The notes: a model not told the origin generated them from the letters alone. 49,031 bases of DNA from an uncultured Candidatus Nitrosopumilus sp. (GCA_905479565.1 CAJQMY010000007.1:1-49031); one strand, 5' to 3'; numbered from the stretch's first letter, positions 1-49,031 are shown. Numbers and translations are program-made.

Positions 1-129
1 CAGCATTATGCCAAGAATCTAGACACATTTTTTATTTTAAACCAAGTTCTACGTGGATCAGAAATAGAATGTTTATGTTAGTGATTCTCAATTTTTTTAA
101 ATAAATTCTTTGTAATTAAACCAAAGAAC

Positions 130-648
130 TCAGTCATCTCCAACTACAATATGCAAAACTACCAGTGCAGCAAGCAGTATAACAAGACCAAACTGTCCAT
201 GAAGCAACCTGCCAAATATCTTAGAGTTTCTAGATGACATGTATTTTAGCAGCAATCCGCTTACCATCATCACACTCATTACAATGGCCAAAGACAGGGA
301 GATTGAATCCAGGTGCCTGGATAACATCAGACCGTGCGACATTCCTGTAAAATAGCCGATTGAATTAAGCATTATGTGGAAATTCAGAATCAGTTTGTAG
401 ACAGTCCTGATCTGTTTTGCAACCTGCATTGTTGAACTGCCTGTCTTTATGGCATATCTTCGGATTTTGTTCATTGCGATAAAGGGTACGTTTGCAGCTA
501 TTCCTGCCCCCACCGCAACCCATCCCAGACTTTCTACAATGTCTTCTGCATCGTCATCATCTGCATATGCCAGTGTGGGAGAAATTACTAGCAAGGATAG
601 CAATGTCAAAAATACGATAAACCTCAGATTGGTTTTTTTGACTGTCAT
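130..648 (-). CDS. Small membrane protein with paired histidines (possible b-type haem protein)
   Basis: The 172-residue product starts with a signal peptide ending near ALA-type residues (TLAYA), followed by an acidic DDDD stretch and about four hydrophobic helices. Histidines are placed as in transmembrane b-type cytochromes: two lie 14 residues apart in the second helix (NFH and MSHG) and two lie 16 apart in the last helix (LLHG and VLH). That spacing suits bis-histidine haem ligation across a membrane, as in cytochrome b561 or ferric reductase folds, but this is inference and no family was firmly recognised. The ATG overlaps the stop of the upstream gene by four bases, so the two are probably co-transcribed and translationally coupled. 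Confidence 0.75.
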   Translation of the reverse strand: MTVKKTNLRFIVFLTLLSLLVISPTLAYADDDDAEDIVESLGWVAVGAGIAANVPFIAMNKIRRYAIKTGSSTMQVAKQIRTVYKLILNFHIMLNSIGYFTGMSHGLMLSRHLDSISLSLAIVMSVMMVSGLLLKYMSSRNSKIFGRLLHGQFGLVILLAALVVLHIVVGDD

Positions 649-920
649 GATTTTGGACTGGATTTTCTTTTTGATGATTTGATCTTAAAGGCAGTGTAAG
701 CTATCGAGACTCCAATTGTTGCAATAGTGCCATAGAGAATGACATTTCCAATGTCTGTTCCAATTGGAATCCTTTCATCCTGATGATCTCTTTCTCTCTC
801 CATTTCCCCAAAACCTTCTCTGTCATCATCGTCATCGTCATCCTCGGCATATACGGCTGGAATTATATAGATCATTGATAGTGTAACAAGTAATACAAAC
901 ACAATTGAGATTGGTTTCAT
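645..920 (-). CDS. Small secreted/anchored Asp-rich protein
   Basis: This 91-residue protein has an N-terminal signal sequence (cleavage near AVYA), then a run of seven aspartates, a charged middle and one transmembrane helix near residues 60-77, followed by a Lys/Ser-rich tail. It is not a recognised family. It is first in a two-gene operon, with ATGA overlap to the histidine-bearing membrane protein. A TATA-like TTTAAA at 949-954 lies about 25 bp ahead of the region just before the ATG, so the mRNA would have almost no leader. The acidic segment could bind cations at the outer membrane face; that is inference. Confidence 0.7.
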   Translation of the reverse strand: MKPISIVFVLLVTLSMIYIIPAVYAEDDDDDDDREGFGEMERERDHQDERIPIGTDIGNVILYGTIATIGVSIAYTAFKIKSSKRKSSPKS

Positions 921-1036
921 CTATTGTTCTGATCTATTATTTTACGGATTTAAAGAAACAATAGAATTCCCATAAATGGAATTCAATCGTGGAAAATGTC
1001 ATTCGTCTTATATTGATTTATTTTGTTTCTTAAACA
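921..1036. promoter_or_regulatory. Divergent promoter region with a perfect inverted repeat
   Basis: Between the minus-strand gene starting at 920 and the plus-strand gene starting at 1037 there are two TATA-like boxes: TTTAAA at 949-954 serving the left gene and TTATAT at about 1008-1014 serving the right gene. Each is placed for a leaderless or nearly leaderless transcript. Between them lies a perfect 7-bp inverted repeat, GAATTCC at 964-970 and GGAATTC at 978-984, separated by seven bases. Its position suggests an operator shared by both genes. Confidence 0.5.
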
Positions 1037-1936
1037 ATGAAAAAATACGATACTGTCATATTCTTTCTTTTGGCCGTTATGGTACTTTCAATACCATCTG
1101 GCTTTGCTTTTGCAAGTGAAGATAATGGGGATGACAGGTACGATGACGATGACAGAGATGATGACAGGTGCGATGACGATGACAGAGATGATGACAGGTC
1201 AAGTGATGGCTCAAAAACATCAGAATTCTTCAAAAGAGAAGTAAAGGCTGAAACCCTTGGCTTTCAGACTGAGATAAGCATAGAGATTGAGTTTGTCAGC
1301 AATACTACAGACACAAATCAACTAATTGATGAAATCATTGACAAGTTCTCACTTACTAGAGAAGAGGCAGGTGAGGAATTAAGAACAGAATGTCCTGGTG
1401 ACCAAAGATTAGAAAAAAAATTAGAAGTCGAAATTGAAAAGAGAGGCAACACATCCAAAGTAGAAGTTGAACTTGAGACAGTAATCGACTCAACTAGCAG
1501 AGGAGATATACTAGATGCGATAGTCAAGAACAGCCCATTCGTTCATTCACATAAAACAATATTCAAAGATGCACAGCTAATGGATGCAAGTCTTGTGCAA
1601 TCAGATCTTTATGAGGCTGACTTTGGATCTGCCAATCTTAATAATGCAAGGTTCTACGGTGCAGACCTTTACGGTGCCAACCTGCAAAACGCAAATCTGC
1701 GTGATGCGGGACTGTCAAATGCGAATCTTAGTTTTGCCAATTTTGCTGATGCTGATCTTAATGATGCAAATTTTTCCAATGCCAACTTGCAAGGTGCCAA
1801 CCTTTCGGATGCAGACCTGAGTGGCACTAATTTTGAGGGGGCGGACCTTGCGGATACACAACTTACAGGAAAGGATGGTAAGGCTCACGGGAAGTGCATC
1901 AATCATCCAATATGTGCAACACTGTCTGCAAATTAA
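1037..1936 (+). CDS. Secreted Asp-rich pentapeptide-repeat protein
   Basis: The 299-residue protein has a signal peptide (residues 1-26), an acidic repeat segment of Asp and Arg (about 28-56), a charged domain of unknown type (about 60-165) and a C-terminal run of pentapeptide repeats of the A(D/N)Lxx type (about 170-275), which fold as a right-handed beta helix. It ends in a short tail with the motif CINHPIC, which resembles the end of the second pentapeptide protein at 37002-37781. The TATA box near 1011 supports the ATG at 1037 as a leaderless start. Secretion to the cell surface is inferred from the signal peptide; the function is unknown. Confidence 0.8.
   Translation: MKKYDTVIFFLLAVMVLSIPSGFAFASEDNGDDRYDDDDRDDDRCDDDDRDDDRSSDGSKTSEFFKREVKAETLGFQTEISIEIEFVSNTTDTNQLIDEIIDKFSLTREEAGEELRTECPGDQRLEKKLEVEIEKRGNTSKVEVELETVIDSTSRGDILDAIVKNSPFVHSHKTIFKDAQLMDASLVQSDLYEADFGSANLNNARFYGADLYGANLQNANLRDAGLSNANLSFANFADADLNDANFSNANLQGANLSDADLSGTNFEGADLADTQLTGKDGKAHGKCINHPICATLSAN
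1141..1200 (+). repeat. Two 30-bp tandem repeats encoding Asp/Arg decapeptides
   Basis: Positions 1141-1170 and 1171-1200 are identical except for the last base, and a partial copy precedes them at about 1130-1140. They encode the DDDDRDDDR unit of the pentapeptide-repeat protein. The near-perfect identity at DNA level indicates recent expansion and likely copy-number variation between strains. Confidence 0.9.
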
Positions 1937-2084
1937 TCCATAATGATTAGGAATGTCACATATCTTGAGGTAAAAAATGAAGACTGTGCGTGGGAACTGA
2001 AGATCACAGATGTTCTGCAGATTTTTAGTCATTCTCATGATTGGATAGCAATGGTTATGAGCAGTCATTTAGAGCAGGATCAGG

Positions 2085-4241
2085 TTGAGTAAATTCACGC
2101 TTGCATTGATGACGACTTTTGTCCTTGCAAGTCTTTTCGGCATTTTTTCATTTAATGATAACACTGGTGCAAATGCGCAGGAAGTAAATTTTGCACAGGT
2201 CAAGATTGACAAAAAGATCTATACGTGGACTGACAAGGTGCACATTACAATAACTGCTTCTTCATACAACCTAGACGACAACAAGATTGATGAGATTGGC
2301 AATTCTGACGAACATCCGGTAAAAGTTGCAACCAGAGGATTTGATCTTGACAACTACAAGCTTGTCGAGACAGGTCCGGACACAGGAATATTTGCAGGAG
2401 AGATAACGCTTACAGGGTTTTCACATGACGTAGATGGCAATCACATGTCAGGAATTGATGGCAATGACGTAACACAGACAATGCCAAGCGGAACTGGCCC
2501 TACAGACGGACTATTGCCATCAGATGACGATGATGAAGTAACTGTGTCATTTGAATATGCACAGGACAAAACAGCTGTAGACTCTGCGATAATCCTGTGG
2601 AATACCGGGCAAGTGCAATGGCTGGAAGACAGCTACCCTGCAACCGGAACAGGTGTCGTAAGGGTAATTGATCCTGACATGAACCTGGATTCAGAAAAAA
2701 TTGACAACTTTGCTGTTGACGTATGGTCTGACTCTGACGTTACAGGGGTTGACCTTACTGTAACTGAGACAAACGAAGCAACTGGGATATTTGAGGGAAC
2801 CATATTTTTTACAACCAGCGATGAATCGTCAGGCCACAGACTAAGAGTCGCAGAAGGCGAAACAGTCACTGCGGAGTATGAAGACCATACGCTGCCAGAT
2901 CCGTACACAACTGCAGACGAACTTGGAATAATCAGTACTTCTCGAATCCAAGGAAATTACAATCCTGACAATGTAGACGACATGATAACTCTTGACAAAA
3001 TCACATACACGTGGACTGATAATGTACACGTCACAATAGATTCACCAGAACACAATCTTGACCGCAACAAAGTTGATGAGATTGGAAACACTGATCAACA
3101 CCCAGTAAAGATATCTACCAGAGGATTTGACCTTGACAACTACAAGCTTGTCGAGACAGGTCCTGACACAGGAATATTTACAGGGACAGTGACTCTTGAA
3201 GGATTTAGACATGACGCAGACGGTAATGCCGCAACGGGCGTTGATGGTAATGATGTCATGGATATCAGTCCAAGCGGCAATGGACCTAATGATGGATTGC
3301 TACCATCAGATAACAAAGATGGAATTACCGTATCCTTTGAGCATACCGAAGATGAAACTGCAATAAGGTCTGCATCAATCATCTGGAACGAGGGAAAGGT
3401 ACAATGGCTGGAAGACAGCTACCCTGCAACCGGAACAGGTGTCGTAAGGGTAATTGATCCTGACATGAACCTGGATCCCAAAGAATTTGACGGTTTTCAA
3501 ATTGACGTATGGTCTGACTCCGATGCTGGAGGTATTGACCTTACTGTAACTGAGACTAATGAGGCAACAGGAATATTCGAGGGAACCGTGTTTTTTAGCA
3601 TTGAAGAGGAGTCATCCGGACACACACTGCGAGTCTACGGGGAAGATGCTGTCACTGCAGAATATGAGGACAATACCCTGCCTGATCCGTATTCAACTGC
3701 AGATGAGCTAGACATTACTGGTACATCTGTGATCCAGAAAATACCTCCGTCTCCACCATACAAACAACTACGCAGTGTCGTCATGATTGATGAAATTACA
3801 TGCAAGGATAATTTGGAAAAAATCTTCAGGCCGACTGGTTTTGTTGCATGCGTTGACTCGTCGTCTGTAAAGAAACTGTTGCAAAAGGGATGGGATCTGA
3901 AGTCGATTCCGATAGATTTTACAGGCGAATGGAAAAACAGTGACTCTGGAACAAACGACATTGCAAACATTGCCGTCATTCAAGATGATTCCAAAGTCAC
4001 CGCACATGTGTGGAATTCATGTGATCCCAATGTATTTTGCGATTGGGGAGAATCAACTGGAAATGTAAATGGCAACAATGTAACCTTTACTTGGAAGATA
4101 GACTCTGTAACACACGATATCACAATCACAAAAATCGGACACAATCTTCAGATGGAAAGAGTGAGCGATAGCTCTGATCCTCGATGGATACAAAACAAGC
4201 AGATGGACTTCATCCCCGGAATAATATATCAGAATAAATGA
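2085..4241 (+). CDS. Large secreted surface protein with two 262-residue repeats
   Basis: This 718-residue protein starts at TTG and carries a signal peptide ending near ANAQ (residue 32). Two homologous units follow, at about residues 41-302 and 303-555. Each opens with a YTWTD(K/N)VH motif and contains DNYKLVETGPDTGIF and DPDMNLD motifs. These resemble the beta-sandwich repeats of thaumarchaeal S-layer and related surface proteins; I recall that family but could not search it. Next comes a Cys module (EITCKDNLEKIF...ACVDSSSVKKLLQKGW) also found in the DM13 protein at 4519-5232, then a C-terminal domain with the HVWNSC...CDWG motif. The protein at 19383-20579 is a single-unit relative. Many acidic pairs suggest calcium binding. 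Confidence 0.85.
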   Translation: MSKFTLALMTTFVLASLFGIFSFNDNTGANAQEVNFAQVKIDKKIYTWTDKVHITITASSYNLDDNKIDEIGNSDEHPVKVATRGFDLDNYKLVETGPDTGIFAGEITLTGFSHDVDGNHMSGIDGNDVTQTMPSGTGPTDGLLPSDDDDEVTVSFEYAQDKTAVDSAIILWNTGQVQWLEDSYPATGTGVVRVIDPDMNLDSEKIDNFAVDVWSDSDVTGVDLTVTETNEATGIFEGTIFFTTSDESSGHRLRVAEGETVTAEYEDHTLPDPYTTADELGIISTSRIQGNYNPDNVDDMITLDKITYTWTDNVHVTIDSPEHNLDRNKVDEIGNTDQHPVKISTRGFDLDNYKLVETGPDTGIFTGTVTLEGFRHDADGNAATGVDGNDVMDISPSGNGPNDGLLPSDNKDGITVSFEHTEDETAIRSASIIWNEGKVQWLEDSYPATGTGVVRVIDPDMNLDPKEFDGFQIDVWSDSDAGGIDLTVTETNEATGIFEGTVFFSIEEESSGHTLRVYGEDAVTAEYEDNTLPDPYSTADELDITGTSVIQKIPPSPPYKQLRSVVMIDEITCKDNLEKIFRPTGFVACVDSSSVKKLLQKGWDLKSIPIDFTGEWKNSDSGTNDIANIAVIQDDSKVTAHVWNSCDPNVFCDWGESTGNVNGNNVTFTWKIDSVTHDITITKIGHNLQMERVSDSSDPRWIQNKQMDFIPGIIYQNK
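2205..3776 (+). repeat. Tandem 786-bp internal duplication
   Basis: Unit 1 runs from about 2205 to 2990 and unit 2 from 2991 to roughly 3743-3776. The period is constant at 786 bp when measured at two separate landmarks (2351 versus 3137, and 2616 versus 3402). Positions 2616-2690 and 3402-3476 are identical over 75 bp, including synonymous positions, whereas neighbouring parts have diverged. This suggests local gene conversion or strong constraint within an older duplication. Confidence 0.9.
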
Positions 4242-4518
4242 GATGTTCAAATTTTCATTTAATGATAACTCGTATTGTGGTTTTATCAAAATTATGGAAG
4301 AAATTATATGTAATCCCTACAATGATAGCCGCCATTCAAATAAAAAAATTAAACTGAATTTAAGAATGGTAAACTTCATGACTGTTAAATTTGGAATAAA
4401 AGAAAATAAATCCAAACTTTACCAAATATAATTATAAAAATAGCACTAAAATTGAGAAAATAAAAAAATATTCTCTTTTTCAATATTTTCTATATTTTTA
4501 TAATTATTTTTTGTAGAG

Positions 4519-5232
4519 TCAAGACAGTTCAGATTGTCCAAAATATACTCCAAACGGTTGACAGTAGATTACAACAGTGTCATAAGTCCCAAGATCCACA
4601 TTATCTAAAATATAATTTTGATCTCCAGTACTGCCCTTGAGTTTGTCAAGATGAATTCCTTTTTTAACATCTCCATCAGGTGTTATGTATACTCTTAGGT
4701 CGGGCCCGTTGGTTACCTCAAACATTTCAAATCTTAGGAATGTTTGGTCTCCAATCTCAATTATTTTAGATATCCCCTTTGCATTGTGAAAAAAGTCAGC
4801 ACCCTTGAATTCACCCATCTTTAAAACTTGAATTTCATTTGCATCATTATTTCCAATCATTTCGCTGATGTCTTCAGAGATTAAAGTTGGATTTTCTGAT
4901 GCCTCTTTCATCATTTCTTTTGCTTTTGTCATAGACTCATCTTTGTTTATTGTATCTTCAGGTAGATGAATCATAGATTCTATCATCTTATCATGCATGA
5001 TATCCTGATCAGATGCCCATCCTCTCTGAATCAATTGGTCCACACTTGAGGATTTGCAGCATGCAGGTGACCAATCTGTTGTTTTAAGAACAAGATCATA
5101 CCCGTTGATACATTGAATTTCATGCATATCAATTCCGGACATCAGTTGTTTTTTAAGTGAGATATTCTGTTCTATGCTTTCTGCACTAGCAGTTTGAAAT
5201 AACGTAGTACCTACCAAAGTAATCAATGTCAA
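4519..5232 (-). CDS. Secreted DM13-domain protein (signal peptide apparently broken by a one-base indel)
   Basis: The protein has a Cys module (IQCINGYDLVLK...SPACCK...QLIQRGWA) like that in the surface protein at 2085-4241, an acidic helical linker, and a C-terminal DM13 domain. The DM13 marks are GPDLRVYITPDG, KLKGSTGDQNYILD, the cysteine in VVIYCQPFGVYFG, and the domain position. DM13 domains are proposed to act in redox or electron transfer. The frame used here opens at TTG 5232 with a shortened signal sequence. One additional A in the A7 run at 5236-5242 would join it to an ATG at 5261-5259 and restore a standard signal peptide beginning MRLLGSIFFV. The product is therefore either truncated at its N-terminus or the sequence has an error here. 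Confidence 0.8.
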   Translation of the reverse strand: MTLITLVGTTLFQTASAESIEQNISLKKQLMSGIDMHEIQCINGYDLVLKTTDWSPACCKSSSVDQLIQRGWASDQDIMHDKMIESMIHLPEDTINKDESMTKAKEMMKEASENPTLISEDISEMIGNNDANEIQVLKMGEFKGADFFHNAKGISKIIEIGDQTFLRFEMFEVTNGPDLRVYITPDGDVKKGIHLDKLKGSTGDQNYILDNVDLGTYDTVVIYCQPFGVYFGQSELS

Positions 5233-5358
5233 AACAAAAAAATGGAACCCAAAAGTCTCATGTTAACATGATCAATCATTGCAATTTAACGGTTTTACAA
5301 AATGATCTAATTGCTTAGTTCTTAGCATGAGACAGAATAATTCTCAGGAATGATCATG

Positions 5359-6054
5359 CTATCCAACAATACATGAATTGGATTCAGAATCAAAGATAGT
5401 TCCAGGACCGCATTTTGAATCAGTCTCACTTGAACTTGATTCCATTATAATACCAACTCTGCATGCATTTGTTTCAAGATCAAGAACAGTGCCAACACCG
5501 CATTTTGAATCAAATTCACCATAGAAAATATCTTCATCTTCAATTACAGACGGCGAAATTGTATCAGGTGATGAATCCAATACATCATCAAAAAATCCTA
5601 GAGAATAGATAGCTCCAAGTAATATCAATATCAAGACAGGGATTCCTATCAGGATTGGAATTTTTAACGGGATTGATTTAGAAGGACTAGAAGATTTTGA
5701 TTCATGGATAGATTGTGAATTTGCACCCACTTCAAAAATAGAAGTCCCACAAATCATACAAAAGTTAGCACTTAACAGGACTTTTTTTCCACATTTCCAA
5801 CAATGAATAGTGTCTTTACTTTCAGTCTCATTTTCAAAAATAATCTCATCGGTTTGTGTATCAGTATGTTTAACCAAGTATTTGTCTCGTAAGTTTTTTA
5901 GATAATTTTCATCAGTAATCCAGATTTTTTTATTTTGAATAAATGCCTGTTTGATATGCTCTAATCTATATGGATCGCCGACATCTAATTTCAATAATGC
6001 ATTAATTTCATCTACAACATCTAGGGAATCCATATGATTCCAAGTGTTTCGCAT
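5359..6054 (-). CDS. Zinc-ribbon, single-pass membrane protein with C-terminal Cys repeats
   Basis: The 231-residue protein has an N-terminal helical module (about residues 8-62, GDPYRLEHIKQAF and similar), a zinc ribbon with CWKCG and CMICG (about 82-105), a transmembrane helix (about 130-152) and an outer tail with two copies of a CG(V/P)GT-x(8-10)-C motif. The N-terminal module resembles one I recall from other Nitrosopumilus membrane proteins. The topology suggests a cytoplasmic zinc ribbon and an exported disulfide-bearing tail, perhaps for sensing or anchoring. Its function is unknown. It is monocistronic on the minus strand. Confidence 0.75.
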   Translation of the reverse strand: MRNTWNHMDSLDVVDEINALLKLDVGDPYRLEHIKQAFIQNKKIWITDENYLKNLRDKYLVKHTDTQTDEIIFENETESKDTIHCWKCGKKVLLSANFCMICGTSIFEVGANSQSIHESKSSSPSKSIPLKIPILIGIPVLILILLGAIYSLGFFDDVLDSSPDTISPSVIEDEDIFYGEFDSKCGVGTVLDLETNACRVGIIMESSSSETDSKCGPGTIFDSESNSCIVG

Positions 6055-6176
6055 GTCATTAAAAACTAATTGTAAAATGAAATATTATTTTTGATAAAAA
6101 TGTGATGTTTTTTAGATGATTTTACCGGTATATCATTATGAGGCTAGTTTAAAGGGATCAAAATTATACTAATACC

Positions 6177-6308
6177 ATGAAAGCCAGATTTACCGGAAAA
6201 TGTGTCGAATGCGGCGATGTCATAAAAGCAGGCAAAGAAATCCTAAAGAATTCTAAAGACCAATGGGTTCACAAAGCATGCTGTGACTTGGAAGAAGAAT
6301 TACCATAA
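6177..6308 (+). CDS. 43-residue zinc-finger microprotein
   Basis: This small open frame encodes a basic protein with CVEC near the N-terminus and HKACC near the C-terminus, spaced to bind one zinc ion (C-x2-C...H-x2-C). A TTTAAA box at 6148-6153 lies about 25 bp before the ATG, giving a leaderless transcript and strong support for the start. Small archaeal proteins of this kind are common but their roles are mostly unknown. Confidence 0.65.
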   Translation: MKARFTGKCVECGDVIKAGKEILKNSKDQWVHKACCDLEEELP

Positions 6309-6375
6309 TCAGGAACAAAACTAGTACAAATTAGTAACAAATTTTTTAAATGACTTTAAAAATAACGATAATGTT

Positions 6376-6798
6376 ATGGGTTCAAAATCAAATATTTTGT
6401 TAATAGCATCAATCATGACAGTATTAGGAGTCATTATGATTCCAGGAAATATTTCTGCAGAATCAAACCAAATTACAGTTACGCCAATTAATGAGGAAAT
6501 TAGCTTGGAAAGAACAGTTACAACAATGAGTGTTCCTGATGACAACAAATTGCCATGGGGAACAGTCATGGGAGATGCATCAGATGTTGCTGAAAGATAT
6601 CCAATAATCATTCAATTTTACAAAGGAGAAGATCCAGTTCACTTTGCACAAATAGATTCTAAAGGAGATGGCTCTTATGAATACAAATTCAGAGTTAGAA
6701 GTTTGGATTCTAATTCAGGGGAATTTGTGAATATATTTCAAGGAGATTATACTGTAAAAATTTACAAAGTAATTCCAAACACTAATAATTTAATATAA
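6376..6798 (+). CDS. Secreted single-domain protein, unknown function
   Basis: The 140-residue product has a signal peptide (residues 1-29, ending NISAES) and one predicted beta-sandwich domain with the motifs YPIIIQFYKGEDPVHFAQ and DGSYEYKFRVRS. I recall similar segments as repeats in larger thaumarchaeal surface proteins; here the domain stands alone. A TTTAAA box at 6345-6350 places the transcript start at the ATG. No catalytic residues are apparent, so a structural or binding role outside the cell is the likeliest reading. Confidence 0.7.
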   Translation: MGSKSNILLIASIMTVLGVIMIPGNISAESNQITVTPINEEISLERTVTTMSVPDDNKLPWGTVMGDASDVAERYPIIIQFYKGEDPVHFAQIDSKGDGSYEYKFRVRSLDSNSGEFVNIFQGDYTVKIYKVIPNTNNLI

Positions 6799-6974
6799 TC
6801 AACAAGACATTCCAGATTTAGTCTATTTAAACAATACAGAAATATACCATTTAAATTCGTCAAAAATCTTCTTTCATAATTTTTATCTAATAATTTTCTG
6901 CTATCATCAAACATCTCATGAACTTTATAAATTGCAAGTGATAAAGAAATTGTAAAGATTTCCACCTCTGTCAA
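6762..6974 (-). CDS. Possible 70-residue hypothetical protein
   Basis: This open frame starts at TTG and encodes a mostly helical protein with a coherent charged and hydrophobic pattern (KVHEMFDDSRKLLDKNYERR) and codon use like its neighbours. Against it, the frame overlaps the 3' end of the convergent secreted-protein gene by 37 bases, has no clear promoter and resembles no family I know. It may be a shadow frame. Confidence 0.3.
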   Translation of the reverse strand: MTEVEIFTISLSLAIYKVHEMFDDSRKLLDKNYERRFLTNLNGIFLYCLNRLNLECLVDYIKLLVFGITL

Positions 6975-7296
6975 TATTTAACGAAGATGATTTTCAGCTG
7001 TAATACCTTTAAACAAACCTACAAAATATAAAATAATTGTAGAAGATTTGAAAAATATTCTTCCAGAAAATAATTTAATGTGTTTTTAATGCTGAAAAAA
7101 TACACGATTGTGCTCAGGCATAATTTGAACCGGTCAATCTAGTTTTTTAGGGATTTTTACATAGGTGTGATTTTTTAGGGGTGATTCTATCTATTTGCAC
7201 ATTTTATCAAATATTGGCAAATCTAACCCCCGAGAGCCTACAAGTAAACTATTTCAGAGAATTCATATACTAATCATCTAAACAAAGAGCTAGAAA
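6975..7296. other. Non-coding region upstream of pyrophosphatase
   Basis: No convincing gene was seen here. Direct repeats of TTTTTTAGGG lie at 7143-7152 and 7171-7180, and the related phrases GGTGTGATT and GGGGTGATT fall in the same stretch. CCCCGAGAGCC at 7228-7238 recurs upstream of the Hsp20 gene at 17911-17921. A TATA-like CATATACT near 7264-7271 fits a short-leader start for the gene at 7297. Confidence 0.4.
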
Positions 7297-7836
7297 ATGA
7301 GTAAGAATTTGTGGCATGATATAGAACCAGGTAACGATGTTCCTGAAATCATCAATACCATCGTAGAGATTCCAAAAGGATCTATGAATAAGTACGAATA
7401 TGATAAAAAACACAATATGATGAAACTGGACAGAGTATTATTTTCACCATTTCACTATCCAGGAGACTATGGATTAATTCCTCAAACATTATCTGATGAT
7501 GGAGATCCACTTGATGCTCTAATACTAGTTACAAATCCAACATATCCAGGAATATTGATTGAAGCAAGACCAATAGGATTACTCCAAATGAAAGACGACG
7601 GGAAACTAGATGACAAAATTATTTGTGTTTCAACACATGACCCACGATATCTACATACTGTAGATATAACAGATATCGAAGACCATTATCGCTCAGAAAT
7701 TGGACACTTTTTTCAAGTTTACAAAGATTTGGAAGGTAAGAAAGTAGAAATTTTAGGATGGGAATCATCGAAAGAGGCCAAAGTAGTAATCATGGAATCA
7801 ATAAAAAGATACAAAGACACTTTGAAAAAATACTAG
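7297..7836 (+). CDS. ppa: Inorganic pyrophosphatase (family I)
   Basis: The enzyme hydrolyses pyrophosphate to two phosphates in the cytoplasm, pulling biosynthetic reactions forward. At 179 residues it matches family I length. The signature DGDPLD (D68, D70, D73) that binds metal and pyrophosphate is intact, as are the early EIPKGSMNKYEYDK segment and the HYPGDYG segment. The stop is followed after one base by the ATG of a UBP zinc-finger gene, so the two probably form an operon. Confidence 0.95.
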   Translation: MSKNLWHDIEPGNDVPEIINTIVEIPKGSMNKYEYDKKHNMMKLDRVLFSPFHYPGDYGLIPQTLSDDGDPLDALILVTNPTYPGILIEARPIGLLQMKDDGKLDDKIICVSTHDPRYLHTVDITDIEDHYRSEIGHFFQVYKDLEGKKVEILGWESSKEAKVVIMESIKRYKDTLKKY

Positions 7837-7837
7837 C

Positions 7838-8092
7838 ATGACAAAAGAATGCGAACATTTCACACAAGAAAGAAACACATTCCAAAATACAAAAAATTGT
7901 GAAGAATGCGAGCAAGAACATCTCCCGGTTGTTGCACTTAGAATGTGCTTAACATGTGGGCATGTGGGTTGTTGTGATTCATCAATTGGCAAGCATGCTA
8001 CCAAACATTTTGAAGAAACAGGACACCCTATAATGCAAGCAGTTCCAGATAATATTTGGAAATGGTGCTACATTCACGAAGAATATTATTAG
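7838..8092 (+). CDS. UBP-type zinc-finger protein
   Basis: The 84-residue protein is essentially one ZnF-UBP domain, with the ordered Cys/His ligands CEH, CEEC, CLTCGHVGCCD, KHATKHFEETGHP and the late Trp-rich WKWCYIHEEYY. In eukaryotes this fold binds the C-terminus of ubiquitin. In archaea and bacteria it occurs as a stand-alone protein of unclear role. It begins one base after the pyrophosphatase stop, so it relies on that gene's transcript. Confidence 0.85.
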   Translation: MTKECEHFTQERNTFQNTKNCEECEQEHLPVVALRMCLTCGHVGCCDSSIGKHATKHFEETGHPIMQAVPDNIWKWCYIHEEYY

Positions 8093-8134
8093 TTAGAATA
8101 ATTTTAGAAATTAAACAAAAATGATTTCACGATT

Positions 8135-8695
8135 TTAATCGTAAACCATCAGGTCTTTTTCTTCAAGTAATGCATGAATTTGGTTAACAGAGCGATGAAC
8201 ATCTTTTTCAAGTTTTGCTCCAACACAGACTAGTTTGCCGGATGCAAAAATCAGAATCACAGTTTTTGGATCAAGCATTCTGTGAATTAATCCCGGGAAT
8301 TGCTCTGGCTCATACATACTTCTAGGAAGTGTCCTTGCAGCTTGCTCCAAGTTTACTTTACCGCCAAGATTAATTGAAGATACAATATTTTGAATTGAAA
8401 CTATAGGATCATTTTTAATTTTGATTTTGCCTTTTCGTAAGATTTTCACCACTTCAAACACTGCAGTTTCAGCTAATTCTTGGGATTTAGCGCCTGTACA
8501 CACCATCTTTCCCGAACCAAATAGCAATGTAGCAGTCTTTGGACTTTTTAATCGAAACACTGCACCTGGGAATTGTTCTGGATGGTATTCAACTGCAGGG
8601 AATTTTTTAGTGATGTCTACAAGATCTAATTTTTGTTCGATTGTTGCAGAGGCTACAACATTTACAATTGCAATAATAGGTTTAGTCTGAGTCAT
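8135..8695 (-). CDS. tbp: TATA-box binding protein
   Basis: The 186-residue protein is the archaeal TBP, which bends TATA-box DNA and recruits TFB to start transcription. It has the expected two direct repeats of about 90 residues, seen as paired motifs: NVVASATIEQKLDL and NIVSSINLGGKVNL, EQFPGAVFRL and EQFPGLIHRM, and GSGKMVCTGAKS and ASGKLVCVGAKL. It starts one base after the stop of tfb, so the two partner factors are made from one operon. Confidence 0.97.
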   Translation of the reverse strand: MTQTKPIIAIVNVVASATIEQKLDLVDITKKFPAVEYHPEQFPGAVFRLKSPKTATLLFGSGKMVCTGAKSQELAETAVFEVVKILRKGKIKIKNDPIVSIQNIVSSINLGGKVNLEQAARTLPRSMYEPEQFPGLIHRMLDPKTVILIFASGKLVCVGAKLEKDVHRSVNQIHALLEEKDLMVYD

Positions 8696-8696
8696 A

Positions 8697-9629
8697 TTAT
8701 TTACCGCCCATCATATCCATATTTTGGTCTAATCTCAGACCTTTGTATCTATTTCTAATTGTTACTTCAGTAACGTTTGCAGCTTCAGCAATATCACGTT
8801 GTGTTTTATCCTCGCCATTTTTAACACAAGACAAGTAAAGGGCGGCAGCTGCCAATCCCATTGGATCTTTTCCTGCAGATTCTTCGTGTGCTTGTGCATC
8901 TTTTAGTACTTTGACTGCAAACCGTTTTGTTTTTTCTGTAATTCCAATAGAGCTTGCAATTCTTGCGACACATTGTACTGGATCAACTACAGGCATTTTT
9001 AGTTCCAACTCTTGATGTAATATTCTGTAACATCTAGAGATGTCTTTTTTCTTAATGTTGCCTGCATCTGAAACATCTTTTAGTGTTCTTGGAGTTTCAG
9101 TATCTCTGCATGCAGCATATAATGATGCAGCAATTAATGCAGAAATGGAACGACCTTTTACAAGTCCTTTCTCTAATGCTTTTCTGTAAATGTATGATGC
9201 TTTTTCAATGACTGTATCAGATAATGAAAGTTTATCTTTTAATGTAGATAATTCACTTAATGCCTGTCTAAGATTTTTGTCAGATGAAGCATTGACTTTA
9301 CTTCTACTGTCCCAAGTTCTCAGTCTTTCAATTGTACTCTTCATTGTAGATGTAAGCGGTTTTCCAGAAGAGTCTTTGTTCATAGGACTGATGATTGTTG
9401 CAAGGCCTCTATCATGCATTGCTAGAGATGTAGGGGCGCCAGTCCTTGTTGGATCTGCTCCGCCTTCTTTTGAAAAGGATCTCCATTCAGGTCCAGAATC
9501 TTGTAAAGTTTCAGTAATAACATAACCACATTTTCCACAAAATCTTTCCCCTGTCACATTATCAGTCAGCATGGAATTTTTTCCACAACGACCACATGTT
9601 GAATCAGCATTGATAATTTCTTGAACCAT
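8697..9629 (-). CDS. tfb: Transcription initiation factor TFB
   Basis: The protein is the archaeal TFIIB homologue, which bridges TBP and RNA polymerase. It has an N-terminal zinc ribbon (CGRCG and CGKCG), the B-finger region (GPEWRSF) and two cyclin-like repeats covering about residues 105-300. An upstream in-frame ATG at 9656 would add nine residues, but the strong TATA box at 9661-9668 predicts a transcript start near 9640, past that codon. The ATG at 9629, starting MVQEIINADSTCG, is therefore chosen (310 residues). The stop is one base from the tbp start. Confidence 0.95.
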   Translation of the reverse strand: MVQEIINADSTCGRCGKNSMLTDNVTGERFCGKCGYVITETLQDSGPEWRSFSKEGGADPTRTGAPTSLAMHDRGLATIISPMNKDSSGKPLTSTMKSTIERLRTWDSRSKVNASSDKNLRQALSELSTLKDKLSLSDTVIEKASYIYRKALEKGLVKGRSISALIAASLYAACRDTETPRTLKDVSDAGNIKKKDISRCYRILHQELELKMPVVDPVQCVARIASSIGITEKTKRFAVKVLKDAQAHEESAGKDPMGLAAAALYLSCVKNGEDKTQRDIAEAANVTEVTIRNRYKGLRLDQNMDMMGGK

Positions 9630-9660
9630 TAAGATTACTCTTTTTATGCTATTCATTTCC

Positions 9661-9668
9661 TATATAAA
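9661..9668 (-). promoter_or_regulatory. TATA box of the tfb-tbp operon
   Basis: The minus strand reads TTTATATA here, a good archaeal TATA box. The expected start is about 25 bp downstream, near 9640, leaving a leader of roughly ten bases before the tfb ATG at 9629. Confidence 0.65.
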
Positions 9669-9833
9669 CGACTTATTTATCAGCTTTTGAGAGAAAGATC
9701 GAGCCTATTTTTTAGGAATAAATCTTTCAAAAATTTGAATTTTGATAAAAGTTTTCAAGAAATTCTAAAAATTAGATAACTGTAGTCTAATCCGCACATT
9801 CATTTTTTAATAGTTACAAAACAACAAACTCAG

Positions 9834-11606
9834 ATGTCATCATATCAATTAGGCAAATGGGATCTAACAGAATTGGTGAAAAACCCAAAAAGCCCCGCAT
9901 TTCAAAAACAAATTCAAGAATTAGAAAAACAGGCAACGGAATTTGAAAAAATCAAATCAAAATTAAATCCTAAAATGTCATCTAAGCAATTTATGAATAT
10001 TCTTCACCAAATTGAAAAAATTTCAGAAAACATGAATAAGATTGGAGGTTATGCATCACTGTCATATTCCTCAGATACACAATCAGATGAAGCAACATCT
10101 CTAATGACTAAAATGTCAAAACTGGGTTCTGAAATATCAAACAAAATTTTATTTTTTGATTTATGGTGGAAAACACAAGTTGATGAAAAAAATGCTGAAA
10201 GACTCATGAAAGATACAGGAGAAATTACAGAGTATCTTTCACATAAAAGATTATTTGCAAAGTATGCGTTAAGCGAACCTGAAGAACGCATCATAAACAC
10301 ATTAGATGTGACAGGAATATCTGCACTCATAAAACTGTATGATAAAATTACAAATTCTTTTGAATACAAAATGAAAATTGGAAGTAAAACAAAAGTAATG
10401 ACAAGGGAGGAACTTACAAATTATGTTCGAAGTACAAGTCCAAAAGTTAGAGAAACAGCTTACAAAACAATTCTTTCAAAATATTTTAAAAACAAAGGAG
10501 TGGTCGGAGAAATTTATCAGAATATTGTTCAAAATTGGAAAGACGAAGGAATTGAAATTAGAGGATATAAATCTCCAATATCAATGAGGAATATCGGAAA
10601 TGACGTAGATGACAAAACCACAGATTCTCTACTTTCGGTTTGTAAAAAAAATTCGCCGATTTTCCAGAAATTCTTTGTTCAAAAAGCAAAGATGCTAAAA
10701 ATGAAAAAACTATGCAGGTATGATCTGTACGCCCCAGCTGCTGCCAATATCAAAGAAAAAAATTACACTTATGACAAATCAGTAAAACTAGTGTTTGAGT
10801 CACTTGGCAAATTCAGTAGTACATTAGAAGAACATGCACGTAAAGTATTCAATGAAAACCATATCGATTCCGATATCAGACAAGGAAAAAGAGATGGAGC
10901 ATTTTGTAGTACTTTAACTCCAAAAATCACCCCATATGTACTGGTAAATTTCACAGGAAAATCTAGAGATGTGTTTACTTTGGCTCACGAATTAGGTCAT
11001 GCAGTACACAGTCAAGCAGCACAAGATAGATCTATTCTTGTTCAAGATGCACCGCTGCCTTTAGCTGAAACTGCATCAACTTTTTCAGAATTACTACTCT
11101 ATGACAATTTATCAGAGAAAATTTCAGACGAGGAGAGAAAGGCAATGTTATCAGAGAAAATTGATGATTTGTATGCTACAATACTTAGACAATCATTTTT
11201 CACAATCTTTGAAGTTGATGCACATAAACAAATTGGAGAGGGAACCACAATAGATGAAATTTCAAAAACATATTTAGAAAATCTCAAAGTCCAATTTGGA
11301 AATTCAGTTAGTTTGTCAGAGGACTTTGCAATAGAATGGAGTTGTATTCCACATTTTTACCATACTCCGTTTTACTGTTATGCATACTCATTTGGAAATT
11401 TGCTTGCATTATCTTTATTTCAGAGATACAAAAAGGAAGGTAAAGACTTTGTTCCAGCATACATCAACATTTTGGCAGCTGGAGGGTCCAAAAAACCTGA
11501 AAAACTTCTTTCAGAATATGGATTTGATATCACCAATCGAAAATTTTGGCAAGAAGGATTTGATTACGTAAAAGAACAAGTAAATACACTCGCATCTTTG
11601 AATTAA
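9834..11606 (+). CDS. pepF: Oligoendopeptidase F (M3 metallopeptidase)
   Basis: This 590-residue cytoplasmic zinc peptidase degrades oligopeptides. The HELGH motif (H385, E386, H389) supplies two zinc ligands and the catalytic glutamate. The third ligand is expected in the downstream PLAETASTFSELL segment, as in family M3. Length and domain order match PepF proteins. A TTTTAATAG box at 9805-9813 is centred 25 bp before the ATG, giving a leaderless mRNA. Confidence 0.95.
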   Translation: MSSYQLGKWDLTELVKNPKSPAFQKQIQELEKQATEFEKIKSKLNPKMSSKQFMNILHQIEKISENMNKIGGYASLSYSSDTQSDEATSLMTKMSKLGSEISNKILFFDLWWKTQVDEKNAERLMKDTGEITEYLSHKRLFAKYALSEPEERIINTLDVTGISALIKLYDKITNSFEYKMKIGSKTKVMTREELTNYVRSTSPKVRETAYKTILSKYFKNKGVVGEIYQNIVQNWKDEGIEIRGYKSPISMRNIGNDVDDKTTDSLLSVCKKNSPIFQKFFVQKAKMLKMKKLCRYDLYAPAAANIKEKNYTYDKSVKLVFESLGKFSSTLEEHARKVFNENHIDSDIRQGKRDGAFCSTLTPKITPYVLVNFTGKSRDVFTLAHELGHAVHSQAAQDRSILVQDAPLPLAETASTFSELLLYDNLSEKISDEERKAMLSEKIDDLYATILRQSFFTIFEVDAHKQIGEGTTIDEISKTYLENLKVQFGNSVSLSEDFAIEWSCIPHFYHTPFYCYAYSFGNLLALSLFQRYKKEGKDFVPAYINILAAGGSKKPEKLLSEYGFDITNRKFWQEGFDYVKEQVNTLASLN

Positions 11607-11609
11607 TTT

Positions 11610-11684
11610 TTAGAGTAAATGGGGCCGACAATCCAACGCATGGACTGCCGGCTTGTTCCCCGAACGGTTTGAATTCGATGTCAA
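11610..11684 (-). ncRNA. Candidate structured RNA (minus strand)
   Basis: A GC-rich island sits in the AT-rich gap between two convergent genes. On the minus strand, 11652-11641 pairs with 11635-11624 through a five-base loop over 12 of 12 positions, two of them G-U. Three more G-C pairs (11660-11658 with 11621-11623) extend it past a five-base AACAA bulge. On the plus strand both G-U pairs become A-C mismatches, so the minus-strand RNA is the folded one. A TTTAAA box at 11707-11712 predicts a start near 11684. It could be an independent small RNA or a structured 3' UTR of the gene ending at 11722. Confidence 0.4.
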
Positions 11685-11721
11685 TTGAAAATCACAAATA
11701 ATCTGATTTAAACGTTTGAAA

Positions 11722-12294
11722 TTATTTCAAATCTAATTTTTTATGTTTTATCTTCCTAATAGTACCAATAAGAATTCCGATAGTTATTCCTAATTGATAT
11801 AGAAAATACAATAAAACTTCAAAAGTACTAGGAGTAAGATCAGTAAATCTACTTACAGCAGTTAATATTAACAAAAGTGCACTAAAAAAGAAAATAAATC
11901 CTTTAACAATACCTGTCAAGTTTGTAAATTTCAACACAGCAAAACTCATCACAGTCACAGAAATTGCCAACACAGTCAAAAATCCAGTATTCATTCCAAA
12001 AATCAAAAAAAGTGTGGATGCAAGTTCGCCAGGAGAATTTGCAGATAAATTTGACAAACTCACTTTGTCAGGAGAAGCAAATCTTGGAACACTCAAAATT
12101 GCATTTATTAAAAACAAGACAAACATTGTGATTGATACAGTTTTTACATGATCTTGTAGACGAGGAAATCTTACTAATATTGCTCTGCCAAGAATTATTC
12201 CTTGAAACAACCCAATTCCAAAAACACTCAAAACTGCAATCAGTTGAATAATTGGATTAAGAAAAATATCTACCAGAATTGAAATTAACGCCAT
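11722..12294 (-). CDS. Five-helix integral membrane protein, unknown function
   Basis: The 190-residue product has about five hydrophobic helices (residues roughly 12-38, 50-70, 90-118, 128-150 and 160-182) and a short basic C-terminal tail (RKIKHKKLDLK), probably cytoplasmic. No motif identifies a transporter or enzyme family. It stands alone on the minus strand. The structured region at 11621-11661 lies about 60 bases beyond its stop codon. Confidence 0.7.
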   Translation of the reverse strand: MALISILVDIFLNPIIQLIAVLSVFGIGLFQGIILGRAILVRFPRLQDHVKTVSITMFVLFLINAILSVPRFASPDKVSLSNLSANSPGELASTLFLIFGMNTGFLTVLAISVTVMSFAVLKFTNLTGIVKGFIFFFSALLLILTAVSRFTDLTPSTFEVLLYFLYQLGITIGILIGTIRKIKHKKLDLK

Positions 12295-12433
12295 ACTATC
12301 TAGATATTTGTATTAATGAGAATATTAGTTACTAGATAATATATTTTTGTTAAAAAATAAAAAACATTGTAATGATGAGCAATATGAATAAAATAAGAGT
12401 AAATTTAATAATTTGATTTTAAAAAGACAATCC

Positions 12434-13597
12434 ATGCAAAAAAAAATCTTTTTTTTTACATTAAGCATACTGATAGCAATTTCAACTGGTTTTGCATATG
12501 CACAAGAAATGAATCTTGCAACATATCAAGAGAGTGCACAGATAGTTGTAGATAGGAGCATATCTCAAAATATTACAGCGTCAATAACTTTACAGAGTAC
12601 CAGCATTCAAGAAATTAAAATTCCAGTGGAATTAGAACAAAAAATTAGAGCAGATGAAAGAATAACAGCAGTCATATTCACTAATCAAGATCAATGTGTC
12701 TTCGGAGTAGTTGATCAGTCATGTATTATGATTAACGTAAAACGAAATATGGAAGACAGAGGTATCATCGCCATCCAAAATTCTACAAAAATGATTGCAG
12801 AAACACACATCGAAGAAATCAATCAAATTTTTGATACAAATGCAGAATTCCATTCAGTTTTTGTACATACAGATGATAAAACAAATCAAGCATTAGAAAC
12901 ATCAGGAACAGTTTCTGGAAAAGGAACAATTTCCGCAGTATACACATTACCAATGGAAGACACAAATTCAATGTACGAAAAAATATCAGCAATCTTAATT
13001 CCAAAAATAATCAGGGACGGGGGAGGATTTTATGATGTTGCTAAAAAATTATCATTCGATGAAAATGCAAAAATGACATTTTCTATAATCCCCTTAGATT
13101 CAAAATCCCTTTTGCAACTAAAATTATCAGTCGATTACTCAAACATGGCTTCAACAATATCAGAAATGAGCCCATTAGAATTTCTACAAATTAAAGAACT
13201 CAAAAGATCAGACTATTTTTCCACAGGATTTTATCCATTAAATTCAATTATCCAGGTAATAATTTTATCACCTGAAAGCATCAATATTTCAAATATCAAT
13301 GGGGACATAATTCCAACACAAATTATCGATGATGAGAAAATTCCTACAGACATTAGAAAACAAGGATGGGTTTTTGATCCTCAAGAAGGAGAAAAAATTC
13401 AAGGAAAATACATTTTCGGAGATAAAACATCAATCAATGAAGAAAAATTAACATTTTCTTTAGAAGACAACCGCGCAGAAAATAAGAACACAGAAAATAA
13501 AAAAGCAAAATTGGATGAATCAGTAATAGTCATTATCATAATTACAACAGCTGCAATAGCTGCTGCATTATTTTACCTTAAAGGATATAAAAAATAA
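12434..13597 (+). CDS. Secreted protein with C-terminal membrane anchor
   Basis: The protein (387 residues from this ATG) has a signal peptide (MQKKIFFFTLSILIAISTGFAYA), a large beta-rich outer region and a single C-terminal transmembrane helix (about the last 27 residues) ending in a basic tail, the topology of archaeal anchored surface proteins. An upstream TTG at 12413 is in frame, but an AAATTTAATA-type box near 12400-12410 points to transcription starting close to 12434, and the signal peptide reads properly from the ATG. The family was not recognised. The gene ends directly against the stop of the convergent pdaD gene. Confidence 0.75.
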   Translation: MQKKIFFFTLSILIAISTGFAYAQEMNLATYQESAQIVVDRSISQNITASITLQSTSIQEIKIPVELEQKIRADERITAVIFTNQDQCVFGVVDQSCIMINVKRNMEDRGIIAIQNSTKMIAETHIEEINQIFDTNAEFHSVFVHTDDKTNQALETSGTVSGKGTISAVYTLPMEDTNSMYEKISAILIPKIIRDGGGFYDVAKKLSFDENAKMTFSIIPLDSKSLLQLKLSVDYSNMASTISEMSPLEFLQIKELKRSDYFSTGFYPLNSIIQVIILSPESINISNINGDIIPTQIIDDEKIPTDIRKQGWVFDPQEGEKIQGKYIFGDKTSINEEKLTFSLEDNRAENKNTENKKAKLDESVIVIIIITTAAIAAALFYLKGYKK

Positions 13598-14161
13598 TCA
13601 CAGTAAAAGAACAGCTGCTGCAAAAACAGTTGTCCATTTCCCATCTTTGTCACCCTTAGTAGTTTGAGTAATGTTGTGAGTCTTGTAAATTTCGCCGGAA
13701 ATTGACCACTGTTGTCTTTTCTCATTCCAGGCTTTATCAGCATCAAATGAAATTCCTAAAGAAGATGCAAGCATTTGTGCTGCAATATCCTCCGCATAAT
13801 CTCCCGCTTGTTCTTCATTTTGTCCAAAAGACTCGTATTCAGATAGATATCCATATCTGGATTTGTCCTTTGGTTGAGCGAGACCCACAGATGCAGCACA
13901 TACTCTATGCGGCTCATTTGTTTGATTTTTTGAATAAATTGTGAATAGAATTTGTCCAGGTGAAATTTTTTTCAAACCCTCTTTTCTTGAAATTAATTTT
14001 GCTTGGGGAGGAAAAATGCTCGAAATTAACACAAGGTTAGTCCCAGCAATACCAGCATCCCTAAGCGCATATTCAAAACTAGTTAATCTATCCTCATGAA
14101 CACCTTTTCCTTTTGTAAGAAACAGATTTTTTGCAACAAGATCTAGCATTTCTGAATTCAT
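13598..14161 (-). CDS. pdaD: Pyruvoyl-dependent arginine decarboxylase
   Basis: The enzyme converts arginine to agmatine, the first step of archaeal polyamine synthesis. It is made as a proenzyme that cleaves itself at a Ser-Ser bond to create the pyruvoyl group; here the site is S47-S48 in LVLISSIFPP. Length (187 residues) and motifs such as RVCAASVGLA and YGYLSEYESFGQ fit the PvlArgDC family. Archaeal paralogues of this fold can differ in substrate, so arginine specificity is inferred from sequence resemblance. Confidence 0.9.
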   Translation of the reverse strand: MNSEMLDLVAKNLFLTKGKGVHEDRLTSFEYALRDAGIAGTNLVLISSIFPPQAKLISRKEGLKKISPGQILFTIYSKNQTNEPHRVCAASVGLAQPKDKSRYGYLSEYESFGQNEEQAGDYAEDIAAQMLASSLGISFDADKAWNEKRQQWSISGEIYKTHNITQTTKGDKDGKWTTVFAAAVLLL

Positions 14162-14296
14162 GATAGAAAGTTATTATTTATACTTTAAACAAAACCCGCA
14201 ATTGCCAATTAATATTAAAAATAGCATTACAGTTAATGAAATTAGTATGACTTGAAGTGAATCATCATTCATCAAAGTTGTACAATTGTAAAAGAA

Positions 14297-14425
14297 ATGA
14301 TTTTAGACGATATAGGATTGCCACAAACGAGAATTCAAAAATTTATCGATGCATGTTTTGCAATAGACCTGCAGTTGCAATCCATCTTTTGTAACGAAGC
14401 ATTTTGCAATGATAAGGAAGTATAA
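14297..14425 (+). CDS. 42-residue microprotein upstream of the 14409 gene
   Basis: A short open frame begins at ATG 14297 and overlaps the next gene by 17 bases in another frame, a layout that suggests translational coupling. The peptide is helical with two cysteines near the end (IFCNEAFCND). No family was recognised, and its reality rests on the overlap and codon use. Confidence 0.35.
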   Translation: MILDDIGLPQTRIQKFIDACFAIDLQLQSIFCNEAFCNDKEV

Positions 14426-14684
14426 CAATCTCTCTCTTGCAAGAATCATAATTCATGACGAACTAGTCGGCAAGGTATCAAAAACATTTGAAGACAATCC
14501 CAAAATAGATTATGACATTAGTAATAATACACTTCAAGATATGATACATAGTATGTCCATTCTTGCAAAGTTATGGTTTGGAATTGATGCAGATTATGAG
14601 ATATCAGTAAAAATCACAATGATAAATGGAAATTACATAGATGTGAACATTAGCCTTAAAAAAAATTCTGCCATTGGAACTTGA
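14409..14684 (+). CDS. Hypothetical protein
   Basis: The 91-residue product is predicted soluble, with an N-terminal helix (NNLSLARIIIHDEL), a second helix around residues 40-55 and a C-terminal beta segment (YEISVKITMINGNYIDVNISL). No cysteines, signal sequence or membrane helix is present, and it matches no family I know. It overlaps the end of a 42-residue frame that may be co-translated. Confidence 0.5.
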   Translation: MIRKYNNLSLARIIIHDELVGKVSKTFEDNPKIDYDISNNTLQDMIHSMSILAKLWFGIDADYEISVKITMINGNYIDVNISLKKNSAIGT

Positions 14685-14824
14685 GACCAAAAACTAGCGC
14701 TAGTAATTCGGTGACAGTCCCAATGATAGAAGATACTAATGTTTACAAAACTAAAACATAACATATGGGTAATGTTACAATATTGCAATAATAACTCAGG
14801 TTGTTTTTTGATTGATCATAATTC

Positions 14825-14995
14825 ATGCGAAAATCTTATATCTATAAATACAATATAAGGTCATTGCAAACTACAACAACCATCTGGAAATGCTATAGAT
14901 GTGACTTGACATTTAACAAAAAAGAAATTGCAAATGCCCACTACGACATCTTTAATCATCCTGTACAAAAAATAGAGACTTTGATTCACCGATAA
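14825..14995 (+). CDS. C2H2-type zinc-finger microprotein
   Basis: The 56-residue frame encodes one zinc finger of the form C-x2-C-x12-H-x5-H (WKCYRCDLTF...HYDIFNH). An in-frame TTG at 14864 would give a 43-residue product containing the same finger, and TATA-like sequence at 14835-14850 makes that shorter form plausible. Single C2H2 fingers in archaea may bind nucleic acids or proteins. It lies in a region with several other small Cys/His proteins. Confidence 0.5.
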   Translation: MRKSYIYKYNIRSLQTTTTIWKCYRCDLTFNKKEIANAHYDIFNHPVQKIETLIHR

Positions 14996-15140
14996 TTACC
15001 TTTCAGTTAATCACATCTCCCGAATTCATTAATTTCCATACTACATCAAGGGTAAAACACCAGACTTACAAAATAATTACTTTTGATTTTAGAGTAATTA
15101 AGTTTAAATTTTATCTATAAGATGAAATAAAAGTAGTGCA

Positions 15141-15428
15141 TTGGAATTAAGTAATTATTTGCTTTTGCTAGCAATACTGAAATCTCCAATTCTAGTTTTT
15201 GTATATTACAAATTTATTCACAAATCAAACATAAATAAAAACACTAAATCCACACTAGAGAATAATAGTTCCACGAGTTCAGACACATTGGCCTGACTTT
15301 TGGACTCAATCATGTCATTGATTTTTGTTTTCTTGAAAAACAATACATTTTACAAGAATCTGGAACTTCAAAAGAATTTAATCAACAAAGGCGTAATCTC
15401 AACTTTAATTGAGCCTGAATCTTTGTAA
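15141..15428 (+). pseudogene. Possible broken small membrane protein gene
   Basis: Reading from TTG 15141 gives a hydrophobic helix (LLLLAILKSPILVFVYY) and a Ser/Asn-rich tail, ending at TGA 15294-15296. The same frame continues with another coding-like stretch (MSLIFVFLKNN... to ...GVISTLIEPESL) and stops at 15426-15428. Either these are two adjacent microproteins (15141-15296 and 15312-15428) or one gene interrupted by a stop codon. A TTTAAATTTTAT box near 15108-15118 fits a transcript starting at the TTG. Confidence 0.3.
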
Positions 15429-15453
15429 TAATTTTAAAAGTTGTTAGAAAAAT

Positions 15454-15684
15454 CTAATTGGTTTTTCTTTTCTTCTTTCGTTTATCAGGATCTTTCTGAG
15501 TCTGAGTTAGAAAGATAAATGTGAAAAATGCCCCCAATCCAAGGTTTACCACACCCATGAAAGTAATAATCATTTTAAATGAAGGGGGAGTAAAACCAGA
15601 TAATCCTATAATAATACCAAACATACCAGTTGTGAAAAACATGATCATCAAAAATTTGACTCTGATAGGTTTGATGTACCTCAT
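15454..15684 (-). CDS. Small two-helix membrane protein
   Basis: The 76-residue product has two transmembrane helices (FLMIMFFTTGMFGIIIGL and a second around residues 38-62) and a strongly basic tail (DPDKRKKKRKTN) that should face the cytoplasm. An ATG four codons upstream (15696) is also in frame, but the TTTATAAT box at 15707-15714 puts the transcript start at about 15685, favouring ATG 15684. The family is unknown. Confidence 0.6.
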   Translation of the reverse strand: MRYIKPIRVKFLMIMFFTTGMFGIIIGLSGFTPPSFKMIITFMGVVNLGLGAFFTFIFLTQTQKDPDKRKKKRKTN

Positions 15685-15696
15685 AATAGATATCAA

Positions 15697-16189
15697 AATA
15701 TTGTATTATTATAAACTGACGGTGAATTTGATAATTTTAGAATAAAATTATTTTAAAATAATTACTCATAAAACTTTACCAACGGCCATAATGTCGCCTT
15801 TACTCGGGTTCATGTTGAAATTATACCCAATCGCGTATTTAGGTTTTGAACAAAATGTAAATGAGTTTATCGGTAAAGAGTAAAAAGAAAATGCTTCAGT
15901 AGAATGGTAAAATCCACGGTTATAGTAATGTTTAAGATCTAAAAATAACGGAGTTCAAATTTGATTGGGAGCACAGTATGTGCGGGGATATAGTTAACAG
16001 GGTTACTTTTGTACCCACGTGTAAAAAAATAACTTGTAAAATAAGAAAAAGTACAAAAAAAACTAGAAGTGACTAGCAGTAAAACAGTATGAAATATGTC
16101 CTTTTGAAATTCAACACAGAAAACACATGTTGGATTGACACTTGTCAGAACAAACTTTTTTGGAATTATCCTGTATTATCTAGGTCTCT
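15697..16189. other. Non-coding or decayed region
   Basis: No intact gene is supported. On the minus strand, coding-like text occurs in two frames: one ends at a TAG within a T5 run (A5 on the plus strand near 15945-15950), and the adjacent frame continues to a TGA at about 15769 with the end reading NPSKGDIMAVGKVL. One additional base in that run would join them, so a decayed or misread gene is possible. A weak GGGTTAC/GTACCC hairpin lies near 15998-16014. Confidence 0.3.
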
Positions 16190-16462
16190 TTATGACTGCG
16201 TCTCCTTTTTCACCGTATCCCATCCCACTGGCAACAAAGAATATTTTTTCATCAGAAGGTAATCTTGTTTGTTAATGGAAAAGAGGCCGGAATTGTTCCG
16301 ATCCACAGTTGTCGTATTTGTGGATGTGTTGTCTGATGATTGCACATGTCCCAGACCGACTATTCCAACACTAATGGCTACAACTGCTGCAACTATGATG
16401 ATCCAGAACAGGACTTTCTGCCTCACTATAATCACATCATTGGGATTTGCATTTCTTTTCAT
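16190..16462 (-). CDS. Small single-pass membrane protein in the Hsp20/zinc-ribbon operon
   Basis: The 90-residue protein has a basic N-terminus, one transmembrane helix (about residues 17-39, VLFWIIIVAAVVAISVGIVG) and an outer Ser/Thr/Asn-rich linker followed by a short amphipathic end (NKQDYLLMKKYSLLPVGW). It overlaps the upstream zinc-ribbon gene by four bases (ATGA), so translation is probably coupled. It is the last gene of a minus-strand set that begins with an Hsp20 frame. The family was not recognised. Confidence 0.65.
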   Translation of the reverse strand: MKRNANPNDVIIVRQKVLFWIIIVAAVVAISVGIVGLGHVQSSDNTSTNTTTVDRNNSGLFSINKQDYLLMKKYSLLPVGWDTVKKETQS

Positions 16463-16653
16463 GGTGCGAGCCCCTCCCTGAAGGAAATTCCTGACTGCAG
16501 TTTGTCAATGTTGTAAAAACATGAGGAATGGAATCTTTTTTCAGTCATTTCTCCGCAGTCCTGACATATTCGCATCACTGCTTGCAAACAATGTCTGCAT
16601 TTTGCATATTCATCCAACACTCCCCCGCACTTCCTACACGATTCATCGGGCAT
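16459..16653 (-). CDS. Three-pair zinc-ribbon microprotein (copy A)
   Basis: The protein carries C-x2-C-x9-C-x2-C-x7-C-x2-C-G-x-M-x-E-K-R-x-H-x2-C, enough for at least two structural zinc ions. The same spacing and the M-x-EKR-x-H-x2-C ending recur in the protein at 18792-18974, so the two are paralogues. A GTG at 16665 directly after the preceding stop could also start the frame, but the AGGTGA sequence there is better read as a ribosome binding site for ATG 16653 (64 residues). It lies between a 50-residue basic protein and a single-pass membrane protein. Confidence 0.7.
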   Translation of the reverse strand: MPDESCRKCGGVLDEYAKCRHCLQAVMRICQDCGEMTEKRFHSSCFYNIDKLQSGISFREGLAP

Positions 16654-16665
16654 GATGTTTTTCAC

Positions 16666-16818
16666 CTATGGAAATTTTTTATTTCCACGACGACCTTCTG
16701 ACGTGTAGTTGTTTTTGGCATCATTAAGGGATCTAATCAAGGATTTTCTGATAGTTTTCAGAGAATTCATCATCACTGATGCAGACAGTTTTGAAAGAAT
16801 AGATTCATGGTCTTTCAT
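16666..16818 (-). CDS. 50-residue basic microprotein
   Basis: The frame starts 14 bases after the Hsp20 stop, with an AGGA ribosome binding site a few bases ahead, and its TAG directly abuts the next gene. The product is a helix rich in Lys, Arg and Ser (SLKTIRKSLIRSLNDAKNNY) with no cysteines. Close packing within the minus-strand set is the main evidence. The function is unknown. Confidence 0.5.
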   Translation of the reverse strand: MKDHESILSKLSASVMMNSLKTIRKSLIRSLNDAKNNYTSEGRRGNKKFP

Positions 16819-16832
16819 TTTTTTGTCCTGTT

Positions 16833-17311
16833 TTATTCAACTGACACGATTTTGCCCTTTGGCTTTTCTTCGGCAAGGGCAAATGTCAATGCCAGTATCC
16901 CGTTTGTGTACTTGGCTTTTGCGGAATTTTCATCCACTTTGTATTTCAGTGGAATCTTGACACTGTATTTTCTACCCTCATGTTCTGCAGATATCGAGAC
17001 AATGCCATCTGTGACATCAACCTGTATGTCTGATTTTTTGATTCCTGGCATTTCAGTTACCAGTTGGAGTATCTTTTCCTTTTCGTCAAGGGTCTCATCC
17101 ACATGCGGCTCCCTTGCACCATCAAGATTTGCCCGTCTTGCATTTCCACATTCCTTTACTCGGGGTTTGCCGTCAGGTCCACGGTCATCTGATAGCCGTA
17201 GTAGTATGGACCACAAGCTTGCACTTGTCTTCTGTTTGGATTTTCAAAGATGTCGCCCGTGTTAAAAAAATCGATTCGACATTCTTCGAAATGTATTTTC
17301 GAATTGGTCAT
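16833..17311 (-). pseudogene. hsp20: Hsp20/alpha-crystallin small heat-shock protein, frame broken near 17180
   Basis: The downstream part encodes an alpha-crystallin domain (VTEMPGIKKSDIQVDV... to ...NGILALTFALAEE). The normal N-terminal part lies one frame away: from ATG 17311 it reads MTNSKIHFEECRIDFF... to CGPYYYGYQMTV, which should continue as GPDGKPRVKECGN. One additional C in the CC at 17179-17180 (G on the coding strand) would join the parts into a 159-residue protein, normal for the family. The ATG at 17216 that opens the shorter 127-residue frame gives an unrelated N-terminus and is unlikely to be used. It is the first gene of a set with the microproteins at 16666-16818, 16459-16653 and 16190-16462. 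A TTTATATTTT box at about 17362-17371 is its likely promoter. Confidence 0.7.
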
Positions 17312-17446
17312 CAAACCACATTTGTTATCACTGAATGTATGTAATGCAGCTTACAAAATATAAATATTTCTAATAATTCATCCATAAATTACATAATGTC
17401 CTATTTATGACAAAATTAAAATATCTGATAGGTTCGTATTGCAACA

Positions 17447-17665
17447 ATGCAGTCCCATATTCTTGAATACGACAAGATGCAGGCAAAGCCAAGATCAGAA
17501 AGACAAGTGACGTATTTTTGCAGGCTGTGCAGAAAATATAACATAAAAACAAGAAAGGCCCATCTGCAGAACTTCCACAATGCAAGTCGGGATACCGTCA
17601 CCAAACGCAGCAACAATGATCTTGTTGACGTGATTTTTACTACATCATATCAGTCCAGGTCCTGA
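17447..17665 (+). CDS. C2H2-type zinc-finger small protein
   Basis: The 72-residue basic protein holds one finger of the form C-x2-C-x10-H-x4-H (YFCRLCRKYNIKTRKAHLQNFH) between an N-terminal helix and a Ser/Asn-rich tail. An AT-rich box near 17411-17422 is placed for a short-leader start. Such single-finger proteins in archaea are thought to bind nucleic acid, but the target is unknown. Its last 21 bases overlap the convergent 43-residue zinc protein. Confidence 0.6.
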   Translation: MQSHILEYDKMQAKPRSERQVTYFCRLCRKYNIKTRKAHLQNFHNASRDTVTKRSNNDLVDVIFTTSYQSRS

Positions 17666-17776
17666 GAACTCTTTTCTGCACCTCAGCGAACAAAACTCAC
17701 TCTCACGGGTATCGCAATCTTCACCCATGGGACATAGAAACTCCTTTCCGCAAACTGGACATGTGTGCTGCTTCAT
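17645..17776 (-). CDS. 43-residue Cys-rich zinc microprotein
   Basis: The frame encodes CPVCGKEFLCPMGEDC followed by FCSLRCRKEF, a ligand pattern like small treble-clef zinc domains, in which the FCSxxC turn is typical. Seven cysteines in 43 residues and uninterrupted coding character support it even though it is short. It lies between the C2H2 gene and the Hsp20 gene at 18031. Its promoter may lie in the AATATTTTATAAA region near 17833-17844. Confidence 0.55.
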   Translation of the reverse strand: MKQHTCPVCGKEFLCPMGEDCDTRESEFCSLRCRKEFSGPGLI

Positions 17777-17857
17777 CTGTTCACTTCCTTGGGAATGTGT
17801 GCAAAATTAAAAAATAAAGTTTTTGGAAAAAATTTATAAAATATTTTGCCGCATATT

Positions 17858-17942
17858 CACTCGATAACGAGTGCGCTTCATTAGTCAAAACGCAATATGC
17901 GTTCGTTAGTCCCCGAGAGCCATACATTTTCACACTCGGGGA
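17858..17942. other. Cluster of three perfect hairpins upstream of Hsp20
   Basis: Three perfect inverted repeats occur in 85 bp: CACTCG/CGAGTG (17858-17863 with 17868-17873), AACGCA/TGCGTT (17889-17894 with 17898-17903) and TCCCCGAG/CTCGGGGA (17910-17917 with 17935-17942). They follow an AATTTATAAAATAT box at 17831-17844 and precede the Hsp20 ATG by about 90 bases. They could be operators, a structured leader or a small RNA. Confidence 0.45.
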
Positions 17943-18030
17943 CATTGCCAATATTGAAAGAGATGCTGGTTTTCAAATGACGATAACCAATTATGATAAT
18001 CTACAAAAAAATTAAATTTCTATTTTACCT

Positions 18031-18546
18031 ATGACTACCCTAATGACCAATAACAATCAAGACGATAACGATGAAAAAAGAAAACTAATTCCATTTTGGA
18101 ATTCGGGGTTCAATGATCTGGACAAAGTCTTTGACAACTTCAAGCGAGATTTTGAACACGCCTTTACGTCAGCATTTTCGACGACAAAACCATTTGGCCA
18201 TATGTTTGAGCAATCATCTTCTACTGTATGTGATTTGGTGGACGAAGGAGACAAGTTTGTAGTCACTGCAGACATGCCACGAATAAACAAAGATGAAATT
18301 AACCTGGACGTAGGCGATGATTACATAGACATCTCGGCTGAACACAAGGAATCCGAAGAGGAAAAGAAGAAGAAATACATCAGAAAAGAGCACAGCGAGA
18401 TATCCATTCACAGACGAATGTCTCTTCCTGGACGAGTGAAATCATCAGAGGTAAAGGCCAAGCTAGACAACGGCATACTCACAGTTGATCTTCCAAAGGA
18501 GAATCCCACTCCTCAGCCAAAAACGACTAAAATTAGCATAGAGTAA
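18031..18546 (+). CDS. hsp20: Hsp20/alpha-crystallin small heat-shock protein
   Basis: The 171-residue chaperone holds unfolded proteins until ATP-dependent systems refold them. It has a variable N-terminus with the FDNFKRDFEHAF helix, a complete alpha-crystallin domain (about 66-155) including the NGILTVDLPKE beta9 motif, and a C-terminal tail TTKISIE carrying the I-x-I motif used for oligomer assembly. ATG 18043 is an alternative start four codons in. It converges on two zinc microprotein genes and follows a hairpin cluster at 17858-17942. Confidence 0.92.
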   Translation: MTTLMTNNNQDDNDEKRKLIPFWNSGFNDLDKVFDNFKRDFEHAFTSAFSTTKPFGHMFEQSSSTVCDLVDEGDKFVVTADMPRINKDEINLDVGDDYIDISAEHKESEEEKKKKYIRKEHSEISIHRRMSLPGRVKSSEVKAKLDNGILTVDLPKENPTPQPKTTKISIE

Positions 18547-18597
18547 AAAAGGCTAAATTCTCAATTTATTCTTTCTTTTTATTTTTATGCAAAAAAT

Positions 18598-18762
18598 CTA
18601 TTTTATTCTTGCACCTTCTGTCTTTTTCTTCTCAAACTCCATCATTTTTCTGAAGCATACAAGCATCTCTTCATTGACATGAGTGAGTTTTGACAATTTA
18701 CATATTGGGCAGATTTCATATCTCTCTTTTAATTCTGGGGTGCTGTCATTCTTTGGATACAA
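18598..18762 (-). CDS. 54-residue CxxC microprotein
   Basis: The frame opens at TTG 18762, right after an in-frame stop, and encodes YEICPICKLSKL followed by a helix with a third cysteine and a Lys/Glu-rich end (RKMMEFEKKKTEGARIK). It starts 29 bases after the stop of the zinc-ribbon gene at 18792-18974 and is probably its operon partner. The peptide reads as coding, but the start codon is uncertain. Confidence 0.5.
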   Translation of the reverse strand: MYPKNDSTPELKERYEICPICKLSKLTHVNEEMLVCFRKMMEFEKKKTEGARIK

Positions 18763-18791
18763 TCAAGAGCAATTTCTTTAAAAAAATAATT

Positions 18792-18974
18792 CTAGTGGGA
18801 CTGGGTTTGAACCAACATCGAATTAACATCCATTATCATGCAGGCAGGATGCATTCTTTTTTCTGCCATTATCCCACAAGTGTGACAGAAAAGTCTTATT
18901 GGTTCGTTGCAGAACTTGCATACTCTTTCCACTTCTAGTTTAGAGTTGCAAATTTTACATGACTTGTTTTCCAT
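18792..18974 (-). CDS. Three-pair zinc-ribbon microprotein (copy B)
   Basis: The 60-residue protein matches copy A at 16459-16653 in every ligand spacing: C-x2-C-x9-C-x2-C-x7-C-x2-C-G-x-M-x-E-K-R-x-H-x2-C. ATG 18974 is preferred over ATG 18992 because the TTTTTAAACC box at 18997-19006 predicts a start near 18977. Both paralogues sit beside an Hsp20 gene, suggesting a repeated functional association. The function is unknown. Confidence 0.65.
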   Translation of the reverse strand: MENKSCKICNSKLEVERVCKFCNEPIRLFCHTCGIMAEKRMHPACMIMDVNSMLVQTQSH

Positions 18975-19040
18975 GAGGTATTCTATGTGCAATGTGGTTT
19001 AAAAACAATGTGAAAATTAGAATGGCCTAATTAGCTGTTT

Positions 19041-19316
19041 CTAATTTTTTCTTTGCTGTCGCTGCTGCAGCCATTTTGCAATGCCGATTATTCCTGCAAC
19101 AACTGCAAGCATTACAAAAACCCACAACATCAAACTTCCAAAGTTAAAGTTGCTTCCAATGTCCACACCTTTTGTTTTTAGTATGTGCTGTCTGAATTCC
19201 TCATCATCTTTTTTGCAAAGAACATTCGTTGTTGTATTTTAGATCAAGATTGGATGACTTGTCTTTTCAAACAAATCTTCTTGTCTTGTAGGTCCTTTGA
19301 ATAGTTTATCCAGCAT
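19041..19316 (-). pseudogene. Broken small membrane protein gene with zinc-finger-like segment
   Basis: From ATG 19316 the frame reads MLDKLFKGPTRQEDLFEKTSHP and hits TAA at 19241-19239. After a short stretch, the same frame resumes with KKDDEEFRQHILKTKG, a transmembrane helix (LMLWVFVMLAVVAGIIGIA) and a basic end, stopping at 19041. Between them the adjacent frame reads NLDLKYNNECSL, which would bridge the parts if two small indels were corrected and would give a C-x-x-C-x8-H pattern. It is a decayed gene, or a sequence with errors; two separate small genes are less likely. Confidence 0.4.
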
Positions 19317-19382
19317 TTCACAAATACATTCATGCAAATAGAGGTTTCAATACAACAACTGGGTTTGTGTCAAATGCTGTCA

Positions 19383-20579
19383 TCAGCCAATAAGATAAGA
19401 CTGTGCTGAATTTGGCGAAAGGGGGACCTTGTCATTTAATGACTTCCATACAAAAGTTTCAATGAAATAATTATTTGCCTTTGTCGGAACCCATGATTGA
19501 GACAGATCCAGGCTCTGATTTGATGTCAATTCTCCCTGAATCCAAGACAATAACACGACAGATCCTGAATCATCTTTTACCTGTATGATGTATACAAATG
19601 GCTGATCATAGTCCTGATTGTTGCTAATCTTGCCGACAATCTGACTCGTTTCGTTTATTGCAAGTTCTGCTGGCATATCAAAACTATTCGTAAACAAAAC
19701 ATCACTAATGGAAATTCTCTGAATGGGAGAAATTTCGGACTCGAGTTTGGATTTTATCTGAATGTCCAAGTCATCTTGGATGGAATTGGGATGAGGAATC
19801 GTGTTGTCTTCATATTTTGCATAAATGGAATCATCAGGAATGGCAAATAACCTATTCCCACTAGAGGTGCTGGTCTGCGTAAAAGAAAATGCAGTCTCAA
19901 ATATTCCAGAGTCATCTCCGGTTTCTATTGCATCTACAATGATCCCTGCCTCGTCAGAATTAGATGAAATTTCTACTTTGATTCTGTCTACTGCCTCAGG
20001 ATTAAGATTCATGTCAGGATCCGTTACTTGAATTTTGGCGGTATCGCCAACTAGGAATGTCTGCTTGTCAAAAGTCATTTCCCCAACGTTCCAACTTATC
20101 ATTGCAGAGGTAGTCAAGACCACGCCGTCTGCAAACTCAAATGATATCGTCAGTCCCCCATCCCGTTCAACCTCCAAGAAACCATTAGTCGGACCGTCTC
20201 CGGATGTACGCGGATTGGTATCTGGATTTCCATCATCGTCAACATCATGCAAAAAACCTGTAAGGATGACCTCTCCTGTGAATACGCCACTGTTGAAATC
20301 CGTCTCTGTCAACTTGTATGGCTTTAGAGAATGCTCGCTGGTGTGAATTTTTATGAAATGCCTCTCCTGAGTACCTATGGTGTCAATGCCATTTTTGTTG
20401 GCATTCCAGCTTGGTGCAACCACTGTTATGTGTACCTTATCTGTCCATGTGTATACTTCCTTGTCTGTGAAGATTGGTGCATATGGCTTGAAATAATCTG
20501 GAATCTTTTCTGCGTGTGCACTCCCAACTGAGACAGTGGAAAAAAATACAGATAAAAGAAAAATCAATTTAAAATTCAT
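19383..20579 (-). CDS. Secreted surface protein with one Ig-like repeat unit
   Basis: The protein (398 residues from ATG 20579) starts with a signal peptide ending SAHAE. Its central part (about residues 35-290) is homologous to one unit of the two-repeat protein at 2085-4241: YTWTDKVHITVVAP, FTGEVILTGFLHD, SGDGPTNGFL and VTDPDMNLNPE all recur in order. The last 115 residues form a different beta domain (LAINETSQIVGKISNNQDYDQPF), similar to archaeal domains that bind surface polymers. It lies alone on the minus strand. It is probably exported and associated with the S-layer. Confidence 0.8.
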   Translation of the reverse strand: MNFKLIFLLSVFFSTVSVGSAHAEKIPDYFKPYAPIFTDKEVYTWTDKVHITVVAPSWNANKNGIDTIGTQERHFIKIHTSEHSLKPYKLTETDFNSGVFTGEVILTGFLHDVDDDGNPDTNPRTSGDGPTNGFLEVERDGGLTISFEFADGVVLTTSAMISWNVGEMTFDKQTFLVGDTAKIQVTDPDMNLNPEAVDRIKVEISSNSDEAGIIVDAIETGDDSGIFETAFSFTQTSTSSGNRLFAIPDDSIYAKYEDNTIPHPNSIQDDLDIQIKSKLESEISPIQRISISDVLFTNSFDMPAELAINETSQIVGKISNNQDYDQPFVYIIQVKDDSGSVVLLSWIQGELTSNQSLDLSQSWVPTKANNYFIETFVWKSLNDKVPLSPNSAQSYLIG

Positions 20580-20841
20580 CTGGCAAATCAACACAGGTAG
20601 TTACAATGTCTTGTCAAATAATGCTTCTGTTAGAAAATAGATTCTGAAATAAAGAAAGAATCCTCCCTTTTTGTCAGTTTTTATCCGAGTATTTTCATAT
20701 CGCCAAGATCTAATTGTGTTGACTACCTTGATGAAATAACTCTAGAGGAATCTCTTCGCCAATCCTTTGAAATTCTTCTTTCGTTATCTTCATTTTCTGA
20801 TCTTGTATGCGGGTGGAACCTTAAAAAGACCATCAGAGTAG

Positions 20842-20936
20842 TGGACCGGATGGGATTTGAACCCACGACCTTTGCGGGAAGTAATTTCCTTACGCAGTGT
20901 GAGTGCGTCATCCAAACCAAACTAGACGACCGGTCC
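20842..20936 (-). tRNA. tRNA-Val (CAC) with a 20-nt intron after position 44
   Basis: Acceptor arms GGACCGG (20936-20930) and CCGGTCC (20849-20843) pair perfectly and A73 is at 20842; no CCA is encoded. The anticodon arm is ACGCA-CTCACAC-TGCGT, giving anticodon CAC. The T arm is GTGGG-TTCAAAT-CCCAT. Between the anticodon stem and the T arm there are 25 bases instead of about five. Removing 20871-20890 leaves a five-base variable loop. The junctions form a bulge-helix-bulge: TGCG pairs with CGCA, GGAA pairs with TTCC, and three-base bulges TAA and AAG hold the two cuts. Splicing by the archaeal endonuclease is therefore expected. Confidence 0.92.
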
Positions 20937-21028
20937 AACTAATTGTTCAATTGGGAGTTTTTTTGTCTTTGCTATGTGATTATGTCATTATTACCTTGGT
21001 TTTTTTACTAATTTTGAAAATAGTTTTC

Positions 21029-21277
21029 ATGTCTTTGCAAGAATTTGATGCATTAATTGATCGAATGAAATTGGCGTTTGAATACGCCGATAATTTAGGA
21101 CAATATGTGGAGGCCGCTAGAGTTTTGTTTCAAATGAATGAACAGCTCCCTGAAGATCTGCAGATGACTTTTGATGAATTGGACAATCCTGATGAGGCAA
21201 AATTTTTTGTCAAGCAATACAACAGTGAATTAAAGTTGGCAATTGTAGATTATAGGCAAAGATTAATGATTTCTTAA
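21029..21277 (+). CDS. Small helical protein, unknown function
   Basis: The 82-residue acidic product (MSLQEFDALIDRMKLAFEYA...) is nearly all helical. An upstream ATG at 20903 lies inside the tRNA gene on the opposite strand and would add a hydrophobic tract; it is rejected in favour of ATG 21029, where the soluble domain begins. No family was recognised. Its end lies three bases from the stop of the convergent L40e gene. Confidence 0.65.
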   Translation: MSLQEFDALIDRMKLAFEYADNLGQYVEAARVLFQMNEQLPEDLQMTFDELDNPDEAKFFVKQYNSELKLAIVDYRQRLMIS

Positions 21278-21279
21278 TT

Positions 21280-21447
21280 TTATTTCTTAACCCCTAGATT
21301 TCTATTCTTTAATCTCAGGTATGGATTTCTACACTTTCTACATCGCGTAGCTCCGATGTCATTTCTAGCACCACATTTGAAACAAATTCTCATTACAAGA
21401 CGTGCTTGTTGTGCAATTCGCTTCTTTTCTGGGTCTGTGATTGGCAT
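21280..21447 (-). CDS. rpl40e: Ribosomal protein L40e
   Basis: This 55-residue protein of the large ribosomal subunit begins MPITDPEKKRIAQQARLVMRIC and contains a zinc ribbon of the form CFKCGARNDIGATRCRKC, followed by a basic RNA-binding end (NPYLRLKNRNLGVKK). The length and sequence match archaeal L40e. In eukaryotes the homologue is fused to ubiquitin. It is followed on the same strand by sucD only upstream of it, so it may share the succinyl-CoA ligase transcript. Confidence 0.93.
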   Translation of the reverse strand: MPITDPEKKRIAQQARLVMRICFKCGARNDIGATRCRKCRNPYLRLKNRNLGVKK

Positions 21448-21478
21448 TTAATTTCCTCCTTTATCTCTCTCTTTTATC

Positions 21479-22396
21479 TCAATCGGATTTCTCAATCTTA
21501 CCTGCTAATAACACTGGTACTTCTGCAGGTCTTTTTGCTACTGGAATATTTGCTTTGTTAAACATTGATACTTTGGATTCAGCTGAACCATAATTTCCCA
21601 TTACGATTGCTCCTGCATGACCCATTCTTTTTTCTTTAGGGGCTGCTCTTCCTGCAATGTATGCTACAGTTGGTTTGTTAAATCCGCTATCAATTATTTT
21701 TTGAGCCAAAATTTCTTCAGAATCCCCTCCTATTTCTCCAACTATCACCAGGCCTTCCATGTCTGGAATGTCTTTTACCATCTCAAATGCATCAATTAGT
21801 CTTGTTCCGTTAACTGGATCTCCTCCAATTCCAATGGTGATTGATTGACCAAATCCAGAATTTGTAAGGGCATCTGAAATTTCATAAAGTAATGTTCCAC
21901 TTTTGGATAATACTGCAATTTTTCCTGCTTTAAATGGCATTGGCGGCATGATTCCTATCTTAATTAATTCTGGAATCATTATTCCTGGTGTGTTTGGTCC
22001 GATCACCACTGCTCCTTTTTGTTTTGCTAGATCCAATGTTTCCATAGTATCTCTAATCGGAACGTGTTCGGGAATTGCAACTAGCAATTTGATTCCTGCA
22101 TTTAATGCGTCTTTGGCAGCACTCAGGAAGAATTTTGCTGGAACAAAGATAATTGAAATTTTTGCATTAGTCGCATCTACTGCTTCTTGCATTGTATTGT
22201 AAATTGGAATTTTGTCTTCGAATTTTTGACCTCCTTTACCTGGAGTGACGCCTGCAATTACATTGGTCCCATACGCTATCATTTGTTTTGCATGTAGTGA
22301 ACCATATGCCCCTGTAATTCCTTGAACGATGACTCCTTTGTTCTCATAATCTGACTCTTCTGGTTTACCTTTTAATAGTTCAAAGATATTTGTCAT
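21479..22396 (-). CDS. sucD: Succinyl-CoA ligase, alpha subunit
   Basis: The subunit binds CoA and carries the phosphohistidine, interconverting succinate and succinyl-CoA with nucleotide triphosphate. It has the N-terminal CoA-binding Rossmann fold (VIVQGITGAYGSLHAKQM), the GEIGGDSEE motif and the active His in GHAGAIVMG. The 305-residue length is standard. Its ATG overlaps the sucC stop by four bases. In an autotroph using the hydroxypropionate/hydroxybutyrate cycle the enzyme links succinyl-CoA to the TCA branch. Confidence 0.95.
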   Translation of the reverse strand: MTNIFELLKGKPEESDYENKGVIVQGITGAYGSLHAKQMIAYGTNVIAGVTPGKGGQKFEDKIPIYNTMQEAVDATNAKISIIFVPAKFFLSAAKDALNAGIKLLVAIPEHVPIRDTMETLDLAKQKGAVVIGPNTPGIMIPELIKIGIMPPMPFKAGKIAVLSKSGTLLYEISDALTNSGFGQSITIGIGGDPVNGTRLIDAFEMVKDIPDMEGLVIVGEIGGDSEEILAQKIIDSGFNKPTVAYIAGRAAPKEKRMGHAGAIVMGNYGSAESKVSMFNKANIPVAKRPAEVPVLLAGKIEKSD

Positions 22397-23499
22397 TTTT
22401 TTATCCCCATAACTGCTGCATTAATTGCATCTTCTACAGAATCAAATATGTTGGTTCTAGAGCCTTGAAGCATTTCTTTTGCTTTTTCTGATTCTGTACC
22501 TTTTAGTCTTGAAAATACTGGTAAATCAATTAAATTATTTTCATATGCCTTAAGAAATGCTTCGGCAACAACCGTGGTCTTTACAATGCCACCATAGAGA
22601 TTTACAAGAATTCCTTTGACTCTTGGTAATTGACTGATTAAAGTTAATGCTTCATACACTGACTCTGTTGTTGCGCCACCACCAACATCTAAGAAACATG
22701 CAGGCTTTCCACCATTATCTGATAGCATATCTAATGTTGACATTACAAGTCCTGCACCATTACCAACCACTGCAATGTCTCCATCAAGTTCAACTAATGA
22801 GAATCCACTTTTTTCAGCTTGCTCTTCAATATCTGTTTTTTCTTGGTATTGTTGTAATTCTGGATGTCTGAAATTACTATTGTCATCTGTAACAAATTTC
22901 CCATCCAGTGCCATGATTGAATCATCTTGCATAATTGCTAATGGGTTAATTTCTACAAGTTCTGCTTCTTTTTCAATTGTTAGTTTTGATAATTTTTTTA
23001 AGGTATCGATAAATTGTTCTGCTGTATTTCCTTCTAACCCCATTTCGTTTGCAACTTTTCTTGCAAGTTCATCTGAAACGTCTCCTAATCCAACTTCTTT
23101 AATAATTTGGTTTTTAACTGATTCGATTTCTACTCCGCCCTCAGATGATGCGATAATTGTATAACATCTCTTTGAACGATTCAAAAATATTGAAAGATAC
23201 AATTCTTTTTTGATATCTGCCATTTTTTCAAGTAAAATTGCTCTTGCCTTTTCACCCTTTATTGTCAAATCCATTACTTGTGGGTATTTTATCTCAAATT
23301 CATCATCATTTTGACATTTTTGGATGCCTCCTGCTTTCCCTCTGCCTCCAACAGGCACCTGGATTTTAATTACAAATGGATATCCTATTTCTTTTGCATG
23401 TTTGCGTCCTTCTTCAATGTTGGTAGATGAGATGCTATCCAGTAAGTTGATTCCATATTCTCGGAACAATTCCTTGGCTTGAAATTCTAATAACTGCAT
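22393..23499 (-). CDS. sucC: Succinyl-CoA ligase, beta subunit
   Basis: The 368-residue nucleotide-binding subunit has an N-terminal ATP-grasp fold (FVIKIQVPVGGRGKAGG, ELVEINPLA) and a C-terminal CoA-ligase domain with FLDVGGGATTE and VKGILVNLYGGI. It pairs with SucD, whose gene it overlaps by four bases, so subunits are made in step. The ADP- or GDP-preference cannot be told from sequence alone. Confidence 0.95.
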   Translation of the reverse strand: MQLLEFQAKELFREYGINLLDSISSTNIEEGRKHAKEIGYPFVIKIQVPVGGRGKAGGIQKCQNDDEFEIKYPQVMDLTIKGEKARAILLEKMADIKKELYLSIFLNRSKRCYTIIASSEGGVEIESVKNQIIKEVGLGDVSDELARKVANEMGLEGNTAEQFIDTLKKLSKLTIEKEAELVEINPLAIMQDDSIMALDGKFVTDDNSNFRHPELQQYQEKTDIEEQAEKSGFSLVELDGDIAVVGNGAGLVMSTLDMLSDNGGKPACFLDVGGGATTESVYEALTLISQLPRVKGILVNLYGGIVKTTVVAEAFLKAYENNLIDLPVFSRLKGTESEKAKEMLQGSRTNIFDSVEDAINAAVMGIKK

Positions 23500-23539
23500 G
23501 CAGAATTAATTATATTTATGGTCTTTATTAACTATGATG

Positions 23540-23869
23540 TTATTTCAATTGCTCATCAAGAAAATCAATCATTTCTAAAAAGCGATCTTTACTTTTCCGT
23601 AATAATTCTTGTGGGTATTCTTCAATGGTGAATACAAATTGTTGATGAAAACTTGGAACTAAAATTCCTCCCGATGTGACCATTTGCTCAATCACGTATC
23701 CTTTGGTAAGCGTACATACGATTTCTTCATAAGATTCTTCTTCTTCTTCAAGAGTTTGTCTGTACAAAACAATTGGTCTGTTTGTTTTTGTAACGATGTT
23801 TGAGCCTTTTTCTAACAGATTTGATAAATGTTGAATTTGCCATGCATCCAGACTAATCTGCTTTACCAT
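23540..23869 (-). CDS. Hypothetical protein upstream of sucCD
   Basis: The 109-residue soluble protein has an N-terminal helix with LDAWQIQHLSNLLEKG, an acidic middle (EEEEESYEEIV) and a C-terminal helix. It has no cysteines or membrane helix, and I do not recognise it. It lies 40 bases before sucC on the same strand and may be co-transcribed. Confidence 0.65.
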   Translation of the reverse strand: MVKQISLDAWQIQHLSNLLEKGSNIVTKTNRPIVLYRQTLEEEEESYEEIVCTLTKGYVIEQMVTSGGILVPSFHQQFVFTIEEYPQELLRKSKDRFLEMIDFLDEQLK

Positions 23870-23982
23870 GAAATTAATATGTGATTTTTCTATTTAACCG
23901 TGATAAAACAACGCATCTTCACAACTTGTCGTGTATGGAATCATTTTGGTTGCGGATTTAAATAAAGAAAATGATTTGGCAC

Positions 23983-24567
23983 TTAGGCCATGTCTAATGC
24001 TCTAGAATGTTTTTTTGTATGTGGTCTCTCACCTGCATACTTTCTTCGCATATGTCCTGATGGTCTTCCATAGATTAATTCAAGGAACCAAGACTCATGT
24101 TCAATCTCTTCAGATAAGATATCTTTTGCAATATCATACGTGGCAGGATCTTTTCCCAATGTCATCTGGCAAATTTTATTCCAGTTGACAATTGCACCCT
24201 GTTCTGCTTTGAGACACTTTTCTAGAATCGCTTTATGATCTGTTGGATTTGCTGGAAGTTGTAAGAATTCGCAGCCAGAAATTTTGATAAATTCTGTTGC
24301 GTCATTTGGAAGAGTCCCGCCTAATTGATAGATTCTTTCAAGACATGATTCAAAGTGACTAAGATCTTCTAATCTTGCGTCTTCGATAATTCCTTTCAAT
24401 CCTTCCCCTTCCATGCCTGTACAATGTGCTCTGAGATTGGTAAAGTAATAGTACGCAGTAAATTCTACTGCCGCATTTTTGATTAGTTCCTTTAGCAATT
24501 CATCAACATTTAGGCCATTTTGTTTTAGAACGTTAATTCCAACAACGTTTGGGGTTGATTCTGACAT
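23983..24567 (-). CDS. Dps-like ferritin-family protein (DPSL)
   Basis: The protein (194 residues) is a four-helix ferritin-like fold with the iron ligand pattern E...E-x2-H (AAVEFTAYYYF, EDLSHFE) and E...E-x2-H (KAEQGAIVNWN, SEEIEHESWF). Cysteines in GCEFLQ and EKCLKAE match the paired cysteines of archaeal DPSL proteins, which use peroxide to oxidise and store iron and protect DNA. ATG 24567 is preferred over ATG 24579 because AT-rich TATA sequence at about 24583-24600 puts the transcript start near 24567. It is transcribed alone. Confidence 0.85.
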   Translation of the reverse strand: MSESTPNVVGINVLKQNGLNVDELLKELIKNAAVEFTAYYYFTNLRAHCTGMEGEGLKGIIEDARLEDLSHFESCLERIYQLGGTLPNDATEFIKISGCEFLQLPANPTDHKAILEKCLKAEQGAIVNWNKICQMTLGKDPATYDIAKDILSEEIEHESWFLELIYGRPSGHMRRKYAGERPHTKKHSRALDMA

Positions 24568-24619
24568 TTGTTTATGCAATTTTTAAATGTAATAAAAATA
24601 TTACATTCATTTTCAAAAC

Positions 24620-27600
24620 CTATTCTGCTGAAATTTTAATTTTCTGACCGTCGATGTCGACTTCTTTGTATTCTTTACATGATTTTGTAAAGTTGACTTG
24701 TTTTACTCTAACTAGAAATGCCAGTTCTTCATCTTTCTCTTTCATCATTTCAAGAGATTCCTCATCTAATTCTAAAATTGATGCGATCTCTAAAACATCC
24801 GTTGGTGTGTACCCTCTCTCTTTTCTGAGTGCTTGAAGTCTTCTTGCAATATCTTTCACCAATCCTTTTGCCATCATCTCTTTGTTTCTAGATGTGGAAA
24901 TTATTACAGTATAGTTTTCTCTTTTTGCAGCTGCAAAGTTTTCACTCGCATCAAAGTCTATCACGAAGTCCTCCTTGTTTAATGAGATTGTTTCCCCGTC
25001 AATACGAAAATCATATTTTGAATTTTTTTCTAGTGATGAAATTATTTCATCTGGATTGGTTTCATTAAATGCAGAAACAAGTTTTCCCATGAGTTGTTTT
25101 GCTTTTGGTCCAATTTTCTTTCTTTCCAATTCAATCACTCCTTTGACTGACAGTCCCATTTGTTTTAATTCTAAAATCTGTTCCAGTCCTGGTTCTTTTT
25201 CAGTTTCAGTAATTGTAAATTTTTCAACGTTTAGTTGAGATTGCAATAGTTCTGATAGTGATTCAAGTTTATTTTTCTGGCCTTTTTTTACGCAAATTTG
25301 TGCCTCCTTTAATGGCCATCTTCTCTTCAGCTTTCCTTTCATTCTGGCAGCTGATGAAATAGATACCACGTCTTTCATGATGTCAAATGATTCTTCAATC
25401 TCTTCATTGACCAAGTCTTCTTGGCATGTTGGCCACTTGTCAAGTAAGATGCTTTGTTTTCCTGAAAATATTGATTGATAGAGATGCTCACTTGTAAATG
25501 GGCAAAATGGATGAATTAGAATGTCTAGTGTTTTTAGAACTTCGCTTAGAACTGCGTAAATTGCCAATCTTCTATTTTTCTTTTCATCGTCCTCGTCCCA
25601 TAGTTCTCTTCTGGTAATTGGAATGTAAATTTGACTAAGATTGTTGATTATGAAATCATCAATTACTTTTGCTCCTTCATGAAATTTACATGATTCATTT
25701 TTCTCGGTAAGAATTTGAATTAGTTTTTGAAGTTTAGATAATATCCAGATGTCCGGAGATGTCAGTAAATCCTTTTTTTTTGCCCACTCTATTGTGTTGG
25801 ATTTATCCAAATTATCATATTGACTGTTTTGTTGAAAGTACAGGTGCAGATTAAATAATGTGTTAATCACTTGATATGGCCTCGACATTAATTCATCGGT
25901 GCTGAAACTTAGTGGTTCAATTGGGCTTGCTTTCCACATGAAATAGAATCTAATCAGGTCAACTGGATATTTTTCAAGTAATTCTGCACCTTCTAGGACA
26001 TTCCCCTTGCTTTTGCTCATTTTTCCTCCTTTCTCATCTAACACATGTCCTTGAAACAAGAATGCTTTGTAAGGCGGGGTTGCTGCATTGTTTAAAATCA
26101 CATTTTCAATTAACAGCGTGTATGCCCAACCTCTAGTTTGATCAATGCCTTCTGTGAAAAATGGTGCGGGAATCTCATTTGCATATTCTTGATCAGTTAA
26201 CGATGAATACGGTGCAGAGCCACTGTTGTGCCAAGTATCTAATACATATTCTTCTCTTTTTGTATTGACTCCATTACATTTTTTACATTTTATTGTAATG
26301 TTGTCAATCCATGGCCTGTGTAATTCAAAATTAGGACCGTCTGGCAATTTGTCTGCAGAATCAACAATGTCTTTTCTTGTAAAGAACCAGTTTTTCTCCC
26401 CGCAATCCTCACAATTCCAAACTGGTAGAGGGCAACCCCAAATTCTTTCTCGAGAAATACACCATGGATGCCTTTCTTTGATAATTCCAAGAAATCTATT
26501 TTTTGGTTGCTCAAAAAAATATTCTACACTTTCTGCAGCGTCAATTGCTTTGTTATCCAGTCTGTCTAATTTGTAAAACCACCCTCTTCTGGCAAGCCAA
26601 ACAATTGGATGATGTGATCTCCAACATAGTGGATACTTGTGTTTAATTTTACCGATTTTTACAAGTGCATTGCACTCTTTTAGATCCTCGACAATTGGTC
26701 TGTCTGCATCTCTGACAAACATCCCTTGATATTTTCCTGCCTTTTCAGTAAATTTTACCTCGTCATTAATGGGACTGAAAATTTTGACCTTGCGTTTATT
26801 TGCAATTTTGATGTCTTCTTCACCGTTTGCAGGTGATAAATGGACAAGGCCGCTTCCTGTATTGGCATCTACAAATGTTTCTGATACTGCTACATGATAA
26901 TTATCTAGTTTTGAAATTTCCTTTAGTTCTGGAATAAAGTCTAACAATGGGTGGGTGTATTTTTTTCCTTCGAATTCTGAACCTTTCACCGTTTTTTCAA
27001 TTGTATATTTTTCAATTTTTACATCTGTCATGAACTCTTCTAGTCTTGTTTTTCCAACTACCCAAGTTTCATTTTCCACTTTGACATATGCATACTCTTC
27101 TTCAGGTTGTAATCCTACCATGGCATCAGTAACTAGGGTAAATGGCATTGTAGTCCATACTATCAAAAATGCATCCTCTTCTACTAGCTTGACTTTGTAG
27201 TACAGTGATGGGTCTTTAACTTCTTCATATCCTTGATTTACTTCTGCATGACTAAGTGATGTCTGACAACTTGGACAGTATGCAATTACGGTAAAGTCTT
27301 CTTCTAAAATTTTATTTTCATATGCTTTTTTGAGTACTTGCCATTCTCTTTCGATAAATCCATCTCTGAATGTCCAATATGCTTTTTCATGATTAAATGA
27401 CATTCCAAGTTGTTCGTCTACCTCAACCCAAGTCTTGTTAAATTTCTCTACTACTTTTTTACATTCAGATACAATCTTTCCGACTCCAAATTCTTTGATG
27501 GCTTCACTTTTTCCTCCAGTGACTCCTAATTCTTTTTCAACTTGCAATTCAACTGGGAGTCCTTGCGTATCCCATCCTCCATTGAATTCAATTTTTTTTC

Positions 27601-27817
27601 CTTGCAATGTGTTGAATCTGTACCATAAATCCTTGATTACTCTGCCTCTCAGATGTCCTGCATGTGGGATTCCATTCATAGTGGGCGGACCCTCGATGAA
27701 TCTGATTTTCTCAGGTTTGTCTGATGCAAAAATCTGTTTTTCTATGTCGATAGATTTGATGTATTTTCTAACTTCTGATTCTATTGCTTTGGCGTCAAAT
27801 TTTGTAGAAAGCTTCAT
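24620..27817 (-). CDS. ileS: Isoleucyl-tRNA synthetase
   Basis: The 1065-residue class I synthetase charges tRNA-Ile. The HIGH motif appears as HAGH (H52-H55) and the KMSKS loop as GGKMSKSKGN (around residue 600). The CP1 editing domain lies between, with TTMPFTLVTD and GLVHLSPANGEED, followed by an anticodon-binding helical domain and a long C-terminal domain typical of archaeal and eukaryal-type enzymes. The four-cysteine CEDCG/CKKC zinc sites are visible near residues 470-520. The gene is divergent from purD. Confidence 0.97.
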   Translation of the reverse strand: MKLSTKFDAKAIESEVRKYIKSIDIEKQIFASDKPEKIRFIEGPPTMNGIPHAGHLRGRVIKDLWYRFNTLQGKKIEFNGGWDTQGLPVELQVEKELGVTGGKSEAIKEFGVGKIVSECKKVVEKFNKTWVEVDEQLGMSFNHEKAYWTFRDGFIEREWQVLKKAYENKILEEDFTVIAYCPSCQTSLSHAEVNQGYEEVKDPSLYYKVKLVEEDAFLIVWTTMPFTLVTDAMVGLQPEEEYAYVKVENETWVVGKTRLEEFMTDVKIEKYTIEKTVKGSEFEGKKYTHPLLDFIPELKEISKLDNYHVAVSETFVDANTGSGLVHLSPANGEEDIKIANKRKVKIFSPINDEVKFTEKAGKYQGMFVRDADRPIVEDLKECNALVKIGKIKHKYPLCWRSHHPIVWLARRGWFYKLDRLDNKAIDAAESVEYFFEQPKNRFLGIIKERHPWCISRERIWGCPLPVWNCEDCGEKNWFFTRKDIVDSADKLPDGPNFELHRPWIDNITIKCKKCNGVNTKREEYVLDTWHNSGSAPYSSLTDQEYANEIPAPFFTEGIDQTRGWAYTLLIENVILNNAATPPYKAFLFQGHVLDEKGGKMSKSKGNVLEGAELLEKYPVDLIRFYFMWKASPIEPLSFSTDELMSRPYQVINTLFNLHLYFQQNSQYDNLDKSNTIEWAKKKDLLTSPDIWILSKLQKLIQILTEKNESCKFHEGAKVIDDFIINNLSQIYIPITRRELWDEDDEKKNRRLAIYAVLSEVLKTLDILIHPFCPFTSEHLYQSIFSGKQSILLDKWPTCQEDLVNEEIEESFDIMKDVVSISSAARMKGKLKRRWPLKEAQICVKKGQKNKLESLSELLQSQLNVEKFTITETEKEPGLEQILELKQMGLSVKGVIELERKKIGPKAKQLMGKLVSAFNETNPDEIISSLEKNSKYDFRIDGETISLNKEDFVIDFDASENFAAAKRENYTVIISTSRNKEMMAKGLVKDIARRLQALRKERGYTPTDVLEIASILELDEESLEMMKEKDEELAFLVRVKQVNFTKSCKEYKEVDIDGQKIKISAE

Positions 27818-27873
27818 CTAAATTTTAGAATGTTTGTGGCATTATAAAGCAAATTAATTCTTTGAGACTTGGA

Positions 27874-27880
27874 TTATATA
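27874..27880 (+). promoter_or_regulatory. TATA box of purD
   Basis: TTATATA is centred about 25 bp ahead of the TTG start at 27900, giving a leaderless transcript and supporting that start codon. Confidence 0.55.
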
Positions 27881-27899
27881 ATTGGGAAAAAGATAATTC

Positions 27900-29165
27900 T
27901 TGTTGGTAAATGTCTTAGTCATCGGTTCTGGTGGGAGAGAACATGCATTATCATGGAAGTTGTCTCAAAGCAGTAAAGTTGAAACTGTTTTCACTGCTCC
28001 TGGAAATGGAGGAACAGAAAATAATGTTCCAATAAGTGTGGATGATTTAGATGGATTAGCTGATTTTGCTCAAAAAAATAATTGTTTTACTGTGGTTGGT
28101 CCTGAAGGCCCATTAGCTGCTGGAATTGTTGATAAATTTAACAAGATAAATCTCAAAGTTTTTGGACCCTCTCAAAAAGCTGCTCAACTTGAATCAAGCA
28201 AGATTTGGGCAAAAGATTTCATGAAACGAAACGAAATTCCCACTGCTAGATTTGAAATATTTGATGATGCACTAAAGGCTCAAGAATATGTCAAATCACT
28301 TGATTACAATGTTGTTGTAAAGGCTGATGGTCTTGCAGCAGGAAAAGGCGTAATTGTTTGTAATAGTGATGATGAGGCGATTTCTGCAATTCAAATGATT
28401 TTGGTAAATAAGACATTTGGCGATGCTGGAAACAGAATCATCGTTGAGGAGAGAATTGATGGAATTGAAGCCTCGTACATTGCCCTTTCAGACGGAGATG
28501 TTGCTATTCCTATGGCTTCTAGTCAAGATCATAAGAGAATTTTTGATGATGATGAGGGTCCAAATACTGGTGGAATGGGAGCATATTCTCCTACTCCTAT
28601 AGTTGGTGATAGTTTGGCAAAAATAATACAAGAAGAGGTTATTGAAAAAACCATTCATGCAATGAAAAATGAAGGAATTTTGTTCAAAGGATTTTTGTAT
28701 GCCGGAATTATGATTCGCGATGGTAAGCCATATGTTCTAGAGTATAACGTTCGAATGGGTGACCCTGAATGCCAGCCAATTACAATGAGGATGAATTTTG
28801 ATTTGTATGATTATTTTGTAGCAAGTGTTGATGGTACATTGTCTTCTTTACCTCCTACTAATTGGAAATCTCAATCTGCCGTATGTGTTGTTTTGGCATC
28901 AAAGGGATACCCTGAGGCTTATTCAAAAGATGATGAGATAACTGGGTTTGACTCTGTTCCTAAAGGAGCAATTGTTTTCCATGCTGGGACTAAGAAATCT
29001 GGAGAAACAATTCTTTCAAATGGTGGACGTGTGTTGGGAGTAACTGCATTAGGTGATACCCTGGAATCTGCAATTGCAAATGCATATGCTGCAACTGAAA
29101 AGATTACGTGGTCTCAGAAATTTAATCGTAAAGATATTGGTAAAAAAGGCCTTTCTTATCTTTGA
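27900..29165 (+). CDS. purD: Phosphoribosylamine-glycine ligase (GAR synthetase)
   Basis: The 421-residue ATP-grasp enzyme joins glycine to phosphoribosylamine in purine synthesis. It begins VLVIGSGGREHAL, contains the ATP-grasp segment VVKADGLAAGKGV and the metal-binding VLEYNVRMGDPECQ. It starts at TTG, matched to a TATA box 25 bp upstream. Its 3' end overlaps the convergent cyclo-ligase gene by ten bases. PurN, which formylates the product, is encoded 2 kb away. Confidence 0.96.
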   Translation: MLVNVLVIGSGGREHALSWKLSQSSKVETVFTAPGNGGTENNVPISVDDLDGLADFAQKNNCFTVVGPEGPLAAGIVDKFNKINLKVFGPSQKAAQLESSKIWAKDFMKRNEIPTARFEIFDDALKAQEYVKSLDYNVVVKADGLAAGKGVIVCNSDDEAISAIQMILVNKTFGDAGNRIIVEERIDGIEASYIALSDGDVAIPMASSQDHKRIFDDDEGPNTGGMGAYSPTPIVGDSLAKIIQEEVIEKTIHAMKNEGILFKGFLYAGIMIRDGKPYVLEYNVRMGDPECQPITMRMNFDLYDYFVASVDGTLSSLPPTNWKSQSAVCVVLASKGYPEAYSKDDEITGFDSVPKGAIVFHAGTKKSGETILSNGGRVLGVTALGDTLESAIANAYAATEKITWSQKFNRKDIGKKGLSYL

Positions 29166-29719
29166 GTTTGTATAATTTGATCTTCAGTAATAATCCAATC
29201 AATCAAGACATCATGATCTGATTTTGGAATCTTTTTGATAATTTGTTTTTCCAAGGTAAGGGAAATTGTTGTAGTTTTATTTTCCGCTAAAAATTTGTCA
29301 TAGAATCCATAACCATAACCTAATCTAACTCCGCTACGATCTATTCCTACTGTTGGCACTAAAATAACATCTAGGCTGTTCTCTACTGGACAATCCTCTT
29401 TTGGTTCCATTATGTCAAAACTACCATGTTCTAGGCTTGAAAAATCGATAATTTTTCTAAATTCCATGGCTTCACCAGTCACTTTGGGCAGGAATGCCTC
29501 TTTTCCTTGACTGATCAACTCTTGTATGATATCCTGAGTGAAAATTTCACTTCCTATGGGATAGTAGACTCCAATTTTCTGAGCATTTTTGAAAGCATAG
29601 ATTTTCTTCAATTTTTTCTGAATATTTTCACTTGCAATCTTTAGCAAATCAAAAGATGTATTGTCTCTTGTTTCTAAAAGACGATTTCGCAACGATTCTT
29701 TTTCTGGGTTTTTATACAA
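29156..29719 (-). CDS. 5-formyltetrahydrofolate cyclo-ligase
   Basis: The 187-residue enzyme converts 5-formyl-THF to 5,10-methenyl-THF using ATP. The family signature RLGYGYGFYDKFL and the N-terminal LRNRLLETRD basic helix are present. It overlaps the FolD gene by eight bases, so methenyl-THF production and its conversion by FolD are encoded together. Confidence 0.9.
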   Translation of the reverse strand: MYKNPEKESLRNRLLETRDNTSFDLLKIASENIQKKLKKIYAFKNAQKIGVYYPIGSEIFTQDIIQELISQGKEAFLPKVTGEAMEFRKIIDFSSLEHGSFDIMEPKEDCPVENSLDVILVPTVGIDRSGVRLGYGYGFYDKFLAENKTTTISLTLEKQIIKKIPKSDHDVLIDWIITEDQIIQTQR

Positions 29720-30572
29720 TTTGACTACTCAGTGATGCTGCTGTAATTGTATTTTTCAATAGCATTGCAACTGTCATAGGTCCGACTCCTCCTGGAACCG
29801 GTGTTGCAAATGATGCCTTTTGAATTATATCTTTGTAATCTGAATCTCCTACTAATTTTTCTTTAAATCTTGATATTGCAACATCAATTACAATTGCCCC
29901 TTCTTTGATCATATCTGAAGTTAATGTGAATTTGTTTCTGTTTCCAACTGCGGTGATGATGATGTCTGCATTTTGACATAATTCTGATAAATTTTTAGTT
30001 TTAGAGTGACATGTCAAAACTGTGGCATTTTTTTCTAACAGTAAATGATACAGAGGTTTTCCTACCAAATTACTTCTATTGATTAATACGACATTCTTTC
30101 CTTCTATGTCTATTCTATGATAATCAAACATCTCCATTATTCCTGACGGGGTGCATGCAACTAGCGCAGCTTTTTTCATAGTAAGTAAACCTGCATTGTG
30201 TGGTGTTAATCCATCTACATCTTTTAGTGGCGAAATCCTTGATGTCGTTGCAAATGTATCTAGTTGTTTTGGTAATGGAAGTTGAACTAAAATACCATGA
30301 ACTAATTTGTCTGCATTTAATTCATCAATAATTCTGGTTAATTCTGATTGGGTTATGTTGGCATCAAGTTTATAATCTTTTGTAGCAATTCCAACTTCTT
30401 TACATGCTGTGTGTTTGTTTTTTACGTATGTGGCAGAAGCTGAATTAGCTCCAATCAAAATTGTGGCTAAACAAGGAGAAATTCCTTGCTTTTTTAACTC
30501 TTCAGTTGCTTTTTTGACTCTATCCTTGACTGATTGGGCAATAATTTTACCATCTATTCTGGTGCCTACCAT
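29712..30572 (-). CDS. folD: Methylenetetrahydrofolate dehydrogenase/cyclohydrolase
   Basis: The 286-residue bifunctional enzyme interconverts methylene-, methenyl- and 10-formyl-THF. It has the catalytic segment YVKNKHTACKEVGI with the essential lysine, the LPLPKQLD motif, VLINRSNLVGKPL for nucleotide binding, and the C-terminal PVPGGVGPMTVAMLL signature. It feeds 10-formyl-THF to PurN. It is first in a two-gene operon with the cyclo-ligase. Confidence 0.96.
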   Translation of the reverse strand: MVGTRIDGKIIAQSVKDRVKKATEELKKQGISPCLATILIGANSASATYVKNKHTACKEVGIATKDYKLDANITQSELTRIIDELNADKLVHGILVQLPLPKQLDTFATTSRISPLKDVDGLTPHNAGLLTMKKAALVACTPSGIMEMFDYHRIDIEGKNVVLINRSNLVGKPLYHLLLEKNATVLTCHSKTKNLSELCQNADIIITAVGNRNKFTLTSDMIKEGAIVIDVAISRFKEKLVGDSDYKDIIQKASFATPVPGGVGPMTVAMLLKNTITAASLSSQIV

Positions 30573-30667
30573 GAACTGATTTTTGATTTGTAGATATTTA
30601 ATCCTTGGAATTCCAAGATGAACATCTTAGAAAAGAAATTAAATATGGCCATTTTCTTAGTCATATC

Positions 30668-30952
30668 ATGTTTGTAATGATTGCAGATATTCAACTCAAG
30701 GATGGCGTTGAAGAAGATTTCAAAAGTTGGTTTGCAGAATCAAACAAAGTACTATGCAATTTTCCTGGATTTGTCTCTAGAAAATTCTTAAAATCATCCG
30801 ATGGTAGCTATAGAATTTTTGTCGAACATGAAAGCAAAGAGACTTTTATCAAAATGCATCAAAGTCCTGAACATGAAAAAATCCATCCTACTGGACATTC
30901 ATTCATGAGTGCTGATCCTCAGAGAAAAACATACGAAGTAGCCGCTGAATAA
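30668..30952 (+). CDS. Antibiotic-biosynthesis-monooxygenase (ABM) fold protein
   Basis: From ATG 30668 the 94-residue protein is a single ABM domain, a ferredoxin-like dimer fold seen in haem oxygenases, quinol monooxygenases and small regulators (VMIADIQLKDGVEEDFKSWF, FPGFVSRKFL, SHESKETF-type core). An in-frame TTG at 30605 would add 21 residues with no domain support; a TAAATATGG box at about 30639-30647 favours 30668. It is followed two bases later by a cupin frame. No substrate can be deduced. Confidence 0.75.
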   Translation: MFVMIADIQLKDGVEEDFKSWFAESNKVLCNFPGFVSRKFLKSSDGSYRIFVEHESKETFIKMHQSPEHEKIHPTGHSFMSADPQRKTYEVAAE

Positions 30953-30954
30953 AA

Positions 30955-31274
30955 TTGAAACTGGAGTATCATTTAGATACATATCTAGAAAAAATAAAAA
31001 ATAATAATTCATACTTTCAAACTTTTATCAACAAGGATAGCTTGGCCGCAGGAATTCTAGTGTTGAAACCTGGGGAAGAAGACACTCAAATACCTCATGA
31101 CAGTGATGAGGTTTACTATGTTATTTCAGGCAATGGCTTTTAAAAATAAAAAACAACAATTACAAAATCTCTAAAGATAAATTATTTTTTGTGACCAAAA
31201 ACGTAGAACATTATTTTCATGGAAATACAAAAGAATTAAAAGTTTTGTATTTTTTTGGCGGCCCTACTTCTTAA
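30955..31274 (+). pseudogene. Cupin-domain protein, frame broken near 31140
   Basis: The first frame (TTG 30955 to TAA 31141-31143) encodes the start of a small cupin (LVLKPGEEDTQIPHDSDEVYYVISGNG), with the first metal-ligand motif. The second cupin motif continues one frame away (LKIKNNNYKISKDKLFFVTKNVEHYFHG...LKVLYFFGGPTS) and stops at 31272-31274. One additional T in the T run at about 31137-31140 joins the parts into a 106-residue cupin. It follows the ABM gene after two bases, so the pair was probably co-transcribed. Confidence 0.65.
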
Positions 31275-31888
31275 CTGATTATTGTCTTTCTACCTGAAAC
31301 TTTGATTTTCTTTCTGGCAAAAAGATTGACAGCTTCTGGATAGATTCTATGTTCTTCTTTTAGTATTTTCTTTGATAATGTCTCTTCTGTATCTTTTCCA
31401 TTTATTTTGACTACTGCTTGAATAATTATTGGGCCTGTGTCCATTCCTGAATCTACAAAATGAACCGAGCATCCTGATACTTTGGCTCCATATTCCAATG
31501 CCTGTTTTTGTGAATCTAGTCCTGGAAATGCTGGAAGTAAAGATGGATGGATATTGATAATTCTGTTTTTGTATTTTTTTGTAAATTCTGGGCTAATAAT
31601 TCTCATAAATCCTGCAAGACACACAAGACCCTTTTTTGGCGTGACTCTATATTTTGTAAGGATGGAAACAATCTCTTTATCGTATTCTGCTCTAGTTCCT
31701 TTGAATCCTTTACTTTCAACAACCTCGATTTTTACTCCTAATTTTTTTGCGATTTTTAGACCTTTGGCATTATGTTTGTTAGAAATCACTATTGCTGGAT
31801 TGATTGGAATTTTCTTCTTCTTAATTGACTTTAAGATGGATTCCATATTGCTTCCACGACCTGAGATTAGAATTCCTAGATTTAGCAA
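31271..31888 (-). CDS. purN: Phosphoribosylglycinamide formyltransferase
   Basis: The 205-residue enzyme transfers a formyl group from 10-formyl-THF to GAR. It begins LGILISGRGSNME, has the folate-binding HPSLLPAFPG signature (active His) and the catalytic Asp in VDSGMDTGPII. It ends four bases into the end of the convergent cupin frame. Confidence 0.95.
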   Translation of the reverse strand: MLNLGILISGRGSNMESILKSIKKKKIPINPAIVISNKHNAKGLKIAKKLGVKIEVVESKGFKGTRAEYDKEIVSILTKYRVTPKKGLVCLAGFMRIISPEFTKKYKNRIINIHPSLLPAFPGLDSQKQALEYGAKVSGCSVHFVDSGMDTGPIIIQAVVKINGKDTEETLSKKILKEEHRIYPEAVNLFARKKIKVSGRKTIIS

Positions 31889-31946
31889 CTAGTCAATAGT
31901 AGATCAAACCTGCAATTTATATCAAATCTAACTAGTTTGGTTTTCA

Positions 31947-32930
31947 TTGTCTAGTAAAGTCAGGATGACAAAAAATGGAATCCTGTGTGAGGTTAATAAT
32001 AAACGAGTTTTTTTGGATCCGAGGAACAGTGATGTAAATGGAATAAACTTTGTATCTCATGCACACTCTGATCATCTTCCCTCAAAAAATGGAGGTACTA
32101 TTCTATCTTCTATTGAGACCAATGAAATAGCTAATCTTCGAGGATTCAAGATGGAAAATCACGTTGAATCCCTTGATGATTTTTCTTTAATTGATAGTGG
32201 CCATATCTTAGGTGCAAAGGGATTACTTTTTGATGATGTTTTTTACACTGGAGATGTCTGTACTAGAGATCGTGGATTTCTAAAAGGCGCTAAAATTCCA
32301 AAGTGTAAAACTCTGATCACTGAATGTACCTTTGGTTTACCCGAATTTGTTTTTCCAAGACTTGAAGATACTCTAAAACAAGTAAATGAATTAATTTCTG
32401 AACTTTATGGAAAGGGTTTACCTGTAATTTTGATGGGATATCAATTGGGTAAGGCCCAAACCATCACGCAGTTTTTTGGTCACTGGGGACCACTATACTT
32501 GCATGACTCTGTTAAAGACATGAATGCGTTACATCAAAAATTTGGTGTATTTCTAAATGATGGAATTGGACATACTGAGGCTGAAAAAAACGGTTTACTT
32601 GCGAAGAAGCCTTGGGTTATGGTTGCCCCCATGATGTCAAGCAAAAATAAATTTGTCCAAGATATGAAATCAAAATATGGTGCTGTAACGATTGGATTTA
32701 GTGGATGGGCGCAATCAATGAAGTATTCTTTTGGGAGACGAACTGATTATTCAATTCCAATGAGTGATCACTGTGATTACAATGAGTTAATTGATATGGT
32801 TATGCAATCTGGAGCTGAGCAAGTTTACACAATACATGGATTTGTAGATGAATTTGCTGAAGATTTGCGGAAAAAGGGAATTAGTGCACAACCATTGCTT
32901 GTAAATTCGTTAGATAATTTTACTTTGTAA
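31947..32930 (+). CDS. Metallo-beta-lactamase/beta-CASP nuclease family protein
   Basis: The 327-residue protein has the MBL metal motif HAHSDH (about residues 33-38), the D/H ligands in GHILGAKG and TGDVCTRD, and the beta-CASP part with FSGWAQ and SDHCD. Related proteins act as RNA 3'-end processing nucleases or DNA-ligase-associated exonucleases; which one is uncertain. The TTG start is supported by a TTTATAT box at 31916-31922. Confidence 0.8.
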   Translation: MSSKVRMTKNGILCEVNNKRVFLDPRNSDVNGINFVSHAHSDHLPSKNGGTILSSIETNEIANLRGFKMENHVESLDDFSLIDSGHILGAKGLLFDDVFYTGDVCTRDRGFLKGAKIPKCKTLITECTFGLPEFVFPRLEDTLKQVNELISELYGKGLPVILMGYQLGKAQTITQFFGHWGPLYLHDSVKDMNALHQKFGVFLNDGIGHTEAEKNGLLAKKPWVMVAPMMSSKNKFVQDMKSKYGAVTIGFSGWAQSMKYSFGRRTDYSIPMSDHCDYNELIDMVMQSGAEQVYTIHGFVDEFAEDLRKKGISAQPLLVNSLDNFTL

Positions 32931-33156
32931 ATTCGTTACATTCACAGTTGTCCGCTAGGCATGTTTCTACATTTCTAATGTGGTCGTGAGAAAAATGTTT
33001 GCATTTTTCATTTTTGCAGATTCTTCGCAGAGATTCTTTCTGTACTATGGTTTGAGCAATCTCATTTGCTTTGTCTTTCGAAAATCCTTTCTTATCAATA
33101 TAGAAGTGAACTATTCTATTATACAGCATTTCTGGATTGAATTGTTTTTCTAGCAA
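32920..33156 (-). CDS. Small Cys/His protein
   Basis: The 78-residue protein has a helical N-terminal half (SKDKANEIAQTIVQKESLRR) and a C-terminal cluster C-x4-C-x2-H-x2-H-x-H...C-x4-C-x-C likely to bind zinc. It starts at TTG, with ATG 33129 as an alternative start nine codons in. Its start overlaps the end of a 34-residue Cys-rich frame by seven bases, suggesting coupling. The family is unknown. Confidence 0.6.
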   Translation of the reverse strand: MLEKQFNPEMLYNRIVHFYIDKKGFSKDKANEIAQTIVQKESLRRICKNEKCKHFSHDHIRNVETCLADNCECNEFTK

Positions 33157-33254
33157 TATTGTCTCTTCTTATTTCCTCTTCTAAAACTTGATCCCTCATG
33201 ACAGTCACATTTACAGAAAACATCATTACAAAATCCATGGTTATTTCTTGTCAT
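33150..33254 (-). CDS. 34-residue Cys-rich microprotein
   Basis: The frame encodes MTRNNHGFCNDVFCKCDCHEG and a basic tail with a final cysteine: six cysteines and two histidines in 34 residues. Its stop overlaps the start of the next Cys/His gene by seven bases. It could bind zinc or copper. Support is limited to composition and arrangement. Confidence 0.4.
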   Translation of the reverse strand: MTRNNHGFCNDVFCKCDCHEGSSFRRGNKKRQYC

Positions 33255-33361
33255 ATTCTGATCAGGCAGTTATGATATTTGAAGTGCTCTCTTTTTTGAG
33301 TAATCATTTGTTTAATAAAATTTAAAAAAATTGACGTTTTTATACATGAATGTTTAAAAAT

Positions 33362-34639
33362 TTATCTCAAAATTACGCCTATGTCCATCAGATTTGTATG
33401 AGTTGGGTTAGTTTTGATATTTCCCTTTTGCTTTTGAAAAAATCTTCCTGAATCATTATTTCTAAGAAATTCTTTCATAACATTCAAATCTGTTTTTACA
33501 TTTTCTGTAATTGCTCCTGCAAATACCGAATTGCCATCTATGCCATCAGTTCCTGCAGATGTGATGACCATTTTTTTTAATTTCTGCGTATTTTTTAGTA
33601 ACCTTAAAACTAGTTCTTGATTTCGTCCTCCCATTCCTTTTCCGAGAACTTTGACTGTTGGTTCTCCTCCAAAAATGATGCATGTTTTTTCATTTTCTGA
33701 AATTTTTTCAAGAATTTTAGTTACTGCTTTTTTAATGTCATCAAAAACATGCATTACACTGACCGTATAGCCCATTTCTTCTGCTTTAGATTTCATTTCA
33801 TTTAGGCAATCATCATTGTTCGCTATCACATAATTTTCAATTTTAGCTTTTTTTGGGGTCTCTGATTTTTTTTCATTCATTCTATTTTTTAAAAGCATCA
33901 AAACTTCATTAGGTATTTTCCAGCCTATTTTGTATTTTTTAATAATTTCTAGTGCATCCGCATACGTTGTATCATCCATGTATGTTGTACCTGATGCAAC
34001 GGATGACAGATCATCCCCTTCAACATCCGACATTACTAGTCCTATCCCTTGGCATTTCATATTCTCTACTAGTTTGCCTCCTTTGATTTTGGACAGGTGT
34101 TTTCTTATGCAATTAAATTCTTGTATGGTGGCTCCTGATTTTAACAAAGTATCTGTAACATGAACTTTGTCATCTAAAGTGATATCATCAGGCATTGCTA
34201 GCAATGATGATCCTCCTCCTGAAACTAGAAAAATTATCAATTCGTCACTTCGTTTGTTTTGAACAAATTTCATAACTTCCTTTGCTGCCTTTATGCTTGT
34301 TGAATCTGGCTTTGGATGTCTGGAATTAAAAATCTGAAATTTTTTACCTTTGATAACTGATTTTGAGCCTTTTGGAATAACTATAATTCCACTTTTTATG
34401 GGAATAATTGCGTTTAGTGCTCTGGTCATGGTATCTCCTGCCTTTCCAAAAGCCACTGAATATATGCTTGAATATTTCTCCAGATTGAATGATTTATCAT
34501 TAATTTTAATTTCATTTGGAGTGACAAATTTTCTAATAATGTTTTCTGGATTTGCTGCCTGAAGTCCTGATTCTAAAATTTCTAAACAATCTTTTTTCTT
34601 GCTCGTAGTTGCCAAATCCTCGAAATTTTGGATAATCAT
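33362..34639 (-). CDS. Glycerate 2-kinase (MOFRL family)
   Basis: The 425-residue kinase phosphorylates glycerate to 2-phosphoglycerate, feeding lower glycolysis or gluconeogenesis. It shows LVSGGGSSLLAMP, CIRKHLSKIKGGKL, FGGEPTVKVLGKGMGGRNQELVL and the end motif TSAGTDGIDGNS of the GckA/MOFRL family. It is monocistronic on the minus strand. Confidence 0.88.
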   Translation of the reverse strand: MIIQNFEDLATTSKKKDCLEILESGLQAANPENIIRKFVTPNEIKINDKSFNLEKYSSIYSVAFGKAGDTMTRALNAIIPIKSGIIVIPKGSKSVIKGKKFQIFNSRHPKPDSTSIKAAKEVMKFVQNKRSDELIIFLVSGGGSSLLAMPDDITLDDKVHVTDTLLKSGATIQEFNCIRKHLSKIKGGKLVENMKCQGIGLVMSDVEGDDLSSVASGTTYMDDTTYADALEIIKKYKIGWKIPNEVLMLLKNRMNEKKSETPKKAKIENYVIANNDDCLNEMKSKAEEMGYTVSVMHVFDDIKKAVTKILEKISENEKTCIIFGGEPTVKVLGKGMGGRNQELVLRLLKNTQKLKKMVITSAGTDGIDGNSVFAGAITENVKTDLNVMKEFLRNNDSGRFFQKQKGNIKTNPTHTNLMDIGVILR

Positions 34640-34844
34640 ACTAACCCTTCATTAATACAAGATATAATAATACAAGACTTTATCGTAATCTGCTAATATT
34701 GATCAAGTATGTTTCTTGAGAACGTTAGACGTGACATTTACGTGCAATCTAATAGATTAAAGCATGCATGATAGTTTCATGAAAAAATAAAGGATGATTT
34801 TTAAGATGTGATAACTTTTCCAGCAAAGAAATGAGATGTGGATG

Positions 34845-35015
34845 CTATCGTCTGATGTCTCCGACTGTCTTACAAATCGTGCATTTTAAGTTCCTTACAA
34901 ATTTTTCACTTGAGGGGGATGACAAATCTACGTCATCTGGAATTCCTATTGTCGGATTTTCCTTGCAGTACTTGCAGTAGAATTTCTCCTTTTTTAGTGA
35001 AACATTTTGATTCAT
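34845..35015 (-). CDS. 56-residue zinc-ribbon microprotein
   Basis: The protein has two knuckles, CKYC and CTIC, 28 residues apart, making a zinc ribbon. An AT-rich TTTAAA box near 35036-35041 is placed 25 bp before ATG 35015, so the mRNA should be leaderless. It stands alone between glycerate kinase and the GH17-like gene. The role is unknown. Confidence 0.6.
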   Translation of the reverse strand: MNQNVSLKKEKFYCKYCKENPTIGIPDDVDLSSPSSEKFVRNLKCTICKTVGDIRR

Positions 35016-35262
35016 GGAAATAATTTATTTTGAGATTTAAAATCGTTAACTATGCAATATGTAGAAAATGTTAAATTAACATCAGAAAAGTAAACATTTG
35101 TACATCTAATCTAAATGCTTATTGAAATAATATGGTGGCGATGTTACCTTATTTTACGGTTTTTTAAAATCGTCTGGTACCGCCTGAAAATGCAAGCAGC
35201 ATAGTTCCCAAATATTGTCATGGAATCGCAAGGTTTTTCATACTTGAAGGAAATTTTTTGGC

Positions 35263-36786
35263 ATGAAGTGGTACGGGATGATCACTATAGTAGTTATAGT
35301 CGTTGTCACTCTTGGTGGAGTTGTGTACATGGGAATGAACAATGACAATTTTGTAAATGAAAAACACTTCAAGACTGCCGACATAGAGTCAACTGTTATC
35401 CAAAGTTCCAATAATAATGAAACTAATGATTCTGATGAAATTGACCAACTGATCAGCAAGGCAGATGCAGCGTACTATGTAGAATACAATTATGTAGAGT
35501 CACTGAGGATTTACAAGCAGGTAATTGAGATTCAGTCTGCAAACATTGTGGCATTGAATGGTGCAGGATACTCGCTTGTGAAACTAAATCAAAATGTGGA
35601 TGCAATAAAATATTTTGATATTGTGCTGTCAATTGATGGTGTTAATGCACCTGCAAGAGTTGGTATCGGCAACGCCCTTTACAATATGGACAAGCCAGAC
35701 GAAGCAGTATACCACTATACTCAGGCATTACTGCAATCCGACACTGATATTGATGCCATGTTGGGTATGGCCACATCTACGTTTGATCTTCAAAAATATG
35801 ATGAAACCGTGTCGTGGGTTGACAAGATCCTTGGGATGGATCCTTATAACTCCAGTGCCATTTCCATCCAGGCTAATCTGAAATCCAAGAATATCATAAA
35901 ACCTGACATTGACTTTACGACAACAAAACTCTACGGTATCGCATATAGTCCATATAGAGAAGGACAATCGCCGATTACTGGGATTCATCCTGTAGTTGAT
36001 GAGATTAAAGATGATATCCAATATCTCAGCTCAATTACTGACAGAATCAGAATCTATGGACTAGATGGAAACAATCAACATGTACCTGAGATTGCTAAAA
36101 AATATGGGCTAAAGACTGCGGTTACCTTACTACTAACAGGAGATGATGCTTCAGATCAAGCAAAAATTGAACGAGGAATCCGGATTGCAAATGAGCATCC
36201 AGATACAATCTATACTTTGATTATAGAAAATGAGGGACTTTATAGAGGAATATTAAATGAAGAACAGATAATCCTATATCTTGCTACAATACAAGAAAAA
36301 CTACACTCTGAATGTCTAGTTACTATTGCAGAACCTTCCGTTACATGGTTGCAGCACCCAAAAATTATTTCTTATGTTGACTATGTTATGATTAATCAAT
36401 ATTCATACTGGGGAGGAATTGAAATTAGCAATGCTGCAGGAAATGTCTTTGATGCGTACTATGAGGTTCGAGACACGTTTGGAAAAGACGTTGTAATTGG
36501 AGAGACTGGATGGCCATCAGATGGCCGAAACGTGAATCAGGCAGTTCCAAGTCCCGAGAATCAACAAAAATTTGTCAGAGAATTTCGGAAAATTGCAGAT
36601 GCCAGGAATATTGATTATTTCATATTCCAGGCATTTGATGAAAAATGGAAACCTGAAGATGTATTTGATTTGGGAGGGCCGAATGATGCTGAGACCCACT
36701 GGGGATTGTTTTATGAGAATGGCACCATGAAAGAATATCTTGATGATGTAATCCCCACATTACAACATGTCACAACAAGAAAGTGA
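35263..36786 (+). CDS. Membrane-anchored TPR plus GH17-like glycosidase
   Basis: The 507-residue protein has an N-terminal anchor (residues 5-27), a TPR-like helical array (about 65-205) and a C-terminal TIM barrel (about 220-500) of the glycoside hydrolase 17 type. The nucleophile motif IGETGWPS contains E414 and the acid/base motif IENEGL contains E324, matching beta-1,3-glucanase catalytic sites. A catalytic TPR-GH17 fusion anchored outside the cell is unusual; it may act on exopolysaccharide or protein-linked glycan. An AAGGAAA ribosome site precedes the ATG. Confidence 0.82.
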   Translation: MKWYGMITIVVIVVVTLGGVVYMGMNNDNFVNEKHFKTADIESTVIQSSNNNETNDSDEIDQLISKADAAYYVEYNYVESLRIYKQVIEIQSANIVALNGAGYSLVKLNQNVDAIKYFDIVLSIDGVNAPARVGIGNALYNMDKPDEAVYHYTQALLQSDTDIDAMLGMATSTFDLQKYDETVSWVDKILGMDPYNSSAISIQANLKSKNIIKPDIDFTTTKLYGIAYSPYREGQSPITGIHPVVDEIKDDIQYLSSITDRIRIYGLDGNNQHVPEIAKKYGLKTAVTLLLTGDDASDQAKIERGIRIANEHPDTIYTLIIENEGLYRGILNEEQIILYLATIQEKLHSECLVTIAEPSVTWLQHPKIISYVDYVMINQYSYWGGIEISNAAGNVFDAYYEVRDTFGKDVVIGETGWPSDGRNVNQAVPSPENQQKFVREFRKIADARNIDYFIFQAFDEKWKPEDVFDLGGPNDAETHWGLFYENGTMKEYLDDVIPTLQHVTTRK

Positions 36787-37001
36787 ATAGTGGAACTTAC
36801 ATTGTTCATCTTTGCTGAGATCCAATTCTGAAAATGTGTACATGTGGAAAATTTGTTATTACTGATGTAAGTATTGGTAAAATTATTGTGATATCTGTTC
36901 AAAAATCTTAGAAAATGAAAGAATTTCATTATATATTGAGAATTATTTTTGATGTTGTTTACAATAGTCTATTATAGGAATGCCTCATAGGAATATTTGA
37001 A

Positions 37002-37781
37002 ATGACAAGTCGAACTATTTGGATTGCAATTGTAATTGCTGTTTTCTTTATAGGATTTGGTGCAAGTTATGCTCATTTTGCAAGTACCTATGATCCAGTA
37101 TCTATGAAATTTCAGAATCAAGAATTTTTCAATCAAATGATGTCAAATAACCCTAAAATGTCTCAGCAATGGATGATAGAAAATATGATGGATTCTCCAT
37201 CTGACTCTTCGGTAAATTCAACATCTGTACTTCTAGAACCGCTAAAATGCAATGCTGATCAAAGCTTTGTAGAAAATAACCTTTCTGAAAAAGATCTTTC
37301 TGAATGCAACTTGTCCAATGTGCTAATTGATAAGACTAACCTAAGTGGAGCTTTGATGTCTAATTCTAATTTAACCGGAGTTCAAATTTACAATTCTGAT
37401 CTTCGCGAAGTTGATTTATCCAATTCAATTATGGGCGGCAGTATAGTTTCCAATTCATTGTTGGCTGATTCTAACTTAGAAAATATAATTTTAAGTGGCT
37501 CTGTATTGAGTGGAATTGACATAAGTAATTACAACATGCAAAATACGGATTTAAGAGGCATTGATCTTACTGGGGCAAATCTGAATGGTGTAATTCTTTT
37601 TGGTTCTGATATGAGGGGGAGTGACATAAGAGGTGCGAGTCTTATAGGTGCCGATCTTTCAGGGGCAAATCTTACTGGTGCAGATTTATCTGGAGCAGAC
37701 CTTCAAGATGCTTTGCTGGATGATGCTGATCTTACTGGTACAGTGCTATACTGTGTAAATAATCCTGTTTGCATAAAGTAA
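37002..37781 (+). CDS. Anchored pentapeptide-repeat protein
   Basis: The 259-residue protein has an N-terminal signal or anchor (residues 5-25), a linker, and pentapeptide repeats covering about residues 90-250 (DLSGANLTGADLSGADLQDA...). Its last residues CVNNPVC match the C-x-N-x-P-x-C ending of the protein at 1037-1936, so the two are related. A TCTATTATAG box near 36967-36976 supports the ATG. The protein lies downstream of the GH17-like gene in the same direction. Confidence 0.78.
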   Translation: MTSRTIWIAIVIAVFFIGFGASYAHFASTYDPVSMKFQNQEFFNQMMSNNPKMSQQWMIENMMDSPSDSSVNSTSVLLEPLKCNADQSFVENNLSEKDLSECNLSNVLIDKTNLSGALMSNSNLTGVQIYNSDLREVDLSNSIMGGSIVSNSLLADSNLENIILSGSVLSGIDISNYNMQNTDLRGIDLTGANLNGVILFGSDMRGSDIRGASLIGADLSGANLTGADLSGADLQDALLDDADLTGTVLYCVNNPVCIK

Positions 37782-38058
37782 TTTCATATTAGTTTCCTTG
37801 ACTGGCACTCTCTGAATGTTTGCTATCCTGCTTAGGTGGCAAGATATCTTGGAATAATGATGTCAAATAAGTATCAATATTGAAAATACTATGATTGCAA
37901 TTGATTGTTAATTTGAGACAAGTGAAACGTATGCAGATTAAACAGAAGTCATGTATTTGAAAAAATGATGGATTTGACACAAGCAGTGAACATGCTTGTG
38001 AGTATAATTGATGTTTTCAATTGCAAGATATAATAATAATTAATTATGCCTTTGATTT

Positions 38059-39003
38059 ATGCAAACAGTACGCATTCCAAAAGTTATCAACTTTGGAGAA
38101 AATGCACTTGGTGAAACAGAGTATCCAAAAAATGCCCTAGTTGTCACAACCGTTCCGCCAGCACTATCTGACAAATGGTTAGCAAGAATGGGTATTCAGG
38201 ATTACATGTTGTATGACCAAGTAAAACCTGAACCATCAATTGACGATGTCAATACTGTTATTTCACAATTCAAAGACAAAGACCCATCATGTCTAATTGG
38301 ACTTGGTGGTGGAAGTTCAATGGATGTAGTAAAATACGCTGCACCTGAGATGAAAAAAGACAAAATCTTAATTCCAACAACATTTGGAACTGGAGCTGAA
38401 ATGACAACTTATTGTGTTCTGAAATTTGATGGTAAAAAGAAATTGTTACGCGAAGACAGATTTTTAGCTGACATGGCTGTAGTGGATTCATACTTTATGG
38501 ATGGCACTCCAGAGCAAGTCTTGAAAAATTCTGTCTGTGATGCATGTGCTCAAGCAACCGAAGGCTATGATAGCAAACTTGGTAATGACTTGACAAGAAC
38601 TCTATGCAAACAAGCATTTGAGATTCTGTATGATGCAATTATGAATGACAAACCAGAAAACTATCCTTATGGATCAATGTTGTCTGGAATGGGCTTTGGA
38701 AATTGCTCTACAACCCTGGGACATGCATTGTCTTATGTGTTCTCAAATGAAGGTGTACCTCATGGATTTTCATTATCCTCATGTACCACCGTTGCACACA
38801 AGCATAACAAATCAATCTTCTATGATAGATTCAAAGAGGCTATGGAAAAATTAGGTTTTGATAAACTAGAACTCAAAGCTGATGTTTCAGAAGCTGCAGA
38901 CATTGTCATGACAGATAAAGGACATTTGGATCCAAATCCAATTCCAATATCAAAAGATGACGTCGTAAAGTGTCTTGAAGATATCAATGCAGGCAATTTG
39001 TAA
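38059..39003 (+). CDS. Iron-containing alcohol dehydrogenase
   Basis: The 314-residue enzyme has the NAD(P) binding motif GLGGGSSMDVVK, TFGTGAE, and the iron-binding histidines in LGHALSYVF and GVPHGFSLS typical of family III alcohol dehydrogenases. In Nitrosopumilus a protein of this family is assigned as malonic or succinic semialdehyde reductase of the hydroxypropionate/hydroxybutyrate cycle; that role is possible here but unproven. A TAATTAAT-type box at about 38029-38040 fits a leaderless ATG at 38059. Confidence 0.85.
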   Translation: MQTVRIPKVINFGENALGETEYPKNALVVTTVPPALSDKWLARMGIQDYMLYDQVKPEPSIDDVNTVISQFKDKDPSCLIGLGGGSSMDVVKYAAPEMKKDKILIPTTFGTGAEMTTYCVLKFDGKKKLLREDRFLADMAVVDSYFMDGTPEQVLKNSVCDACAQATEGYDSKLGNDLTRTLCKQAFEILYDAIMNDKPENYPYGSMLSGMGFGNCSTTLGHALSYVFSNEGVPHGFSLSSCTTVAHKHNKSIFYDRFKEAMEKLGFDKLELKADVSEAADIVMTDKGHLDPNPIPISKDDVVKCLEDINAGNL

Positions 39004-39011
39004 AAAACTCT

Positions 39012-39040
39012 ATATTTTTTACTTTTTTTTCTATTTTCTT
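39012..39040 (+). terminator. T-rich terminator after the alcohol dehydrogenase gene
   Basis: Runs of six and eight T lie in the first 30 bases after the stop at 39003, the usual archaeal termination signal. Confidence 0.4.
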
Positions 39041-39097
39041 GATAAAGTACGAAATTGGCAGCTACATGAAACTTTTTATTCTAATAATCTAACGTAA

Positions 39098-40204
39098 ATG
39101 TACTTGGCTTCAAAACAACTCAAATTTGGTATTCAAAATGGACTAAATGTAGCAAGAGCTGGTTATACTGAAGATCAAATATTGACAGCATGCATACTCG
39201 CTGATAAAACTGGTTATGATTCCATTTTCTATATGGACCACACAAATGTCCCACAGTGGAAAAATGCAACTGTTCTTGATCCTTGGGTCATGTTATCTGC
39301 AATTGCAGCTGTGACAAATAATGTTGAACTAGGAACATGCGTTACTGATGCAATTAGAAGACATCCCTCAAACATTGCACTAGCTGCAATTACTCTTGAT
39401 AGGGTCTCCAAAGGTAGAGCAATTTTGGGAATTGGAGCCGGCGAAGCACAGAATCTAAAAGAATTTTGCATTCCATTTGAGAAACCAGTTTCTAAATGGG
39501 AAGAGCAGATTGAAACTATCCATAAATTATACCAATCAACTCCTGACAATACTGTAGATTATAAAGGAAAATACTATCAACTTGAAGGCGCATGTTTACA
39601 AGCTCCTCCAATCCGAAAACCACGCCCACCGACTTACATGGCATCAGGTGGTAAACGTACCCTTGCATTAACTGGAAAACTCGGTGATGGATGGCTTCCA
39701 ATCGGTTACACTCCTGAGTTATTTGAAGACCATAGAAAACAGATCGAGGTTTCAATGGATGCAAACAACAGAACACAAGAAGAAAAAGATAATTTCCAAA
39801 TGGCTTTAGATATCGACGTTTACTTTTCAGAAGATGCAGAAGCATCTTGGGCCAAAATGAAAGAAGCAGTAAAGGTTAGTTTGTTCAAGCCTGAAATTTT
39901 GAGAGTTCATGGATTAAAAGAAATCGAAGGATTTGATTTCGTAAAATACTTTACAGAATATTCAATGTCTGATCAAAGTTGGATTGTGAAGATGAGAGAA
40001 GCTGCAACCAAAATCCCTAACGATGTTGCTCGTTCATCAACCGCGGTTGGCACTCCTGAAGATATGATTCCTGTATTTGAGAGATTCATGGATGCCGGTG
40101 TTAATCATTTTGTAATTAGATTCTGGGGTAAGAATTACTTTGGCTCTATTGATAAATTTGCAAGCCACGTAATGCCTGCATTACGTGCTAAGGCTAAACA
40201 ATAA
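39098..40204 (+). CDS. Luciferase-like (F420/flavin-dependent) oxidoreductase
   Basis: The 368-residue TIM-barrel enzyme belongs to the bacterial luciferase-like family that includes F420-dependent methylene-tetrahydromethanopterin reductases and F420-dependent alcohol or sugar dehydrogenases. Motifs include YMDHTNVPQW, ELGTCVTDAIRRHPSNIA, GIGAGEAQNLKEF and MASGGKRTLALTGKLGDGWLP. Cofactor F420 is present in these archaea. The substrate is not determined. A TTTTTATT box at about 39072-39080 supports the leaderless ATG. Confidence 0.85.
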   Translation: MYLASKQLKFGIQNGLNVARAGYTEDQILTACILADKTGYDSIFYMDHTNVPQWKNATVLDPWVMLSAIAAVTNNVELGTCVTDAIRRHPSNIALAAITLDRVSKGRAILGIGAGEAQNLKEFCIPFEKPVSKWEEQIETIHKLYQSTPDNTVDYKGKYYQLEGACLQAPPIRKPRPPTYMASGGKRTLALTGKLGDGWLPIGYTPELFEDHRKQIEVSMDANNRTQEEKDNFQMALDIDVYFSEDAEASWAKMKEAVKVSLFKPEILRVHGLKEIEGFDFVKYFTEYSMSDQSWIVKMREAATKIPNDVARSSTAVGTPEDMIPVFERFMDAGVNHFVIRFWGKNYFGSIDKFASHVMPALRAKAKQ

Positions 40205-40258
40205 GACATTTTTTATCATACAGTAAATCATTTAGTTTACTATATTCTATGCATTGTA

Positions 40259-40489
40259 ATGGATGAAGACTTTCCTGAATCTGTGAAAAAATGCCTTGAT
40301 ATCTTAGAAGAAAATGTTGACATTTTGGCAAATCTTGAGTATGATTTAGATGATGAGAAGGAAGACGAATTGACTCCTGACATGGAATTACACAATCTTT
40401 ATGATATGACTGAAGATGTGGCAGAACCTACTAAACTAAAACGTGCAGAATCAAATTTTTCAAGACGTCAATCTGAAGATTCTCTATGA
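40259..40489 (+). CDS. Acidic hypothetical protein
   Basis: The 76-residue product is rich in Asp and Glu, with an N-terminal helix (FPESVKKCLDILEENVDILANL) and a basic, serine-rich C-terminus. No motif identifies it. Its stop overlaps the end of the convergent winged-helix gene by six bases. Confidence 0.6.
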   Translation: MDEDFPESVKKCLDILEENVDILANLEYDLDDEKEDELTPDMELHNLYDMTEDVAEPTKLKRAESNFSRRQSEDSL

Positions 40490-40897
40490 TTTATGCGGCC
40501 TTTTTCTTTTTGTAGTTGCTTTAGAATTACGTCTGTTTTTTTGCTTTTCTATCCTTTTTCTGGTTCGCTCTGTTGCATTAGTTGAACCTTGGATGATCTT
40601 TGTTTTACTTCCATCCTTTAACATAATTTGTTTACCCTTGAATCTAAACTCGACATCTCTGCATTTGATGTAATATTTTTTGAGACAGAAAAATATTCTA
40701 TTGTTAGTCCCGTGCATCTCTTTGACTTCTTTTGATTTTTTTAATTCATTGAGTATGTTTCGAAGCAATCCTTTGTCAATGTCTGTAATTCTATGCAGTT
40801 CTCTAAACCAGATGAACTTTGATGCTGAACCCCACTCTTCTAGAAGGTCCAAAGTTATCTTAACTGCCTTGTCACGTTCCTCGTCTACTTCATTCAC
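40484..40897 (-). CDS. Winged-helix-like protein with basic tail
   Basis: Residues about 1-65 form a helix-turn-helix-like segment (GSASKFIWFRELHRITDIDKGLLRNILNELKKSKEV) ending with a wing-like strand pair, and the C-terminal 45 residues are strongly basic, consistent with nucleic-acid binding. It may be a regulator of neighbouring genes, but no binding site was found. It is convergent with the acidic protein gene. Confidence 0.65.
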   Translation of the reverse strand: MNEVDEERDKAVKITLDLLEEWGSASKFIWFRELHRITDIDKGLLRNILNELKKSKEVKEMHGTNNRIFFCLKKYYIKCRDVEFRFKGKQIMLKDGSKTKIIQGSTNATERTRKRIEKQKNRRNSKATTKRKRPHKS

Positions 40898-41011
40898 TTC
40901 ATATGCCTGAATTGTCCTAAATTTAGGAATTTACATTAATGAAAAATTTGGATGAAAAAAGTCAAGTTTTAAAATGCTGTTTGTTTTTGATTATTTTTGT
41001 AATGATGCCCT

Positions 41012-41104
41012 ATGGACTCAAAATTCAAAACAGAATGTAATGAATTAGAATGCAGACTTTTGGAAATTAAGGCTATGGCCGAAGAACTAGATGAAGAGGA
41101 TTGA
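41012..41104 (+). CDS. 30-residue coiled-coil microprotein
   Basis: The frame encodes MDSKFKTECNELECRLLEIKAMAEELDEED, a single acidic amphipathic helix with two cysteines. It lies between two genes and ends two bases from the convergent coiled-coil gene. Coding status is uncertain. Confidence 0.35.
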   Translation: MDSKFKTECNELECRLLEIKAMAEELDEED

Positions 41105-41106
41105 AT

Positions 41107-41337
41107 CTATTTCTTTGATTTTCTTTCTTTAATTCTGGATTTTGTTACTTTAACTGACTTCTTTTGATTATTTTCCATCTTGTTTGCTATGGAATCAATT
41201 TGTTTGATAATTTTCTCTTGCAATTCTGGAGAATCTGTTTTTAATAATTTCGTTTTTAATTTTTTCAATTGGTTGGAATATGATTGAAAATTATCTCTTA
41301 ATTCGTTAAGATATGGATCATCCATGTGGTTTTTCAT
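41107..41337 (-). CDS. Small coiled-coil protein with basic tail
   Basis: The 76-residue product has a heptad-like pattern (LNELRDNFQSYSNQLKKLKTKLL...LQEKIIKQIDSIANKM) and ends in a Lys/Arg-rich stretch. It could bind nucleic acid or another helix. The family is unknown. Confidence 0.6.
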   Translation of the reverse strand: MKNHMDDPYLNELRDNFQSYSNQLKKLKTKLLKTDSPELQEKIIKQIDSIANKMENNQKKSVKVTKSRIKERKSKK

Positions 41338-41400
41338 TCCCCTTGTATTTTAGGGGTTTCCATGCTCTTAATTTATAATATTATTTTACTGAATTAACTT

Positions 41401-42033
41401 GTGCAGTTAACTGGGATTCTTCAAATCAAATCATATGAAAAAGTGAAAGAATTTTTGAACGAAGAGCATGTTGGACGGATAGCGAGTATTGATGAGAATG
41501 GGTTTCCCCAATTAATTCCAATGAATTTCGTATTTCTAAATGATGCAGTTTACATGCATTCTCATGTAAGGGGTGAGAAATTAGATAACATCGCAAGAAA
41601 CAACAAGGTTGGTTTTGAAGCCGATAGGGAACTTGAATTTTTACCATCTTATTTTGAAGATCCGCATAATGCATCTTTAGCTGATACATTGTACATCAGT
41701 GTTGTAATCAAAGGAATTGCATCTTTTGTATCTGATAGGGAAGAAAAAACGCTTGCACTCAATGGTCTGATGAAAAAGTATCAACCCGAGGGCCAGTATG
41801 ATCCAATTCAATCTGAAATGCGCGTATTGGATGCTGTAAGTGTGATCAAAGTGATTCCTCAAACGCTACATGGTAAATACAAAATAGGCCAACACATGAG
41901 GCCTGAAGATCGATTGGATTTGGCTCAGAAAATTCTTCAGAAAAATTCTCCCACTGCTATTGAGACTTTGAAAATTATGGGTTTTGAAGTAACTGAATCT
42001 GGTTTAAAGATGATTGATGGGCCTGTTTGGTAA
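41401..42033 (+). CDS. Pyridoxamine-phosphate-oxidase-like FMN-binding protein
   Basis: The 210-residue protein has the split-barrel flavin fold of the Pyridox_ox_2 family (HVGRIASIDENGFPQLIPMNFVFLNDAVYMHSHVRGEKLDNI). It starts at GTG, 25 bp after a TTTATAAT box at 41372-41379. Such proteins bind FMN, F420 or haem; the substrate is not known. Confidence 0.82.
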   Translation: MQLTGILQIKSYEKVKEFLNEEHVGRIASIDENGFPQLIPMNFVFLNDAVYMHSHVRGEKLDNIARNNKVGFEADRELEFLPSYFEDPHNASLADTLYISVVIKGIASFVSDREEKTLALNGLMKKYQPEGQYDPIQSEMRVLDAVSVIKVIPQTLHGKYKIGQHMRPEDRLDLAQKILQKNSPTAIETLKIMGFEVTESGLKMIDGPVW

Positions 42034-42039
42034 ATTAAT

Positions 42040-42132
42040 TTAGAATGATTTTATTTGATTCTCATACACGCATTTGAGCTCGATCTTTTTTAGTATTTTT
42101 TTGCTGCTTTCATCTAATGCTGACTGATTCAT
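42040..42132 (-). CDS. 30-residue microprotein
   Basis: The frame encodes MNQSALDESSKKILKKIELKCVYENQIKSF, a mostly helical basic peptide with one cysteine, between two plus-strand genes. Coding status is uncertain. Confidence 0.3.
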   Translation of the reverse strand: MNQSALDESSKKILKKIELKCVYENQIKSF

Positions 42133-42250
42133 GTTTCCTTGACTATTAATTTAAAATTGCATAGGAATTCCTAAATTTGACATCTTGCTGACCTGTTGTT
42201 CCTATTACGCAAACGCTATCTATAAGTTCAGTTTTCCGGGATTCTATCTG

Positions 42251-44203
42251 TTGGAACAAATCTCAAAATTTGAATTGACATCTGACTATGTGCCTACAGG
42301 TGATCAACCACAGGCCATTGATTCCCTGGTAAAAGGCGTACAGAAAGGAACTGTCCAAACATTACTTGGTGTAACTGGAAGTGGAAAGACATTTTCTGTA
42401 GCAAACGTGATTGCTAGAACTGGAAAACACACACTTGTCATTTCTCATAACAAAACTCTTGCAGCGCAACTTTATTCGGAACTAAAGCAATTTTTTCCAA
42501 AAAATAATGTTGGTTACTTTGTATCGTACTATGATTATTACCAACCGGAAAGTTATCTCCCACAAACAGATACTTATATTGAAAAAGATACCCAAATCAA
42601 TGAAAAAATTGAAAAATTGAGATTGGAGGCAACTGCAATGTTGCTGTCTGGAGAACCTACAATTATTGTGTCTACAGTTTCCTGCATCTATTCTCTTGGT
42701 AATCCCAAAGATTGGGAAGACCTGGCAATTCCAATAAAGACTGGTAATGAGATTAAAAGAAATGAAATTATTCAAAGATTCGTTGATGCGAGGTATGAGA
42801 GAAATGACACTGAAGTAGCACCTGGGAATTTCAGAGTTAAAGGCGACACGATAGATGTGACTCCTGCGTATTCTGAAGATTTGGTTAGAATTTCTATGTT
42901 TGGAGATGAAGTGGAAAAAATTATTATTTTAGACCATGCCTCGTTAAAAGAAAAAAAGAAAGTGTCTCAAATGAAAATTTATCCTGCAAAACACTATCTT
43001 ATTGCGAAAGATGTTCGCAAAAAAGCTGTTAAATCAATTAGAGATGAACTGAAAACACGTTTACCTGAGTTAAATGAATTAGAGAAACAAAGACTTGAGA
43101 TGAGGACAAAATATGATCTAGAAATGATTGAAGAGTTGGGGTACTGTTCTGGCATTGAAAATTATTCCAGGCATTTTGATGGACGAAAAGCCGGCGAAAA
43201 AGCATTTTGTTTGATGGATTTTTTTGGAGATGACTATCTGTTGGTAATTGATGAATCTCATGTCACATTGCCGCAACTTCATGGGATGTACAAGGGTGAC
43301 CGTTCAAGAAAAAATGAACTGATTACATATGGCTTTAGATTGCCTAGTGCGTTTGACAATCGTCCGTTAAAGTTTGAAGAATTTGAAAAATACATACAGA
43401 ATACAATTTTTGTTTCAGCGACCCCTTCTGATTATGAGAAAAAGATTTCATCTCATATTGCTGAGCAACTAGTGAGACCTACTGGCTTACTTGATCCTCA
43501 AGTTGAGATTAGAGATACGAAAAATCAAATGGATGATCTAATTGAAGAAATCAACAAAAGGACTGTCAACTTTGAGAGGGTATTAGTCACTACTTTGACT
43601 AAACGCATGGCTGAAGATTTGGCAGAATATCTATCAAAAAAACAGGTTAGAGTGAGATACATGCATTCTGAAATTGAGGGATTGCAGAGAACCGAGATAA
43701 TCAGGCAGTTACGATTAGGCGAATTCGATGTGCTTGTGGGAATCAATCTTCTAAGGGAAGGATTGGATATTCCTGAAGTTTCATTAGTTGCAATTTTGGA
43801 TGCGGATAAGGAGGGCTTTTTGAGAAATTTTACCAGTTTGATTCAGACATGTGGTAGAGCTGCAAGAAATGTAAATGGAACTGTCATAATGTATGCTGAT
43901 AGCATAACCAAGTCTATGAAAAATGCAATGGATGAAACTAAACGTCGTAGAGAAAAACAAATGCAATACAATATGGATCATGGAATTATTCCTAAAACAA
44001 TTATCAAATCTGTCCCGGATCAAGAAGTTGCACTGGATGACTCTAAGCTAAAATCATCGCATGACCTTGCTACCGAAATTATTGATTTGGATGCCCAAAT
44101 GAAAAAATATTCAGAAGAATTGGATTTTGAACGCGCAATAGAATGCCGAGATAGGATAAAAAGAATAGAAAAGGAGATTGAATTTAAAAATGACAGAAAA
44201 TAA
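42251..44203 (+). CDS. uvrB: Excinuclease ABC subunit B
   Basis: UvrB verifies DNA damage and positions UvrC for dual incision. The protein (650 residues from TTG 42251) begins with LEQISKFELTSDYVPTGDQPQAI and has Walker A GVTGSGKT, the YYDYYQPESY beta-hairpin, helicase motifs, and a C-terminal UVR domain. An upstream TTG at 42185 would add 22 unconserved residues; the TCTATAAG box at 42219-42226 makes 42251 the leaderless start. It heads the uvrBAC operon. Confidence 0.95.
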   Translation: MEQISKFELTSDYVPTGDQPQAIDSLVKGVQKGTVQTLLGVTGSGKTFSVANVIARTGKHTLVISHNKTLAAQLYSELKQFFPKNNVGYFVSYYDYYQPESYLPQTDTYIEKDTQINEKIEKLRLEATAMLLSGEPTIIVSTVSCIYSLGNPKDWEDLAIPIKTGNEIKRNEIIQRFVDARYERNDTEVAPGNFRVKGDTIDVTPAYSEDLVRISMFGDEVEKIIILDHASLKEKKKVSQMKIYPAKHYLIAKDVRKKAVKSIRDELKTRLPELNELEKQRLEMRTKYDLEMIEELGYCSGIENYSRHFDGRKAGEKAFCLMDFFGDDYLLVIDESHVTLPQLHGMYKGDRSRKNELITYGFRLPSAFDNRPLKFEEFEKYIQNTIFVSATPSDYEKKISSHIAEQLVRPTGLLDPQVEIRDTKNQMDDLIEEINKRTVNFERVLVTTLTKRMAEDLAEYLSKKQVRVRYMHSEIEGLQRTEIIRQLRLGEFDVLVGINLLREGLDIPEVSLVAILDADKEGFLRNFTSLIQTCGRAARNVNGTVIMYADSITKSMKNAMDETKRRREKQMQYNMDHGIIPKTIIKSVPDQEVALDDSKLKSSHDLATEIIDLDAQMKKYSEELDFERAIECRDRIKRIEKEIEFKNDRK

Positions 44204-47009
44204 ATTAAAAATTCGTGGAGCGCGTCATCACAATCTAAAAAATTTGGACATTGATATTCCAAAAAATAAGTTAGTTGTAATCAGTGGCTTGTCTGGTTCT
44301 GGAAAGTCTACTTTGGCATTTGATACCATCTATGCAGAAGGACAGAGAAGATATGTGGAATCCCTATCTGCATACGCTCGTCAATTCTTAGACATGATGG
44401 ATAAACCTGATGTAGATTCTATTGAGGGCCTGTCTCCTGCAATTTCTATTCAACAAAAAACTACCAGTAAAAACCCTCGTTCTACTGTCGGAACCACTAC
44501 AGAAATTTACGATTACATGAGATTATTGTTTGCAAGAATTGGAATTCCATACTGTACTAACTGTGGACGTAAAGTATCAACCCAATCCATAGAAAGAATT
44601 TGTGATTCAGTTCTCAAAGATTTTTCAGGAAAAAAAATACTTGTTTTGGCTCCTATGGTTCAGAGGAAAAAAGGAACGTATGAGAAACTATTTGAACAAA
44701 TCAAAAAGGATGGTTATTCCAGAGTTCGCCTTAACGGGGAAATTTTGAGCCTGGATGATGAAATTCCTCCTCTCGACAGGCAAAAATGGCATAATATCGA
44801 GATAGTGGTTGATAGGATCACTACTGAAAAATCTGAGCGTTCTAGACTTTTTGAGGCGATACAAACTGCCATCAAAACATCCAAAGGAGATGTAATGATT
44901 GCTACGGATAAATCTGAGAAAATTTTCTCTCAAAATAATGCTTGTCCGTATTGCGGACTAACTGTGGGTGATCTGGAACCTCGTTCTTTTTCCTTTAATT
45001 CCCCTTTTGGGATGTGTAAAACTTGCAATGGTTTGGGGGTGAAGATGGAGTTTGATGCTGACTTGGTGGTGCCTGACAAAACAAAATCTATTCTAGATGG
45101 CGCAATTGTCCCGTGGAGTGGTAGGTTTTCCGCGTTTAGACGTCAGGCATTAAGAGCAGTTGGGAAAAAATTTGGTTTTGATTTAATGACGCCTTTTGAC
45201 AAGATCAAACCAAAATACCTTAAAATTATTTTACATGGCACTGATGATTTGATTGATTTCACATATCGTTCAAAGTCAGGTGATTCGTCTTGGCAATCAA
45301 CTAATGCTTTTGAGGGTGTTTTGAGTAATTTGCAGCGTACATTCATGGAAACCGATTCAGAGTCAAAAAGAGAATGGTTGAAACAATTCATGAGAGACAC
45401 TCCATGTAACACATGTAACGGCAAAAAACTGAAATCTGAATCACTTGCAGTTAAAATTAATGAAAAAGGCATAATGACTGTGTGTGATATGTCGATTGAT
45501 CACTGCTATGATTTTTTTTCCTCATTAAAATTAACCACAAATGAGCAATACATTGCAAGAGATATTTTAAAAGAAATTAAAGAACGTCTGGAATTTTTAA
45601 TGAATGTTGGATTGAATTACATCACACTGAACCGGCTGAGTTCCACTCTATCTGGTGGAGAATCGCAAAGAATTAGATTGGCTACTCAAATCGGTTCTAA
45701 TTTAACTGGAGTCTTGTATGTTTTAGACGAACCTACCATTGGGTTGCATCAGCGAGATAATACCCGTCTCATTAAAACGCTAAACAAGCTACGAGATTTG
45801 GGAAATACTGTCCTAGTTGTAGAGCATGATGAAGAAGTTATACGAAATTCAGACTGGATGATTGATTTGGGTCCCGGAGCTGGCGTACATGGTGGAAATG
45901 TTGTTTTTGAGGGAACTGTGAATCAAATTCTAAAAGATGACACATCTGTAACTGGCAGATATTTGAAAGACAATTCATTGATTAATCTGGATGATAAAAC
46001 TCGTAATCGTTCTGGCTCTATATTAATAACTAAAGCATCTGAAAATAATCTTAAAGATGTTGACATTGAAATTCCTTTGGGGCTGTTTGTTTCTGTAACC
46101 GGTGTTTCTGGCTCGGGGAAATCCACTTTGATTAATGATGTCTTGTTAAAAACACTGCAAAATCATTTTTACAAATCTAACATTCGGCCTGGAAGTCACA
46201 AAGACGTTACTGGTTTAGAAAATATTGATAAAGTAATTTCAATTGATCAATCCCCTATTGGCAGAACCCCTCGTTCAAATCCTGCCACTTACATTGGTGC
46301 TTTCACCCCTATTAGAGAACTTTACGCAAATACTGCATTATCCAAAGAACGTGGATACGCGCCCGGACAATTTTCATTTAATGTAGCCGATGGAAGATGT
46401 TTTGCATGTGATGGAGACGGTGTCAAGCAAATTGAAATGCAATTTTTGTCTGATGTGTATGTAAAATGTGATGAATGCAAAGGAAAAAGATACAACACTG
46501 AAACATTATCTGTATTGTTCAAGGGAAAAAACATTTCTGACATTTTGGGCATGACTGTATATGAGGCATTAAATTTCTTTGAAAATGTTCCATCAATTCA
46601 ACGAAAATTACAAACTGTATATGATGTAGGTTTGGGCTATATCAAACTTGGGCAATCATCCACTACGCTGTCTGGCGGTGAAGCTCAGAGGGTAAAACTT
46701 GCATCTGAATTATCAAAACGAGGTACCGGGAGAACGCTGTACATTCTGGATGAGCCTACTACCGGTTTACATTTTGCAGATGTTCAAAAATTATTGGACG
46801 TTCTCAATCGCTTGGTGAATTTGGGAAATACTGTAGTCGTTATAGAGCACAACATGGATGTCATCAAAAATTCTGACTGGCTAATTGATCTTGGCCCTGA
46901 GGGTGGAGACGAGGGTGGAAAAGTGGTTGCAGTTGGCACTCCAAAAAACATTGCAAAAGCACCTGGAAGTTATACTGGAAAATATTTGAAGAAACTATTA
47001 AAAAAATGA
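44190..47009 (+). CDS. uvrA: Excinuclease ABC subunit A
   Basis: UvrA recognises bulky DNA lesions with UvrB. The 939-residue protein has two ABC ATPase halves with Walker A GLSGSGKST and GVSGSGKST, signature motifs LSGGESQR and LSGGEAQR, and zinc modules with CxxC pairs. It starts at ATG 44190 inside the end of uvrB; TTG 44178 is too close to the AAGGAG ribosome site. It overlaps uvrC by four bases. Confidence 0.96.
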   Translation: MTENKLKIRGARHHNLKNLDIDIPKNKLVVISGLSGSGKSTLAFDTIYAEGQRRYVESLSAYARQFLDMMDKPDVDSIEGLSPAISIQQKTTSKNPRSTVGTTTEIYDYMRLLFARIGIPYCTNCGRKVSTQSIERICDSVLKDFSGKKILVLAPMVQRKKGTYEKLFEQIKKDGYSRVRLNGEILSLDDEIPPLDRQKWHNIEIVVDRITTEKSERSRLFEAIQTAIKTSKGDVMIATDKSEKIFSQNNACPYCGLTVGDLEPRSFSFNSPFGMCKTCNGLGVKMEFDADLVVPDKTKSILDGAIVPWSGRFSAFRRQALRAVGKKFGFDLMTPFDKIKPKYLKIILHGTDDLIDFTYRSKSGDSSWQSTNAFEGVLSNLQRTFMETDSESKREWLKQFMRDTPCNTCNGKKLKSESLAVKINEKGIMTVCDMSIDHCYDFFSSLKLTTNEQYIARDILKEIKERLEFLMNVGLNYITLNRLSSTLSGGESQRIRLATQIGSNLTGVLYVLDEPTIGLHQRDNTRLIKTLNKLRDLGNTVLVVEHDEEVIRNSDWMIDLGPGAGVHGGNVVFEGTVNQILKDDTSVTGRYLKDNSLINLDDKTRNRSGSILITKASENNLKDVDIEIPLGLFVSVTGVSGSGKSTLINDVLLKTLQNHFYKSNIRPGSHKDVTGLENIDKVISIDQSPIGRTPRSNPATYIGAFTPIRELYANTALSKERGYAPGQFSFNVADGRCFACDGDGVKQIEMQFLSDVYVKCDECKGKRYNTETLSVLFKGKNISDILGMTVYEALNFFENVPSIQRKLQTVYDVGLGYIKLGQSSTTLSGGEAQRVKLASELSKRGTGRTLYILDEPTTGLHFADVQKLLDVLNRLVNLGNTVVVIEHNMDVIKNSDWLIDLGPEGGDEGGKVVAVGTPKNIAKAPGSYTGKYLKKLLKK

Positions 47010-48592
47010 CTTTTGATATTTCTAAAATTAACATCCCTACGAATCCCGGCATTTATTTGATGAAAGATTCTGATGGGCAGATTATCTATATTGGTAAAGC
47101 CAAGAATTTGAAAAACAGGGTGAGATCTTATTTTAACAAAAATCAGAATTATAAAACGCAAAAACTCGTTGAACATATTTCATCTATTGAATTCGTTTTG
47201 ACTGATAACGAAAGTGAAGCATTTCTTTTAGAATCAAACATGATCAAAAAATATCGGCCTAAGTTTAACATTGAATTAAAAGATCAACAGCGATACACGT
47301 ACCTTAGAATATCTGATGAAAAATTTCCTAGGCTTTTAGTTTCAAGAAGAACACGTGACGGAAAGTTTCTCGGAAAGGGAAAGACTTTCGGTCCCTTTAC
47401 ACAAGGAAGTTCAAAACTACTAACGATAGGCACTTTGAGAAAATCGTTTCAAATTAGAATTTGTAAAACTCTTCCAAAAAAAGTCTGTCTAGAATACCAT
47501 CTGGGTAACTGCGAGGGGCCCTGCGAATTTAAAAATGCCCAAGAAAGATATCCGAAACATGTTAAGGCATTACAAGATGTTTTGAGTGGAAAAAATCAAA
47601 CTAAAATTTTTACGAAAAAATTGGAAGAAGAAATGCAACGTGCCGCTGAATCGCAGCAATTCGAACGTGCAAAAGACATTCGTGATACTCTGATTAGGCT
47701 CGGAAGTCTTCAAACAAAACAAAAAATGGAATATGTCGAAAATTCTGACGAAGAATATTTTGGCATAGGCATTCAGGAGCAATCTGCAACCGTCATGAAT
47801 TTTAGAATGATTAATGGCGTAATTAGAGACAGTGACAAGTTTTTCTTTGATTTGGTTGGGGATAATTCCTTTTCAAATTTTTTATATCAATACTATTCTA
47901 CACACAAAATCCCAAAATTCATCTTGGTTAGTGAATTACCTGAAAATAAAAAACTATTGGAATCCTTGCTCACTGAGCAATCAGGACACGATGTCCAAAT
48001 CGCATGTCCCTCAAAAGGTAAGAAAAAAGACATCGTTAACCTAATCTTGAAAAATATCGAATTGGTTCTTTCTAAAGGGGGGGACCCTGGACTGGTTGAA
48101 TTGAAAGAAATTCTTGGTTTGCCTGTCATACCCAATGTCATTGAATGCTTTGATATTTCTAATCATGGTGACGATTTTGCCGTAGGGTCGATGTCCAGGT
48201 TTGTGGGTGGCATTCCAAACAAATCTGGATATCGAAAATTTAAAATTAAAACTGTGTCTGGACGCGATGATTTTGCAATGATTGGAGAAATTATCCAGAG
48301 AAGATATTTTAGATTGTTGGAAGAAAACTCTGAACTTCCTGACCTGATAGTAATTGACGGTGGGAAAGGCCAGCTTGGCTCTGCGATGAAATCATTGGAA
48401 TCCCTTGGCTTGGATTTGCCTTGTATTTCTCTGGCAAAAGAAAACGAGGAAATCTATCTGCCTAAAAATAAAAACCCGGTAGTTATCCCAAAATACAAAT
48501 CATCTTTGAAAATTTTGCAATATGCTAGAGATGAAACGCATCGATTCGGTGTAGCATATAATCGGGCAATAAGGAAAAACCAAATAAAATAA
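47006..48592 (+). CDS. uvrC: Excinuclease ABC subunit C (lacks C-terminal HhH domain)
   Basis: UvrC makes both incisions. It has the GIY-YIG endonuclease (NPGIYLMKDSDGQIIYIGKAKNL), the Cys cluster likely to hold an iron-sulfur cluster (ICKTLPKKVCLEYHLGNCEGPC), a UVR domain, and the RNase-H-like 5' nuclease domain (VIECFDISNHGDD). At 528 residues it ends at RDETHRFGVAYNRAIRKNQIK, before the tandem helix-hairpin-helix domain found in the 610-residue E. coli enzyme. Confidence 0.95.
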   Translation: MTFDISKINIPTNPGIYLMKDSDGQIIYIGKAKNLKNRVRSYFNKNQNYKTQKLVEHISSIEFVLTDNESEAFLLESNMIKKYRPKFNIELKDQQRYTYLRISDEKFPRLLVSRRTRDGKFLGKGKTFGPFTQGSSKLLTIGTLRKSFQIRICKTLPKKVCLEYHLGNCEGPCEFKNAQERYPKHVKALQDVLSGKNQTKIFTKKLEEEMQRAAESQQFERAKDIRDTLIRLGSLQTKQKMEYVENSDEEYFGIGIQEQSATVMNFRMINGVIRDSDKFFFDLVGDNSFSNFLYQYYSTHKIPKFILVSELPENKKLLESLLTEQSGHDVQIACPSKGKKKDIVNLILKNIELVLSKGGDPGLVELKEILGLPVIPNVIECFDISNHGDDFAVGSMSRFVGGIPNKSGYRKFKIKTVSGRDDFAMIGEIIQRRYFRLLEENSELPDLIVIDGGKGQLGSAMKSLESLGLDLPCISLAKENEEIYLPKNKNPVVIPKYKSSLKILQYARDETHRFGVAYNRAIRKNQIK

Positions 48593-48613
48593 GAAAAAAT
48601 GGAAAAATTTTGG

Positions 48614-49031
48614 TTAGTTTACTGTAACACTACCTATCATCCATGGATGAACCATACAGAAGTAGTCGTAACTGCCTGCGTCATCAAATGTAAATGAATA
48701 ATTTGCACCTGCTATGACTAGACTGCTGTCAAATACGCCCGATGGGCCATTAGCTGGACTTCCACCTGTTACTGTATGTGCTGCCGTATCGACGTTAATC
48801 CATTCTACTGTGTCTCCAGCATTGATTGTGATATCTTCTGGTAAGTAGCATGCATTGTTTTCTTCACATCCTGGAACAGAAGTACCTTCTGGAATATCTA
48901 CTGTGTAAGTTGTTGGTCCTGCTGGTTCTTCATGAGTTTCTTCCATGACCATTTCTTCTTCCATGACCATTTCTTCTTCCATGACCATTTCTTCTTCCAT
49001 GACCATTTCTTCTTCCATGACCATTTCTTCT
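48614..49031 (-). CDS. Cupredoxin (type-1 copper protein), partial at window edge
   Basis: The C-terminal domain (about 100 residues) is a plastocyanin-like fold with copper ligands His in AAHTV, and Cys, His and Met in YFCMVHPWM. Ammonia oxidisers use many such copper proteins for electron transfer. An EEEMVM repeat precedes it, coming from an 18-bp DNA repeat that runs into the window edge. The true start and any signal peptide lie beyond position 49031. Confidence 0.88.
   Translation of the reverse strand, partial: EEMVMEEEMVMEEEMVMEEEMVMEEEMVMEETHEEPAGPTTYTVDIPEGTSVPGCEENNACYLPEDITINAGDTVEWINVDTAAHTVTGGSPANGPSGVFDSSLVIAGANYSFTFDDAGSYDYFCMVHPWMIGSVTVN
48941..49031 (-). repeat. 18-bp tandem repeats encoding EEEMVM
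   Basis: Five near-identical 18-bp units (unit TTCCATGACCATTTCTTC on the plus strand) continue to the window edge. They add a Met/Glu-rich spacer to the cupredoxin and are likely to vary in number between strains. Confidence 0.9.

Follow-up and report, generated by a model that had tools for sequence, protein, structure and literature searches.

The window analysed here is a 49,031-nucleotide stretch of DNA from an uncultured Candidatus Nitrosopumilus sp. Between its positions 16,190 and 18,974 it carries two small zinc proteins, referred to as zinc microproteins A and B, and two Hsp20 genes, along with further small reading frames and two copies of a palindromic element (Table 1). Profile search revealed four Hsp20 genes in this genome, two of them in the window; the Hsp20A region and the second Hsp20 score 35.2 and 80.7 bits against PF00011, above the cut-off of 20.8 bits, which is also passed by the intact Hsp20A of a relative (30.8 bits). 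The two zinc reading frames of the initial annotation were found where it had placed them, both on the minus strand and both matching the exact pattern given.

Table 1. Genes and control elements of the region, with positions counted from the first letter of the window.
Feature	Position	Strand	Remarks
90-residue single-pass membrane protein	16190..16462	-	ORF; start overlaps stop of A
Zinc microprotein A	16459..16653	-	ORF; start ATG at 16653, GTG at 16665 possible; pattern C-x2-C-x9-C-x2-C-x7-C-x2-C-x8-H-x2-C
Basic 50-residue peptide	16666..16818	-	ORF; divergent member of the ...KWKxGRRNFP peptides between Hsp20A and A
Hsp20A, small heat-shock protein	16833..17318	-	Frame interrupted twice; open part 16833-17216 = alpha-crystallin domain
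Operator copy 2	17340..17355	.	TGTAATGCAGCTTACA; one mismatch to TGTNATN4ATNACA; between TATA-like element and Hsp20A
Operator copy 1	17397..17412	.	TGTCCTATTTATGACA; one mismatch; 57 bp from copy 2; between Hsp20A and divergent C2H2 gene
C2H2-type microprotein	17447..17665	+	Divergently transcribed from Hsp20A; FCRLCRxYxIKTRKAHLQNFHN
43-residue CPVC zinc peptide	17645..17776	-	ORF; kept at same place in relative G022
Second Hsp20, other subclass	18031..18546	+	Profile match; without operator
54-residue CPxCK peptide	18598..18762	-	ORF; kept beside B in G022
Zinc microprotein B	18792..18974	-	Same family as A, separate subfamily

When A was used as the sole query, B was retrieved from the same genome with an E value of 6e-7, and a profile of the family matched both at about 1e-22, confirming that the two are paralogous, as had been proposed. 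The search with A also found a third copy in this genome, on contig 10 and not near an Hsp20. Where three ligand pairs had been read, alignment of 161 distinct family copies gave four, C-x2-C, C-x2-C, C-x2-C and H-x2-C, the last being a conserved pair as well. The ligand columns read C, C, C, C, C, C, H, C, and all eight ligands are retained in 146 of the 161 copies; with eight ligands in four pairs, the family therefore probably binds two zincs. On a possible sharing of zinc between pairs 1+3 and 2+4, as in a cross-brace, the alignment offers few instances: two copies that have lost pair 2 also have no intact pair 4. Family-wide conservation is restricted to the ligands and a few nearby residues, so that the G-x-M-x-E-K-R string described as common to the two proteins is indeed present in both A and B but is not a family feature. 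AlphaFold models of middling confidence (pLDDT 74 for A and 78 for B, pTM 0.51) have in common two beta strands (residues 12-18 and 25-30) and a helix from residue 43. A C-terminal tail of a hydrophobic residue and alanine was seen in 49/161 family copies vs. 10/640 neighbouring proteins, in a count where related copies are not independent; the tail is possibly a degron and as such a hint of a short life.

No family for A, B or the small neighbouring proteins was found in Pfam, NCBIfam or PHROGs, and a Foldseek search with the A model against PDB and viral libraries gave nothing below an E value of 0.1. The order and spacing of the Cys pairs are similar to those of Pfam DZR (PF12773), but A and B score 13.8 and 14.0 bits, below its gathering cut-off of 27.3; weak DZR matches were obtained for 13 of 19 family members, with a best E value of 0.0016. 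The best E values of a PDB profile search were 0.0089 for yfgJ, 0.027 for the Mdm2 RING and 0.25 for the Sequestosome-1 ZZ domain. Eight ligands in four pairs and the weak matches to the latter two recall the RING, ZZ and B-box cross-brace, yet no profile or fold match of the family to these domains was significant. A ZZ-domain identity (Sequestosome-1/p62) was dropped, as hhalign to the p62 ZZ domain gave a probability of 2 percent. The family also resembles the haloarchaeal CPxCG microproteins, among them Brz, in having 50-70 residues, Cys pairs, many paralogues per genome and a position next to genes that they possibly serve. With its CRKCG and CQDCG motifs (spacing 7-9), A fits this class in a loose sense that does not amount to homology. 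Unlike the CPxCG class, the present family has four pairs of fixed spacing, belongs to a different sequence family, has Hsp20 as a partner and was found only in ammonia-oxidizing archaea and close kin.

The family is a multi-copy family of ammonia-oxidizing archaea, present in 242 of 400 genomes of the order with up to nine copies per genome. Among the best 80 loci for the subfamily-A peptide pattern, the named genomes are those of Nitrosopumilus, Nitrosotenuis, Nitrosotalea and related archaea, with the single exception of a record labelled gammaproteobacterium. Most copies adjoin unrelated genes (such as a methyltransferase, TFB and exported proteins, names assigned by eye), and the zinc domain is for this reason not specific to heat shock. 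In some cases the copy makes up the N-terminal portion of a longer protein of 200 residues, which also has a membrane span and another domain.

Across the whole family, an Hsp20 gene is found no more than 1.5 kb away from 13 of 98 copies, where 0.68 would be expected, and this signal stems from two subfamilies, A and B; the other 85 copies lie elsewhere. Subfamily A has 18 copies in the 95 genomes of the genus, which score at least 93 bits against its profile vs. at most 66 for the others; the A of the window reaches 104.7 bits, and relatives not linked to Hsp20 stay at or below 66 bits. Hsp20A adjoins 18/18 of the subfamily-A copies, with A downstream on the same strand in 17 and upstream in one (G245). 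Hsp20A itself occurs at 20 places in the 95 genomes; A is missing at two of them, in G004, where the contig ends, and at the second Hsp20A copy of G156. The presence of A and of Hsp20A agrees across the 95 genomes (Fisher 2e-18, a p value uncorrected for ancestry), and the Mantel correlation between the two is modest (r = 0.45, p = 0.01), a value that shared ancestry could also yield. Subfamily B is linked to Hsp20 more loosely: 9 of its 17 copies in the 95 genomes lie within 2 kb of any Hsp20, with 0.2 expected by chance, and most of these are found just upstream of the Hsp20A cassette described below. The linkage counts of both subfamilies are uncorrected for common descent. In a second genus, which was held out, A is present in three genomes with Hsp20A just upstream in 3/3. 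The earlier pairing of each zinc protein with an Hsp20, and its extension to co-location across relatives, thus holds for subfamily A in both genera, applies loosely to B and fails for the family as a whole.

These comparisons support Hsp20A, the basic peptide and A as a conserved cassette. The basic peptide, which is divergent and 50 residues long in the window, otherwise has 39-45 residues and ends in KWKxGRRNFP; a pattern search recognised it at all Hsp20A-A loci of the genus other than G245 and the window, in the latter of which it is divergent. Of the operon partners proposed for A, the basic peptide was thereby upheld, whereas the single-pass membrane protein was rejected as a member of the module, because no homologue of it was found in the 95 genomes of the genus. 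Two further genes often follow A, one encoding an overlapping zinc peptide of the CHRC type and the other a membrane-anchored protein that carries a CxxC domain. At nearly all loci A is downstream of Hsp20A, 147-325 nt after it, and the distances within the Hsp20A-peptide-A unit are correlated (r 0.45-0.62). On the other side lies the divergent C2H2 microprotein, present in 35/95 genomes, which adjoins Hsp20A in 16 of its 17 best copies in the genus; neither this gene nor the operator described below was mentioned in the initial annotation. The genes flanking 20 Hsp20A loci fall into 12 groups, some of the stretches compared being short, and the cassette therefore sits at many chromosomal sites: it occupies at least 10 settings while its own gene order is fixed. 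At the held-out loci of the second genus the basic peptide was recognised in 2/3 and the divergent C2H2 gene in 2/3, and at the third locus (L248) a thermosome gene is divergent from Hsp20A instead of the C2H2 gene. A thermosome gene divergent from Hsp20A was also seen in G015.

In the window, the Hsp20A match (16836-17318) holds two in-frame stops, one TGA and one TAA, and intact copies are present in relatives. Given the interrupted Hsp20A frame and the mismatches in the operators, this copy of the cassette may be decaying into a pseudogene or may be mis-sequenced; both are possible, since each of the two breaks lies in a short run of a single base.

The palindrome TGTNAT-N4-ATNACA occurs twice in the DNA that separates the C2H2 gene from Hsp20A. 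Relative to the Hsp20A start the two copies are at -92 and -35; they are mostly 57-58 bp apart and the nearer one follows a TATA-like stretch. In a pattern scan of ten genomes the element also turned up, as a single copy, just ahead of the core Hsp20C gene; nearly all other matches lay within reading frames. The element precedes Hsp20A in 15/17 genes, as compared to 1.1 percent of length-matched random stretches, and Hsp20C in 10/10, or strictly 9/9, as one of those listed (L084, G015) is an Hsp20A cassette by gene order. Other Hsp20 classes gave 0/33 after two copies of this cassette that the automatic sorting had placed among them, those of G022 and the window, each with one mismatch, had been set aside. 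These operator counts are partly circular, the element having first been seen in some of the promoters counted; the held-out loci of the second genus, where the operator pair is present in 3/3, are independent of this circularity. Cdc48 lies directly 3' of Hsp20C at every locus read, this genome included. A itself was rejected as the repressor that binds the operator, because Hsp20C and its operator are present in genomes without A (G129, G013). The C2H2 microprotein was likewise rejected as the sole operator binder: it is found in only 35 of the 95 genomes, and the Hsp20C operator is present also without it (G129).

Two archaeal systems offer a comparison. In the Phr regulon of Pyrococcus furiosus, Hsp20 and VAT1, a Cdc48-type ATPase, stand under one palindromic heat-shock operator (PMC10746257). 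The present arrangement is similar, as the same palindrome stands close to the gene start before an Hsp20 and a Cdc48-type ATPase gene; it differs in the sequence of the operator and in the zinc microprotein cassette, which is not described for Phr. The HSR1 operon of Archaeoglobus fulgidus is likewise an archaeal operon with an Hsp20 gene; a palindrome, CTAAC-N5-GTTAG, is its repressor site, and the repressor gene is one of the operon's own genes (PMC9133787). The site found here, a putative repressor site, is a different one and no helix-turn-helix gene lies in the cassette.

On this basis we favour, with more confidence than doubt, the reading that the cassette is an accessory small-heat-shock operon within the Hsp20C-Cdc48 regulon and that A is a partner or adaptor of Hsp20A, without insisting on a hand-over of clients. 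Its parts are not equally firm: membership of the cassette in a stress regulon is likely, and an adaptor role of A for Hsp20A is put forward tentatively. Hsp20A, the basic peptide and A would form one operon, accompanied by the divergent C2H2 microprotein. A core repressor in the role of Phr or HSR1 would bind the operator and would leave it under heat or protein-damaging stress, upon which the cassette and Hsp20C-Cdc48 would be induced together. A, in a less certain step, would act as a small zinc-folded and possibly short-lived partner of Hsp20A, and it may pass held clients to the Cdc48/proteasome or thermosome side or tether them there, with the basic peptide assisting it. That A is tied strictly to Hsp20A and not to Hsp20C suggests that it serves Hsp20A as an adaptor or cofactor. 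The literature searched held no expression data on the cassette genes. The stress module of Hsp20 and zinc microproteins that had been suggested for this region is a fair description of the cassette, because the control element is common to it and the Hsp20C-Cdc48 operon, but does not describe the family as a whole, most copies of which lie away from any Hsp20.

In the main rival reading, A would bind nucleic acid and regulate its own operon or the genes nearby, each paralogue controlling the gene that it adjoins. It finds its model in Brz of Halobacterium, a small zinc-finger protein encoded immediately upstream of bop, on the same strand, and required for bop mRNA (PMC2253796), and A paralogues do adjoin many different genes, often divergent and close. 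Against this, A lies downstream in the operon, behind Hsp20A, at nearly all loci, the Hsp20C operator exists where A is absent, and basic residues are not conserved in A, the basic character residing in a separate peptide; we regard such a regulator as somewhat unlikely. Quite improbable in our view is that the zinc and Cys-rich peptides act as a metal or redox buffer under stress, as a zinc store or thiol sensor, with Hsp20A merely co-induced. The clustering of unrelated Cys-pair peptides in the cassette (A, the overlapping CHRC..CxKC peptide, a CMKC peptide and the C2H2 protein) would agree with it, but in the ten genomes scanned the operator links the cassette with Hsp20C-Cdc48 rather than with metal genes, and the ligand pairs keep exact spacing, as is expected of a fold. 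Inherited synteny without functional meaning would suit a single orthologous cassette lacking many independent origins and counted without correction for phylogeny, but is most improbable given that the flanking genes differ while cassette order and spacing are fixed, and that three held-out genomes of another genus keep the cassette.

The favoured reading of an accessory operon with A as partner of Hsp20A could be carried further, to a new archaeal proteostasis system. In this transferable cassette, dedicated zinc-microprotein and basic-peptide cofactors would link a small heat-shock protein to disposal by Cdc48/proteasome, controlled by a thaumarchaeal heat-shock operator not described before, the zinc family would be a general adaptor module and the hydrophobic-alanine tails would be degrons; in this full form we hold it to be distinctly unlikely.

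No heat-shock regulator or small-heat-shock cofactor for ammonia-oxidizing archaea was found in the literature searched. Our results provide a defined operator, a candidate regulon made up of the Hsp20A cassette and Hsp20C-Cdc48, and a set of candidate microproteins, all open to direct tests. One Hsp20 type in ammonia-oxidizing archaea travels as a cassette with a zinc microprotein and a basic peptide. The control element common to the cassette and Hsp20C-Cdc48 makes it possible to connect an unnamed zinc microprotein with a stress pathway, and at least one branch of the large family to which this protein belongs would thereby acquire a functional context.

The palindrome TGTNAT-N4-ATNACA, a putative operator, is common to the Hsp20A cassette (Hsp20A, a basic peptide and zinc microprotein A in one operon) and the operon of the core small heat-shock gene Hsp20C with Cdc48 (window; loci L224-L244). 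At L084 / L221 (genome G015) and L248 (genome G393), the Hsp20A cassette and a thermosome gene are divergently transcribed and have the operator region in common. Hsp20C has its promoter region in common with a divergent conserved 221-residue protein (L004, L224-L244), which gave a weak ACT-domain match and is a candidate regulator.

Positions of features at the Hsp20A cassette in the window
Feature	Position
Gene junctions around A	16459-16665
Hsp20A	16836-17318
Putative operator, copy 2	17340-17355
Putative operator, copy 1	17397-17412

Compared with intact relatives, the window Hsp20A has two frame breaks, both of which fall in short single-base runs. The A gene ends in an overlap with the beginning of the single-pass membrane protein gene, and the extended frame of A is abutted by the basic peptide, an arrangement that suggests translational coupling.

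Several relatives carry fusions of the zinc domain with a membrane span and a further conserved domain, NCLAYGSGxSxTVTCPT.. (L124, L134, L139, L145, L150, L159, L164, and others), and one branch of the zinc family adjoins a TFB transcription factor gene (15 loci, e.g. L089:8174-9067). A typical member occurs in BMAH01000059.1 (L158), labelled Gammaproteobacteria BBSC-SA02; this assembly is probably mislabelled or contaminated. The C-terminus is a hydrophobic residue followed by alanine in 30 percent of 161 zinc-family copies vs. 1.6 percent of neighbours, and such termini appear degron-like.
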